From: Bacillus sp. J37
Lineage (GTDB): Bacteria > Bacillota > Bacilli > Bacillales > Bacillaceae
Direction of reading: 5' to 3'
Assembly: GCF_000518865.1 (NCBI RefSeq)
Contig: NZ_JAEK01000040.1
Span: 1 to 47,359, forward strand
Length of the DNA stretch: 47,359 nucleotides
Below are positions 1 to 47,359 of this stretch, in pieces. Under the pieces are notes generated by a model. That model was not told the DNA's origin, ran no database searches, and was given only the letters and a program-made list of their open reading frames with translations. Both the position numbers and the translations under genes were made by a program. Numbering within the stretch: position 1 is the stretch's first letter; every line of letters begins with the position of its first letter.

Positions 1-183
<183 letters not shown>

Positions 184-270
184 GTGTTTGATATAGCTCT
201 TAAAAAAATGTTGTACTATATAGTACGTTTTTGTTAATCGAAATTAACGTTGGCACGCTTGGTTTTGTTT

Positions 271-285
271 AGTTTTCAAAGATCA
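271..285 (-). promoter_or_regulatory. rrn leader boxA-like antitermination site
   Basis: On the minus strand this reads TGATCTTTGAAAACT, close to the Bacillus boxA sequence TG(T/C)TCTTTGAAAACT that recruits NusB/NusE for rRNA antitermination. It lies about 90 bases before the 16S start and about 30 bases after the proximal promoter, as expected. A short perfect palindrome (GTACTATATAGTAC, 213-226) lies between it and the 16S gene and may take part in leader processing. Confidence 0.7.
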
Positions 286-318
286 TTTGCTTGTCGTTCT
301 CTCAGAAGCGACTTTATT

Positions 319-347
319 AATATAACACCTTACAAACAGCTTGTCAA
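319..347 (-). promoter_or_regulatory. rrn P2 promoter (proximal)
   Basis: On the minus strand: -35 TTGACA (347-342), a 17-base spacer, then -10 TATATT (324-319). The consensus -35 and spacing, and its position upstream of boxA and the 16S gene, fit the proximal sigma-A promoter of a Bacillus rRNA operon. Transcription would begin near 312. Confidence 0.85.
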
Positions 348-414
348 CATTTTTTCATTGTTGTTTTTTCTGTTTGTTTTCTTGCTCATCACTACCGCAG
401 CAGCGACGTTTAAT

Positions 415-443
415 AATATATCACGATATTTTTGTTACTGCAA
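415..443 (-). promoter_or_regulatory. rrn P1 promoter (distal)
   Basis: On the minus strand: -35 TTGCAG (443-438), a 17-base spacer, then -10 TATATT (420-415). It lies 96 bases upstream of P2 with the same -10 and spacer length. Tandem promoters are usual for Bacillus rRNA operons. The rest of 350-590 is T-rich on the plus strand and holds no gene I can support. Confidence 0.7.
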
Positions 444-543
444 GCACATTTTTTATTTTTATTTATTTTTTTAAAAAGATTGATAGTAAACATCTAATTT
501 AGACTGCGGACTATCTAGTTGGTTCTATAATTGTACCAAAAAA

Positions 544-567
544 GGATACAGAAAACGATCTGTATCC
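544..567 (-). terminator. terminator of the 591-1226 gene
   Basis: GGATACAG (544-551) pairs with CTGTATCC (560-567), and a U-run follows on the minus strand. It ends transcription of the hypothetical gene before it reaches the rRNA promoters on the same strand. Confidence 0.8.
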
Positions 568-590
568 CTTAAGTATGATTATCTATATTT

Positions 591-1226
591 TTAATGCATT
601 CCTTCAACAATAAAGTTCCCATTATTATATTGTTGTTCTAACAATACAATTGATTTAAATCCCTCAACATCATGTATATCAAGCAAAATATTCTTCAATA
701 TATAGAACGATCTGATTTCCGGAGGAGTCTCTTCTTTTTTAATCGATTCGTCAAATAATGCAGGAGCCAATTTTATATGTTCCTCACAGTAACTTTTCCA
801 CTTTTGTAGGTGGCACTTATTTTCATCTGCTGAAACTTCATATATATGTATTAACTTTTGATAAGCTCGATGAAGAGTAAAAAGACATTTCGAGCGATGG
901 GTCACTTCAATAAGTAATGATTCTGCTAAATAATATTCTTTGGAATCAAAAGCCCAGGCAGCATTCCCTAAAAGGAAACGACAATCGTCTCTCTTGGTTG
1001 TTGCCATACTATTCGGATGATCTATATCCTCCCCTTTTATACTTCCCCCAAATGACCACTTTGTACAATTACGGATAAAAGACCTTTCATGCGGGCCTAA
1101 GTTATCCCAAAAATCAACTAGTTGTAATTGATGAATGATTCCCCCATACTTCTTTTCTTTTTGCTGAACATTCAAATTCCTACTAAAAGCAGGTTGTTTG
1201 AATTGAAAGATATTTTTAATTCCCAT
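591..1226 (-). CDS. hypothetical protein, soluble, 211 aa
   Basis: I do not recognise this protein. It has no signal peptide and no membrane segment. The first 60 residues are basic and polar. The middle part (about 85-150) looks helical, with an AWAF..KEYYLAESLLIEV stretch and an HRAYQKLIHIYE stretch that recall TPR-like helical pairs, but I see no clear repeat consensus. The ATG at 1226 follows GAGGTGAAT at a suitable distance, so the start is sound. It is a single-gene unit closed by a strong hairpin before the rRNA operon. It may be a Bacillaceae-restricted gene. Confidence 0.75.
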   Translation of the reverse strand: MGIKNIFQFKQPAFSRNLNVQQKEKKYGGIIHQLQLVDFWDNLGPHERSFIRNCTKWSFGGSIKGEDIDHPNSMATTKRDDCRFLLGNAAWAFDSKEYYLAESLLIEVTHRSKCLFTLHRAYQKLIHIYEVSADENKCHLQKWKSYCEEHIKLAPALFDESIKKEETPPEIRSFYILKNILLDIHDVEGFKSIVLLEQQYNNGNFIVEGMH

Positions 1227-1321
1227 ATATTCACCTCGTGGACAATTCTGGTGAATTATATGTACTGCCCTGTTGGATAATTACAATAAAACGTTCAGAT
1301 CTCTCTAATTCTATTTTATAG

Positions 1322-1350
1322 TTGTTGATTCGTTAATGATGGTGTATAGT
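1322..1350 (+). promoter_or_regulatory. candidate thiT promoter
   Basis: TTGTTG (1322-1327), a 17-base spacer and TATAGT (1345-1350) form a plausible sigma-A promoter. Transcription would begin near 1357, about 20 bases before the riboswitch, as expected for a leader that carries the whole aptamer. Confidence 0.55.
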
Positions 1351-1378
1351 TATGTCTAAAATAAATAATACGTTTAAA

Positions 1379-1467
1379 CCACAGGGGGAGCCTTTTTGCT
1401 GAGATTGAATGACTTCGATCATTCTAACCCTTTGAACCTGTTAGTTAATACTAGTGTAGGGATGTGG
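1379..1467 (+). promoter_or_regulatory. TPP riboswitch (THI box)
   Basis: The conserved thiamine pyrophosphate aptamer elements appear in order: ACAGGGGGAGC, the GCTGAGA motif, a variable P3 stem-loop (GAATGActtcgaTCATTC), ACCCTTTGAACCTG and TAGTGTAGGGATGTGG. CCACA (1379-1383) and TGTGG (1463-1467) close the P1 helix. It sits directly ahead of thiT, the usual target of this riboswitch, so ligand binding should lower thiamine uptake. Confidence 0.95.
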
Positions 1468-1528
1468 ATGATCATCTATAAATGTAATGTTTGGACTACT
1501 TATGATCATTCCAACCATTGCTTTTTTT
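1466..1528 (+). terminator. riboswitch expression-platform terminator
   Basis: GGATGATCAT (1466-1475) can pair with ATGATCATTCC (1502-1512, one bulged T), followed after nine bases by seven T residues (1522-1528). The 5' arm shares GG with the 3' strand of aptamer helix P1, which would couple ligand binding to hairpin formation. The gap between stem and T-run makes this less certain than the aptamer. Confidence 0.55.
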
Positions 1529-1587
1529 ATTTTATTCACAGAAATGAAAGGTTCCCTTTGGTTTAATAAAAAAGTGAGGGAATAGGA

Positions 1588-2157
1588 TTGCAAAGAAATC
1601 AGCGTTTAGTATTTTTAATCGAAGTTGCCATGTTAGGGGCTTTAGCATTTTTATTGGATTTATTATCAGGGATCATCGGAAAATTACCACAAGGTGGATC
1701 TATTTCATTAGGCATGATACCAGTATTTATTATGGCATATCGATGGGGATTAAAAGGCGGATTATTAACCGGACTTATTTTAGGTTTGTTACAAGCTATT
1801 TTTAACCCGTATATTGTTCACCCTGTTCAAGGGTTCCTCGATTATTATTTAGCTTTCACTTTAGTAGGAGCAAGTGGTATATTCTATAAAGCTATACAAA
1901 ATGCATTAACTAATAAAAATCGAAAAGTAGCCATTTTATTTATAACATTGGGAACCATTTTAGGCGGTATACTTAGAGCAGCTGCACATATCATTGCAGG
2001 AGTTTTCTTTTTTGCTTCTTTCGCACCGGAAGGAACACCTGTTTTGATCTACTCGATCGGATACAATGCTTCCTATATGATTCCTACAATAATAGTTTCA
2101 GCCATTGTTGCTAGTTTATTATTACTAACAGCTCCACGATTGGTAAATAGAAAATAG
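1588..2157 (+). CDS. thiT: thiamine ECF transporter S component ThiT (YuaJ)
   Basis: This is the substrate-binding membrane subunit of an energy-coupling-factor transporter. It binds thiamine at the membrane and works with the shared EcfA/A'/T module, which is not in this window. The 189-residue protein has about six hydrophobic segments and the family pattern: an acidic residue in the first helix, a Gly-rich GGSISLGMIPVFIMAYRWG stretch, HPVQGFLDYYLAF (residues implicated in thiamine binding in ThiT) and a conserved YN near the end. The start is TTG, with GTGAGGG seven bases upstream. The upstream TPP riboswitch strongly supports the assignment. It is monocistronic, with a terminator six bases after the stop. 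Confidence 0.95.
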   Translation: MQRNQRLVFLIEVAMLGALAFLLDLLSGIIGKLPQGGSISLGMIPVFIMAYRWGLKGGLLTGLILGLLQAIFNPYIVHPVQGFLDYYLAFTLVGASGIFYKAIQNALTNKNRKVAILFITLGTILGGILRAAAHIIAGVFFFASFAPEGTPVLIYSIGYNASYMIPTIIVSAIVASLLLLTAPRLVNRK

Positions 2158-2162
2158 TTCAT

Positions 2163-2187
2163 ACCTTGGTCTTTGACCAAGGTTTTT
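2163..2187 (+). terminator. thiT terminator
   Basis: Perfect 9-bp stem ACCTTGGTC/GACCAAGGT with a TTT loop, followed by a T-run. Confidence 0.9.
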
Positions 2188-2296
2188 GTTTGTCTATTTC
2201 AACTATCCCTTATATCTTTTTAAAAAGTTATCATATTCAATCGTTCTCCGGCATGTATTAATAGAAAGACTAGAATGTTATAACGGAGGACAAAAG

Positions 2297-2482
2297 ATGA
2301 GTATATCCCTGGCTATTATTCTACTAACTTTATTTCTATCTTTATTTCACTTTTCCTATGGATATAAGGAAGCTATTCGAATTAGTAATGAAGAAGGACC
2401 TGTTCACGGTTTGTCTTTAATTATCAGCTTCCCCTTGGGTTTTGTATTTGCTTATCTATGTTCAATTTTTTACTTGCAATAA
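2297..2482 (+). CDS. small membrane protein, 61 aa
   Basis: ATG at 2297 follows GGAGGA (2285-2290) at good spacing; longer in-frame extensions upstream have no such site and run back into the thiT terminator region. The protein has two hydrophobic segments (about residues 3-22 and 39-60) joined by a polar loop containing YKEAIRISNEEGP, and no cysteine or metal motif. I do not recognise the family. The good ribosome binding site and a 20-bp terminator directly after the stop argue that it is a real single-gene unit. Confidence 0.65.
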   Translation: MSISLAIILLTLFLSLFHFSYGYKEAIRISNEEGPVHGLSLIISFPLGFVFAYLCSIFYLQ

Positions 2483-2487
2483 ATTCC

Positions 2488-2534
2488 AGAGGATGGATCA
2501 TAGGGTTCGGAACCCTATGATCCATCCTCTTTTC
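2488..2534 (+). terminator. long perfect-stem terminator
   Basis: A 20-bp perfect inverted repeat (2488-2507 with 2511-2530) with a CGG loop, followed by TTT. It is unusually long and GC-balanced for this AT-rich region. Confidence 0.9.
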
Positions 2535-2614
2535 ATGCTTAATCACCGTCATTTTTTTAGGGCCTTGTTCATATGTATAAAGAATATAAAAGATCACCTA
2601 TCTTGGAGGTCATA

Positions 2615-3733
2615 TTGAAAACATTTATCCGGGTCTTAAAGAATTTAATCTATTTTTCACTAGTTTTTTGTGTGCTTTTTGTCATTTCTGTATGCATCCA
2701 TTTATTTTTCAACATAAAAATTTCTACATCTTACAGCATTATCATGACGCTGGTTTCCTTTTTATTTTTTTGTTTTTGTCTTTATTTAATTTTTTGCCCA
2801 AAGAAAGATTTTATATTTATAAACAAAAGAAATGGTATTCTACCGTTTATTTTGCTAACCATTAGTACGACTTTTTTATCTATCTATTTTTTATCCATCA
2901 ATCTTATGATTGCAACAGAGCTTGGAGAAAACCTGACTATTGAAGAAAAATACCAATTATATCTGATTCCTTTTCAAAAGAAAACCGTCACGCTGGCTGA
3001 TTATCGAGAGATGAAGGAAGATAAATTGACGTCTACATATGGTCATGTAGATATTTATCATGATCCGGAAGAAATCGAATTAATTCCTATAATTGAAGAT
3101 TCACTTGATAAAGCTGATAAACTTACAACGGCGATTTTCGGAGAGGTGAAAGATAATCAAATTGATTTAATCCTTCATTCCTCAACTCAAGAATTATATG
3201 AAAAAACATCATTAATTGAAACAATGGGATATTTTGATGATCCAAACAACATAATAGGTATCGCCATTACAGACAAATCAAACATCCTCGCTGATCAGAT
3301 GCCTCAATCTTTTTATTTTCAAAGTACACTTCTACATGAATATACACATTATCGTTTACAAGCATTTATCAAACAACAAGGCCTCTATGTATATAGAATT
3401 CCTTTATGGTTTCATGAAGGTGTTGCAGAATACGTCGGAATGTATAATGTAGCCCATAGATATTATCCTTTTCAAGAGGTTGAATTTGTAAATCTTGATA
3501 GCCACCAAGATTGGGAAAAGTATCGATTAGAGGAGTATGATGTTTATTTACAGAGTTATTATGGAATTAAATATCTTGTTGATCAATATGGAGAAACTAT
3601 GATCAAAACAATTGTTATCGAAACAGCAAAGGAAAATAATTTTGATAAAGGATTTTTGAAAGCAACCGGGATAACAATTGATGAGTTACAAGAACTGTAT
3701 GTCAAAGATGCAAAACAATCCTATACAGAATAA
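2615..3733 (+). CDS. membrane-anchored gluzincin-type metallopeptidase
   Basis: The N-terminal third holds three hydrophobic segments; the rest is an extracellular-type domain with the zinc motif HEYTH (near 3340) and, about 25 residues later, WFHEGVAEYVG, which supplies the third zinc ligand Glu. This is the peptidase MA-like arrangement (HExxH + E). The substrate is unknown. An ATG at 2573 lies in frame but has no ribosome binding site, while TTG at 2615 follows GGAGGT, so I prefer 2615 (372 aa); the longer form would add 14 residues. It is monocistronic and converges on an EamA gene across a shared terminator. Confidence 0.8.
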   Translation: MKTFIRVLKNLIYFSLVFCVLFVISVCIHLFFNIKISTSYSIIMTLVSFLFFCFCLYLIFCPKKDFIFINKRNGILPFILLTISTTFLSIYFLSINLMIATELGENLTIEEKYQLYLIPFQKKTVTLADYREMKEDKLTSTYGHVDIYHDPEEIELIPIIEDSLDKADKLTTAIFGEVKDNQIDLILHSSTQELYEKTSLIETMGYFDDPNNIIGIAITDKSNILADQMPQSFYFQSTLLHEYTHYRLQAFIKQQGLYVYRIPLWFHEGVAEYVGMYNVAHRYYPFQEVEFVNLDSHQDWEKYRLEEYDVYLQSYYGIKYLVDQYGETMIKTIVIETAKENNFDKGFLKATGITIDELQELYVKDAKQSYTE

Positions 3734-3762
3734 AGCCTCCAATTTACTAATTGGAAGGCTTT
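3732..3762. terminator. bidirectional terminator between convergent genes
   Basis: AAAGCCT.CCAATT (3732-3744) pairs with AATTGG.AGGCTTT (3749-3762) with one bulged A. T-rich tracts follow on both strands. It serves the metallopeptidase gene and overlaps the stop of the EamA gene. Confidence 0.85.
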
Positions 3763-4658
3763 ATTTCTTTTTGCATCACTTTTAATATTTTCCTCTCAAA
3801 CACATAGAAAATGATACCTAACATAATGATTATTCCTCCTATAACCTGCGGAAGAATCATTTTTTCTCCTAATATATAATATGCAAGAATAATAGATCCT
3901 ACCGGTTCAAAGAGAATCATGACTGAGATGGTATTCGTACTTACCCACTTTAAAGACCAATTAAAAAGCGAATGACCTAAGAGAGTTGCAACAACTGCTA
4001 ATAACAGAAAATACAGCCAATCTTCCTTTGGGTAAGGCCCTAATGGATATTGCAATAAAAGACAATAGCATAATAGAGTAATTGAGCTTATTCCATATAC
4101 AATAAACGTGTATAAAGTTAAAGAATGACGTTTTCGTATTCCTTGCCCAAATAAAAGATATGCCGTAATCATCGCACATGCCGCTAATGCCAATAAATCT
4201 CCGATTAATGCAATACCGCTTATTTTAAAATCTCCCCAGCTGATTATCACACTTCCAGTTATAGCGATCAATCCACTAATAATGGCCACAAAGGACACTT
4301 TTTCTTTAAAAAACAGAAAAGTACCGATAAATGCAAACAAAGGCTGAAGGGTCACTAATACAACTGAACTAGCCACAGATGTGTAATTTAACGATTCAAA
4401 CCATAGGATAAAATGAAAGGCTAATAATACGCCTGCGATTGTTGAATAGATCCAGTCCTTTTTTGAGAGATTTTTCATTTCAGAGAAATGTCTTAAGAAG
4501 AAGATTGGCGCAATAAGAACAGTTGAAAACAACAGCCGATAAAAAGCAATAACAGGAGCTGGAGCAGTTGCTAACTTTACAAAAATGGCTGATGTAGAAA
4601 CAGCAATAACCCCAACAATTAAAGCAGCATAAGGTAGAAATCGTGGTGATGATTCCAC
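3747..4658 (-). CDS. EamA-family (DMT superfamily) transporter
   Basis: A 303-residue protein with ten hydrophobic segments arranged as two EamA repeats (about residues 10-145 and 150-290). Family features are visible: early AISTSAIFVKLA.APAPVIAFYRLLFS, LNYTSVASSVVLVTLQPLFAFIGTFLFFKEKVS closing repeat 1, and the matching ISVMILFEPVGSIILAYYILGEKM in repeat 2. Such proteins usually export metabolites or amino acids; the substrate cannot be told. The start is GTG at 4658, seven bases after GGAGG. No regulator is adjacent. Confidence 0.9.
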   Translation of the reverse strand: MESSPRFLPYAALIVGVIAVSTSAIFVKLATAPAPVIAFYRLLFSTVLIAPIFFLRHFSEMKNLSKKDWIYSTIAGVLLAFHFILWFESLNYTSVASSVVLVTLQPLFAFIGTFLFFKEKVSFVAIISGLIAITGSVIISWGDFKISGIALIGDLLALAACAMITAYLLFGQGIRKRHSLTLYTFIVYGISSITLLCYCLLLQYPLGPYPKEDWLYFLLLAVVATLLGHSLFNWSLKWVSTNTISVMILFEPVGSIILAYYILGEKMILPQVIGGIIIMLGIIFYVFERKILKVMQKEIKPSN

Positions 4659-4754
4659 TTGTTTTCCTCCAATCTTTCACGATAAAAAGCTTTCAACATT
4701 TTAACACGAAAGATTGGGTTGCAGCATGAAAGTTTTTGTAAAAGCAAAAATTTA

Positions 4755-4789
4755 GAAGAGGATGACTATATGATAAAGTCATCCTCTTC
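4755..4789 (-). terminator. terminator of the repeat-protein gene
   Basis: Perfect 13-bp stem GAAGAGGATGACT/AGTCATCCTCTTC with a 9-base loop, T-rich on the minus strand after the stem, three bases beyond the stop. Confidence 0.85.
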
Positions 4790-4792
4790 CAT

Positions 4793-5578
4793 TTATTTAT
4801 GTGAATGGTCTCCTTTGTGATGCCTTTCTTGATGTCTCATAAAGTGTAAATCCCGATTTTCATCATCAAAAGGAAATAGCTTTTGTTTTTTGGCTTCTTC
4901 TTTGTAATTAACGAAAATATCCTCCAAAATTTCCTGGGTTGATTTATTTTTCACATCAATCCCCAGCTTTTCCGCAGTTTGCAGGGTCTTCTTATCGATA
5001 ACTTCGCGGGCAATTTCTTTTAATTCCTTACCATCTGTATTAATTCCTAATTCCTTTGCAGCGTTCATAACACTGACTTCAAATATCTCTCTACTTATGT
5101 CGTCTAATGATTTACCCCCTGTATCAATATTGAGTTCTTTTGCCTTATTCATAATGAGAGTTTCTCGGATTTCATCTGCGATTTCTTTCATTTCTTTTCC
5201 ATCTGTTTTAATCCCTAATTCTTTTGCTTTGTTTAAAATATGTAATTCTCTAATTTCCTTTGCAATTTCTTCAATCTTTTTTCCTTCCGTTTTAATTCCC
5301 AGCTCTTTTGCTTTTTCTAAAATTTTTGCCTCATGAACTTCGCGAGCTAAAACCTCTGTATCTTTTCCTTCTGTTTCTATCCCTAATTCTTCCGCACGCT
5401 TTTTAATGATTTCCGGATTCATTTGATGTCTTTTATGATGAAACTCTTCCTTATCAAGACCTATATCCATAACTGCGGGTTTATCTTTAGTACTATTTTC
5501 TGCGAACGTATGATTTACACCTATTAAACTTAACGTTAAAACACCGGCAGACACCAATATACCCAATTTCCTATTCAT
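4793..5578 (-). CDS. secreted protein with six 28-residue tandem repeats and His-rich tail
   Basis: The 261-residue protein begins with a signal peptide (residues 1-26, cleavage near HTFA-EN). Residues 62-229 are exactly six tandem 28-residue repeats, each starting A(E/K)(E/K)LxI and running through a TxGK turn to EIAxEI, with no gap between them; together they predict paired short helices. Residues 45-51 (FHHKRHQ) and the last 20 residues (HFMRHQERHHKGDHSHK) are rich in His, which suggests metal binding at the cell surface. There is no cell-wall anchor motif. Start ATG follows AGGAGGTAGTGAAAC. Function unknown; the repeat resembles the general style of secreted helical-repeat proteins in Bacillus, but I cannot name a family. 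Confidence 0.85.
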   Translation of the reverse strand: MNRKLGILVSAGVLTLSLIGVNHTFAENSTKDKPAVMDIGLDKEEFHHKRHQMNPEIIKKRAEELGIETEGKDTEVLAREVHEAKILEKAKELGIKTEGKKIEEIAKEIRELHILNKAKELGIKTDGKEMKEIADEIRETLIMNKAKELNIDTGGKSLDDISREIFEVSVMNAAKELGINTDGKELKEIAREVIDKKTLQTAEKLGIDVKNKSTQEILEDIFVNYKEEAKKQKLFPFDDENRDLHFMRHQERHHKGDHSHK

Positions 5579-5795
5579 GTTTCACTACCTCCTAAATTTT
5601 TGTTACACTTTATTTCCAAATGTGACCTTCTCCATTTATAGTCTCCAATATTCTTAAAATAATTGTTAAAAATATGTTTCATTTTTTCGACATTACCTAA
5701 AATGGTGTGTACACTTGGGCATAACATATATAATGTGAAATAGATAACATGTTTACAACTAGATAATTGTTAACTAGTCATTAGGAGTGAAATTA

Positions 5796-7181
5796 GTGAA
5801 AACGGTTCTCGTTATAGGTGGCGGCATTACTGGTCTTACTGCCATGTATTATTTACAAAAATATAAAAATGAACAAAAACTGGACTTACAACTTATTCTT
5901 GTTGAGCAAAGCAAGCAATTAGGTGGAAAAATTCGATCAGTTCACCATGAAGACTTTATAATGGAAACGGGTGCGGACTCAATTGTTGTACGAAACGAAG
6001 GTGTTATGCCGCTAATTAAAGAGTTACAAATGGAAGATGAAATTGTATACAATGAAACTGGTATTTCCTATATCTATACAAAAAATGAACTAAAGCCAAT
6101 TCCTGCAGATTCCGTTTTTGGAATTCCTACTAGCATAAAATCATTATTCAGAAGTACATTGATCTCTCCGAAAGGAAAAATGGTGGCATTAAAGGACTTT
6201 GTCACAAAAAACAAACACTTCACAAGTGAGGATTCCGTCGGAGAATTTCTTGAGGCTTTTTTAGGAAAAGAAATCGTAGAAAATCAAATATCACCAGTTC
6301 TTTCGGGTGTTTATTCCGGTAAACTTACTAAACTTACCATGGCTTCTACCCTTCCCTATCTACTGGAATATAAAAATCAGTACGGAAGTATTATCCGCGG
6401 AATGTCTGAAAACAAAGCTAAATTCCAATCATCTAGTAATAAAAAATTTGTTTCTTTTAAAGGTGGACTTGGAGCAATCATTGATACACTTGAAAAACAA
6501 TTAACAGATGTAGACATCCTCACAGGAGTAAAGTCAAACAGCATAAAGCATATTGAGAACAAATATGAAGTTACATTGGATAATCATGATACAATCTCAG
6601 CAGATTTTGTTGTTTTAGCAACACCTCATGATGTAGCACAGAAAGTTTTAGACACTACTGAACTAGATCAAGAATTTAATAAATTAAAGAACTCATCACT
6701 TACTAGTGTTTATCTTGGCTTCGATATTCCGGATGATAAACTTCCTGCCAACGGCACCGGTTTTATCGTAACAGAAAATAGTGATCTTCATTGTGATGCT
6801 TGTACATGGACAAGCAGGAAATGGACACATACGTCCTCAAAGAGAAAACTCCTAGTTCGCCTATTTTATAAGAGCTCAAATCCTTTTTATGAAACATTAA
6901 AGAAAATGAGTGAGCAGGAAATGATCCAAACAGCGTTAACAGATATTGACAATAGTCTTGGAATTACCGCTCAACCGATCACTGTTGAAGTAACGAACTG
7001 GGACAATTTAATGCCTAACTACCATCTAGAGCATAATCTTGCAGTGACCTCACTAAGTGAAAAAATGAGTAAAACGTTCCCAAATCTTTTTATCGCTGGT
7101 GCCTCTTATTTTGGAGTAGGTATTGGAGCATGTATCAAGAATGGAAAACAGACAGCAGAAAAAATTGTTGATTTTTTATAA
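5796..7181 (+). CDS. hemY: coproporphyrinogen III / protoporphyrinogen oxidase HemY
   Basis: FAD-dependent six-electron oxidation of coproporphyrinogen III to coproporphyrin III, in the heme pathway of Gram-positive bacteria (the enzyme is also called CgoX). The N-terminus VLVIGGGITGLTAMYYL is the FAD dinucleotide-binding fold, followed by ELVEQSKQLGGKIRSV-type sequence and GADSIVVR; the C-terminus IAGASYFGVGIGACIKNG is the second FAD motif. Length (about 461 aa) fits. GTG at 5787 overlaps the ribosome binding site TTAGGAG, so GTG at 5796 is preferred. No other heme genes are nearby. A short dyad (ACTAG 5758-5762, CTAGT 5774-5778) lies just upstream and could be an operator. Confidence 0.93.
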   Translation: MKTVLVIGGGITGLTAMYYLQKYKNEQKLDLQLILVEQSKQLGGKIRSVHHEDFIMETGADSIVVRNEGVMPLIKELQMEDEIVYNETGISYIYTKNELKPIPADSVFGIPTSIKSLFRSTLISPKGKMVALKDFVTKNKHFTSEDSVGEFLEAFLGKEIVENQISPVLSGVYSGKLTKLTMASTLPYLLEYKNQYGSIIRGMSENKAKFQSSSNKKFVSFKGGLGAIIDTLEKQLTDVDILTGVKSNSIKHIENKYEVTLDNHDTISADFVVLATPHDVAQKVLDTTELDQEFNKLKNSSLTSVYLGFDIPDDKLPANGTGFIVTENSDLHCDACTWTSRKWTHTSSKRKLLVRLFYKSSNPFYETLKKMSEQEMIQTALTDIDNSLGITAQPITVEVTNWDNLMPNYHLEHNLAVTSLSEKMSKTFPNLFIAGASYFGVGIGACIKNGKQTAEKIVDFL

Positions 7182-7223
7182 GAAAAAGCAGTGTAATCAC
7201 TATCGATCACACTGCTTTTTCTT
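7180..7223. terminator. bidirectional terminator between hemY and the lactonase gene
   Basis: A 15-bp perfect stem (7180-7194 with 7209-7223) containing AAGAAAAAGCAGTGT and its complement. The A and T tracts in the arms provide U-runs on both strands. Confidence 0.9.
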
Positions 7224-8100
7224 ATATGGAGCCTCTGTAAACTTGACCTACCATGCCTTTTTCTTTTGTTTTCACTTTAAAAAGTCCGCCAGCTTGAGGA
7301 TTTAAAGCTAACTCTTCTTCAGTTAAGCCTTGCCTAGCTGTTGTAATAAACAACTCATCTAAATCCTTTCCTCCAAATGTACATGATGTAACATTTGATG
7401 CTGGAACATACACTTCATCTAATTGTTTTCCACTATGGGGATTCCATCGCGTCACCCTGGAACCTCCCCAATGCGCAACCCATATCATTCCTTCCTGATC
7501 AATTGTCATTCCATCCGGGGAACCCATTCCATTTGGGATTTGCACGGCTGTTTCTTTATAAACGATATCTCCTGTTTGTTGATCATAACGATAGGTTGAT
7601 ACTTCACCTGTAGGAGTATCAATGTAGTACATATATTTTTGATCAGGACTCCATGCCAATCCATTTGAAATGGTGACAGGTGAAATCATTCTTTTCAATT
7701 GTCCTTTAAGATCTACACGATATAACGAGCCCATACCTTTTTTAGCACCAACATCCATTGTTCCTATATACAAACGTCCAGAAGGATCACACTTTCCATC
7801 ATTAAACCGATTATGTGGTAAATCCTTTTCCGGATCACCAATTAAGGTCAATTCGTTCGTTTCTAAATCAAAAAGATGGATGCCATTTTGAAGACCTACT
7901 ACCAATCGGCCATCTTCCGCCGGTATGACTGCACCAATATAATGTTCTAACTGAAACGTGTCATTATGATGGTTTTCAGGATTGTAACGATGTAGCTTTT
8001 TACTAATAATATCAATCCAATATAGAACATGTCCGTCCCAATGGGGCCCTTCTCCTAACATTGCCTTTTCGTCAATAACTAGTTCTGCTTGATATGCCAT
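7222..8100 (-). CDS. SMP-30/gluconolactonase/LRE family protein
   Basis: A six-bladed beta-propeller hydrolase, usually a metal-dependent sugar lactonase, here 292 residues and cytoplasmic (no signal peptide). Family landmarks are ML(G)EGPHWD near the start (metal-ligand Glu), HNRFNDGKCDPSGRLYIGTMD (metal-binding Asn and Asp) and SNGLAWSPDQKYMYYIDTP followed by GSPDGMTIDQEGMIWVA.W. The ATG at 8100 has GGGGGAGGAAGT directly upstream; a 7-codon extension would overlap that site. The substrate is not indicated by the neighbours. Confidence 0.92.
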   Translation of the reverse strand: MAYQAELVIDEKAMLGEGPHWDGHVLYWIDIISKKLHRYNPENHHNDTFQLEHYIGAVIPAEDGRLVVGLQNGIHLFDLETNELTLIGDPEKDLPHNRFNDGKCDPSGRLYIGTMDVGAKKGMGSLYRVDLKGQLKRMISPVTISNGLAWSPDQKYMYYIDTPTGEVSTYRYDQQTGDIVYKETAVQIPNGMGSPDGMTIDQEGMIWVAHWGGSRVTRWNPHSGKQLDEVYVPASNVTSCTFGGKDLDELFITTARQGLTEEELALNPQAGGLFKVKTKEKGMVGQVYRGSI

Positions 8101-8163
8101 ACTTCTTCCTCCCCCTCGCATTACCTTTCATCATTCCATAAAAATAACGAGAATCCTTCTTTC

Positions 8164-10014
8164 TTATAATGAAACTGAATCGACTTGGCTGAATTGACTT
8201 TCATATAAGTCCGAATAAAAGCCTCCTGCCGCTAAAAGCTCTTCATGAGTTCCTTTTTCAATAATATTACCTTGATTCATAACTAGAATGAGGTCTGCAT
8301 CCCGAATCGTAGACAAACGGTGCGCAATAACAAAACTTGTTCTACCTTTTAATAGATTGTTCATCGCCTTTTGAATGTTCATTTCTGTTCTTGTATCAAC
8401 ACTGCTCGTTGCTTCATCAAGTATAAGAATTTTTGGATTAGCGATAATTGCTCGAGCAATCGTAAGAAGCTGACGTTGTCCTTGAGAAAAATTTGTCGCA
8501 TCCTCCCCAAGCATCGTGTCATAACCGTCAGGAAGTGTACGAATGAAATCATCTGCATAGGCATTTTTTGCTGCATCTTCAATTTCTTGATCTGTTGCCT
8601 CCTTATTTCCATAAGCAATATTTTCACGTATCGTGCCATAAAATAGCCATGTATCCTGTAAAACCATTGCAAACAAACTTCGAACCTGCTCCCTGCTCAT
8701 ATCTGATAAACTAACACCATCAACCTTTATTGATCCTTTATCTAGCTCATAAAATCGCATTAATAAATTGACAATCGTTGTTTTTCCCGCCCCTGTTGGC
8801 CCAACAATTGCCACTGTCTGGCCTTCATTTACTTCCAGACTAACATCATGAATGATTGGATGGCTTTTATCATATCCGAATTGAATATGTTCGAACTCTA
8901 TATGTCCCCGAAGTGAAGATACTTGAAGTGAAGCATCTTTTTCTTCTTTCTCCTCTTCTTCATCTAATAAAATAAACACGCGCTCAGCAGAAGCAATCGC
9001 AACCTGTATCATATTGGCAATCCCTGCTACCTGTGCCAATGGGTGTGAAATTTGCTGAGTGTATTGAATAAATGCTTGAACATCACCAACACGGATGCTT
9101 CCATTTAATACGAGTAATCCACCAGATATCGCGACAATTATAAATCCCAGGTTTCCGACAAACCCCATTAACGGCATCATGAGACCAGAAATAAATTGGG
9201 CTCTCCAGCTTGAGTCATAAAGTTGATCATTAATTTTATCGAATGTTTCGATCGACTTCTCCTCACGCCCAAATGCTTTTATGACTTGATGTCCCGTGAA
9301 CATTTCTTCTATATGTCCATTTATATTCCCAAGTTCCTCTTGTTGTTTAACGAAATGTTTTTGAGAAAATTTTGTTATAAAACCTGCCACAAATAAACTT
9401 AAAGGAATTGTCACTACTACAACTAAAGTTAGCACTGGGCTTATAACAAGCATCATGATGATAATCCCGAGAATGGAGATAACAGAGTTAATCACTTGTG
9501 TGAGTGCTTGTTGTAATGAGTTGTTGATATTGTCGATATCATTTACAGCTCTACTTAATAAGTCACCATGTGAATGTTGATCAAAATACTTAAGAGGAAG
9601 CCGGGATAATTTCTCATTTACTTCCTTCCTCAATTGAGCAACCGTTCTCTGTGAAATGGACGCCATAACATATTGCTGTAAATACGAAAACAAAGATGAA
9701 AATAAGTATAAACAAATAAGAAGCAACAAAATTCTTGCAATATAGTCAAAATCAACAGATGTTCCCATGCTAAAGCTATCAAATATAGATGAAGTTGCGT
9801 CACCTAAAAGCTTTGGACTAATAACATTGAACAGTGTTGAAAAAATCGCTGCAATCGTGACAACAATCAGGCGGTTTTTCCAAGGCTTTAAGTAACCTAG
9901 CAGTCTTTTAAATGTTTTCTTAAAGTCCTTTGGCTTCTCAGTAGCCATCATTCCATGTCCATGGGGACGACCGCCTCTCATAGGATGTCCTCCGCTTTGG
10001 TTTTTCTCACTCAT
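8164..10014 (-). CDS. yfiC: ABC exporter half-transporter with canonical Walker B (YfiC-like)
   Basis: A 616-residue fusion of a six-helix transmembrane domain (about 30-330) and a nucleotide-binding domain (about 370-605). Visible motifs: Walker A GPTGAGKTT, Q-loop LQDTWLF, signature NFSQGQRQ (degenerate from LSGGQ), Walker B ILILDEATSSVD with the catalytic Glu, and switch His in IAHRLST. A polar His/Gly-rich tail of about 25 residues opens the protein. It overlaps the upstream partner gene by four bases (ATGA), so the two are translationally coupled and should form one heterodimeric drug or lipid exporter. The name follows the B. subtilis YfiB/YfiC pair; the substrate is not known. Confidence 0.9.
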   Translation of the reverse strand: MSEKNQSGGHPMRGGRPHGHGMMATEKPKDFKKTFKRLLGYLKPWKNRLIVVTIAAIFSTLFNVISPKLLGDATSSIFDSFSMGTSVDFDYIARILLLLICLYLFSSLFSYLQQYVMASISQRTVAQLRKEVNEKLSRLPLKYFDQHSHGDLLSRAVNDIDNINNSLQQALTQVINSVISILGIIIMMLVISPVLTLVVVVTIPLSLFVAGFITKFSQKHFVKQQEELGNINGHIEEMFTGHQVIKAFGREEKSIETFDKINDQLYDSSWRAQFISGLMMPLMGFVGNLGFIIVAISGGLLVLNGSIRVGDVQAFIQYTQQISHPLAQVAGIANMIQVAIASAERVFILLDEEEEKEEKDASLQVSSLRGHIEFEHIQFGYDKSHPIIHDVSLEVNEGQTVAIVGPTGAGKTTIVNLLMRFYELDKGSIKVDGVSLSDMSREQVRSLFAMVLQDTWLFYGTIRENIAYGNKEATDQEIEDAAKNAYADDFIRTLPDGYDTMLGEDATNFSQGQRQLLTIARAIIANPKILILDEATSSVDTRTEMNIQKAMNNLLKGRTSFVIAHRLSTIRDADLILVMNQGNIIEKGTHEELLAAGGFYSDLYESQFSQVDSVSL

Positions 10015-11738
10015 GCACTCACCTCCCCATTCTGTTGAGAAGCAACAATTTCCTGATAAATTTTATTAGTTTCCAGCAATTCCGCATGTGTCCCAATACC
10101 TGCAACTTCTCCTTCATTTAACACGATAATTTTCTCAGCATCTTTTACCGTATTCACACGCTGAGCAACAATGATCAATGTCGCTTCAGCTGTTTTAGAT
10201 TTTAGGGCATCTCTTAGGATACGATCTGTTTTATAATCTAAGGCAGAGAAGCTATCGTCAAACAAATAAATTTGAGGTCTTCTGATAAGGGAACGCGCAA
10301 TTGATAACCTTTGCTTTTGTCCGCCCGAAAGGTTTACACCCGCTTGTTCAAGTGTACTATGTATCCCTTTTTCTCTCTTTTCTACAAAGTCAATTGCTTG
10401 TGCGGTTTTTAATGCTTCATAGATTTCCTCTTCGGTTGCATCTTCTTTTCCAAATGCAATATTTTCAAAAATAGTTCCACTAAATAATGTTGCCTTCTGA
10501 GGAACATAACCAATTTTGTTTCGAAGAGTACTTTGCTTCATGTTTTTTATATCCTGCCCATCTATTAAAATCTCTCCACTTTCCACATCATAAAAACGGG
10601 GAATTAACTGAAGAACTGTCGTTTTGCCGGAACCGGTACTTCCTATGATGGCTGTGGTTTCTCCTGGCATCGCAGTAAAAGAGATTTTTTTAAGGACAGG
10701 CTTTTCCGCCCCTTCATAACGAAACGTCACATCTTTAAATTCAATCCTCCCATGATTTTGTTCAGGTAACATTTCTTGGACTGGATCTGTTATCATCGGT
10801 TTCGCCTGTAATACTTCACTTAAACGTTTAGCGGAAACTTGTGCACGCGGAATCATAATGAAGGCCATTGATAACATAATAAGCGACATTAAAATCATGG
10901 CTGCATATTGAATAAATGCCAGTAAATTCCCTACCTGCATTTCTCCTTGATCGATCCTATTCGCGCCAAACCACACAATCGCAATATTGGTAAAGTTCAT
11001 GATGATCAACATAATCGGAAACATAAACGCCATTAGCTTACCAACTTTAATTCCAGTATCTCGAAAATCATCATTCGCTTGGTTAAAGCGTGTTCTTTCA
11101 TGCTCAACACGGTTAAAAGCCCGAACAACACGAACTCCTGTTAGCGCTTCCCTTAAAATCAGTGTTAAACGATCTGTTTTCTTTTGCATAGCCGAAAATA
11201 ACGGAATCGCTTTTCGGGCCACAATAAAAATAACAAGCGCCAAGATAGGTAAAGCAACCAGAAATACAAGTGATAATGTACGATCACGAGACACCGCCAA
11301 AATCACTCCACCAACTAACATTAACGGTGCCCTTGTCATCATTCTCTGCATCATATTAATCACATCCTGAACAACCTTCACATCATTTGTTGTTCTCGTA
11401 ATAAGTGATGCAGAACCAAACTTTTCATATTCCTCAAGAGAGAAATGCTCAATATGAACGAATAAATGTCTTCTCATATCACGACCAAACCCAAGTGATA
11501 CCTTTGAAGCAAAATAACTTACCCCTACCATTAAAATAATCGCCATAAGAGAGCAAACTAACATCCATCCCCCGGTTTGCAGAATAAAAGATACATCAGA
11601 GTTGACGATTCCTACGTCTACAATCTCAGCCATCAAAGTTGGCAAATAAAGCTCAAATAGTATTGCAACTAACGAAAACAAAAGAACAAGAAAAAGCTGC
11701 TTTCTATAAGGCTTTAAATATTTTATCATTTCTATCAT
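10011..11738 (-). CDS. yfiB: ABC exporter half-transporter with degenerate Walker B (YfiB-like)
   Basis: A 575-residue partner of the previous gene, with six membrane helices followed by a nucleotide-binding domain: Walker A GSTGSGKTT, signature NLSGGQKQ (canonical), Walker B IYLFDDSFSALD, where Asp replaces the catalytic Glu, and VAQR in place of the switch-His AHR. Together with the degenerate signature of its partner this gives one canonical and one degenerate ATP site, the hallmark of asymmetric heterodimeric exporters such as BmrCD and TM287/288. Start ATG at 11738 follows GAGGTGACCGA. Likely first gene of a two-gene operon. Confidence 0.9.
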   Translation of the reverse strand: MIEMIKYLKPYRKQLFLVLLFSLVAILFELYLPTLMAEIVDVGIVNSDVSFILQTGGWMLVCSLMAIILMVGVSYFASKVSLGFGRDMRRHLFVHIEHFSLEEYEKFGSASLITRTTNDVKVVQDVINMMQRMMTRAPLMLVGGVILAVSRDRTLSLVFLVALPILALVIFIVARKAIPLFSAMQKKTDRLTLILREALTGVRVVRAFNRVEHERTRFNQANDDFRDTGIKVGKLMAFMFPIMLIIMNFTNIAIVWFGANRIDQGEMQVGNLLAFIQYAAMILMSLIMLSMAFIMIPRAQVSAKRLSEVLQAKPMITDPVQEMLPEQNHGRIEFKDVTFRYEGAEKPVLKKISFTAMPGETTAIIGSTGSGKTTVLQLIPRFYDVESGEILIDGQDIKNMKQSTLRNKIGYVPQKATLFSGTIFENIAFGKEDATEEEIYEALKTAQAIDFVEKREKGIHSTLEQAGVNLSGGQKQRLSIARSLIRRPQIYLFDDSFSALDYKTDRILRDALKSKTAEATLIIVAQRVNTVKDAEKIIVLNEGEVAGIGTHAELLETNKIYQEIVASQQNGEVSA

Positions 11739-11773
11739 TCGGTCACCTCATTGCACATTTTTATACTATGACC

Positions 11774-11802
11774 ATTATAATATAGGTCTTATAGTTAACC
11801 TA
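11774..11802 (-). promoter_or_regulatory. yfiBC-like promoter with operator-like dyad
   Basis: A perfect -10 (TATAAT on the minus strand, 11779-11774) is preceded by no good -35. Instead the spacer region carries an inverted repeat TAGGT-N10-ACCTA (11783-11802). A dyad filling the space just upstream of the -10 is typical of an operator, or of an activator site at a promoter with a poor -35. No regulator gene is adjacent. Confidence 0.4.
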
Positions 11803-11908
11803 ATGAAATGTTAGATTTGACCAAAGGCTTTCTAGTTTAAAATTCTCATTAAGTGGTAAAAGACTAGTATGGTTGATTTTTACTAATAAGGAGAAAGGTG
11901 TGGTTTTA

Positions 11909-12277
11909 ATGCCATGGAACAAAAGTGATTATCCTCCCTCTATGAAAAATCTAACGGAATCAACTAGAACAAAAGCAATTGAAATTGCTAATGCTCTTTT
12001 AGAAGAAGGCTATGAAGAAGGAAGAGCCATTAGCATTGCTATTTCTAAAGCAAAAGAAGTGACGAACTCTATAGATTCATCCGAAAATGACGTAACCTAT
12101 CACTTGGTCCCTCATAGTGGAGAATGGGCCATAAAGAAAGAAAACTCCAGAAGGGTAACCGAGGTGTTTCAAACAAAAAACGAGGCATTAGTAAAAGGGA
12201 ATAAACTCATAAAAAAGAATAATAATGCTAGACTTATTGTTCATAAAAAAGATGGAACGATTGAGAGAGTAAGTTGA
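11909..12277 (+). CDS. YdaT-like protein (DUF2188 C-terminal domain)
   Basis: A 122-residue protein. The first 60 residues (MPWNKSDYPPSMKNL..., EEGYEEGRAISIAISKAKE) match the start of B. subtilis YdaT, a ChaB-like segment; the last 60 residues (HLVPHSGEWAIKKENSRR..., LIVHKKDGTIERVS) are a DUF2188 domain, with its short strand-rich W..K pattern. YdaT belongs to the general stress proteome in B. subtilis, but I see no clear sigma-B promoter here. Start ATG 11909 follows AAAGGTG; an in-frame ATG 36 bases upstream would place this site inside the gene. Confidence 0.85.
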   Translation: MPWNKSDYPPSMKNLTESTRTKAIEIANALLEEGYEEGRAISIAISKAKEVTNSIDSSENDVTYHLVPHSGEWAIKKENSRRVTEVFQTKNEALVKGNKLIKKNNNARLIVHKKDGTIERVS

Positions 12278-12288
12278 AAGCTTCAGAG

Positions 12289-12327
12289 AAAATAGCGGAT
12301 TTGTTTAACAAAACCGCTATTTTTTTC
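12289..12327 (+). terminator. terminator after the YdaT-like gene
   Basis: AAAATAGCGG (12289-12298) pairs with CCGCTATTTT (12314-12323), and the T-run continues to 12327. Confidence 0.85.
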
Positions 12328-12376
12328 TTGTCAATTTGCCTGAAGGCGTGTACAATACTGCTATATTCATTTTTGC

Positions 12377-12449
12377 GGGGCATTAGCTCAGCTGGGAGAG
12401 CGCTACGCTGGCAGCGTAGAGGTCAGGGGTTCGAGCCCCCTATGCTCCA
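12377..12449 (+). tRNA. tRNA-Ala (GGC)
   Basis: A complete cloverleaf: acceptor GGGGCAT/ATGCTCC, D-arm GCTCAGCTGGGAGAGC, anticodon stem CTACG/CGTAG with loop CTGGCAG (anticodon GGC) and T-arm AGGGG-TTCGAGC-CCCCT, ending in discriminator A at 12449. The next bases are TCA, so CCA is not encoded. The 3' end is duplicated at 15186-15202, marking the tRNA as an integration site. Confidence 0.97.
12433..12449 (+). repeat. attachment-like direct repeat, left copy (in tRNA-Ala)
   Basis: GAGCCCCCTATGCTCCA, the 3' end of the tRNA gene, recurs at 15186-15202 with one mismatch. The pair brackets the decayed element. Confidence 0.75.
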
Positions 12450-12456
12450 TCATAAA

Positions 12457-12482
12457 AAACCCTTGATAATCAAGGGTTTTTC
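12457..12482 (+). terminator. terminator after tRNA-Ala
   Basis: AAACCCTTGA (12457-12466) pairs with TCAAGGGTTT (12470-12479) with loop TAA, followed by Ts. It lies inside the element and now ends tRNA transcription. Confidence 0.85.
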
Positions 12483-12616
12483 TTATGTATTCAATTCTGT
12501 AAAAAGGCCTGTATTCACCCTGTTGTTGACAAACTCAGTTTTTCCATCTAAAATACTCCTTTAATTCATACAAAAGAGTGTCCAGAAAGTTTCAATTCAA
12601 TTTACATATCATAAAA

Positions 12617-12644
12617 AGCGCCATTCTTTTCCAAGAATAGCGCT
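12617..12644 (-). terminator. terminator downstream of the first amidase remnant
   Basis: On the minus strand AGCGCTATTCTT pairs with AAGAATGGCGCT (one U-G pair, 4-base loop), followed by UUUUU. Confidence 0.8.
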
Positions 12645-12697
12645 CGATTGTTGATAATCGTCATCTTCTTGGTAAGAGTATGAGAAAAAACACTCAA

Positions 12698-13064
12698 TCA
12701 TTGATGAATAGATTTTGTAAAACTAAGTCCACTTGAACTTGAAATGGCAGCTGAAACTTTTTCTGCAATTACTCGTCCACTTTCTGACAAATATAGTACC
12801 TCAATTCCCCTTGGGTCTTCTGTCCTACTTGCAGCATTAAAATCTACTAAGTCACGCATCCTTGAATTATGATAGTTTACAATGCTATTAACGTTCTCAC
12901 TTTGAGTTTGTGAGATGTCATCATGGTACTGAACAACTTCAGCTCCGCAATCTCGTAAGTAAGTTGCAGTCTGAGGCACTACCTTACGTGCTTCATTTAC
13001 TTCATCAATAACTACTTGCCCCTCTTATATATAATCCATGCCCACTTGAAATTACGATATTCAT
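12698..13064 (-). pseudogene. N-acetylmuramoyl-L-alanine amidase, remnant copy 1
   Basis: The first 19 codons from ATG 13064 (MNIVISSGHGLYIRGASSY) are those of a zinc amidase_3 domain, after a GAGAGGA ribosome binding site. A frameshift near 13007 then breaks the frame; the next frame continues the same domain (IDEVNEARKVV, then the segment starting PQTATYLRDCGAEVVQYHDD). A second lesion fuses MRDL to VDFNAASRT, removing the residues around the conserved SVHFN and so the second zinc-binding His. The reading frame stops after FTKSIHQ, without the C-terminal domain. It is a paralogue of the remnant at 14317-15116 and is not functional as an enzyme. Confidence 0.8.
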
Positions 13065-13148
13065 AGTTTACCATCCTCTCCTTATGTTTCATATTGCAAA
13101 TAGGAACATAATTATTTCAATTACTATTATTCTTCCACAAAAAACTTA

Positions 13149-13177
13149 TTGTAAATATTTAACTCACCGATTAATAT
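13149..13177 (+). promoter_or_regulatory. candidate promoter of the metallo-hydrolase/DUF3006 pair
   Basis: TTGTAA (13149-13154), a 17-base spacer and TAATAT (13172-13177). It fits the position of the ribosome binding site GAAAGAAGGA at 13204-13213. Confidence 0.45.
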
Positions 13178-13308
13178 TAGTCTGTAAGTTACATATAAAA
13201 ATAAGAAAGAAGGACTAGTAATTAAAAAAAATAATTACACTTTTAACTTCTCTTGCTCTTGCAACTACATTATTAATCCCACAATCAACTGAAGCTGCAA
13301 CAAAAACA

Positions 13309-14064
13309 ATGAAAGTATATTTTATCAATGTTGGACAGGGTGATGCTACTTACATTAAGATGCCAGGTGGTGAGGATGTTTTAATCGATGGTGGTAGACA
13401 AGGTCAAGGCGATGAGGTTGTTGCATTCTTAAAGAGTAAAAAAGTAGACGATATTGAGATTATGATCGCTACTCATCCAGATGCTGATCATATTGGTGGT
13501 TTAGATGAAGTTCTAAAGGCATATAAAGTTGAAACTATTTATGCACCTAAAGTTTCACATACAACTGAAGCTTATAAGAACTTCCTGAAAGCTGTAAAAA
13601 ATGAGAAACGTACAATTAAAACGGCAAAAGCTGGTGTAAAATTGGCTGTTAAAGGTGTTACTGCTAAATTTGTAGGCCCTGTTAAAGATTATGAAAAAAG
13701 TGATTTAAACAACTGGAGCGCTGTTCTTCATATAACTTATAACAAAAATAAGTTCTTATTTACCGGTGATGCTGAAAAAGCTTCTGAAGCTGATATGGTT
13801 AAAGCCAAACAAACATTACAGGCTGATGTAATTAAAGTTGGCCATCATGGAGCTAAAACCTCATCTAATACAGACTTCTTTAAAGTAGTTAAGCCAAAAT
13901 ATGCCGTAATAAGTGTTGGTAAAAACTCTTATGGCCACCCTACAAAAGATGTATTGAATCGTTTTAAAGGGGTAAAAGCTTCTGTATACAGAACAGATAA
14001 AAATGGTAATGTAAGTATTAGTTCTACTGGCACAAAAATCACAGTATCGGTACAGAAAAAATGA
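13309..14064 (+). CDS. ComEC/Rec2-like metallo-beta-lactamase-fold hydrolase; signal-peptide start codon lost
   Basis: The 251-residue body is a complete metallo-beta-lactamase domain of the ComEC/Rec2 type: INVGQGDATYIKMPGG, LIDGG, the metal motif THPDADHIGG, FTGDAE and VGHHGAKTSSN. The frame stays open upstream to 13222 and encodes a typical signal peptide (KKIITLLTSLALATTLLIP, then QSTEA-AT). The codon expected to start it, eight bases after GAAAGAAGGA, is TTA rather than TTG or ATG, so the secreted form has apparently lost its start. The ATG at 13309, taken here, has no ribosome binding site and would give a form without export signal. ComEC-like secreted hydrolases usually act as nucleases or are of unknown role. 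It overlaps the next gene by four bases. Confidence 0.75.
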   Translation: MKVYFINVGQGDATYIKMPGGEDVLIDGGRQGQGDEVVAFLKSKKVDDIEIMIATHPDADHIGGLDEVLKAYKVETIYAPKVSHTTEAYKNFLKAVKNEKRTIKTAKAGVKLAVKGVTAKFVGPVKDYEKSDLNNWSAVLHITYNKNKFLFTGDAEKASEADMVKAKQTLQADVIKVGHHGAKTSSNTDFFKVVKPKYAVISVGKNSYGHPTKDVLNRFKGVKASVYRTDKNGNVSISSTGTKITVSVQKK

Positions 14065-14282
14065 GAAAAGTTAGTGGAATAATTGACCGTTTTGAAGGAA
14101 ATTTTGCAGTAGTTGAAATTAATGGAGTAACAAAGGATATTAATAAATCTCTATTCCCAAAGGAAGCCACAGTTGGTGATGTTATTGAATTTGATGGGGA
14201 AAAAGTAACTATATTAAAGAATGAGACAGAAAAACTAAGAAAAGAAATAGAAGATTTGATGAATGATGTATGGGAAGATTAA
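14061..14282 (+). CDS. DUF3006 family protein
   Basis: A 73-residue protein with the small beta-barrel pattern of DUF3006: GIIDRFEGNFAVVEINGVTKDI, then GDVIEFDGEKVTIL, then a charged helical tail. DUF3006 genes commonly follow ComEC-like metallo-hydrolase genes in Firmicutes, as here, where the ATG overlaps the stop of the hydrolase gene (ATGA). The function of the family is unknown; a helper or inhibitor of the hydrolase is a reasonable guess only. The gene is intact although its neighbours in the element are broken. Confidence 0.85.
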   Translation: MRKVSGIIDRFEGNFAVVEINGVTKDINKSLFPKEATVGDVIEFDGEKVTILKNETEKLRKEIEDLMNDVWED

Positions 14283-14285
14283 TAA

Positions 14286-14306
14286 TAAGCCCCTCCAATG
14301 GAAGGG
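14286..14306. terminator. hairpin between DUF3006 gene and amidase remnant
   Basis: AGCCCCTCC (14286-14294) and GGAAGGGCT (14298-14306) pair with one mismatch on the plus strand, or a U-G pair on the minus strand. There is only a weak U-tract, so termination is likely but not strong. Confidence 0.45.
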
Positions 14307-14316
14307 CTATATAATT

Positions 14317-15116
14317 ACTTAAACATTTTTTGATAAGAATTTCGCTTTCTTATCCCCCCAACCACGTTCATATAGCCAGTTGCTAAAGTCACGTTGCATT
14401 TCTGAAGACAATCCTGTTAAAGCTGTTGGATTACCTTTATTAAAATTAAAAGTAACCACTGCATACCATTTTTTCCAACAAAAAACTCAGCTAACTCTTT
14501 AAGCATTTAAGGGTTTAATCCACCAGTTTGAATTCGCACTCGTTCCTTTTCTTTCTCCAATGAAATTGATACTATAGGCTGTTGTGCAATTATTAAGTTT
14601 TTTCCAGTAATTGATTTAGCAATCGCCTTGCATATTTCTTCAAAGTGCTCTTGGTACAATTTAACATCATTTTTTGAATCTACAAAACAAACTTAAATTA
14701 AAATTGCTGTTTTTTCAGTCCCGTTTAAAAATCCAAGATTAGTTCTTTTTTTGCACCACGATTTTTTAACCCACTTACTTTTGAGATTGCAGCTGCTACT
14801 TTTTCCGCAATTACCTTTCCAGCTTCTGAAACATAAAGGACTTCCACACCACGTGGATTATTCGTTTTACTTGCTACTTAAGATGAACAGATACATCTAA
14901 ATCACGTTTTTTACTATTATGATGTTTAACGATACGGTTTACATTATCGTCTTGGTTTTTTGAAGAATTATCGTGGTACTCGTAAATCTTACAATCTAAT
15001 CCTTTTAAATAATCAACAACTTTACTAACAATTTTTCTCGCTTCGATGACTTCATTTATATATGAGTTTGCTCCACTAACATACTTTCCATGACCTGAAG
15101 ATATAACGATATTCAT
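14317..15116 (-). pseudogene. N-acetylmuramoyl-L-alanine amidase (phage-endolysin type), remnant copy 2
   Basis: From ATG 15116 the frame gives 80 residues of an amidase_3 domain: MNIVISSGHGKYVSGANSY, then YHDNSSKNQDDNVNRIVKHH and RDLDVSVH, with the zinc-ligand positions present. A frameshift at the SVH position ends it. The same protein continues in other frames: NNPRGVEVLYVSEAGKV, GLKNRGAKK, a further 1-base loss in an A-run, a nonsense codon after ILI, YQEHFEEICKAIAKS, another nonsense codon after IQTGGLNP, and the C-terminal SPOR-like segment ending near GWGDKKAKFLSKNV at 14317. At least five lesions show long decay. It is a better preserved relative of the copy at 12698-13064 and lies on the same strand. 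Confidence 0.85.
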
Positions 15117-15185
15117 TGTTCTTCCTCTCCTTTACTAAAAATAAAAAGCCACCAATGCGATAGCTTTATTTTTTCATTTCACCTT

Positions 15186-15202
15186 GAGCCCTCTATGCTC
15201 CA
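15186..15202 (+). repeat. attachment-like direct repeat, right copy
   Basis: GAGCCCTCTATGCTCCA matches the tRNA-Ala 3' end (12433-12449) at 16 of 17 positions. It marks the right edge of the element. The match stops at the discriminator base. Confidence 0.75.
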
Positions 15203-15211
15203 CTTGATTTC

Positions 15212-15246
15212 AAGCCATTCTTAAACAATTAGGAATGGTTTTTTTC
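15212..15246 (+). terminator. terminator just right of the element
   Basis: AAGCCATTC (15212-15220) pairs with GAATGGTTT (15233-15241, one G-T pair), followed by a T-run. Its place directly after the right repeat suggests that it was the terminator of the tRNA gene before the element inserted. Confidence 0.75.
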
Positions 15247-15302
15247 TATAGTGAGAAATGATAGAAGAAAACCTCACTGACTAAAGGGGATTTTATACCT
15301 AT

Positions 15303-15331
15303 TTGCTTTTCCAAATATTATCTGTTATGAT
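15303..15331 (+). promoter_or_regulatory. csp promoter
   Basis: TTGCTT (15303-15308), a 17-base spacer and TATGAT (15326-15331). This implies a 5' leader of about 115 bases before the csp start, the length seen in cold-shock genes whose leaders fold in a temperature-dependent way. Apart from this leader the stretch 15203-15454 holds only the terminator at 15212. Confidence 0.7.
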
Positions 15332-15454
15332 GAAGTAGAATTATTTTTGTTCGGTCTGTAAGGAAAAGAAGTATTTAAACTTTTCGCCTTTGATATCTAA
15401 TTGAACAACTATAGTAATAAATTGTGGAATGGATCCACACAGGAGGCAACAATT

Positions 15455-15655
15455 ATGCAACAAGGTACAGTAAAATGGTTTAACGCAGATAAAGGTTTCG
15501 GTTTCATCGAAGTTGAAGGTGGAGATGATGTATTCGTACATTTCTCAGCTATCCAAGGCGAAGGATTTAAATCTTTAGAAGAAGGCCAAAAAGTGACATT
15601 TGACACTGAGCAAGGTCAACGCGGTCTTCAAGCAACTAACGTTAATAAAGCATAA
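15455..15655 (+). CDS. csp: cold-shock protein (CspC/CspB type)
   Basis: A 66-residue single cold-shock domain that binds single-stranded RNA and DNA and acts as an RNA chaperone. Both RNP motifs are intact: KGFGFIE (RNP1) and VFVHF (RNP2), after the opening [14 protein letters not shown]. The ending [15 protein letters not shown] resembles B. subtilis CspC more than CspD. Start ATG follows AGGAGG at 15441-15446. It is monocistronic and has a long leader and its own terminator. Confidence 0.97.
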
Positions 15656-15661
15656 TTACTG

Positions 15662-15688
15662 AGGGCTCCATTATGGAGTCCTTTTTTT
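15662..15688 (+). terminator. csp terminator
   Basis: AGGGCTCCA/TGGAGTCCT stem (one G-T pair), loop TTA, then seven Ts. Confidence 0.92.
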
Positions 15689-15708
15689 ATTTGTATAAAA
15701 AGTAAAAA

Positions 15709-15732
15709 ACCCCATTCATTACTGAATGGGGT
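15709..15732 (-). terminator. minus-strand terminator facing csp
   Basis: Perfect 10-bp stem ACCCCATTCA/TGAATGGGGT with a 4-base loop; a U-run follows on the minus strand. It probably ends the symporter transcript, 250 bases beyond that gene's stop. Between 15733 and 15983 I see no gene and no further structure. Confidence 0.75.
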
Positions 15733-15983
15733 GAGGACAAAACAATGTAAAAAGGTATTAAATGGTTAGCTTAAGCATAACACACTACATGCAGAATACC
15801 TAATATTATTAAAAAATAATTAACATTTACCTTAATCTAGATAATCATGCATCCTGATATTTGATGATATATGAAGATCTTTGTTGATAATCATAAATCA
15901 CCTTAGTCGAAACTTGATGATAAAAAACCACGCCCTATCACATCACTCATCAATGAAAAAGAAGAAGGTCAACACCATCCTCT

Positions 15984-17225
15984 CTACATACTTTGATTCA
16001 TTTCTTCTTTCCTCCCCATATGCTTCTTCTCAGTCTCAGACACAACCAAAGCACATGCCGCATCCCCAGTAATATTAACTGCCGTACGAGCCATATCTAA
16101 CAAACGGTCAATTCCTAATATTAACCCAATACCAGCAACAGGTAATCCTACAGAACTAAATACCATCGCTAATAAAATTAAACCTACACCAGGGACTCCA
16201 GCTGTACCGATACTTGCGAGCACAGCCGTTAATACAACCGTTACTAACTCGATCATGGTTAAATTCACACCATAAACTTGTGCAATAAAAATGGTTGCTA
16301 CTCCTTGCATAATGGCTGTTCCATCCATGTTTATGGTAGCTCCAAGGGGTTGAACAAAACTGCTTATTGACTTAGGAATGCTCAACTCTTTTTGTGCTGT
16401 GTCCATTGAGACTGGTAATGTTGCGTTACTACTGGAAGTACTAAAGGCAACACTCATGGCAGGAGAAAACTTTTTAAAGAATATGAATGGATTATATTTT
16501 GCTAAGAAGAAAACAGCTGAACCATATGTGACGATGGAATGGATAAGAAGGGCTAAAACGACGACAATCATGTATAATCCCATTGCTTTAATTGCTGATA
16601 AACCTTGACTTCCTACAGCTGTTGCAATTAAACCGAATGTTCCGTATGGCGCAAACTTCATAACAATATTCACCAAATACATCATGAGGTTATTTCCCTG
16701 CTCCACTACTGTAAGCAAAGCTTCTGCTTTCTTACCTAGCATAGCTATACTAAATCCAACAAAGATGGAAAACGCTATAATTTGGAGCATATTGCCTTCA
16801 GCAAATGCTTGAATTGGATTAGATGGGATGATGTTCAGTAATGTTTCTCCAGTTGATGGTGCTTTTTCTGCTTCGAATGAAACTCCTTCTGTATTAAAGT
16901 TTCCTACATGACCAGGTTGAATGATCATAGCAAGGAATAAACCAATAATGATCGCAATTGCTGTTGTCACTAAAAAGAAAGATATCGTTTTAAAGCCAAT
17001 TCTTCCAAGCTTTTTAGGATCACCTAAACCTGCAACACCAAGTGTAATGGAAAAAAAGACAATAGGTACAACGAGCATATTAATTAAATTTAAAAATATT
17101 TGTCCTAGCGGAGTAAATAAATAGGTATCAAGGACTTTAAAAACATCAGGAGATACAATGTTTAAAACCAGACCTACAACGGCACCTACGATTAAACCTA
17201 TAATTATTTTTGTTGCCAGCCTCAA
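15984..17225 (-). CDS. dicarboxylate/amino acid:cation symporter (DAACS, GltP/GltT type)
   Basis: A 413-residue secondary transporter that takes up glutamate, aspartate or C4-dicarboxylates with Na+ or H+. The GltPh-fold signatures are present: the serine-rich re-entrant loop FSTSSSNATLPVS (HP1), NMDGTAIMQGVATIFIAQ (TM7, with the NMDGT motif) and SIGTAGVPGVGLI (HP2), with D-RT-N in DRLLDMARTAVNITGD (TM8), where the substrate amino group and carboxylate are bound. Start: GTG at 17234 overlaps the ribosome binding site GTGAGGTGG; TTG at 17225 lies six bases after it and is preferred. Single gene. Confidence 0.93.
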   Translation of the reverse strand: MRLATKIIIGLIVGAVVGLVLNIVSPDVFKVLDTYLFTPLGQIFLNLINMLVVPIVFFSITLGVAGLGDPKKLGRIGFKTISFFLVTTAIAIIIGLFLAMIIQPGHVGNFNTEGVSFEAEKAPSTGETLLNIIPSNPIQAFAEGNMLQIIAFSIFVGFSIAMLGKKAEALLTVVEQGNNLMMYLVNIVMKFAPYGTFGLIATAVGSQGLSAIKAMGLYMIVVVLALLIHSIVTYGSAVFFLAKYNPFIFFKKFSPAMSVAFSTSSSNATLPVSMDTAQKELSIPKSISSFVQPLGATINMDGTAIMQGVATIFIAQVYGVNLTMIELVTVVLTAVLASIGTAGVPGVGLILLAMVFSSVGLPVAGIGLILGIDRLLDMARTAVNITGDAACALVVSETEKKHMGRKEEMNQSM

Positions 17226-17342
17226 GCTAACCACCTCACTTTCTAAAATTTATGTTTTATTTCCCTAATTTATCATGATAAAAACCTATTTTTTAAGATT
17301 ATATTAACCCTTCAAAATTGTATAAAACACGACATAAAAAAT

Positions 17343-17364
17343 AGCTGATCAATAATGATCAGCT
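17343..17364 (-). terminator. terminator after the solute-binding protein remnant
   Basis: AGCTGATCA/TGATCAGCT perfect stem with a 4-base loop, followed on the minus strand by AUUUUUUA. Confidence 0.85.
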
Positions 17365-17382
17365 CTATCCGTAAAATAATAG

Positions 17383-17661
17383 TTATTTACCTTGTGCCAA
17401 TATACTCTCCGCCTGTTGCCTGAATTGTTTTGCGGCTTCTTCCGGCTTTAGAACTCTATATGCTATTTGATCAGCTGTGTTTTTTAATAGATTTATTACT
17501 TCTGCTGCTTTGGTCGGATCTGGTCCATTATATGGGGAACTATGTTCTCCAGCCCAAGCTACATAGTTGAATACTTGCTTTTGTGCAGGTGATAACAATG
17601 GCAATAATGCTTCCTGAACTTTTGGAGATCCAGGAACACCTCTGTTACCAATCTCTAATCC
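17383..17661 (-). pseudogene. extracellular solute-binding protein (sugar ABC importer), C-terminal remnant
   Basis: An open frame of 92 codons encodes only the last part of a family 1 solute-binding protein: GLEIGNRGVPGSPKVQEALL, then PAQKQVFNYVAWAGEHSSPY and the helical end EEAAKQFRQQAESILAQGK. Directly upstream is an in-frame TAA and then, 24 bases away, the stop codon of the oxidoreductase gene. The rest of the gene, including signal peptide and lipobox, is gone. The transporter probably served a sugar or inositol pathway together with the oxidoreductase next door; that is inferred from position. Confidence 0.8.
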
Positions 17662-17684
17662 TTAGGGAGTTTTGCATGATAACA

Positions 17685-18974
17685 TTATGTCATTGATTGA
17701 TAAGCTAATAAATCTTCTACATTTATTGACCGCTTTTGTTTGACTGACTTCCAAACAGCTTCCCCTGTTGTAACGGCATATGCACCATCCTCACTACCTG
17801 ATAAAATCTTGTAAGGGCGGAATGGGTCAACTCCTAAAAAGATATCTTCTTGCATAATTGGGTCTCCTCCACCATGTCCACCTGTACGTTCTACAACGTG
17901 AATGGTTTCCTTTGATCCAAAAAGTGGATAATAATCAATAACTTGAGTTGGAGTTGGAAATGGCACCCTTGATGGCGCGTGATATTCCATTGTTTCAATT
18001 CTGCCTTTCGTCCCATTTATCGCAAGTCTGTATCCTTCATACGGTAAGGAGAAATTAATGGAATAACTAAGCAAAGCTCCTTGGTCATATTTCACTGTTG
18101 CTGTATACGTATCTTCAATCTCGATTGATGAATCAAAAATGCACTGGTCTGTTCGATAATTTGTGTATGCATTCTTCCGCTTCATATCAGAGCTTATATG
18201 ATCATCCTGTACACTGGCACTGTTGCTTCTTGTATTCCATCGCATATAATAAGAGCAGTTTGAACTTACATCACAAGTAAAGCAAAAACGTCCATCTTCC
18301 TGCTTTGGATTAAATGGACTTTCTTCACCATAATAGTTTCTGGCGCCAAAGGAAAAAACTTCTACAGGCTTCTGATCCAGCCACCAATTGACGAGATCAA
18401 AGTGGTGGGAGCTTTTGTGAATGGACAGACCTCCTGAAAGTTCCCTTTGGCGATTCCATCGTTGAAAATAACTAGAACCATGGTAGGTGTCAATGTACCA
18501 GTTTAAATCAACAGACGTTATTTTCCCTAGCTTTCCTTCTAATATCATCTCTTTTATTTTCGTATGATATGGATTGTATCTATAATTAAAAGTAACAGTA
18601 ACGGTTCCTTTACTTTTTTCTTCTGCATCAATAATTTTTCGGCAATCTGCTGCTGTTGTTGCCATTGGCTTCTCCGTAATAACATCTAAGTCGTGTTCCA
18701 AAGCTTTTACAATATACTCTACATGCGTGTCATCTCTGCTTGCTACGATAATTACATTTGGTCGTGTTTCTGTAATCATCCGTTCAAATTCCCCATTATG
18801 AAAGGTCGGGACGTTCACTGTTTCTGGAACTAAATTTCGACATACATCAAATCGCTTGTCATCAAAATCCAGCATTCCTACCAAGCTACAAGTCTCAGAG
18901 AATGTTTTAAATATAGGCTTAATAAACATATCAATCGCCCGATTACTAACACCACACACTGCAAACCTTTTCAA
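17685..18974 (-). CDS. Gfo/Idh/MocA family oxidoreductase
   Basis: An NAD(P)-dependent sugar or inositol dehydrogenase-type protein of 429 residues. The N-terminal Rossmann domain (FAVCGVSNRA, VIIVASRDDTHVEYIVKAL, then DVITEKPMA with the family EKP motif) is followed by the substrate domain, with SGGLSIHKSSHHFDLVNWWL carrying the catalytic-type HxxxHHxD pattern. A Cys-containing segment FCFTCDVSSNCSYYMRW is an insertion also seen in a subgroup of the family. TTG at 18974 follows AAGGGGGAA at good spacing, so I prefer it to ATG 18998, which would place that site inside the gene. The adjacent solute-binding protein remnant suggests a former sugar operon. Confidence 0.9.
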   Translation of the reverse strand: MKRFAVCGVSNRAIDMFIKPIFKTFSETCSLVGMLDFDDKRFDVCRNLVPETVNVPTFHNGEFERMITETRPNVIIVASRDDTHVEYIVKALEHDLDVITEKPMATTAADCRKIIDAEEKSKGTVTVTFNYRYNPYHTKIKEMILEGKLGKITSVDLNWYIDTYHGSSYFQRWNRQRELSGGLSIHKSSHHFDLVNWWLDQKPVEVFSFGARNYYGEESPFNPKQEDGRFCFTCDVSSNCSYYMRWNTRSNSASVQDDHISSDMKRKNAYTNYRTDQCIFDSSIEIEDTYTATVKYDQGALLSYSINFSLPYEGYRLAINGTKGRIETMEYHAPSRVPFPTPTQVIDYYPLFGSKETIHVVERTGGHGGGDPIMQEDIFLGVDPFRPYKILSGSEDGAYAVTTGEAVWKSVKQKRSINVEDLLAYQSMT

Positions 18975-19178
18975 CCTAAATTCCCCCTTAATATTCATAA
19001 AAGCATGATAGTTTTATAACTAATACTCACACAATGAATGAAACCGCTGTCTTTTTTAAGAAACACTCAGGACTTTTATGATATATTCTTCATTATAAAG
19101 GGATAATAAGGACTGTTTCCTTACACTTATCAGATAAAAATCTATAAAAATCAGGTTTTTTTGCATGAATTAAGAAAT

Positions 19179-19216
19179 AAAGCACCTAACCGTATTAGAA
19201 AATAGGTAGGCGCTTT
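19179..19216 (-). terminator. ABC-F gene terminator
   Basis: AAAGCACCTAACC (19179-19191) pairs with GGTAGGCGCTTT (19205-19216) with mismatches that are wobble pairs on the minus strand, followed by a U-rich tract. Confidence 0.8.
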
Positions 19217-19233
19217 GAGTCATTCTTATTCTA

Positions 19234-20694
19234 TTAGCTTTTTTTACACACTAATTGCCGGTCATCGATCTCGTAGATACAATCCGCCACTCGATCAATA
19301 AACATATGATCATGTGACACAAGAATAACAGTACCTTCATATGCCTTTAAAAATTTCTCTAATGCTTCGATACAATAAACATCTAAAAAGTTAGTTGGTT
19401 CATCTAATACCAGCACATTATACCTTCCTAAAAATAACTGACACAATTCAAGGCGAATGGCTTCACCACCACTTAAATTTTGCGCATTCTTCTTCAAGTC
19501 AGTTCCAGTAAAATTCATAGAATGCAAGACAGAGCGAATTTTACTTTCTTCGTAGTCACTTCTTTGTTTCATATATTCGGTTTCACTTTTACCAAATTGA
19601 TAAGCCATTTGATCATAAACACCGATTACGGCTTTAGGAGAGATCACCATCCCCTCTCCCTGCTTTATGATATGTTGGAGAAGAGTGGTTTTTCCTGAGC
19701 CATTTCTCCCTTTAATCACAATAATTTGTCCTAACGAAAATTGGAAGCTGGTTTCATGAAGAAGTGTTCTTTCTCCAGCTTTTATTGTGACCCGTTCACC
19801 CATAATCGGATATTTATTGTGCATGCTAAGAGCTGGTGGTTGATGAAAGCGAATTGGTTGTTCACTCTTTGGCGCTTCAACCTTTTTTAATTGTTCAACC
19901 CTTTGTTCAATGGCTTTTGCTGCACGCTGAACTGCTTTTTGGCCCGTGTCTTTTGACTTTGTCATAAACATTTTATTTGCTTTTGCCTTCGTTTCTTTTT
20001 TTGATATATGCCCATTGGCTTGTGTGATTTTATCTGCCTTTTTCATTTTTTCATCGGCAGCCTTTAATAATCTTGTTTTTTCCTTTACATATTTCTCGTG
20101 TTGCTCTTGGTGCTGCTTTCGTTCCAGCTCTTTTTGTGAAATGTAGTCTGAGTAGTTTCCTGTGTATTCTTTCACAGACCCATCGTCAATTTCCCAAATT
20201 TTTGTTACAAGTTTATCTAAAACATATCGATCATGACTTACAAGCACAAGTGCTCCATAATAATAGGTCAGTTCGTCGATAAAAAATTGTTTTCCTTCTT
20301 CATCAAGATGTGTTGTTGGTTCGTCAATTAACAACCCTTCATGATAGGTTGAAAATAGTTGCGCTAATTTTAGCCTTGTTTTCTCGCCGCCACTAAAATG
20401 TTTAATTTCCGTTTTTGGAATTAATAATTTCCCTCTTAATTCAAAGTCGACATCTTTTTCTACTGGTATTGATAATTGATCAAAATACTCAAAGCTTGCA
20501 TATTGCTTTACATGACCTTTTTCCGGCTTGATTTGACTATTCATCAGCTTTAGCAGTGTACTTTTTCCTGACCCATTCTTGCCAACAATCCCAATTCGAT
20601 CAAATTGATGCACAGCTAACCTTGGGATTTGTAACACCAATCGATCTAAATATGAAAGCTCTATATTTTCTAATTCAAGACATACTTTTTCCAT
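19234..20694 (-). CDS. ABC-F ATPase, antibiotic-resistance (Vga/Msr-like) type
   Basis: A soluble protein of 486 residues with two nucleotide-binding domains and no membrane segment. NBD1: Walker A GKNGSGKST, signature HFSGGEKTR, Walker B GLLIDEPTTHLD. NBD2: Walker A GRNGSGKTT, signature NLSGGEAIR, Walker B VLVLDEPTNFLD. A long, basic, helical linker (about 195-285) joins them, as in ribosome-protecting ABC-F proteins, whose linker reaches the peptidyl transferase centre. The GNYSDYISQKELERK region and the leader below point to the Vga/Msr-like resistance group rather than housekeeping EttA/Uup types, but the drug spectrum (lincosamide, pleuromutilin, streptogramin A or macrolide) cannot be read. 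A GTG three bases upstream (20697) is an equally possible start. Confidence 0.88.
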   Translation of the reverse strand: MEKVCLELENIELSYLDRLVLQIPRLAVHQFDRIGIVGKNGSGKSTLLKLMNSQIKPEKGHVKQYASFEYFDQLSIPVEKDVDFELRGKLLIPKTEIKHFSGGEKTRLKLAQLFSTYHEGLLIDEPTTHLDEEGKQFFIDELTYYYGALVLVSHDRYVLDKLVTKIWEIDDGSVKEYTGNYSDYISQKELERKQHQEQHEKYVKEKTRLLKAADEKMKKADKITQANGHISKKETKAKANKMFMTKSKDTGQKAVQRAAKAIEQRVEQLKKVEAPKSEQPIRFHQPPALSMHNKYPIMGERVTIKAGERTLLHETSFQFSLGQIIVIKGRNGSGKTTLLQHIIKQGEGMVISPKAVIGVYDQMAYQFGKSETEYMKQRSDYEESKIRSVLHSMNFTGTDLKKNAQNLSGGEAIRLELCQLFLGRYNVLVLDEPTNFLDVYCIEALEKFLKAYEGTVILVSHDHMFIDRVADCIYEIDDRQLVCKKS

Positions 20695-20718
20695 CACTTT
20701 ACTACCTCACTTTTTTTC

Positions 20719-20753
20719 AAAAATAAAAAATCACAGGTAATCTGCCTGTGATT
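20719..20753 (-). terminator. attenuator terminator directly before the ABC-F gene
   Basis: AATCACAGG/CCTGTGATT, a perfect 9-bp stem (20729-20737 with 20745-20753) followed on the minus strand by a ten-base U-rich run that ends 9 bases before the ribosome binding site GTGAGG. A full terminator between promoter and gene implies conditional readthrough. Confidence 0.85.
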
Positions 20754-20862
20754 TTGGGTAAAGGGATGTAGTACGATCCTTATTTAAGACAAGAGTTAGC
20801 TGGTAGCATAAGCAATAAACCTTCCTTTTTGATATAAAAGAAGGCTGATTAAACATAAATAA

Positions 20863-20888
20863 AGAAAGGCAGAACGATCCGCCTTTCT
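20863..20888 (-). terminator. ABC-F leader, second hairpin
   Basis: AGAAAGGC (20863-20870) pairs with GCCTTTCT (20881-20888), followed on the minus strand by UUUAUUU. It is a weaker terminator or a pausing hairpin inside the leader. Confidence 0.55.
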
Positions 20889-20975
20889 CTCCATTAACAC
20901 ATTTCATACCATTAAAGGGATGAATAATCACCTGATGGTATAAAACATATGTGAAATAAAAAATGAAGATGATTA

Positions 20976-21024
20976 AAAAAGGACAGACTGATCCCGTTTA
21001 CCCTGTTCACAGAACAGAGCCTTT
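20976..21024 (-). terminator. ABC-F leader, first hairpin cluster
   Basis: Just after the leader ORF, CTCTGTTC-TGT-GAACAGGG forms an 8-bp hairpin, and outer AAAGG/CCTTT can enclose it before a run of six U residues. This is a candidate early terminator whose 5' arm begins within about 15 bases of the leader-ORF stop, within reach of a stalled ribosome. Confidence 0.45.
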
Positions 21025-21036
21025 GAACGTATTCAA

Positions 21037-21081
21037 TTACTGGTTCAAAGTAGGGAATCGTAGTCTCATCGAATGTGTCAT
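21037..21081 (-). CDS. leader peptide MTHSMRLRFPTLNQ upstream of the ABC-F gene
   Basis: A 14-codon ORF starts with ATG at 21081, 11 bases after AGGAGG, in a transcript driven by a near-consensus promoter. The peptide is basic in the middle (MRLRF) with a PTLNQ end. Short leader peptides ahead of resistance ABC-F genes act as sensors: a drug-stalled ribosome on the leader changes the downstream RNA fold. From memory, very similar leader peptides occur ahead of other ABC-F genes in Firmicutes, but I cannot verify that here. Confidence 0.7.
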   Translation of the reverse strand: MTHSMRLRFPTLNQ

Positions 21082-21118
21082 TTTTTAATAATCCTCCTAA
21101 ATGTAAATTACAACGAAT

Positions 21119-21147
21119 ATTATAAAACCCCTCCTAAAAAAAGTCAA
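21119..21147 (-). promoter_or_regulatory. promoter of the ABC-F leader transcript
   Basis: On the minus strand TTGACT (21147-21142), a 17-base spacer and TATAAT (21124-21119). This is one of the best sigma-A promoters in the window. It gives a leader of about 415 bases before the ABC-F start and lies right after the stop of the ASCH gene. Confidence 0.85.
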
Positions 21148-21155
21148 ATTAACAG

Positions 21156-21581
21156 CTAAAGTTCAATATTCCACAATCCAAGTCTACCCTTAGCCACAAT
21201 AAATTGGTCGAGCATTTGCATATTTGTTACTTCCCACGCATAGCCACCTACTTTATAGTCACCAAGGAAATAGTCCGTCTCATTAACGATTCTTCCATCT
21301 TCTAAAACAGCCCATGTTTGATTATCTTCCAATATTTTATAACAGTGTTCCAGATTACACTTCGCAATGATCATTCCACTTGGCAGAGTTTCAGCTGTTA
21401 AATCGTGTTTCTGTAGCAATGATTGTACTAAAGGATCAAGACAGGCTTTCTTGTCTACCTTTTTGCTAGTATGGATTGCAAGTGGGCCTCTGTAATTCGT
21501 TTTCCAAGTCCTCGTTTCGTATTGAGCTTCTCTAAGAGCAAATAGACTTGCCCACGGCTGGATCATGGATAAGACTTTCAT
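21156..21581 (-). CDS. ASCH domain protein
   Basis: A 141-residue ASCH-fold protein with the family pattern near the start: MKVLSMIQPWASLF, then YETRTWKTNYRGPLAIHTSKK, and later GMIIAKCNLEHCYKI, FLGDYKVGGYAWEVTN. ASCH domains are beta-barrels related to PUA and are thought to bind RNA or modified nucleosides; some members are N4-acetylcytidine amidohydrolases. The ATG at 21581 overlaps the stop of the upstream beta-propeller gene by four bases (ATGA), so the two are translationally coupled. Confidence 0.88.
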   Translation of the reverse strand: MKVLSMIQPWASLFALREAQYETRTWKTNYRGPLAIHTSKKVDKKACLDPLVQSLLQKHDLTAETLPSGMIIAKCNLEHCYKILEDNQTWAVLEDGRIVNETDYFLGDYKVGGYAWEVTNMQMLDQFIVAKGRLGLWNIEL

Positions 21582-22672
21582 AAGCGGCCTCCCTTCGTTT
21601 TTCCTTCTGATACTTTGGTCAATTCCACCTTTCCAATTGCAAAGTAAAACGGGGAGGGAAATGGAGGTAGTTTTTTCTTTCTAATATTATTCATTGCATG
21701 TTGAAGCCAATTTCGTTCGCAATGTAAACCTGTGAAAAACATATATAACGTATCTTGATCATCTTCTGATTCCCCGTAATGACCACATGGGCTTCCGATT
21801 CCATTTTTGTACCAATCCTCACCTTCTTTAGCATCAAGAATTAACAGAGGAGTTTTAGACCAATTAGCCCGATCACCATTAGGTTTTTGTCCTTTTAATA
21901 ACCACATACCCTGCATCGGGAACGGAGAACGCCCATATAGATTTGTACTTCTACAGACAGCCATTTCATATCCATACGTGTTGGATTTATGTACTGAAGC
22001 ATCATAAAAATTCTCCTTACCTAAAAACAATGGTATTGGAGTAGACCAGTTGTTTATACCGTCATCACTCTCAGCATACATCATTGTATAGTTTGGATAT
22101 CCGTTTTTTCCAGTCTCTTGCTTTGTTGTTACATACCAGGCTCTCCACTTTTCCTCTATATATCTAATCTTAGGTTCCAGGACATTAGGAGCATCTTTTG
22201 TTCCTCTTATAATCGGACTGGGATAGCGATTCCACCCGTCAACTGTTTTTTCTAGCATCCCGATGGAGTAAGGGGCTTGATTATCTACCACTTTATTAGA
22301 AGCTCTTCCAGTATAATAAACTCTCTCAACTACTGTTCCATGTTGGTCTATTCCACTAACATAGCATGGAGTGTGAAAACCATAAAAGTCCCAGCTTCCT
22401 TTTTTGGAGTTTTCACAAAGCGGTTTTGCCTGTTTTTCATTATCTTCATAAGTTGTGATACTCCAGTTATTGCTGCTTAACGGATCTCCCACAGGAAGTG
22501 AAGCAGTAAAAATATTATTTTTAAAATTGGTTTGAAAGCCGCCAACAAACATCCACCACTGATTTTGAATTTTAACTACATGGGGATCTCCAATCCCTAA
22601 AATATTGTGGATACCATTATACTTATCAATTTGATCAAAAAGCTTGATCGGTTTTTGCATCACAAAATTCAT
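21578..22672 (-). CDS. predicted five-bladed beta-propeller (GH43/GH32-like) protein
   Basis: A 364-residue cytoplasmic protein without signal peptide. It has repeated propeller-blade motifs: GIGDPHVVKIQNQWWMFVGG near the start, RVYYTGRAS, NVLEPKIRYIEEKWRAWYVT, YTMMYAESDDGINNWS and TLYMFFTGLH. The opening DP(H) and the xEPKI..  EKWRAWY blade resemble the catalytic Asp and Glu blades of glycosidases of the furanosidase fold, but I cannot assign a substrate. It is coupled by a 4-base overlap to an ASCH gene, an unexpected partner for a carbohydrate-active fold. The start ATG follows GAGGCGGGA. Confidence 0.7.
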   Translation of the reverse strand: MNFVMQKPIKLFDQIDKYNGIHNILGIGDPHVVKIQNQWWMFVGGFQTNFKNNIFTASLPVGDPLSSNNWSITTYEDNEKQAKPLCENSKKGSWDFYGFHTPCYVSGIDQHGTVVERVYYTGRASNKVVDNQAPYSIGMLEKTVDGWNRYPSPIIRGTKDAPNVLEPKIRYIEEKWRAWYVTTKQETGKNGYPNYTMMYAESDDGINNWSTPIPLFLGKENFYDASVHKSNTYGYEMAVCRSTNLYGRSPFPMQGMWLLKGQKPNGDRANWSKTPLLILDAKEGEDWYKNGIGSPCGHYGESEDDQDTLYMFFTGLHCERNWLQHAMNNIRKKKLPPFPSPFYFAIGKVELTKVSEGKTKGGRL

Positions 22673-22757
22673 TCAGATTCCCGCCTCAAATTGTATTACT
22701 TTTATTTTGTGAATTCTTTTATAGGTTATTCTATTTCAGCGAAAATCCAAGGCACTT

Positions 22758-23420
22758 CTAGTCTACAGCACTCCTGTTCGCTCTAATTAGTTCGATATAT
22801 TGTGCATCACCTAAACCATATTCTTTGAATTTACTTAAAAGTAATACTACTAGTTCCTCCTCAGGTAAATCCCGATGCTCATGAATATACATCATAAGTT
22901 TACTGTCAGGGTTAAGGTACTGCAAATATAACTGAATTCCTCTTTGTAAAGAGTGAGGAAGAATAGTACCTGGAGTTTGTTTTTCAATAAGCACTTGATT
23001 GTATATTTCCTTATAACCTTTTGGATAAAGGGTTTGTTTTTCAATAGGCTTGAACTCTTCATCAACCAAGACAAGGGTCACCGTATTCTGATAATCAATT
23101 TGATCTAACCAGGCAAGAATCGTTAGTAAGTTAATTTGGCAAAACATGTCATAGTCAAACCATAATGTTAATGTATTAAAATTTTTACTTAAAAGTGGTT
23201 GTATTGCTTTCATCGTAATGTTTTTATATTGATCAAGTGAAACATTATGAACCTTTGAACGCGTTTCAAGAAACTCCGTTGAGAAAATAGAGAATGAAGT
23301 CATTCCATAGCACATCGCTTCATTAAAAGAAACAATGGTTTCACCCTTTAAAAAACCTCCTTCTTGAAAATAGTTGTACATAACCTGTCCGTTTACAATA
23401 TGTAGTGTGTTCGTTTCCAT
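22758..23420 (-). CDS. DUF1835-like protein
   Basis: A 220-residue soluble protein. It starts with TLHIVNGQVMYNYFQEGGFLKGETIVSFNEAMCYG and carries LTLWFDYDMFCQINLLTILAWLDQ, which is the typical DUF1835 core (LHIVNGD... and LWFxxDxxxQLNLL). The C-terminal third is helical and charged, with LLLSKFKEYGLGDAQYIELI. DUF1835 proteins have no proven function. The start follows AAAGGTGGGAA. It stands alone between two terminators. Confidence 0.75.
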   Translation of the reverse strand: METNTLHIVNGQVMYNYFQEGGFLKGETIVSFNEAMCYGMTSFSIFSTEFLETRSKVHNVSLDQYKNITMKAIQPLLSKNFNTLTLWFDYDMFCQINLLTILAWLDQIDYQNTVTLVLVDEEFKPIEKQTLYPKGYKEIYNQVLIEKQTPGTILPHSLQRGIQLYLQYLNPDSKLMMYIHEHRDLPEEELVVLLLSKFKEYGLGDAQYIELIRANRSAVD

Positions 23421-23459
23421 ATAATTCCCACCTTTAACTTAATTAAATTACCACTAAAA

Positions 23460-23489
23460 ATGCTATTCCCCTCTATTGGAGAATAGCAT
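23460..23489 (-). terminator. terminator of the ABC exporter gene
   Basis: ATGCTATTC/GAATAGCAT stem with a 12-base loop, then UUUUU on the minus strand. Confidence 0.85.
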
Positions 23490-23506
23490 AAACTCTTTTC
23501 CTCTTT

Positions 23507-25243
23507 TCAATTAAACTGCTTAGAATACAAGTGTGTGTATACACCGTTTTTCTCTAGTAATTCATCATGTGAGCCTTGCTCGGCAATCCCCTCTTCTGTT
23601 AATACAATAATTCGCTTCGCATAACGTATTGTAGACAGACGATGAGCAATGACAATAGTTGTTCGATTCTTTGCAAATGCTTCCAATGATTCCTTTACAA
23701 TGCTTTCACTCTCATTATCTAGTGCACTCGTTGCTTCATCAAAAATAAGAATTGGTGCATCTTTTAGAAATACACGTGCAATACTGAGCCGCTGCTTTTG
23801 TCCACCAGAAAGCTTTACACCTCGCTGTCCGATCTCCGATTGATACCCTTTAGATAAGCTCATAATAAAATCATGAGCATTTGCACGTTTAGCAGCTTTC
23901 ACAACCTCTTCATCACTTGCATGTACATTTCCATATCGTATATTTTCTAAAACAGTTCCTGAAAAAAGATACACATCCTGCTGAACAATTCCTATATTAC
24001 TTCGGAGTGACTGTATATCAATATCACGAACGTTCATTCCATCTATTAGTACAGCTCCACCGGATACATCATAAAAGCGGGGAATCAGAGAACATAATGT
24101 TGTTTTTCCTGCTCCTGACGGTCCAACCAACGCTACATATTCACCAGGCTGTATGATAAAAGATAAATGAACGAACACATTGTCATCATGATCACCATAG
24201 CAAAAAGAAACTTCATTAAACTCAATTTTCCCTTCAAGATTTGCCAGTTTAATTGGATTGGGTTTGTTTTTAATAGATGGTTCGATATGCATCATTTCCA
24301 TAAATCGTTGAAAGCCTGTAATTCCCTCTTGAAACTGCATACTCATATGAGTTAATTTCTGAATTGGTTCAATCATATATGTGATATAGAGCAAAAATGT
24401 GATCAAATCTGCTAAATCCAGTGACTCCTTCACAATGCTCGCACTACCTAAAACGATGACCGTAATGGTAATAAGCTGAATAAAGGTTTCCATACCATTA
24501 AAGAAATAGGCTTCTGCTTTGTAGGTGTTTTTTCGACTTTCAAGAAAACGTTGGTTTGCTTTAGAGAATTTTTCAGTTTCAATACTTTCGTTAGCAAAGG
24601 ACTTTACTACCCGAATTCCTGAGAGGCTATCTTCCACCTGTGCGTTAATATCCGCTATCCGCTGTTTGTTATTTCCTAATGCACTGTTCAATTTTTTATT
24701 AAAAAACAAAGCAAATGCACCCAGGAAAGGTAAAAAGGCAAATACCGCCATTGTTAGTGGTGCATTAATAAAATACAAGATCACAAACGCCCCGATAAAA
24801 CGAACAAAGTATTTAATATAATCCTCAGGCCCATGGTGGTATAATTCAGATAGCAACAACAGGTCATTAGTTATTCTAGTCATTAGTTGGCCTGTTTTTT
24901 CTTGGTCAAAAAACCGGAATGGCATCTTTTGTATGTGTTCAAATAACTCTGCACGTAAATCACTTTCCATACGTGCACCGATTTCATGCCCTTTATAATC
25001 AACAAAAAAATTCCCTGCATTTTGAATCAAGACGAGAACAAGCATCAGTCCCCCAATCCAAAATACTTCATTAAGAGCAATGGATAAGTCCCCTTCGAGA
25101 ACATCTTTTGTGATATAGCGAACAAGCAGCGGAAAGATTAATGAAACTGCTGAAACAATAAAAGCACATCCTAAAACAAGCAAAAACAACCTTAAGTATG
25201 GTTTATAATAGGAAAGAAATTTTTTAATCTGAAATTGCATCAT
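23507..25243 (-). CDS. ABC exporter half-transporter (homodimeric type)
   Basis: A 578-residue fusion of a six-helix membrane domain (about 1-320) and an ATPase domain (about 340-575). Motifs: Walker A GPSGAGKTT, Q-loop VQQDVYLF, signature KLSGGQKQRLSIARV, Walker B ILIFDEATSALD with catalytic Glu, and switch His in IAHRLST. All ATPase motifs are canonical and no partner gene is adjacent, so a homodimer is likely. Such proteins export drugs or lipids. Start ATG 25243 and the next codon ATG 25240 both follow AAAAGGGGTAT. The leader contains an 18-codon ORF and an overlapping hairpin, described below. Confidence 0.92.
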   Translation of the reverse strand: MMQFQIKKFLSYYKPYLRLFLLVLGCAFIVSAVSLIFPLLVRYITKDVLEGDLSIALNEVFWIGGLMLVLVLIQNAGNFFVDYKGHEIGARMESDLRAELFEHIQKMPFRFFDQEKTGQLMTRITNDLLLLSELYHHGPEDYIKYFVRFIGAFVILYFINAPLTMAVFAFLPFLGAFALFFNKKLNSALGNNKQRIADINAQVEDSLSGIRVVKSFANESIETEKFSKANQRFLESRKNTYKAEAYFFNGMETFIQLITITVIVLGSASIVKESLDLADLITFLLYITYMIEPIQKLTHMSMQFQEGITGFQRFMEMMHIEPSIKNKPNPIKLANLEGKIEFNEVSFCYGDHDDNVFVHLSFIIQPGEYVALVGPSGAGKTTLCSLIPRFYDVSGGAVLIDGMNVRDIDIQSLRSNIGIVQQDVYLFSGTVLENIRYGNVHASDEEVVKAAKRANAHDFIMSLSKGYQSEIGQRGVKLSGGQKQRLSIARVFLKDAPILIFDEATSALDNESESIVKESLEAFAKNRTTIVIAHRLSTIRYAKRIIVLTEEGIAEQGSHDELLEKNGVYTHLYSKQFN

Positions 25244-25269
25244 ATACCCCTTTTACAGTGTTTTTTCCT

Positions 25270-25328
25270 AAAAACACATATAAGGGTGTGACTGCATAAA
25301 TATTAAGACAAAGTTACCCCCTTATATG
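25270..25328 (-). terminator. candidate attenuator hairpin overlapping the leader ORF
   Basis: On the minus strand CATATAAGGG (25328-25319) pairs perfectly with CCCTTATATG (25286-25277), loop of 32 bases, then UG and five U residues (25274-25270). The 5' arm covers codons 10-14 of the leader ORF at 25303-25359. The U-run itself can pair with AAAAAACAC just downstream (GTGTTTTT-AGG-AAAAAACAC), a possible alternative fold. Confidence 0.55.
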
Positions 25329-25359
25329 CATGGCTACCTTGGGATAAATTGTTTTTCAT
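25303..25359 (-). CDS. leader peptide MKNNLSQGSHAYKGVTLS upstream of the ABC exporter
   Basis: An 18-codon ORF with ATG at 25359 after a near-perfect ribosome binding site (AAAGGAGGAG, then TTAGG), ending 60 bases before the exporter start. No long ORF could use this ribosome binding site. Its 3' half forms one arm of a terminator-like hairpin, so a ribosome on it would prevent the hairpin from forming. B. subtilis bmrB, the leader ahead of the exporter genes bmrCD, is the known model for such an arrangement; the peptide sequence here is not the same as far as I recall. Confidence 0.6.
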   Translation of the reverse strand: MKNNLSQGSHAYKGVTLS

Positions 25360-25420
25360 CCTAACTCCTCCTTTGATATTTGTATTTATATTGTAAACGA
25401 TTTCTCATGCTAAAAATAGA

Positions 25421-25464
25421 AAAAAAAGAGGAAAATGTTCAGGGATAACCCAAAACATTTTCCT
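25421..25464 (-). terminator. terminator of the MHYT-GGDEF-EAL gene
   Basis: Perfect 11-bp stem AGGAAAATGTT/AACATTTTCCT (25429-25439 with 25454-25464), followed on the minus strand by C and a U-run of seven. Confidence 0.9.
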
Positions 25465-25474
25465 CACCATTCAT

Positions 25475-27532
25475 TTATTTTTGTGACATAGTTTCTTGTT
25501 GTTCTTGAAAATTCCGCACCCATTTTGCCAAATCCTTACGCTTTAATGGCGGAGAATAATAATAGCCTTGTATTCCCGGTTTTTCAGGCATTTGTGAGAG
25601 AAATCTCACTTGTGCTTCTGTTTCAACACCTTCAATGATGACATCCATATTTAATGAATGACAAAGGACAATAATTGCTTTAATGATGGCCGAATCTTTT
25701 TCAGATTCAGGTACTCCATCAACAAATGACTTATCAATTTTCACTGTTGTGATGGGCAGTCTTTTTAAATATGATAACGATGATAGGCCAGTCCCAAAAT
25801 CATCAAGTGCTACTCTAAAGCCGTATTTCCGAAATTCCCCTATTGAACTGATGGCATTTTCTATGTTATTAATCACACTTGTTTCTGTAATCTCCAACTC
25901 AAGAAAATGACTGTCGATTTTATATTTGGAAACAGAGTTCTTTAATACGTCCATTAAACGAGGGGATGTAATATATTGACCAGGGATATTGATGGATACT
26001 GCTTTCAATGGATAATGATTCGCTATCCAATTCCCCATTTCCCGACAAACCTGTTCAATGATCCAATCTGTTACATCAGTAATCTTCCCATTCTCCTCTA
26101 ATGCCGGGATAAAAACTGCGGGTGAGATAAACCCTTGTTTTGGATGATTCCATCGCAACAAAGCCTCCGCTCCAATAATTGCCTTGTTCGAACCGATTTT
26201 TGGCTGATAAACAATGAACAATTCATGATTATCCATTGCTTTATCAATATCTTGAATAATACTTCTTTCAAATGAAAAAATGTGAATGTTTGGATCATAT
26301 TCAATGACTTCATGTTTGTATTCAATGGATGAATGCTGCAGGACAGCCGTTGCATTTGAAAAAAGCTGCTTTGTCTCTTTTTCGCGATCACCGGTTGAAA
26401 GTGAACAGACCATGTCGATGATGAACTTGTGATTTGAAATTTCAATTGGTTGCATTAGCTCCTTCATTATTTTGGCTAAACTTTCCCTAAACTGTTCATA
26501 ATGGTGATGTCCTGTAATCAGCAGTGCAAAGCGGTTTCCCTCAATTCTATAAGCTTCAGCTATCTCTTGTTTGTGTTGAATGATCCTTTGCCCAACTTCT
26601 TTAATAATGTTGTCCCCGAATGCATAACCATATCCACTATTCCATTTTTCTAAACTATCTAAGTGAATAATAGCTAAGCTTCCATAGGTAAATGACATTT
26701 CAAGCTTTTTTTCAAACTGTCTTCTATTTGGGAGTATAGTTAATGCATCAAAATAATTTAACCTGTAGTCAACATATCGATCAAGAATACTAGATAATCC
26801 TGATAACGCTAGAAAAATACTGATTCCTACTGTAATAAATAGAATAAGAAGAGGAAGATTCATTGAATGAGCATGGTTCGCATGTTCAATTAAAGGTGTT
26901 TCACTATAAAAAACTACAGCTGACATCCCCGTATAATGCATGCAAGCAACAGCAAGCCCCATAATAATAGAAGTAATCATTTTTACAGCCAGGTTTCTAG
27001 TAAACCTTCTCATCGTCGAAAAAATATAAAGTGCTACATATGAAACGATGATCGCAATCACAATGGATGTAAAGAAAATCCATGGCTTGTACACAAATTT
27101 CGCATCCATTTTCATTGCTGACATACCGATATAATGCATGGACGCTATCCCGAGCCCCATCGTAATCCCTGCGATTACGTAAGATAACTGAGTTTTATTT
27201 TTTTGATTAGAAAAATAAAAGGCAAGGTATGATGCAAGTACAGCAGGAAATACAGAAATAATCGTTTGAATGATATCGTATTCCATTGATACAGGAAGCA
27301 TAAAAGCACTCATTCCAATAAAATGCATGGACCAAATTCCCATCCCCATTGCAATGGAAGCCAATGTTAACCAGAAATTACGACTAAAAAAACTGTTTTG
27401 TTGAATCCTCTCATTTAAAGAAAGAGCTGTGTAAGAAGCCAAACAAGCAATTACGACTGAAAGTAAAACAATCCAAGGTGAATATTCTCCTTCAAGGATG
27501 ATCATGGTGTCTGAATTGGGTAGAATAAACAT
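25475..27532 (-). CDS. MHYT-GGDEF-EAL protein, predicted c-di-GMP phosphodiesterase
   Basis: A 685-residue membrane signalling protein. The N-terminal MHYT sensor (about 1-240) has seven hydrophobic segments and three motif copies: SMHFIGM, SMHYIGM and CMHYTGM; such domains may sense O2, CO or NO through bound copper. The following GGDEF domain (DALTILPNRRQFEKKL onward) has EGNRF in place of GG(D/E)EF and should not make c-di-GMP. The EAL domain (about 425-680) keeps EALLRW, the Asn in SINIP, ELEITET, DDFGTG, VKIDKSF and EGVET, so it should hydrolyse c-di-GMP. The architecture resembles B. subtilis YkoW without its PAS domain. Start ATG 27532 follows AAGAGGTTG. Confidence 0.92.
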   Translation of the reverse strand: MFILPNSDTMIILEGEYSPWIVLLSVVIACLASYTALSLNERIQQNSFFSRNFWLTLASIAMGMGIWSMHFIGMSAFMLPVSMEYDIIQTIISVFPAVLASYLAFYFSNQKNKTQLSYVIAGITMGLGIASMHYIGMSAMKMDAKFVYKPWIFFTSIVIAIIVSYVALYIFSTMRRFTRNLAVKMITSIIMGLAVACMHYTGMSAVVFYSETPLIEHANHAHSMNLPLLILFITVGISIFLALSGLSSILDRYVDYRLNYFDALTILPNRRQFEKKLEMSFTYGSLAIIHLDSLEKWNSGYGYAFGDNIIKEVGQRIIQHKQEIAEAYRIEGNRFALLITGHHHYEQFRESLAKIMKELMQPIEISNHKFIIDMVCSLSTGDREKETKQLFSNATAVLQHSSIEYKHEVIEYDPNIHIFSFERSIIQDIDKAMDNHELFIVYQPKIGSNKAIIGAEALLRWNHPKQGFISPAVFIPALEENGKITDVTDWIIEQVCREMGNWIANHYPLKAVSINIPGQYITSPRLMDVLKNSVSKYKIDSHFLELEITETSVINNIENAISSIGEFRKYGFRVALDDFGTGLSSLSYLKRLPITTVKIDKSFVDGVPESEKDSAIIKAIIVLCHSLNMDVIIEGVETEAQVRFLSQMPEKPGIQGYYYSPPLKRKDLAKWVRNFQEQQETMSQK

Positions 27533-27694
27533 TTTCACAACCTCTTATTGTAAGATAAAGTACTAGTCTTTATATCGGTTGTTTCTTAAATTCATTTAGC
27601 TTGATGAATGAAAAAAGAACGGCTTTCTTATCCTATCATCCACAAATACCATGACCTGATAGTTAAAGAGTTTTACGTTCTTCTCATCTACGAC

Positions 27695-28714
27695 TCAGAT
27701 TATTTTTCTCCCCATTTGACTTAAGGCAAAATGAATACCATGCTGTAACGATTGAAAACATTCAAATTGAGAAAAATTAATCGTTGATCGTGAGATGGCA
27801 ATGCTTAATTCAGTTGTAATCCCCACCAGAATTGTCTTTGTTCCAATTAATGAAGAAGCAGCACCAATTTTTTCTATTAAACTTGCTGTATGGTCACTAA
27901 TATCTTGGTCAAGTCCTGTTAGATCAAGAATGAGATAATTCGCTTTGTGTGCAGGCAGGTTGTTCAATGTATTTATAATAAGATATTCTGCACGGTCTAA
28001 CTCATACGTCCCTATCAGAGGAACAACAACGATACCATCCAGTACAGGAATGATCGGAGAAGAAAGCTTCTTTACCAATCCCTGCAACTCTCCCGTTTTT
28101 TCTTCTACCAGCATCTCCAAATACTTAATTTGCTCAGATTCTTTTTTTCTAGCAAGCTCATGAATATTAGAAGAGATATTTATTTCAGAAGGAAAATATT
28201 CAATGATACTAAAATCATTCCCGGCCAATTGCTGTTGGATCGTTTTATACCATATATTCGTTCCAAATAGGCCTGTAAAAATCCCTGCAAAATGAGCTGG
28301 AAGAAAGCTTCCTCCCTTATCTTTCCCTTGTGCAACATTGATTTTATGTTCCCATGTATCTTTTAAATAAGCAGATAATGTTTTTGTATGATAATTAAGT
28401 TCTTTTATCTCAATTTGCCCCCAACCCGCAGAGGCATATGTAGTCGTAATAGCTTTAGCAGCATCTTCAACACTTAAATCCTTCATTCTTTCGAAATATT
28501 CCCCAACAACTAACCCCTGCCGAAATCCGGCAGTCTCAAACACCAAGTTTGAGGCTTCTTCACCTGAAATTTCTTCAATTGTATCAAAAAAGGATTTCAT
28601 GGCAGTTGAAATCCAAAACAGGACAGCTTCCTGCCCCTCAAATTGGAAAACCCCTCTTTCAATTTCCCAGTTAAATTTGAATCCATCTATTATTGTTTGG
28701 CTATCGTTAGTCAC
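27695..28714 (-). CDS. V4R-like sensor domain plus STAS domain protein (RsbR-like layout)
   Basis: A 339-residue soluble protein. The N-terminal 200 residues contain ETAGFRQGLVVGEYFERM, SAGWGQIEIKEL and FLPAHFAGIFTGLFG, which resemble the 4-vinyl-reductase (V4R) ligand-binding domain. A short coiled linker (KYLEMLVEEKTGELQGLVKKL) leads to a C-terminal STAS domain: SPIIPVLDGIVVVPLIGTYE, YLILDLTGL and the end SISRSTINF-like. This is the layout of RsbR-type stressosome co-antagonists with an unusual sensor. GTG at 28714, seven bases after AAGGTGG, is the start; a longer upstream frame would run over the promoter. Confidence 0.8.
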   Translation of the reverse strand: MTNDSQTIIDGFKFNWEIERGVFQFEGQEAVLFWISTAMKSFFDTIEEISGEEASNLVFETAGFRQGLVVGEYFERMKDLSVEDAAKAITTTYASAGWGQIEIKELNYHTKTLSAYLKDTWEHKINVAQGKDKGGSFLPAHFAGIFTGLFGTNIWYKTIQQQLAGNDFSIIEYFPSEINISSNIHELARKKESEQIKYLEMLVEEKTGELQGLVKKLSSPIIPVLDGIVVVPLIGTYELDRAEYLIINTLNNLPAHKANYLILDLTGLDQDISDHTASLIEKIGAASSLIGTKTILVGITTELSIAISRSTINFSQFECFQSLQHGIHFALSQMGRKII

Positions 28715-28753
28715 TTTTAAACCACCTTTTCCCCTCACATTTACCTTATATGT

Positions 28754-28782
28754 ATTATAGTATGCAAATAAAAAAATTCCAA
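28754..28782 (-). promoter_or_regulatory. promoter of the V4R-STAS gene
   Basis: On the minus strand TTGGAA (28782-28777), a 17-base spacer and TATAAT (28759-28754), about 40 bases before the GTG start. Confidence 0.7.
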
Positions 28783-28869
28783 TAGAAGGTAAATCTAAAG
28801 GAACAGTTAAAGACATTCACCTATCCCAATCCACATGAATAATGTGTACTGTGATAGGAGGTAAAAAAG

Positions 28870-29616
28870 ATGGAACTCCTGAAAAGGGACTTAATAAACA
28901 GAGATAAATTGCCTTTTTGGAAAAAAGATGCTTTAGAAAAATTCGAAATGAAAATGATGGATAAAGATAAGCCTTTTCCATGCATTCCTGCTACACAAGG
29001 ATTTTCCTTAAATCATTTACAATATGCATTTGTAGGAGATCCGAGAGAAGATTCCTCTTCTTATGAATTGGCAGAATTGCTTTCATCGTATACATTGAAT
29101 TCCAAAGAGCTAGGAAGATACACATCACTCATTGTCTTTTTCGAGACTCCACCTGACTTATTTGACGCCTATAATGTGGAAAAGTTCGAACAGCTATTTT
29201 GGAAGCAGCTTAACAAGTTAACTGAGTTAGATTCAGTCGAATGGCCAAATCACATCCCTTCTGATCCAACTCAACCTGCTTGGGAGTTTTGTTTCCATGG
29301 AGAACAATATTTTATGTATTGTGCCAGTCCAGCTCATAAAAATAGATTGAGCAGGTCATTTCCCTATTTTATGCTTGCGATCACTCCCAGATGGGTGCTT
29401 GAATTATTTAATACATCCCCGTCTTACTCAAAGAAAATAAAAGAAAACATTCGGAAACGATTAAATAAATACGACTCCATTTCCATCCATCCTGATCTAA
29501 ATACGTACGGGAATTCGGATAATTTTGAATGGAAGCAATATTTTTTGCATGATGATGACTCGACATTAACTAAATGTCCTTTCCATAAGATAATAAATGA
29601 GGTCAAAAAATATTGA
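28870..29616 (+). CDS. YqcI/YcgG family protein
   Basis: A 248-residue soluble protein that matches the YqcI/YcgG family: FPCIPATQGFSLNHLQYAFVGDPRED near residue 36, followed by SLIVFFETPPD, WPNHIPSDPTQPAWEFCFHGEQYFMYCASPAH and SFPYFMLAITPRW. The C-terminal CPFHK is also typical. The function of the family is unknown. ATG at 28870 follows ATAGGAGGT. It is monocistronic, with its own terminator. Confidence 0.85.
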   Translation: MELLKRDLINRDKLPFWKKDALEKFEMKMMDKDKPFPCIPATQGFSLNHLQYAFVGDPREDSSSYELAELLSSYTLNSKELGRYTSLIVFFETPPDLFDAYNVEKFEQLFWKQLNKLTELDSVEWPNHIPSDPTQPAWEFCFHGEQYFMYCASPAHKNRLSRSFPYFMLAITPRWVLELFNTSPSYSKKIKENIRKRLNKYDSISIHPDLNTYGNSDNFEWKQYFLHDDDSTLTKCPFHKIINEVKKY

Positions 29617-29626
29617 TAAAAAGTTG

Positions 29627-29668
29627 AACTTCCCCATCTTTTCATTAAGTGGTGAAGTTTTTATTTTT
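29627..29668 (+). terminator. terminator after the YqcI/YcgG gene
   Basis: AACTTC.CCA (29627-29636) pairs with TGG.GAAGTT (29650-29659), then a T-rich run. Confidence 0.75.
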
Positions 29669-29736
29669 CCAGAATGAAATGATTTATCAAGACCTACACT
29701 ATCCTTAACTAGTAGTTAGAAAGGAAGGGAATAAAA

Positions 29737-30303
29737 TTGAGTCAACTATTTACACAACCTGCATTATTGGTCTTAGATGTTCAAAAGGGGTTTGATGATC
29801 CCTATTGGGGAAAACGCAATAATGTACAAGCTGAAAATAATATTCAAACTTTACTAACTGAATGGAGAAAACGAGACTGGACAATCATTTATTCACAGCA
29901 TTTATCACTTGATCCCCAATCTCCACTTTATTACAAAAATGCCAACCAAACAGAATTTATGGACATTGTAAGTCCACTTCCAGGTGAAATGATCATGCAA
30001 AAGAATGTAAATAGCGCCTTTATAGGAACTCAATTAGAAAGCTATTTAAAAAGCTATCAAATCAATTCTGTCGTTATTACAGGATTATCCACACAGCATT
30101 GTGTCTCAACGACAACAAGAATGAGCAGCAACCTTGGGTTCCAAACATTCCTTGTCTCTGATGCCACTGCTGCCTTTGAAATAACAGACCACACTGGGAA
30201 ACGTCATACTCCAGAGGATATTCATCAATTTGAGCTCGCTACGTTACATAAAGAATTTGCAACGATTTTAAATACAAATGAAGTGATCACGCAACTTAGC
30301 TAA
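29737..30303 (+). CDS. cysteine hydrolase (isochorismatase-like)
   Basis: A 188-residue isochorismatase-fold hydrolase. The catalytic triad is visible: Asp in ALLVLDVQKGF, Lys in MQKNVNSAF and Cys in STQHCVSTTTR. The core also has GLSTQHCV and LVSDATAAFE, as in nicotinamidase-like amidohydrolases. The substrate is unknown; no nicotinamide-specific metal motif (DxHxxxxxxH) is obvious, since SQHLSLDPQSP stands in that position. The start is TTG, with AAGGAAGGGA upstream. Confidence 0.9.
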   Translation: MSQLFTQPALLVLDVQKGFDDPYWGKRNNVQAENNIQTLLTEWRKRDWTIIYSQHLSLDPQSPLYYKNANQTEFMDIVSPLPGEMIMQKNVNSAFIGTQLESYLKSYQINSVVITGLSTQHCVSTTTRMSSNLGFQTFLVSDATAAFEITDHTGKRHTPEDIHQFELATLHKEFATILNTNEVITQLS

Positions 30304-30315
30304 AATAAAATGTAA

Positions 30316-30354
30316 AAATAGTCCGTATCACTTAATGAAGTGAGCGGACTATTT
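30316..30354. terminator. bidirectional terminator
   Basis: AAATAGTCCG (30316-30325) pairs with CGGACTATTT (30345-30354); the inner CACTT/AAGTG also pairs. It separates the cysteine hydrolase gene from the convergent EamA gene. Confidence 0.85.
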
Positions 30355-30360
30355 ACAATG

Positions 30361-31281
30361 CTACATATGATTTCTTACCACTGACCTCCTCGCTGAAAAA
30401 ATGTTACGTAAAGTCTGAAAGTTGATCAAGATAATACCAAAAATAATCGTTACAGCTCCTAAACCAGTGACAATTGAAAAATGTTCATCATATAGGAAAA
30501 ACCCTAAAGCCAATGCAATGATCGGTGATATATAAAGCCATGTTGATGGAAATACCGGGTTTGTTTTTGAAACGAGCCAATAGTATAAGCTATGTCCTAT
30601 CATTGACCCTGCAATAATTAAATAGATAAGAGATCCAGCAGATTCTGGTTGAAAAAATGCACTAATTTGAATATCTTCTATGAAACTTGCTAATACGAGT
30701 AATAGGACTCCGCCATACATCATTTGAACAGCGTTTAACGCAATGGGAGAAGCTTCTTTATATCTTTCTGTTACTTTTCTCGTGTAAATTGTACCTGCAG
30801 CATAACAAACTTCTCCAATTAAAATGGCTACACAGCCAGCCAGCCAAAAAGTGCTCATATCCATTGAAAGAGTTTCTTGCACAAGCAATAATACCCCTAT
30901 AATCCCTATAGCACATCCGAACACAGAATATAATGTCGCTTTTTGTCTTAACAGAAAACGTTGAATAAAAATAATCATCATCGGTCCTGTAGCTGATAAA
31001 ACCGCCGCTATTCCGGAGGTTACATATTGCTCAGCCCAATATAATGTTGAAAAAGTCCCAAAAGTCAAACCAACACCTGAGAAAAACAGTTCTTTTCGAA
31101 ATAATAATTGAAATAAGCCCTTATTTCTCATAATCATAAAACTAAAGATGAAAAAACCAGCCAGAAAAAACCGGACTCCTCCCGAAAAAAACGGTGTTAA
31201 ACCTGAATCAATGCCAATCTTAATGGCTAAAAAAGTTGTTCCAAAAATGAAGCACATAAAACAAAAATTAATAAAGATCAT
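30361..31281 (-). CDS. EamA-family exporter, divergent from a MocR regulator
   Basis: A 306-residue protein with ten hydrophobic segments in two EamA repeats. The family motifs GTTFLAIKIGIDSG, GIAAVLSATGPMMIIFIQRFLLRQK and TNPVFPSTWLYISPIIALALGFFLYDEHF close the two halves. Start ATG follows GAGGAGGAGAATGAA. It is transcribed away from a MocR-type regulator gene with a shared 112-bp intergenic region that holds repeated operator-like boxes. In Firmicutes this pairing usually means that the MocR protein controls the exporter in response to an amino compound. Confidence 0.9.
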   Translation of the reverse strand: MIFINFCFMCFIFGTTFLAIKIGIDSGLTPFFSGGVRFFLAGFFIFSFMIMRNKGLFQLLFRKELFFSGVGLTFGTFSTLYWAEQYVTSGIAAVLSATGPMMIIFIQRFLLRQKATLYSVFGCAIGIIGVLLLVQETLSMDMSTFWLAGCVAILIGEVCYAAGTIYTRKVTERYKEASPIALNAVQMMYGGVLLLVLASFIEDIQISAFFQPESAGSLIYLIIAGSMIGHSLYYWLVSKTNPVFPSTWLYISPIIALALGFFLYDEHFSIVTGLGAVTIIFGIILINFQTLRNIFSARRSVVRNHM

Positions 31282-31308
31282 TTCATTCTCCTCCTCTGCT
31301 TCATCTTA

Positions 31309-31347
31309 ATAGAAGAGAAATAGAACAGTTTATTTTAAATAGAACAG
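31309..31347. promoter_or_regulatory. direct-repeat operator boxes between EamA and mocR genes
   Basis: ATAGAAGAG (31309-31317), ATAGAACAG (31320-31328) and ATAGAACAG (31339-31347) are in the same orientation, with starts 11 and 19 bases apart. MocR-type regulators often bind direct repeats in the divergent promoter region of their target, so these are the best candidates for the operator of the adjacent regulator. A TAAAAT box at about 31356 could be its own -10. Confidence 0.5.
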
Positions 31348-31393
31348 ATAGGGATATAAAATGGTAAAATCTTAATATGAGGGAGGGAACAAT

Positions 31394-32797
31394 GTGGAAA
31401 AAACAAAGGATAAACAGGATTATTTATTTAAACAAGTATATGAGTATGTCTTAAATCACATTGAACGTAATGAATGGAAAAAGGATGATAAACTCCCTTC
31501 TGTCAGGAGCTTAGCAGATCAGCTGAATGTTCATCGCCTAACGGTCTTAAGGGCATATCAGCTACTGAAACAACATAATAAAGTATATGTGAAGGATAAA
31601 TCAGGATATTTCGTTAGATCAGAACAGTCGGTGAATCCTGCTAATACCGAACTCCCAATTATTTCAGCCTATAATCAAAAAAATCACTTGTCTGATATAC
31701 ATCAGCATCAAGTAGAATATAATTTTTCTCAAGCACTTATTGACCCCAACTTATTGCCAAATCAATTTCTATCAGATTATGTAAAAAAAGTATTTGATTT
31801 ACACCCTAAAGTACTTGCAACATATTCAACTGTACAAGGTGACGCTGAACTAAGAGAGTTATTGTCTCTTTACTTTGGAAAGCAATATAAAACTCCTCTT
31901 CATATGGATGATTTATTAATTACATCCGGTTCTCAGCAAGCGATTCACTTAATCTCTGAAACTTTTGTTAAACCTAGAGACACAGTTTTACTCGAAAGAC
32001 CAAGCTATAGTGCAGCAATTGATGTATTCAAAGCTCGTGGGGCAAATATTGCAACCATTGATATTAGCCAGAATGGTTATGATTTAGATCAGGTTGAAAG
32101 GCAGATGAAACTTTTTAAGCCTCGCCTATTTTATCTGAATCCTACCTTTCATAATCCAACTGGTATAACAATTCCTCCAGAGCAACGAAAACAACTGGTG
32201 GATTTAGCTGAAAAATATAAATGCCTGCTCGTTGAAGATGATGCATACTATGATACTTACTTTGATCAACGTCCCCCACTACCAATATATACATATGATA
32301 CAGCTGGTATCGTCATTTATGTTCGAAGCTTTTGTAAATATATCTCTCCCGGGTTGCGGGTTGCATCAATCATCTGTCAATCACAGGCTACAATGAAGTC
32401 GTTATTATCATCTAAATCACTAACAGATAACGGTTCACCACTTTTAAACCAGAAAATTTTTCTGCACTATTTTTCTTCATTGCGACTACAACAACATTTA
32501 GAAAAATTAAGAATAGCTTTACAAATTCGCAAGGAAATCATGGAAGAAGAGTTGGCTGCAACGAATTGGAAATGGCAAAGCCCAGATGGTGGATTAAATT
32601 TATGGATTGAACTGCCTAATGGAGTTTCCACGCAGGAATTGTACACAAAGGCAATTGAAAACGACATTTCCTTTGTACCCGGAGCTGTTTGTGATCCATT
32701 ACAAGAGTCAACATCATTTGTCCGGTTGAGTTATTCCTATGTAAATGAAAAGCAGATTCGAGAAGGGATTAGAAGATTAGTGGATATAACAAAATGA
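31394..32797 (+). CDS. MocR/PdxR-type regulator (GntR HTH fused to aminotransferase domain)
   Basis: A 467-residue fusion protein. The GntR-type winged helix (about 8-75) has KLPSVRSLADQLNVHRLTVLRAYQLLKQ; the class I aminotransferase-like domain (about 95-465) has LLITSGSQQAIHLI, LNPTFHNPTG, LVEDDAYYDTYF and VRSFCKYISPGLRVA, where the Lys of SFCK should bind PLP. Such proteins sense amino acids, amines or PLP and do not act as free aminotransferases. GTG start at 31394 follows GGGAGGG. Divergent from the EamA gene, its likely target. Confidence 0.93.
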   Translation: MEKTKDKQDYLFKQVYEYVLNHIERNEWKKDDKLPSVRSLADQLNVHRLTVLRAYQLLKQHNKVYVKDKSGYFVRSEQSVNPANTELPIISAYNQKNHLSDIHQHQVEYNFSQALIDPNLLPNQFLSDYVKKVFDLHPKVLATYSTVQGDAELRELLSLYFGKQYKTPLHMDDLLITSGSQQAIHLISETFVKPRDTVLLERPSYSAAIDVFKARGANIATIDISQNGYDLDQVERQMKLFKPRLFYLNPTFHNPTGITIPPEQRKQLVDLAEKYKCLLVEDDAYYDTYFDQRPPLPIYTYDTAGIVIYVRSFCKYISPGLRVASIICQSQATMKSLLSSKSLTDNGSPLLNQKIFLHYFSSLRLQQHLEKLRIALQIRKEIMEEELAATNWKWQSPDGGLNLWIELPNGVSTQELYTKAIENDISFVPGAVCDPLQESTSFVRLSYSYVNEKQIREGIRRLVDITK

Positions 32798-32843
32798 AGT
32801 TAAATAAGAAACTAAAAGCGACAAAGGTAACCCCATCAAAATC

Positions 32844-32877
32844 AAGAGGCCCTTTAAGCAGGAAAGGCCTCTTTTTA
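32844..32877. terminator. bidirectional terminator between mocR and the deaminase operon
   Basis: AAGAGGCC (32844-32851) pairs with GGCCTCTT (32866-32873), then TTT; it can also end the convergent minus-strand operon. Confidence 0.85.
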
Positions 32878-32888
32878 GACGCATATCA

Positions 32889-34151
32889 TCAAGTCAAAGA
32901 GATTAAAGAATCCTTATACCAAATCGGTTCAGAAGGTTTCGTTTCCACAATTAGATGTCCATCTCGAATCACATAGCGACAAGCAGGCTGTTTACTCAGC
33001 ATATCAACGACATTATCAACCGGGAGTATAATCATGTTTGCCCTATTACCAACTTCAATCCCATAGTGATCCTTTATTCCAAATGCTTTTGCTCCATTTT
33101 TCGTAATCATATTGATTATATCAACTCTTTCAGCCTCACCTGACATATGAGCTAAATGTGCCCCCATATGTGCTGCTTGTAAAATATTTCCGTTACCGAA
33201 AGGATAAAAAGGTGTTTGTATATCATCGTGGGCAATACATACATTCACATCCGCTTCATTTAATTCCTTTATTCTTGTAATTCCTCTTCCTTTAGGATAT
33301 GAATCGAAACGTCCCTGCATCGTGCAATTTATCAAAGGACACGATACAACCGTCATATCTGCTTTTTTCACAAGTGAAATGACTTTAGCTGCATGGCTAT
33401 CAGAATAGTAAGCCATTGCATTGGCATGGCTTACTGTCACTCTTTTTCCCATTCCTTTACTTATCGCCAAATCTGCTATGACTTCTAAAAAACGTGAGTG
33501 CTCATCATCCACTTCATCTGAAAAAATGTGGACAAATGAACCATAATGTTCCGCAATTGCAAAACACTCTTGTATTGACTTAATACCATTTTCACGGGTA
33601 TGTTCAAGATGAGGGACAGCACTAACCGCATCTGCTCCTAGATGAACAGCTTCAACCAAACGATCTTTATTCTTAGGAGATGAAATAATTCCTTCTTGTG
33701 GAAAGGCAATAATCTGGATATCAATTGTATGTTGTAATTTTGCTCGAAGTGAAATGATTGCTTTTAGAGCTGTTAATTCAGAATCAGATATATCAACCGC
33801 TGCACGCACATAAAGAATACCGTGTTGAATTAGTAGTTTAATCGCTTTTTCTGCTCGTTCAAGCACATCCTCATAAGTCAGCTTAGCTTTACGCTCCTGC
33901 CACAGCTCGATTCCTTCCATTAATGTTCCTGATAGATTTTTTAAATCTTTTCCTGATGTTAGCACAGTATCTAAATGGGTATGCATTTCAACAAAAGGCG
34001 GGAGGGCAATTCCTCCACCTGCCTCCCACTCTATTTCTCCATGAATGACATCCTCTGTCATTCTTGCAATCTTTCCATTTTTAATACCAATATGAAACAG
34101 TGAACTTTGTTCTAGTAATCTTACATTCTTAATAACTGTTTCATATACCAT
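32889..34151 (-). CDS. CodA-like amidohydrolase 2 (cytosine-deaminase family, altered metal site)
   Basis: A 420-residue amidohydrolase that follows E. coli cytosine deaminase closely along its length: EMHTHLDTV (HxH metal motif), GKRVTVSHANAM, NCTMQGRFDSYPKGRGITRIKEL, VNVCIAHDDIQTPFYPFGNGNILQ (the HDD metal Asp) and GNRANMIILP. At the position of CodA His214 (VHCDEIDDE in CodA) it reads IFSDEVDDE, so Phe replaces a conserved metal-binding His while the catalytic Glu is kept. Start ATG 34151, after GGAGGGAGAGAAG, overlaps the upstream gene by 11 bases. Last gene of the seven-gene operon. Substrate unknown; N-heterocycle deamination or ring opening is expected from the family. Confidence 0.85.
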   Translation of the reverse strand: MVYETVIKNVRLLEQSSLFHIGIKNGKIARMTEDVIHGEIEWEAGGGIALPPFVEMHTHLDTVLTSGKDLKNLSGTLMEGIELWQERKAKLTYEDVLERAEKAIKLLIQHGILYVRAAVDISDSELTALKAIISLRAKLQHTIDIQIIAFPQEGIISSPKNKDRLVEAVHLGADAVSAVPHLEHTRENGIKSIQECFAIAEHYGSFVHIFSDEVDDEHSRFLEVIADLAISKGMGKRVTVSHANAMAYYSDSHAAKVISLVKKADMTVVSCPLINCTMQGRFDSYPKGRGITRIKELNEADVNVCIAHDDIQTPFYPFGNGNILQAAHMGAHLAHMSGEAERVDIINMITKNGAKAFGIKDHYGIEVGNRANMIILPVDNVVDMLSKQPACRYVIRDGHLIVETKPSEPIWYKDSLISLT

Positions 34152-35490
34152 CTTCTCTCCCTCCAACACCTACAGCTTTTTCTGATATAAGAAATTGAGT
34201 CTCTGATGTTGTTCCGCTCACCCATCTTCCCTTATGATAAACGAAACGAGATGGAGAAAGATTTGCAAATAATTGATACATGTCTCTCCCTTCTAAAAGT
34301 ACAAAGCTCGCATTTACCTTTTCCTGCACACCATGATTTTTCAGTCCATAAATTCCTGCAGGGGTCTCCGTCATCATCTTCATCACATGCTGAAGTTCAC
34401 TTTCACTTCCTAAATGAGCAGTATAGGCTGTTAATAGACCAATTTGTAGTAAATCACATCTTCCAAAAGGATGAAATGGATCATTTACATTATCTGAGGC
34501 TGTTGCGATTTCAACCCCACCGTTTAGGAATTCCTTTACTCTCGTAATGCCTCTTCGTATAACTCCTCTATCATGTCTTCCTTGCAGATACATATTTGCA
34601 CCCGGTAATGTAACAGCTCCTATTTTAGTACCAGCCATCTCTTCTATTATAGTTGCAGCTCGTTTTTCATTCATTGCTGATAATGAACATAGATGACCTG
34701 CAACCACTTTTCCTTGATAATTGTATTCCTTCGTTTTTTCTATGATATGTTCAATCGTACATATAGAAGGATCATCCTGTTCATCAACATGCAGGTCAAT
34801 AAATTTACCGAATTTCTCTGCCAACTGAAAGATGAAATCAATGTCTTCCATTGAATTTGGGGATAAATGTGGTGCTCCACCAATTCCGTCCACTCCGAAG
34901 GATACCGCCTCTTCTATTATATCTATTTGTTTTTTAGGACGGGATGATAGATAAGAAAACATAGGTACAACTTGTATTGATATGATTGAACGTAACTCTT
35001 CCCTCACCTCTAAAACAGCCTGTAGGTGACTAAGTGCTAACTTTTCATTCATATCCAATTCAAAATTCACATGTGTTCTAATATGAGTTGTTCCATAAGA
35101 TAAAGATTGAAGCGCTGCTTTTCTTACTCTCGCTTTGATCTCATGTTCTGAAAAAGATGCTGCCTTTTCACTATAATTTCTTATCGCCTCCTGCAGGGTG
35201 CCAGACCTATTAGGTACAGAAGTTAATGAAAATGCCTTATCCAGATGTGTATGGATATCAATAAAAGAAGGAAGAAGAAATCTTCCCTCAACATCAATGG
35301 CATTTTGTTCAGTTACATCACTTATGCTTAATTTCGATATTTTTGCACCATGTAGCAGCCGAGCAGAATCAGTTTGCTTTTGAATTGTTTCGTAAACACC
35401 ATTTTTAATCGTTATAGAAAATAATTGGCCTATTGAATCCTGTGGTAAACGTACATTATACAGGTGTAATTCTTCTTGGTTATCTCTCAT
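34141..35490 (-). CDS. CodA-like amidohydrolase 1 (cytosine-deaminase family)
   Basis: A 449-residue amidohydrolase with complete metal-site motifs: DIHTHLDKAF (HxH), FIDLHVDEQDDP (metal His and catalytic Glu), VVAGHLCSLSAM (metal His) and VEIATASDNVNDPFHPFGRCDLL (metal Asp). The middle segment (MYLQGRHDRGVIRRGITRVKEFL) is also CodA-like. It is more divergent than the next gene but looks fully active. Start ATG 35490 sits two bases after the stop of the substrate-binding protein gene, with GGAG in that gene's end; a 17-codon in-frame extension upstream overlaps that gene and lacks a site. Substrate unknown. Confidence 0.87.
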   Translation of the reverse strand: MRDNQEELHLYNVRLPQDSIGQLFSITIKNGVYETIQKQTDSARLLHGAKISKLSISDVTEQNAIDVEGRFLLPSFIDIHTHLDKAFSLTSVPNRSGTLQEAIRNYSEKAASFSEHEIKARVRKAALQSLSYGTTHIRTHVNFELDMNEKLALSHLQAVLEVREELRSIISIQVVPMFSYLSSRPKKQIDIIEEAVSFGVDGIGGAPHLSPNSMEDIDFIFQLAEKFGKFIDLHVDEQDDPSICTIEHIIEKTKEYNYQGKVVAGHLCSLSAMNEKRAATIIEEMAGTKIGAVTLPGANMYLQGRHDRGVIRRGITRVKEFLNGGVEIATASDNVNDPFHPFGRCDLLQIGLLTAYTAHLGSESELQHVMKMMTETPAGIYGLKNHGVQEKVNASFVLLEGRDMYQLFANLSPSRFVYHKGRWVSGTTSETQFLISEKAVGVGGREDGI

Positions 35491-35491
35491 G

Positions 35492-36520
35492 TTATTGCTC
35501 CAGGAATTCCGTTGTAAAGGCTTTAGTAACATCAACTTCATTCTTTATAATGCCTAATTGTAATAGCTCCTCCTGAAGCATGCCCCAACGCTCTTCAGAC
35601 ATATACCCAAATCCATGCTCTTCAGCGTCTCCGCCAAAGATTAGTTCTTCTTCTGCTTTCGCTCCATATTCCATTTTCTCTAATGTTAATTCAGGGTTCG
35701 CTTCCTTAATATATGGATTCACATCTGCCCAGTTATCTCGATAGAATTCCCACCCCTTAACAGTTGCATCCATAAACGCCTGCACAAGCTCTGGGTTTTC
35801 TTTTATTACTTTTTCTGTAGTAAAAATAATGTTTGCATACGTTTCAAATCCTGAATCATGAATAAAGAGATAATCATTATTAACTCCTTGCTCATCTAAT
35901 GAATATGGTTCAGATGTTACATAACCTTGTGTAACAGCATTCTCATCTTCAATAAATGTTGCGAGAGAACCAGTATATGACATTTCCTTTACTTCAGTGA
36001 GATCATATGCGGATTTGATATATTCCCAATATCCGCTTCCCGGAGCTGTATAAACTGTTTTACCATCAAGATCTTCAAAATCAGCCACAGTTCCTTCATG
36101 AGTAATTAATACTTGAGGGCTTTTTTGAAAGATAGCTCCGATTGCTACAAGAGGGATTCCTTTGTCACGAGCAATTAATAGATCTTCCGCTTGAGTATAT
36201 CCAAATTGAGCTTCACCTGATGCAACAATTTGGGTAGCTGAAACTTGGGGACCACCAGGCTCAATCGTCATCTCCAATCCTTCTTCCTTATAAAAACCTT
36301 GCTGTAATGCTGCGTAGTTTCCTCCATGCTCAGGTTGTGCAAACCAATTTGTTACGAGTTTTGCCTCACCTAATTCTTTGCTTTCACTTGCTTTCGCTTT
36401 CTCTTCACTATCAGAATTAGTACTAGAACTAGAAGATTCTGTGCTGCCACAGGCCGCTAGAAGGAATAGAGACAAAATACTAATCAACACACCAATCTTA
36501 GCCATTACTTTCCTTTTCAT
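35492..36520 (-). CDS. NMT1/THI5-like ABC substrate-binding lipoprotein
   Basis: A 342-residue lipoprotein: a signal peptide with lipobox LLAAC (Cys at about 24), a Ser/Glu-rich linker, then a type II periplasmic-binding fold of the NMT1/THI5/SsuA group (LVTNWFAQPEHGGNYAALQQGFYKEEGL..., GGPQVSATQIVASGEAQFGYTQAEDLLIARDKG). Members of this group bind sulfonates, nitrate, or pyrimidines such as thiamine precursors; the WFAQPEHGG opening recalls the pyrimidine-binding ThiY side, and CodA-like neighbours fit a heterocyclic ligand. ATG follows AGGGGGTTATACG. It completes an importer with the permease and ATPase of the same operon. Confidence 0.92.
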   Translation of the reverse strand: MKRKVMAKIGVLISILSLFLLAACGSTESSSSSTNSDSEEKAKASESKELGEAKLVTNWFAQPEHGGNYAALQQGFYKEEGLEMTIEPGGPQVSATQIVASGEAQFGYTQAEDLLIARDKGIPLVAIGAIFQKSPQVLITHEGTVADFEDLDGKTVYTAPGSGYWEYIKSAYDLTEVKEMSYTGSLATFIEDENAVTQGYVTSEPYSLDEQGVNNDYLFIHDSGFETYANIIFTTEKVIKENPELVQAFMDATVKGWEFYRDNWADVNPYIKEANPELTLEKMEYGAKAEEELIFGGDAEEHGFGYMSEERWGMLQEELLQLGIIKNEVDVTKAFTTEFLEQ

Positions 36521-36544
36521 CGTATAACCCCCTGCATAATCGGT

Positions 36545-37387
36545 TTAGTTTTGTTTTTTCATTTCTGATTCATGCCAAGACCCTAGCAACAGCTTTGAAA
36601 TCAAGTTCACAATGAGGAAAAAGACGATACCCAAGATGGCAGCTGAAATTCCACAGGCAAATAGATAAGCTGTCTCTAACCTGGAGGAGGCAACAGTAAT
36701 GGCATAACCGATTCCGCCGGCACCGCCTCCAATACCGGCAATATATTCTCCAACAATTGCCCCAATAACTGCTAATGTACAAGATATCTTCAAACCTGCC
36801 ATTATATAAGGTAATGCAGCTGGTATACGAACCTTCCACATTATTTGCCATTTAGAAGCTTGATAGAGTTTGAGCAAGTGTATCATTCCACTGTTAGTAG
36901 AATTCAGGCCAATTAATGTATTAGATAGCATGGGAAAAAATCCAATCGTAAATGCTATAATAACGATCGCATTCATACCTGAACCAAACCAAATGACAAT
37001 GATCGGAGCAATCGCCACAATAGGAATGGTTTGTAATAGAATGGCATAAGGATATAAACTTTTCTCCAATAACTTAGAACTTGCCATAATAATAGCTCCT
37101 AAAACACCACCTACTACACTAAACACAAATCCAACAACAGCTTCTGTAATCGTCGTTAAGACAGCTGTGCTTAGATTTTCCCAATTGCTCACTGCAGCTT
37201 GAACGATATCACTTGGCTTTGGTAATAAATAGGTAGGAATTTGAAGAATCTGTGCTCCAAATTGCCAAAAAGAAAGAAATAAAACAAATACAACGACTGG
37301 AGGTATAATATTATTTGGAATATTCAGTTTTTTACCCTTACTCTTCTTCAAAGGTACACTAGAAACCTCTAGTTGAGTATGTTCCAT
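36545..37387 (-). CDS. ABC permease (SsuC/TauC/ThiX type)
   Basis: A 280-residue permease with about six membrane helices and the BPD_transp_1 coupling loop (HLLKLYQASKWQIMWKVRIPAALPYIMAGLKIS, with the EAA-like motif). The N-terminal 25 residues are cytoplasmic and basic. The opening IPTYLLPKPSDI is typical of SsuC/TauC and related pyrimidine importers. ATG follows AAAGGAGGTTATTTTC. It lies directly after the FAD-oxidase gene and before the binding-protein gene. Confidence 0.93.
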   Translation of the reverse strand: MEHTQLEVSSVPLKKSKGKKLNIPNNIIPPVVVFVLFLSFWQFGAQILQIPTYLLPKPSDIVQAAVSNWENLSTAVLTTITEAVVGFVFSVVGGVLGAIIMASSKLLEKSLYPYAILLQTIPIVAIAPIIVIWFGSGMNAIVIIAFTIGFFPMLSNTLIGLNSTNSGMIHLLKLYQASKWQIMWKVRIPAALPYIMAGLKISCTLAVIGAIVGEYIAGIGGGAGGIGYAITVASSRLETAYLFACGISAAILGIVFFLIVNLISKLLLGSWHESEMKKQN

Positions 37388-37404
37388 GAAAATAACCTCC
37401 TTTT

Positions 37405-38739
37405 CTATTGAACTATTTCTTTATTACTTGGAATTTTCCCGGGATTCAATAAATTGAAAGGATCATTTTTCTTTTTCATTTTTTCTATTTCTTTCATTCT
37501 TAAATTATAACCTCCAAATCCCAGCAGATAAGTATGGGGATTATTAATTTGGACCCCTACACTTTCGAAGTAGTTTATAATTTCATTTAACCTTTCTTCT
37601 GATTGATAAATGAGCACCGGAAGAGAGGCGGGAGTAATCTCACCCTTAATCTTAATAAACTCAAAATGAAATTGTACTTCATAGCCATATTTCATACGAA
37701 TCGCATCCATTTGCTCAAATATCCTATTCTTTTCAAATCTAGCTTGTAAATAGGTGATATTCTCACCATGTTTATGTGCCCATAATGTGGCATGGTTCCA
37801 AGTGAAATCAGAAAGTTTCAACCCTTTTTGGTAGTTTTCAACAGGTATTTTAAACGTTATTTCTCCATGATATTCTTTAGCAAGCTGCTCTAATTTCTCT
37901 TCTGCTCCTTCCTCAATTTCCAACATAACGATCGATTTCCCATCTTGAAGGAATTTCTTTAAACCTGGGAAATGGGACGGAATTGGCCATTCACAAACTG
38001 ACACTAATCGTTTAATAATCGCTTCATTATGTGCAAGGGCATCACTAAACTCAACAGCCTTTTGAAATTCTTCAAATGAAACAATATGCTGAGCCCAATC
38101 TGTTTTCGGTTCAATAAATAAAGCCGCCTCTACAACAATGCCTGTTGTTCCGTAGTTATGGATATATGTCTCCATTTCCTCGCCGCTTACTGTTAGTAGT
38201 TGTGGCTCCTCTTCAATGGTCATAACAGTAATAGATTGTATATTACCATCCCATAAATTGCCCCATCTAATAGACCCAATACCTCCTGATCCTCCACATA
38301 AAAATCCTCCTACTGTCGCTTTCATATAGGTACTAGGGTAAATTCTTAATTCCTTTCCTTGTTGTCGCAGGTTTTTTTCTAATACACCAAGCTTCACTCC
38401 TGCTTGAACATGTGCAGTAGCTTCTCTTATCTCTATGATATGATCAAGCTTTGTTACATCTAAAACAATCCCTCCCTCCATTGGTATGGCCTGACCGTAA
38501 TTACCAGTTCCTGCTCCCCTAACTGTAATAGGAACACGATTCTTCACGGCAAAAGCAACAATCTTTTCTACTTCATCAATTGATTCCGGCTGAACGGCAC
38601 AATCTGCTCGTTTTTCTTTTAATTGTTGATAAAGTACTGGGGAATACCAATAATAGTCTTTTGATAATCGTTCTTTAACAGCTTCTGAGATTAATACCTT
38701 TTCTTCTCCTATAAATTCAATTAACTGTTCAATCCACAT
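37405..38739 (-). CDS. FAD-binding (PCMH/VAO-type) oxidase or dehydrogenase
   Basis: A 444-residue soluble flavoprotein of the FAD_binding_4 family (GlcD/VAO type). The FAD-binding part has FAVKNRVPITVRGAGTGNYGQAI, GGIVLDVTKLDHI, ATVGGFLCGGSGGIGSIRWGN and YGTTGIVVEAAL. The C-terminal PFNLLNPGKIPSN is the usual end motif. It should oxidise a hydroxy or amine group of the imported compound, with O2 or a quinone as acceptor. There is no HxxxC double flavin attachment that I can see. ATG follows AAAAGGAGGGAAAAC. Its place inside an importer operon, between the ATPase and permease genes, ties it to the same substrate. Confidence 0.9.
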   Translation of the reverse strand: MWIEQLIEFIGEEKVLISEAVKERLSKDYYWYSPVLYQQLKEKRADCAVQPESIDEVEKIVAFAVKNRVPITVRGAGTGNYGQAIPMEGGIVLDVTKLDHIIEIREATAHVQAGVKLGVLEKNLRQQGKELRIYPSTYMKATVGGFLCGGSGGIGSIRWGNLWDGNIQSITVMTIEEEPQLLTVSGEEMETYIHNYGTTGIVVEAALFIEPKTDWAQHIVSFEEFQKAVEFSDALAHNEAIIKRLVSVCEWPIPSHFPGLKKFLQDGKSIVMLEIEEGAEEKLEQLAKEYHGEITFKIPVENYQKGLKLSDFTWNHATLWAHKHGENITYLQARFEKNRIFEQMDAIRMKYGYEVQFHFEFIKIKGEITPASLPVLIYQSEERLNEIINYFESVGVQINNPHTYLLGFGGYNLRMKEIEKMKKKNDPFNLLNPGKIPSNKEIVQ

Positions 38740-38753
38740 AGTTTTCCCTCCTT

Positions 38754-39563
38754 TTAAAACTTTAAGTCTTGTGATACTTTTGCTGCAATATCACTAAATT
38801 GATGTGATGTTCTAATGTCTTCATTCCGCGGAAATGGGAGGGGGACCTCTACTACAGATTCAACTTTTCCAGGACTAGGTGTCATAACCGCAATGTTTGT
38901 TGATAAATACACAGCTTCAAACACATTATGAGTAATAAATAAGACTGTCATCTTTTCGTTCTCCCAAATTCTTAGGAGTTCTGATTGTAAGTTTTGCCTA
39001 GTAATCTCATCCAGGGCCCCGAATGGTTCGTCCATTAATAATAATTTCGGTTTTGACACAAGCGCCCTTGCAATTGAAACACGCATTTTCATTCCACCCG
39101 AAAGTTCTCGAGGTAGCGCCTTTGTATATTCTGATAATCCAACCATTTTAAGGACATGGTGAGCTTTCTCAAGCTTTTCCTGCTTTGTTACATTTCTAAA
39201 TTCTAAGGGAAGCATGACATTTTCTACTACAGAGCGCCACGGTAAAAGAGTAGGCTCTTGAAAAACAAATGACACATCTGTGCTTTGTTGTCTTGCTATT
39301 GCTGGTGTTGTCCCAAGGATCTCCAGTTTTCCTACAGAATGCTCAATAATCCCGGAAATCATATTAAATATTGTCGATTTCCCACAACCGGAAGGACCAA
39401 CAAATGATATAAATTCCCCTTCCTCAATCTCTAAACTAACGTTTTGAACAGCTGTTTTTCCATTTGGGTATACTTTGCTCACATTTTCCATAAAAACAAC
39501 TGGACGTTCTTGATTATGTTGCTTTGGTTTTGTTAATGTAGGCATTTCCTGCTTCAACACCAT
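38754..39563 (-). CDS. ABC ATPase (SsuB/TauB/ThiZ type)
   Basis: A 269-residue ATPase with Walker A GPSGCGKST, Q-loop FVFQEPTLLPWRSV, signature RELSGGMKMRVSIARAL, Walker B LLLMDEPFGALD and switch His in FITHNVFEAVYLS. The TLLPWRSVVENV stretch is typical of the nitrate/sulfonate/pyrimidine importer group. ATG 39563 follows AGAGGGGGAG, eight bases after the stop of the creatininase gene. Confidence 0.95.
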   Translation of the reverse strand: MVLKQEMPTLTKPKQHNQERPVVFMENVSKVYPNGKTAVQNVSLEIEEGEFISFVGPSGCGKSTIFNMISGIIEHSVGKLEILGTTPAIARQQSTDVSFVFQEPTLLPWRSVVENVMLPLEFRNVTKQEKLEKAHHVLKMVGLSEYTKALPRELSGGMKMRVSIARALVSKPKLLLMDEPFGALDEITRQNLQSELLRIWENEKMTVLFITHNVFEAVYLSTNIAVMTPSPGKVESVVEVPLPFPRNEDIRTSHQFSDIAAKVSQDLKF

Positions 39564-39571
39564 CTCCCCCT

Positions 39572-40396
39572 CTACTGTTTCACCATTTTATTTGTTAACA
39601 TATCAATATCAAAGTTGCGCATTTCTCTTAATGCTTCAGCAATTGATTCAGAAACATATCGATTAATCTCCATCCCTTTCTCTATGGTAGCTTGTGTTGC
39701 ATCTCCTGCAACTCCTGTAGTAGAAATATCATTGATCACCCAAGCAAAATAGCTGGTTCCTTTTAAATAAAGATGCTTTGTATCCTCTGGCAATGTTACA
39801 AACTCAGCAGGAGATTTATCAGGGTGAACCCAGTTATTTTTAAAGTCCAGGACCATAGAAGTCTCCACATCTCCCCCATGAATGCCAAATTTTTGTTCAC
39901 GCTCAGTGATGAGGTCATTTGTTTTCGACGAACCAGGATTTAATCGGAACACCATCATTCCTGTCTCAATTCTAATTTCTCTCGAAATCATATTTAATAA
40001 ATCATGATTTCCGCCATGTGTATTAAATAAGAGTAGTCTTTTAAATCCACTTGCATGAACACTTTTCGCTATATCCGTGACAACAGCTTGTAAGGTAGCA
40101 GCAGATAATGTCATCGTACCTGCCATTCCTAGGTGCTCAGTACTCTTTCCATACGGCAATGGCGGCAAGACCCAGATATTAGCTTCCTCATCCAGCAATT
40201 CTAATGCCTTATTTAACAACCCTTCTCCAATCAAAGTATCCGTGTAAATTGGTAAATGAGGGCCATGCTGTTCAATCGCTCCAATAGGTAGTATGATCAA
40301 TGCATCTTCCTTACTCAATTCCTTCACTTCCTCTGTTGTTAAACGAGGGAGAAACCTCTTTTCAAACGCAATTCCCTTATACCTTTCATTCAGCAT
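39572..40396 (-). CDS. creatininase-family amidohydrolase
   Basis: A 274-residue protein of the creatinine amidohydrolase family, with the metal and catalytic motifs LPIGAIEQHGPHLPIYTDT (Glu, His, Asp ligands), LLFNTHGGNHDLL and GIHGGDVETSMVL (metal His, Asp and Glu). Family members open small rings or deformylate pyrimidines (for example creatininase, and the FAPy deformylase ArfB). ATG 40396 has AAAGG nine bases upstream; earlier in-frame TTG and ATG codons are too close to that site. It is the first gene of the seven-gene operon and so the first to be translated. Confidence 0.9.
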   Translation of the reverse strand: MLNERYKGIAFEKRFLPRLTTEEVKELSKEDALIILPIGAIEQHGPHLPIYTDTLIGEGLLNKALELLDEEANIWVLPPLPYGKSTEHLGMAGTMTLSAATLQAVVTDIAKSVHASGFKRLLLFNTHGGNHDLLNMISREIRIETGMMVFRLNPGSSKTNDLITEREQKFGIHGGDVETSMVLDFKNNWVHPDKSPAEFVTLPEDTKHLYLKGTSYFAWVINDISTTGVAGDATQATIEKGMEINRYVSESIAEALREMRNFDIDMLTNKMVKQ

Positions 40397-40685
40397 CACC
40401 ATCAACCTTTCAATTAGGATTTTACATTCAGGAAATCACTTTCTGATTTGATTGTTATATTTTCTAACAAACATAACACTGTATATATCTTGAATTCTAA
40501 AAAAGACCTAGGATACGTTAAGAAATGTAACATCTGTCCTCATTTTATTATAAATTTCTCTAATAATCATTGACGTATCTATTAAAAAGAAGAAATCCTT
40601 TTGTTCGAACTAACTAAAAATTCAGACTTCTTGTTAGATTATATGACATTGAACATCGATATTTATTCATAATTGAATGCAGAAC
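40397..40685. other. upstream region of the seven-gene operon
   Basis: About 290 bases with no gene. On the minus strand two TATAAT-type boxes are present (for example 40643-40638), but neither has a good -35. A TTCGAACAAAA stretch near 40610 shares only the CGAAC core with a PurR box. An 11-codon ORF here lacks a ribosome binding site. I see no riboswitch and no clear operator. Confidence 0.4.
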
Positions 40686-40728
40686 AAAAACAACAGCCTC
40701 TTTCTTAAAGAAAGAGGCTGTTGTTTTT
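40686..40728. terminator. htpG terminator (bidirectional)
   Basis: A 19-bp perfect stem (40686-40704 with 40710-40728) with A and T tracts at its base, directly after the htpG stop. Confidence 0.92.
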
Positions 40729-42608
40729 TACACCATCACTTTACACATATCATTTGTAAATTCAACTGGATCCTGAATTGGTAAGCCTTCAATTAATAAG
40801 GCCTGATTATATAGAAGGTTCGTATATAATTTCACTTTTTCTTTATCCTGATCAAAAGCGTTTTTCAATGATTGGAATACTTCGTGATTGCTGTTAATCT
40901 CCAACACTTTCTCAGCTTTTACATTTTGATTATCAGGCATTGCACTTAGAACCTTTTCCATCTCAATTGTTACTTCACCAACAGTTGATAAGCATACCGG
41001 ATGAGATTTTAATCGTTTTGAAAGCTTTACATCGGATACTTTTCCTGCTAATACTTCTTTCATTAAATCAAAGAGATCTTTATTTTCAGTTTGTTCCGTT
41101 TCTGTTTGCTTTTGATCTTCTTCTGATTCGATTCCCAAGTCACCACTTGAAACAGATTTAAATTCTTTCTCACTATATGTCATGAGCATTTTGATCGCGA
41201 ATTCATCAATATCCTCTGTAAAGTAAAGAATTTCATAGCCTTTTTCAGACACCATCTCTGTTTGAGGAAGTTTTTCAATTCTCTCGATTGATTCACCTGT
41301 AGCATAATAAATATATTTTTGATCCTCAGGCATTCTTGAGACATAGTCATCTAGTGAAACAAGTTTTTCCTCTTTTGAAGAGTGGAACATTAATAAGTCC
41401 TGAAGTACTTCTTTGTTACTTCCAAAGTCATTGTATACTCCGAATTTCAGCTGTCTTCCAAAGGATTTGTAAAACGCCTCATATTTTTCACGATCATTTT
41501 TCATGAGACTTTTTAATTCATTTTTAATTTTTTTGCTTATGTTTTTCGCAATGAACTTTACTTGACGATCCTGTTGCAAAATTTCCCTTGAAATATTTAG
41601 AGATAAATCCTCAGAATCTACCATACCTTTCACAAAGCTGAAGTAATCAGGTAAAAGCTCTGCACATTTATTCATGATTAATACACCATTTGAATAAAGC
41701 TCAAGCCCTTTTTCATATTCCTTTGAATAAAAGTCAAAAGGAGTTTGACCAGGAATATAAAGAATCGCATTATAACGGACTGTCCCATCAACGTTAATAT
41801 GAATATGTTTAATTGGCTTGTCAAATCCATAGTGCTTTTCTTGATAGAATGACTCATAGTCTTCATCTGTTAATTCACTCTTATTTTTTCTCCAAATTGG
41901 CACCATGCTATTAATAACTTGCTCTTCCGTGTACTCTTCTAATTCACCCTCTGTTCCCTCTTTTGGACGTTGTCCTGATACATCCATCTTGATTGGATAA
42001 CGAATAAAGTCAGAGTATTTTTTAATAATCGTTTTTAACGTATATTCTTCTAAAAATTCATCATAGCTTTCTTCTTCAGCACTTTCTTTGATTTTTAGAA
42101 CAATCTCTGTGCCGACAGTCTCTTTTTCATACGGTTCGATTGTATAACCTTCTGCACCTTCAGATTCCCATTTATACGCTTCATCACTTCCAAGTGCTTT
42201 ACTAATCACTGTAACAACATCTGCTACCATAAAAGCAGCATAAAAACCAACCCCGAATTGCCCGATAATATCGTGGCCATCCTTTGATTCGTTTTCCTTT
42301 TTAAATGCTAAAGAGCCGCTTTTTGCAATAACACCCAAATTATTTTCAAGTTCCTCTTTCGTCATACCGATTCCAGTATCAGTAATCGTTAGTGTGCGAT
42401 TTTCTTTATTAGCTGTAATTTTAATATAATAGCTATCTTTATTAAAAGTTAGTGAATCATCAGTTAATGCTTTGTAATAAATTTTATCGATCGCATCACT
42501 GGCATTTGAAATCAACTCCCTTAAAAATACCTCGCGTTGAGAGTAAATAGAGTTAATCATCATTTCTAAAAGTCGTTTGGATTCTGCTTTAAATTGTTTT
42601 TTTGTCAA
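40728..42608 (-). CDS. htpG: molecular chaperone HtpG (Hsp90)
   Basis: A 626-residue Hsp90 homologue. The N-terminal GHKL ATPase domain is intact: [47 protein letters not shown]; the middle domain has [16 protein letters not shown] and the C-terminal dimerisation part ends near [11 protein letters not shown]. It lacks the charged linker and MEEVD of eukaryotic forms, as expected. TTG at 42608 lies five bases after AAAGGAGAGG; the ATG six codons upstream would place that site inside the gene. A CIRCE element lies between promoter and start. Confidence 0.97.
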
Positions 42609-42648
42609 TTTAACCTCTCCTTTCAATGTTTCATCAACTTCATCACAA

Positions 42649-42675
42649 TTAGCACTCTAATCACCAGAGTGCTAA
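42649..42675 (-). promoter_or_regulatory. CIRCE operator (HrcA site)
   Basis: TTAGCACTC-N9-GAGTGCTAA (42649-42657 and 42667-42675) is the exact CIRCE consensus bound by the heat-shock repressor HrcA. It lies in the 5' leader of htpG, just after the likely transcription start, where HrcA would block transcription until heat titrates GroEL. Confidence 0.96.
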
Positions 42676-42685
42676 CATATACATT

Positions 42686-42714
42686 TTAATATCATATCAT
42701 ACTTTTTCTGTCAA
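42686..42714 (-). promoter_or_regulatory. htpG promoter
   Basis: On the minus strand TTGACA (42714-42709), a 17-base spacer and TATTAA (42691-42686). The CIRCE element starts about ten bases after the -10, the usual geometry for CIRCE-controlled sigma-A promoters. Confidence 0.8.
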
Positions 42715-42745
42715 TAACATGAAAGGAATAGGGCAAATTTTCGTA

Positions 42746-43387
42746 CTAGCTAAAGGTTTCTACTTCTTCGATATGAGAATGGTTGTTTTTCTTCAATGAC
42801 GAAGATGTTATCTTCATCATGACAAATCCGATAAAGCTAACTCCAAAGACTGGTATTAGCCCCGGGATAAGTGAAAATAGAAGATAGATAAGTAACATTA
42901 AAGCAGATAAGAGGACAGTTTTGATTGGTCTTCCTATTACAAGAACAAACGCATATTTATAATACTCTAGAAATTTCAAATTATAGTGCACAAAAATAGG
43001 AAATAGATAGAAAGTGATAAACATGTATAAAACAAGGAGTAAATAGAGTGCAATCGTTACTACTTGATGCATAAAAGTAGTTTCAACCTGATGTAAAACC
43101 CTCACGTCAAGTAAAAGAGCCGCCCCCATAATTGCCCAAACATATCCAAGTATATTCCCTCTAAAAAACTCTGATTTATACGTTTTCCAGAAGAGATGAA
43201 AGATCCGCACTTCTTCTTCAGGTTCCATCGTTAATTTCCTTAGAACTGCAAAAAGGGCGACAGTTGCAGGAAAAATCCCTAATAAAAACGCGCCAACTAG
43301 TGAAAATATAAACCATAAACAGTTTAATAGAAACAAATTCAAACACCATTCTCCTAATTGAACATACTTAGTTCCTAATGCTTTCAT
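42746..43387 (-). CDS. DUF624 (YesL-like) membrane protein
   Basis: A 213-residue protein with about five hydrophobic segments and the DUF624 pattern: early NLFLLNCLWFIFSLVGAFLLGIFPATVALFAVLRK, a cytoplasmic loop FHLFWKTYKSEFFRGNILG, and a C-terminal SLIPGLIPVFGVSFIGFV. YesL-family genes commonly accompany LplABC-type sugar importers for plant polysaccharides, which agrees with the three genes upstream. ATG 43387 has GGAGGG seven bases before it; the upstream ATG 43402 has none. A terminator separates it from the permease gene. Confidence 0.88.
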   Translation of the reverse strand: MKALGTKYVQLGEWCLNLFLLNCLWFIFSLVGAFLLGIFPATVALFAVLRKLTMEPEEEVRIFHLFWKTYKSEFFRGNILGYVWAIMGAALLLDVRVLHQVETTFMHQVVTIALYLLLVLYMFITFYLFPIFVHYNLKFLEYYKYAFVLVIGRPIKTVLLSALMLLIYLLFSLIPGLIPVFGVSFIGFVMMKITSSSLKKNNHSHIEEVETFS

Positions 43388-43406
43388 CCTCCTGCCCTCC
43401 ATATAA

Positions 43407-43435
43407 AAAGCTATCGATAGATTATCAATAGCTTT
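43407..43435 (-). terminator. terminator between lplC-like and yesL-like genes
   Basis: AAAGCTAT/ATAGCTTT (43407-43414 with 43428-43435), U-rich on the minus strand. It may let part of the transcript through to the YesL-like gene. Confidence 0.7.
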
Positions 43436-43445
43436 GTTCTCTTTT

Positions 43446-44348
43446 TTATCCCTTTACTGATCCAATCATGACTCCTTTTTCAAAATACTTTTGGATAAAT
43501 GGATAGACAATTAAGATCGGAAGAGTTGAAATAATGATAACCCCGTACTTAATTTGATCCGCATATCTTTGAGCATATCCACCAGCTGCACCACCACTTC
43601 CCGCTCCTTCGGCGAACACCTGATTAGAGAGCAGAATATCTCTTAATACAATTTGCAATGGCTGTAGACTATAGTCCCGTATATAAATTAATCCTGTAAA
43701 GAAATCGTTCCAGTGCCACACTAAATAGTAAAGTCCAATAACAGATACAACCGCCTTTGAGAGAGGCATCACAACCTTAAGGAAAAATGTAAAGTGATTA
43801 CATCCATCAATTGATGCGGCTTCATATAATTCATTTGGTATGTTTGTCTCAAAAAATGTCCTAGTAATGATTAAATTAAACACATTTACTGAGAAAGGAA
43901 TAATAAACACCCACATGGTGTCAATTAGCTGTAAATCTTTCATTAATAAGTACGTTGGGATTAACCCTCCATTAAAAAACATTGTAAAAACAAAGAAGAA
44001 CATCAAAATTCGTCTTGCACGAAATTCTCTTCTTGATAACACATAGGCAGCTGGCAGTGTTAGCAATAAATTAACAAACGTACCTAAAAGAGAGTAAATC
44101 ATTGTGTTTTTGTAACCAACCCATATCCTTGCATCCTGAAAAATTTCTTGATATCCAAATAAACTAAACCCTTTTGGAAATAACAGTACTTTCCCTGTAG
44201 AAACAAGGGTTGAATCACTTACAGAAGCGATTACAACAAAATATAGCGGATAAGCGATAATTAAAAATACAATCGCACATATTACATAGATAAATAGATC
44301 AAAAATCATATCATTTATATTTTTCCCTTTTTTCGTAAGTAGTGCCAT
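43446..44348 (-). CDS. carbohydrate ABC permease (LplC/YtcP-like)
   Basis: A 300-residue CUT1-type permease with six hydrophobic segments and the MalFG coupling motif in EAASIDGCNHFTFFLKVVMPLSK. The GLYYLVWHWNDFFTGLIYIRD and TLPILIVYPFIQKYFEKGVMIGSVKG end is typical of LplC/YtcP. ATG 44348 follows GGAGGGAGGAGCTGTT. It pairs with the permease gene upstream to form the membrane channel of the importer. Confidence 0.93.
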   Translation of the reverse strand: MALLTKKGKNINDMIFDLFIYVICAIVFLIIAYPLYFVVIASVSDSTLVSTGKVLLFPKGFSLFGYQEIFQDARIWVGYKNTMIYSLLGTFVNLLLTLPAAYVLSRREFRARRILMFFFVFTMFFNGGLIPTYLLMKDLQLIDTMWVFIIPFSVNVFNLIITRTFFETNIPNELYEAASIDGCNHFTFFLKVVMPLSKAVVSVIGLYYLVWHWNDFFTGLIYIRDYSLQPLQIVLRDILLSNQVFAEGAGSGGAAGGYAQRYADQIKYGVIIISTLPILIVYPFIQKYFEKGVMIGSVKG

Positions 44349-44391
44349 AACAGCTCCTCCCTCCATAATCGGATACTAGCTCAAAATCACT

Positions 44392-45360
44392 TTACCAAAG
44401 GCTAATATTCGAAAATCTTTTTGCTATATAATTCATCGTTAACAGTAAGGCAAAATTAATTAATGTATTAAACAACCCAATGGCTGCTGCATAACTAAAT
44501 TGATTTGAGATAATCCCAATCTTATAGACATATGTTTCGATTACTTCGGAAACTGGCAGATTTAGTGGATTTTGCATTAAAAAGATTTTTTCAAAACCTG
44601 TACTGATAATGGAACCCATATTTAATATCAATAGAATAATAATTGTCGGGATTATCGCAGGTATTTCAACATTCCTAATTATTTGCCAGCGATTTGCTCC
44701 ATCCATTTTCGCTGAATCATATAACTGCGGATCTACACTGGATAATGCCGCTAAATAAATGATGCTATTCCACCCAACATGTTGCCATACATCAGATAAC
44801 ACATATACCGGAACAAATGTATTGGTAGATGCCAATAGATTTACATCCTGAAATCCAAATGCGTTCATGATATGTCCAACGATTCCTGTGTTAGGAGATA
44901 ATAGGACGTTTAATAATCCAACAAGTACCACAATTGAAATAAAGTGAGGCAAATATACGGTTGTCTGGAGAACCTTTTTTCCCCTTTTCCATTTAATCTG
45001 GTTGATGAGCAAAGCCAAAATAATTGGTGCAGGAAAGCCTACAATAATGGTGGTTAAACTTAATACAACTGTATTTCTCAATAAATCTGCAAACATATGG
45101 CTTTCAATGAATTGAATAAAATACTTTAAGCCTACCCAGTCTCCCCCGGTCAGTCCTTTTGTAAAATCAAACTCTCGAAAGGCCAGCTGAATTCCGTACA
45201 TTGGGATATAGTTAAAGACAAATACAATGATAATTGCAGGCAAGATCATGATCCATAATTGATAGTCACGTTTAAATGTATTAAAAATGGTAGGCTTATT
45301 TTCCAGTTTTATATTTGGTGCACTATTCGTTTTAGTTGTTCTCGTGCTTATAAAGGCCAT
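44392..45360 (-). CDS. carbohydrate ABC permease (LplB-like)
   Basis: A 322-residue CUT1-type permease. A polar N-terminal tail of about 30 residues precedes the first helix (DYQLWIMILPAIIIVFVFNYIPMYGIQLAFREFD, the typical LplB opening). The coupling motif is YDSAKMDGANRWQIIRNVEIPAI. The end ALLLTMNYIAKRFSNISLW is characteristic of the family. ATG 45360 follows AAAGGAG at seven bases. No ATPase gene is present; a shared MsmX-type ATPase would be needed. Confidence 0.93.
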   Translation of the reverse strand: MAFISTRTTKTNSAPNIKLENKPTIFNTFKRDYQLWIMILPAIIIVFVFNYIPMYGIQLAFREFDFTKGLTGGDWVGLKYFIQFIESHMFADLLRNTVVLSLTTIIVGFPAPIILALLINQIKWKRGKKVLQTTVYLPHFISIVVLVGLLNVLLSPNTGIVGHIMNAFGFQDVNLLASTNTFVPVYVLSDVWQHVGWNSIIYLAALSSVDPQLYDSAKMDGANRWQIIRNVEIPAIIPTIIILLILNMGSIISTGFEKIFLMQNPLNLPVSEVIETYVYKIGIISNQFSYAAAIGLFNTLINFALLLTMNYIAKRFSNISLW

Positions 45361-45387
45361 ATACATTCTCCTTTACTGAGGAAGACC

Positions 45388-45414
45388 GGGCTGCATTAAT
45401 TAATGTTGCAACCC
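45388..45414 (-). terminator. intra-operon hairpin after the binding-protein gene
   Basis: GGGCTGCA/TGCAACCC (45388-45395 with 45407-45414, one G-T pair), without a U-run. Hairpins after binding-protein genes often stabilise the upstream mRNA and lower expression of the permease genes. Confidence 0.5.
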
Positions 45415-45432
45415 TGCCTCCTTAGGTAATCA

Positions 45433-47043
45433 TTACTCCATATTACTCATGTATTCGTCATAATAACCTTGGATAATTTCAGTGTTTTTATTAATTCCAA
45501 TCTTATCTAGTTCTTTTACATAATCATCCCACTGTGAATCAATTCCGCCTTTTGTGATCCATTCAGAATATTTTGCCATGGCTAAATTCATAATTTCTGT
45601 GTTTGCCAGACTTAATGTATTATTGTCTTCATCACTATATTTAATAAAGGTTCCAGGGAAAACGTCTTTCTCTTTATCTAAAGATTCAAAGACTTGTTGT
45701 AATGGCTCTGTTTGCTTTCCTACTGATTGCATATCGCTTCCAAGCGTAAGTTCTAAAGAATCTGAAATATACATCGGTCCATTATCAGCCCAGGTTGTTG
45801 TCCATTTCCAAGTTCCAGGATCCATTTCTTTATCTTCAGGTGGCAGGACAGAGTAAGTACCATCACCATTGTCCGAAATGTTTGTTCCCAGTGAACCAAA
45901 TAACACCTGCATACTAACTTCCGGATCATATAATTCATTTATAAATTTCATCGCTGCTTCTTTGTTTTTACTTTGAGATGACATTTGAATAAGATTAACA
46001 CCGTAGTTTAGGTTGTTATAATCATAACTCCAGGAAAGCTCTTCTGTTGAATCAGCTGAAACTTTTAAAGGTGCCATTGATTCATATTGTGGGGCAAGTG
46101 TAATACCAAATCTGTCAGTTACTTCCCATCCAAATGTATAACCTACCTTTGCTGTGTCTCCATCTCCACGTGCAACGGACTGGTATTTTGTATAGTCTTG
46201 TGTAAATACTTCTTTATTGATTAAGCCTGCTTCCCAACATTTATTCAGAAATGACACAAGCTCTTTATACCGTTCATCAACCAGGAAATTTTTCACTTTC
46301 CCATCTTCCACAAATATCCCCGTTCCACTTCCATCTCCTATTGTGATCCCCATACTACCTAGTAGAACTGTTGGTTGAAAATGCCCAAAACCAGTTGTCC
46401 CGGTTGGCGAAAAGTCCATAGGAATTTCATCTTTTGGATCTCCATTCCCATTTGCGTCTTTCTCTTTAAATGCCACTAACACTTCATAAAGTTCATCCCA
46501 GTTTGTTGGCATTTCCAAGCCAAGATTTTCTAACCATTGCTTGTTAATAAATTGTCTAGTTGCTGTTTCCGGCCAAAACCTTTGATATTTTGGCAGACCG
46601 AATATTTCACCTTCTCTTTGTGTTGATAGTGCCTTTAATTCAGGCTTCTCTTCAAACATCTTTTGAACGTTTGGAGCATGCTCTTCAATCAATGGAGTTA
46701 AATCTGCAAACAAACCATTAAATTTAGCAAATTCAGCATCAGTAATAGCATTTGGACCAACGATTAAATCAGGTATATCACCTGCTGCCAGCATAGCCCC
46801 CTTTTTTTGGGACCAATCAGCTGATACTTCCTCCCACTTAATTTCAACACCTGCTCTTTCTTCTGCTTCCTGCAGCCATTCCATTTTCGATAATTCCTGT
46901 GTTAATGCGTGTTTCGTAATTAGTGCAGTAAGGACTACTCTGCCATCTTCTGTTTGTTCCACTTTTTCGGTATTGCTACAACCTACTAATACAGATGTTA
47001 AACATAAAAAAATAACTAATAGAAAGACTGTCATTTTTTTCAT
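45433..47043 (-). CDS. carbohydrate ABC substrate-binding lipoprotein (LplA-like)
   Basis: A 536-residue lipoprotein. The signal peptide (about 1-20) ends in the lipobox LVGC, followed by SNTEKVEQTEDGR. The mature part follows the long LplA/YtcQ binding-protein group: VVLTALITKHALTQELSKMEWLQEAEERAGVEIKWEEVSADW, then DIPDLIVG, and near the end GGIDSQWDDYVKELDKIGINK. It is about 100 residues longer than ordinary sugar-binding proteins, as usual for this group. ATG 47043 follows AAAGGGGATGCTAGG; a 25-codon upstream extension overlaps that site. First gene of the lplABC-like operon, probable importer of an oligosaccharide. Confidence 0.9.
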   Translation of the reverse strand: MKKMTVFLLVIFLCLTSVLVGCSNTEKVEQTEDGRVVLTALITKHALTQELSKMEWLQEAEERAGVEIKWEEVSADWSQKKGAMLAAGDIPDLIVGPNAITDAEFAKFNGLFADLTPLIEEHAPNVQKMFEEKPELKALSTQREGEIFGLPKYQRFWPETATRQFINKQWLENLGLEMPTNWDELYEVLVAFKEKDANGNGDPKDEIPMDFSPTGTTGFGHFQPTVLLGSMGITIGDGSGTGIFVEDGKVKNFLVDERYKELVSFLNKCWEAGLINKEVFTQDYTKYQSVARGDGDTAKVGYTFGWEVTDRFGITLAPQYESMAPLKVSADSTEELSWSYDYNNLNYGVNLIQMSSQSKNKEAAMKFINELYDPEVSMQVLFGSLGTNISDNGDGTYSVLPPEDKEMDPGTWKWTTTWADNGPMYISDSLELTLGSDMQSVGKQTEPLQQVFESLDKEKDVFPGTFIKYSDEDNNTLSLANTEIMNLAMAKYSEWITKGGIDSQWDDYVKELDKIGINKNTEIIQGYYDEYMSNME

Positions 47044-47359
47044 CCTAGCATCCCCTTTGTTTTTTATTTCGAAACAGATACTATGCAACCCCTTACAATT
47101 CTTCATATGAGCATACATCCATTTCTTTTATAGCTAGTTTTCTTATTGATTTCATTATGAAAGATTTATTAAATGATGAGAATTCACAATTCCTCAGAAA
47201 ACATATCTTTTCTTTGGATTTTATAAAATGAATTAATTGGGGTGTTGCTCTATGTTGAGCTTGAAAAATGGCTGTGGGTGAAAAAATTGAGTAAGTGATT
47301 GAATAATCTTGGATAGTGGTTGAATTAATAGAAAAGTGGTCGTATTCTTTGGAAATGTG
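47044..47359. other. region upstream of the lplA-like gene
   Basis: About 315 bases with no gene. The operon promoter should lie here; TTGCAT followed by a T-rich -10 region is present about 50 bases before the start but is not convincing. Three imperfect 20-21 base units (AGTGATTGAATAATC..., AGTGGTTGAATTAAT..., AGTGGTCGTATTCTT...) begin at 47294, 47315 and 47335 and run to the window edge. Confidence 0.4.

Follow-up and report, generated by a model that had tools for sequence, protein, structure and literature searches.

Organization of the Operon

We analyzed a stretch of 47,359 nucleotides from Bacillus sp. J37, referred to here in its entirety as the window. Inspection of its open reading frames revealed seven tightly packed genes on the minus strand, all of them intact, and the seven proteins were assigned to Pfam families by matches that in every case exceed the curated cut-off. 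The features of the region are as follows.

31394-32797, plus strand: MocR-type regulator
32844-32873, minus strand: terminator-like hairpin 3' of the last gene (AH1), weak evidence
32889-34169, minus strand: AH1, CodA-fold amidohydrolase (Pfam Amidohydro_3)
34141-35490, minus strand: AH2, CodA/AtzC-like amidohydrolase (Pfam Amidohydro_1/3)
35492-36520, minus strand: SBP, NMT1/THI5-like substrate-binding lipoprotein (Pfam NMT1)
36545-37387, minus strand: ABC importer permease (Pfam BPD_transp_1)
37405-38739, minus strand: FAD oxidase/dehydrogenase (Pfam FAD_binding_4)
38754-39563, minus strand: ABC importer ATPase, SsuB/TauB/NtrD type (Pfam ABC_tran)
39572-40396, minus strand: CRN, creatininase-fold amidohydrolase (Pfam Creatininase, PF02633)
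40453-40469, no strand assigned: proximal TnrA/GlnR-type operator, perfect match, 56 bases from the start codon at 40396
40632-40648, no strand assigned: distal TnrA/GlnR-type operator, perfect match to TGTNANAWWWTNTNACA

Taking 35490 as the start of AH2, the genes are separated by gaps of 8, 14, 17, 24 and 1 bases; AH2 and AH1, at the end of the operon, overlap. The AH2 frame opens at 35541, with Met18 at 35490 being the likelier start. The initial annotation of this DNA had described a single packed seven-gene unit, and the intact frames, short gaps of 1-24 bases and single overlap bear this out; joint transcription is predicted. The evidence for a terminator at 32844-32873 is weak because four such hairpins were found in the stretch compared to 4.2 expected. 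The MocR-type gene is not obviously the regulator of the operon since it converges on the operon and diverges from an EamA exporter; locus L004 shares this neighbor, but loci L005, L006, L107 and L108 differ in their surroundings.

Properties of the Encoded Proteins

The first gene had been read as a creatininase-family amidohydrolase. The PF02633 fold assignment holds, but CRN scores 98.7 bits against the NCBIfam creatininase model TIGR04448, well below its cut-off of 235. Residues E45, H47, D56 and H130 are present in 86 of 86 aligned copies, and CRN carries HGGN where creatininase has HYEN. The metal ligands of creatininase are Glu34, His36, Asp45, His120 and Glu122, with the HYEN motif holding Glu122. 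As judged by sequence, CRN is thus a creatininase-fold protein that lacks one ligand of the true enzyme, and is not a true creatininase. The FAD enzyme is a full-length relative of PDB entries 6v42 and 6v43; no paper mentioning either code was found in the literature searched.

The AlphaFold model of AH1 (pLDDT 89.7) has 3o7u as its top structural match (TM 0.89), with 45% identity to E. coli CodA, indicating a CodA fold, and the protein scores 473.7 bits against the NCBIfam cytosine deaminase model NF006685, which has a cut-off of 483. The metal ligands of CodA (PMC6186785) are His62, His64, His215 and Asp314. In all eight copies of AH1 the third of these histidines is replaced by Phe216, the other three ligands are kept, and a histidine is found two residues upstream of Phe216. 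AH2 matches the HxH, His, Asp pattern of metal ligands (H97 and H99 in 83 of 84 aligned copies, H251 and D350 in 84 of 84), and its best score against the NCBIfam cytosine deaminase models is 250.2 bits with a cut-off of 403. AH2 is a CodA/AtzC-like enzyme with a conserved metal site, and it is kept in the gene set across phyla. That both proteins are ordinary deaminases, as had been supposed, is left unproven, AH1 lacking one metal ligand.

The importer, proposed as complete and of NMT1/SsuABC type, has an NMT1-type SBP, an ATPase and a permease. The SBP scores 42.8 bits against the SsuA family (cut-off 163.5), and its fold is nearer the THI5/ThiY branch. Its nearest relatives by both sequence and fold are 4nmy, which is thiamin-bound, and 3ix1, which binds FAMP; its closest solved relatives thus bind thiamin or thiamin's pyrimidine, not purines.

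Conservation of the Gene Set

Relatives of the FAD enzyme occur in at least 96 genome stretches and 141 plasmid records. The FAD oxidase, CRN, the ATPase, the permease and AH2 were found together in 68 of the 79 related genome loci opened and in 10 of the 13 plasmid loci opened, the latter having been chosen for variety, not at random, from the 141 records. This five-gene set spans Bacillota, Actinomycetota and Pseudomonadota, and the order of its genes varies between phyla while the set stays joined. AH2 is missing from the set in loci L107 and L088, and AH1 is present in 5 of the 79 genome loci and none of the 13 plasmid loci, being confined to Bacillaceae among the loci examined. Most loci opened have the same neighbors, annotated with names like 'creatininase', 'cytosine deaminase' or 'nitrate/sulfonate binding protein'. 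Many relatives of the set are accompanied by a ring-hydroxylase component of the xanthine dehydrogenase, Rieske/VanB or 2OG-Fe type, and a RidA-type imine hydrolase is usually found with the proteobacterial versions.

The search of genomes proposed in the initial annotation therefore shows the set to be co-conserved, and this co-conservation, along with the fold family of the SBP, supports its proposal that the operon serves uptake and breakdown of an N-heterocycle. It had also suggested that the known pathways using parts of the set do not use all of it. The set is described in none of the papers listed by our literature searches. It is widespread and not peculiar to the J37 genome.

Operators, Riboswitches and Purine Genes

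A gap of approximately 330 bases upstream of CRN carries the two TnrA/GlnR-type boxes. When scanned with the 17-base operator consensus, the window contains just these two perfect boxes (0.04 expected), and the 5.3 Mb genome contains 14 compared to 1 for the reversed pattern. Two perfect sites are likewise found upstream of the gene set in loci L004 and L007; no TnrA-type box was found upstream of the set in the Halobacillus loci. The presence of two perfect operators upstream of CRN suggests that the operon is probably controlled by nitrogen limitation. A scan with the PucR box consensus gave no convincing site upstream of the operon, the window having only a two-mismatch counterpart of one-mismatch matches in L004, L005 and L007. 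The operator pair and the purine neighborhood of the relatives were both absent from the initial annotation.

Strict purine-catabolism genes flank the set in 32 of 94 loci versus 0 of 18 control stretches from nine of the same genomes. The case loci supplied the queries for this count (for Klebsiella the query came from L096, with which a case locus overlaps), and we chose the thresholds. Most case loci are from Actinomycetota, as are 30 of the 32 purine-flanked loci, which are not independent. The comparison controls for chance but not for common descent. No strict purine gene flanks the set in the other 62 loci, which include all 13 plasmid loci and the Bacillaceae loci other than Halobacillus (L004, L005, L007, L010, L107 and L108). 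In the two Halobacillus loci (L006 and L062) the set comes immediately after xanthine dehydrogenase genes, and in Klebsiella and Rahnella (L086 and L093) it diverges from an operon that carries a xanthine riboswitch (RF03054) at its head. These were the only 2 of 14 related loci scanned to have this riboswitch, which heads the divergent operon rather than the set, and an Rfam scan found no purine riboswitch, RF03054 included, anywhere in the window.

All 22 genomes with the set have xanthine dehydrogenase-type genes, but this co-occurrence says little for so common a family, which 5 of 14 control genomes also have. The J37 genome has an apparent canonical purine pathway elsewhere, with genes on contigs C91 and C95. 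Uricase is also present in 14 of the 22 genomes with the set, J37 among them, which rules out the set as a simple replacement for uricase.

Proposed Function and Alternatives

The gene set, its conservation, the operator sequences, the purine neighborhood of some relatives and the fold family of the SBP were observed here; the substrate, the order of steps, co-transcription and regulation we infer. We give an even chance to the operon being a nitrogen-scavenging catabolic unit, most likely for a purine-type base that is perhaps modified or hydroxylated. Under nitrogen shortage, TnrA/GlnR-type control would turn on the operon, and the SBP, ATPase and permease would import a flat amino- or oxo-substituted N-heteroaromatic base. 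AH2, and in Bacillaceae AH1 as well, would either strip the base of exocyclic amino groups or cleave an amide bond. Oxidation of the product by the FAD enzyme would follow, CRN would hydrolyze the ring or amide that results, and the ammonia and small fragments would feed central metabolism or the ureide pathway. The order proposed originally (import, oxidation, ring opening or deformylation, two deaminations) finds no support, as gene order alone cannot show the steps. On chemical grounds alone we also considered cytokinins, methylpurines, pterins and divicine-type compounds as substrates.

Counting against a purine substrate are the unflanked loci, the thiamin-type relatives of the SBP and the purine pathway found elsewhere in the genome; the scarcity of the riboswitch and the Halobacillus loci without a TnrA-type box count against this reading or its control, and nitrogen-scavenging genes may cluster without a common substrate. 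Our best guess at the substrate remains a purine-type base, with thiamine-type pyrimidines as the main rival.

The operon might instead degrade the pyrimidine moiety of thiamine (HMP or N-formyl-aminomethylpyrimidine), which we consider unlikely even with an SBP closest to 4nmy and 3ix1. The scheme would run from import by a ThiY-like protein through deformylation by CRN, as in ArfB, to an FAD enzyme that oxidizes the aminomethyl or hydroxymethyl group and to deamination by the CodA-like enzymes. Genes annotated as aldehyde oxidase PaoABC near the set in L084 and L095 would suit an alcohol-aldehyde-acid sequence. However, the sole TPP riboswitch of the window (1374-1479) precedes a thiamine ECF transporter gene far from the operon and none was found in the 14 related loci scanned, leaving no link to thiamine through a riboswitch; the informative neighbors are purine genes, the class that the systematic count covered.

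Use of a pyrimidine base (cytosine, 5-methylcytosine, isocytosine or an oxidized derivative) as nitrogen source would fit the CodA-like nature of AH2 and the near-threshold score and CodA identity, by structural alignment, of AH1. We think this quite improbable: AH1 lacks a CodA metal ligand in all eight copies and is too restricted in its distribution to define a shared substrate, and pyrimidine pathways are not known to need a creatininase-fold enzyme. It is very unlikely that the operon is only a nitrogen-responsive island whose amidohydrolases and oxidase act on different substrates with no common pathway; its membership does vary, given the loci without AH2 and the absence of AH1 outside Bacillaceae, but CRN, the FAD enzyme, the ATPase, the permease and AH2 remain joined in differing orders across phyla, which would be difficult to account for if they had no substrate in common. 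Breakdown of creatinine by a creatinine deaminase, a creatininase-type hydrolase and an FAD oxidase would accord with the fold of CRN and with the creatinine deaminases of the cytosine deaminase family, but is highly improbable given the score and HGGN motif of CRN, an operon with no creatinase or sarcosine gene, and an SBP of the THI5/ThiY branch.

Returning to the purine-type reading, the loci could, as a tentative and on balance doubtful extension, represent a widespread undescribed aerobic pathway for a purine-type base. Its FAD_binding_4 oxidase and creatininase-fold hydrolase would act beside the uricase route and in some genomes replace it; the ring hydroxylases serving it (xanthine dehydrogenase, Rieske, 2OG-Fe) would be interchangeable, and it would have an NMT1-type ABC importer of its own and control by nitrogen supply or xanthine depending on the phylum. 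The loci may jointly form one unrecognized pathway by which soil, plant, marine and enteric bacteria scavenge nitrogen, and the set would bear on the uncharacterized genes adjoining xanthine riboswitches. It also offers targets: the SBP, which could be screened for ligands, the FAD enzyme, to which the solved structure 6v42 is related, and a CodA-like enzyme whose metal site is altered.

Comparison with Known Systems

The puc regulon of Bacillus is purine-catabolic, with its counterparts in J37 on the two contigs noted above. A TnrA/GlnR-type box precedes both the xanthine dehydrogenase operon of this genome and the seven-gene operon, and the set is physically joined to purine genes in Halobacillus; however, none of the seven genes is known to belong to the puc pathway, and in J37 the two lie on separate contigs. 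The ThiXYZ-YlmB-TenA system of thiamin salvage has in common with the operon an NMT1/THI5-like importer and an amide hydrolase. The operon adds the FAD oxidase and CodA-like enzymes and has no TPP riboswitch, and none of its proteins matches TenA, in agreement with the initial annotation. The Rut pyrimidine pathway (RutA/B/D/G) resembles the proteobacterial versions of the set in their recurrent Rid-family proteins; the operon differs in having no RutA/B/D/G-type gene and a different importer and oxidase.

The genes associated with the proteobacterial xanthine riboswitch (NMT1 RNA) are described as including NMT1-type SBPs, 8-oxoguanine-deaminase-like amidohydrolases, and Rieske and 2OG-Fe oxygenases (Yu and Breaker 2020, PMC7373994). 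Such genes are the divergent neighbors of the set in Klebsiella and Rahnella, whereas 'creatinin' and 'FAD' occur 0 times in the main text of that report, and the operon in the window lacks such a riboswitch upstream. The reductive uric acid cluster (PMC12507026) uses XdhD, YgfK and YgeX; it is similar in having hydrolases that open the purine ring, whereas an FAD_binding_4 oxidase and a creatininase-fold enzyme are what the seven-gene set contains.

Organization of the operon

The operon had been described as a seven-gene, tightly packed unit on the minus strand (32889..40396), and this description held for the window, with all seven genes intact, gaps of 1 to 24 bases and a final overlap. 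These genes encode a creatininase-fold amidohydrolase (CRN, first), a FAD_binding_4 oxidase (FAD), the ATPase, permease and substrate-binding protein (SBP) of an NMT1/THI5-like importer, and two CodA-like amidohydrolases (AH2, and AH1 as the last gene), each with a Pfam assignment above the curated cut-off. Gene coordinates give successive gaps of 8, 14, 17, 24 and 1 bases, the last of these presuming a start of AH2 at 35490. The window corresponds to contig C29, in a 99.99% complete genome of 5.3 Mb. The host lies in or near Metabacillus, because its FAD protein shares 97% and 96% identity with records of Metabacillus niabensis and M. halosaccharovorans, respectively, in the genome-collection scan. 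A further CodA-like gene, 34% identical to AH2, is found in the host genome (C2:63685-64770, L002). One of the features listed below, an isochorismatase-family hydrolase near the operon, could be part of nitrogen scavenging.

Other features of the window
1-182, minus strand, partial 16S rRNA gene at the contig end (139.3 bits)
1374-1479, plus strand, TPP riboswitch (62.6 bits)
1588-2154, thiamine ECF transporter gene (Thia_YuaJ), downstream of the TPP riboswitch
29737-30303, plus strand, isochorismatase-family hydrolase (biuret amidohydrolase model 60.5 bits, below the cut-off of 370)
30361-31281, minus strand, EamA exporter, divergent from the MocR-type regulator
31394-32797, plus strand, MocR-type regulator (best model PdxR, 293 bits against a cut-off of 320)

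Conservation of the gene set

Co-conservation was checked by scanning a species-genome collection with the FAD protein, which gave 96 relatives, the best 80 being retained as 79 loci. FAD, CRN, ATPase, permease and AH2 occurred jointly in 68 of these 79 loci, and 7 of the 11 loci lacking the full five are shorter than 15 kb. Singly, CRN was present in 73, the ATPase in 72, AH2 in 71 and the permease in 70; SBP was recognized in just 45, because actinobacterial SBPs have diverged. Among 72,556 plasmid records 141 carried the FAD gene, Rhizobium accounting for 109, and 10 of the 13 plasmid loci opened had the same five genes. The set occurs in Bacillota, Actinomycetota and Pseudomonadota with a gene order that varies between phyla, and so selection, not recent inheritance as a single block, seems to keep it together. 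The operon is supported as a real, conserved unit for uptake and breakdown of an N-heterocycle, the role that the initial annotation had proposed. Within the window's family the FAD gene is accessory, being found in 6 of 80 genomes at E 1e-50 or better, host included.

AH1 was confined to Bacillaceae among the loci examined (5/79 genome loci, 0/13 plasmid loci, plus L107 and L108). L107 has AH1 in a set without AH2, and L088 has neither CodA-like gene. In Halalkalibacter wakoensis (L010, 6901-11340) the FAD gene is divided between two overlapping frames. Adjoining the set there is a gene that matches arylformamidase at 64.9 bits, short of the cut-off of 223.

Probable nitrogen-control boxes

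The pattern TGTNANAWWWTNTNACA, which we take to be the TnrA/GlnR box, has two perfect matches in the whole window against 0.04 expected, both (40632..40648 and 40453..40469) within the approximately 330-base gap upstream of CRN. A one-mismatch search of the window added no site against 1.33 expected, which leaves only perfect matching as informative. The pattern has 14 perfect sites genome-wide, palindromic and read on either strand, whereas its reversed form has 1; another of the host's sites lies upstream of a xanthine dehydrogenase operon. Two perfect sites each precede the set in the Bacillaceae loci L004 and L007 and three one-mismatch sites in L005; none was found upstream of the set in the Halobacillus loci L006 and L062. 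Judged from these boxes, the operon is probably nitrogen-regulated.

Evidence on the substrate

A purine-type compound is the best-supported substrate class, with roughly an even chance of being correct. In both Halobacillus loci the set lies immediately downstream of XdhC-like, nucleotidyltransferase-like and three xanthine dehydrogenase subunit genes, and an allantoinase gene (544.9 bits against a cut-off of 357.85) and one for a PucG-like aminotransferase lie downstream; the subunit, nucleotidyltransferase and PucG names were assigned by recognizing the sequences, and the XdhC-like protein scores under the NCBIfam cut-offs. Counting xanthine dehydrogenase (PucD type), XdhC, uricase, allantoinase and PucG over 94 loci (79 genome, 13 plasmid, L107 and L108), at least one purine gene flanked the set in 32 and at least two kinds in 20, compared with 0 of 18 control stretches (Fisher p 0.0015 for 32/94, uncorrected for relatedness). 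Thirty of the 32 positive loci are from Actinomycetota and two from Halobacillus.

The operon may instead belong to a nitrogen-scavenging island with a substrate other than a purine. The host has an apparent canonical purine-catabolic (puc) pathway on other contigs, and 62 of the 94 loci have no strict purine gene nearby, including all 13 plasmid loci and the four most similar to the window (L004, L005, L007 and L108). Uricase was found in 14 of 22 set-bearing genomes tested; xanthine dehydrogenase-type genes, present in all 22, are weakly informative because the family is common (5/14 control genomes). The closest solved relatives of SBP, moreover, bind thiamin or its pyrimidine.

Relevant to the purine-type reading, two enterobacterial sets, those of Klebsiella (L086) and Rahnella (L093), each lie divergent from an SBP and amidohydrolase operon with the xanthine riboswitch RF03054 at its head (63.4 and 61.8 bits, respectively, against a gathering threshold of 36). 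The riboswitch was found in 2 of 14 relatives scanned and was absent from the third enterobacterial locus opened, that of Pantoea (L087). In Klebsiella the amidohydrolase reaches 822 bits for PRK12393, where the cut-off is 543, and a 2OG-Fe oxygenase comes next. Yu and Breaker (PMC7373994) place PRK12393 among the families linked to this riboswitch, and state that what exactly the linked dioxygenases do has yet to be established.

A small gene near the set in 8/94 loci resembles, by eye, a domain of the formimino-THF cyclodeaminase type, although NCBIfam gave it no match at 1e-15, and an MTHFR-like gene is near it in 26/94; Microbacterium loci, L020 and L056 among them, are examples of both. 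These neighbors hint at one-carbon release.

Ring hydroxylases near the set

Several hydroxylase classes lie near the set, varying with the lineage: a PucD-type xanthine dehydrogenase in 5 of 94 loci, a PaoC-type gene in two more, and 2OG-Fe oxygenases in 7. In L005 (5640-7746) and L108 (13029-15425) a VanA-type Rieske oxygenase and a reductase lie upstream of the set on the same strand, and L108 additionally has a called ferredoxin gene there. VanB-type reductases were found in 61/94 loci, with no partner oxygenase identified. Rid-family genes occurred in 13/94 loci, all 13 proteobacterial. The mixture of hydroxylases, drawn from enzyme classes that also act on many other compounds, is taken as support for a purine-type ring, since the classes include known hypoxanthine/xanthine enzymes. 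Xanthine dehydrogenase and the 2OG-Fe enzyme XanA carry out an equivalent step on either of these two purines. The Rieske system HpxDE likewise carries out this step (PMC7373994).
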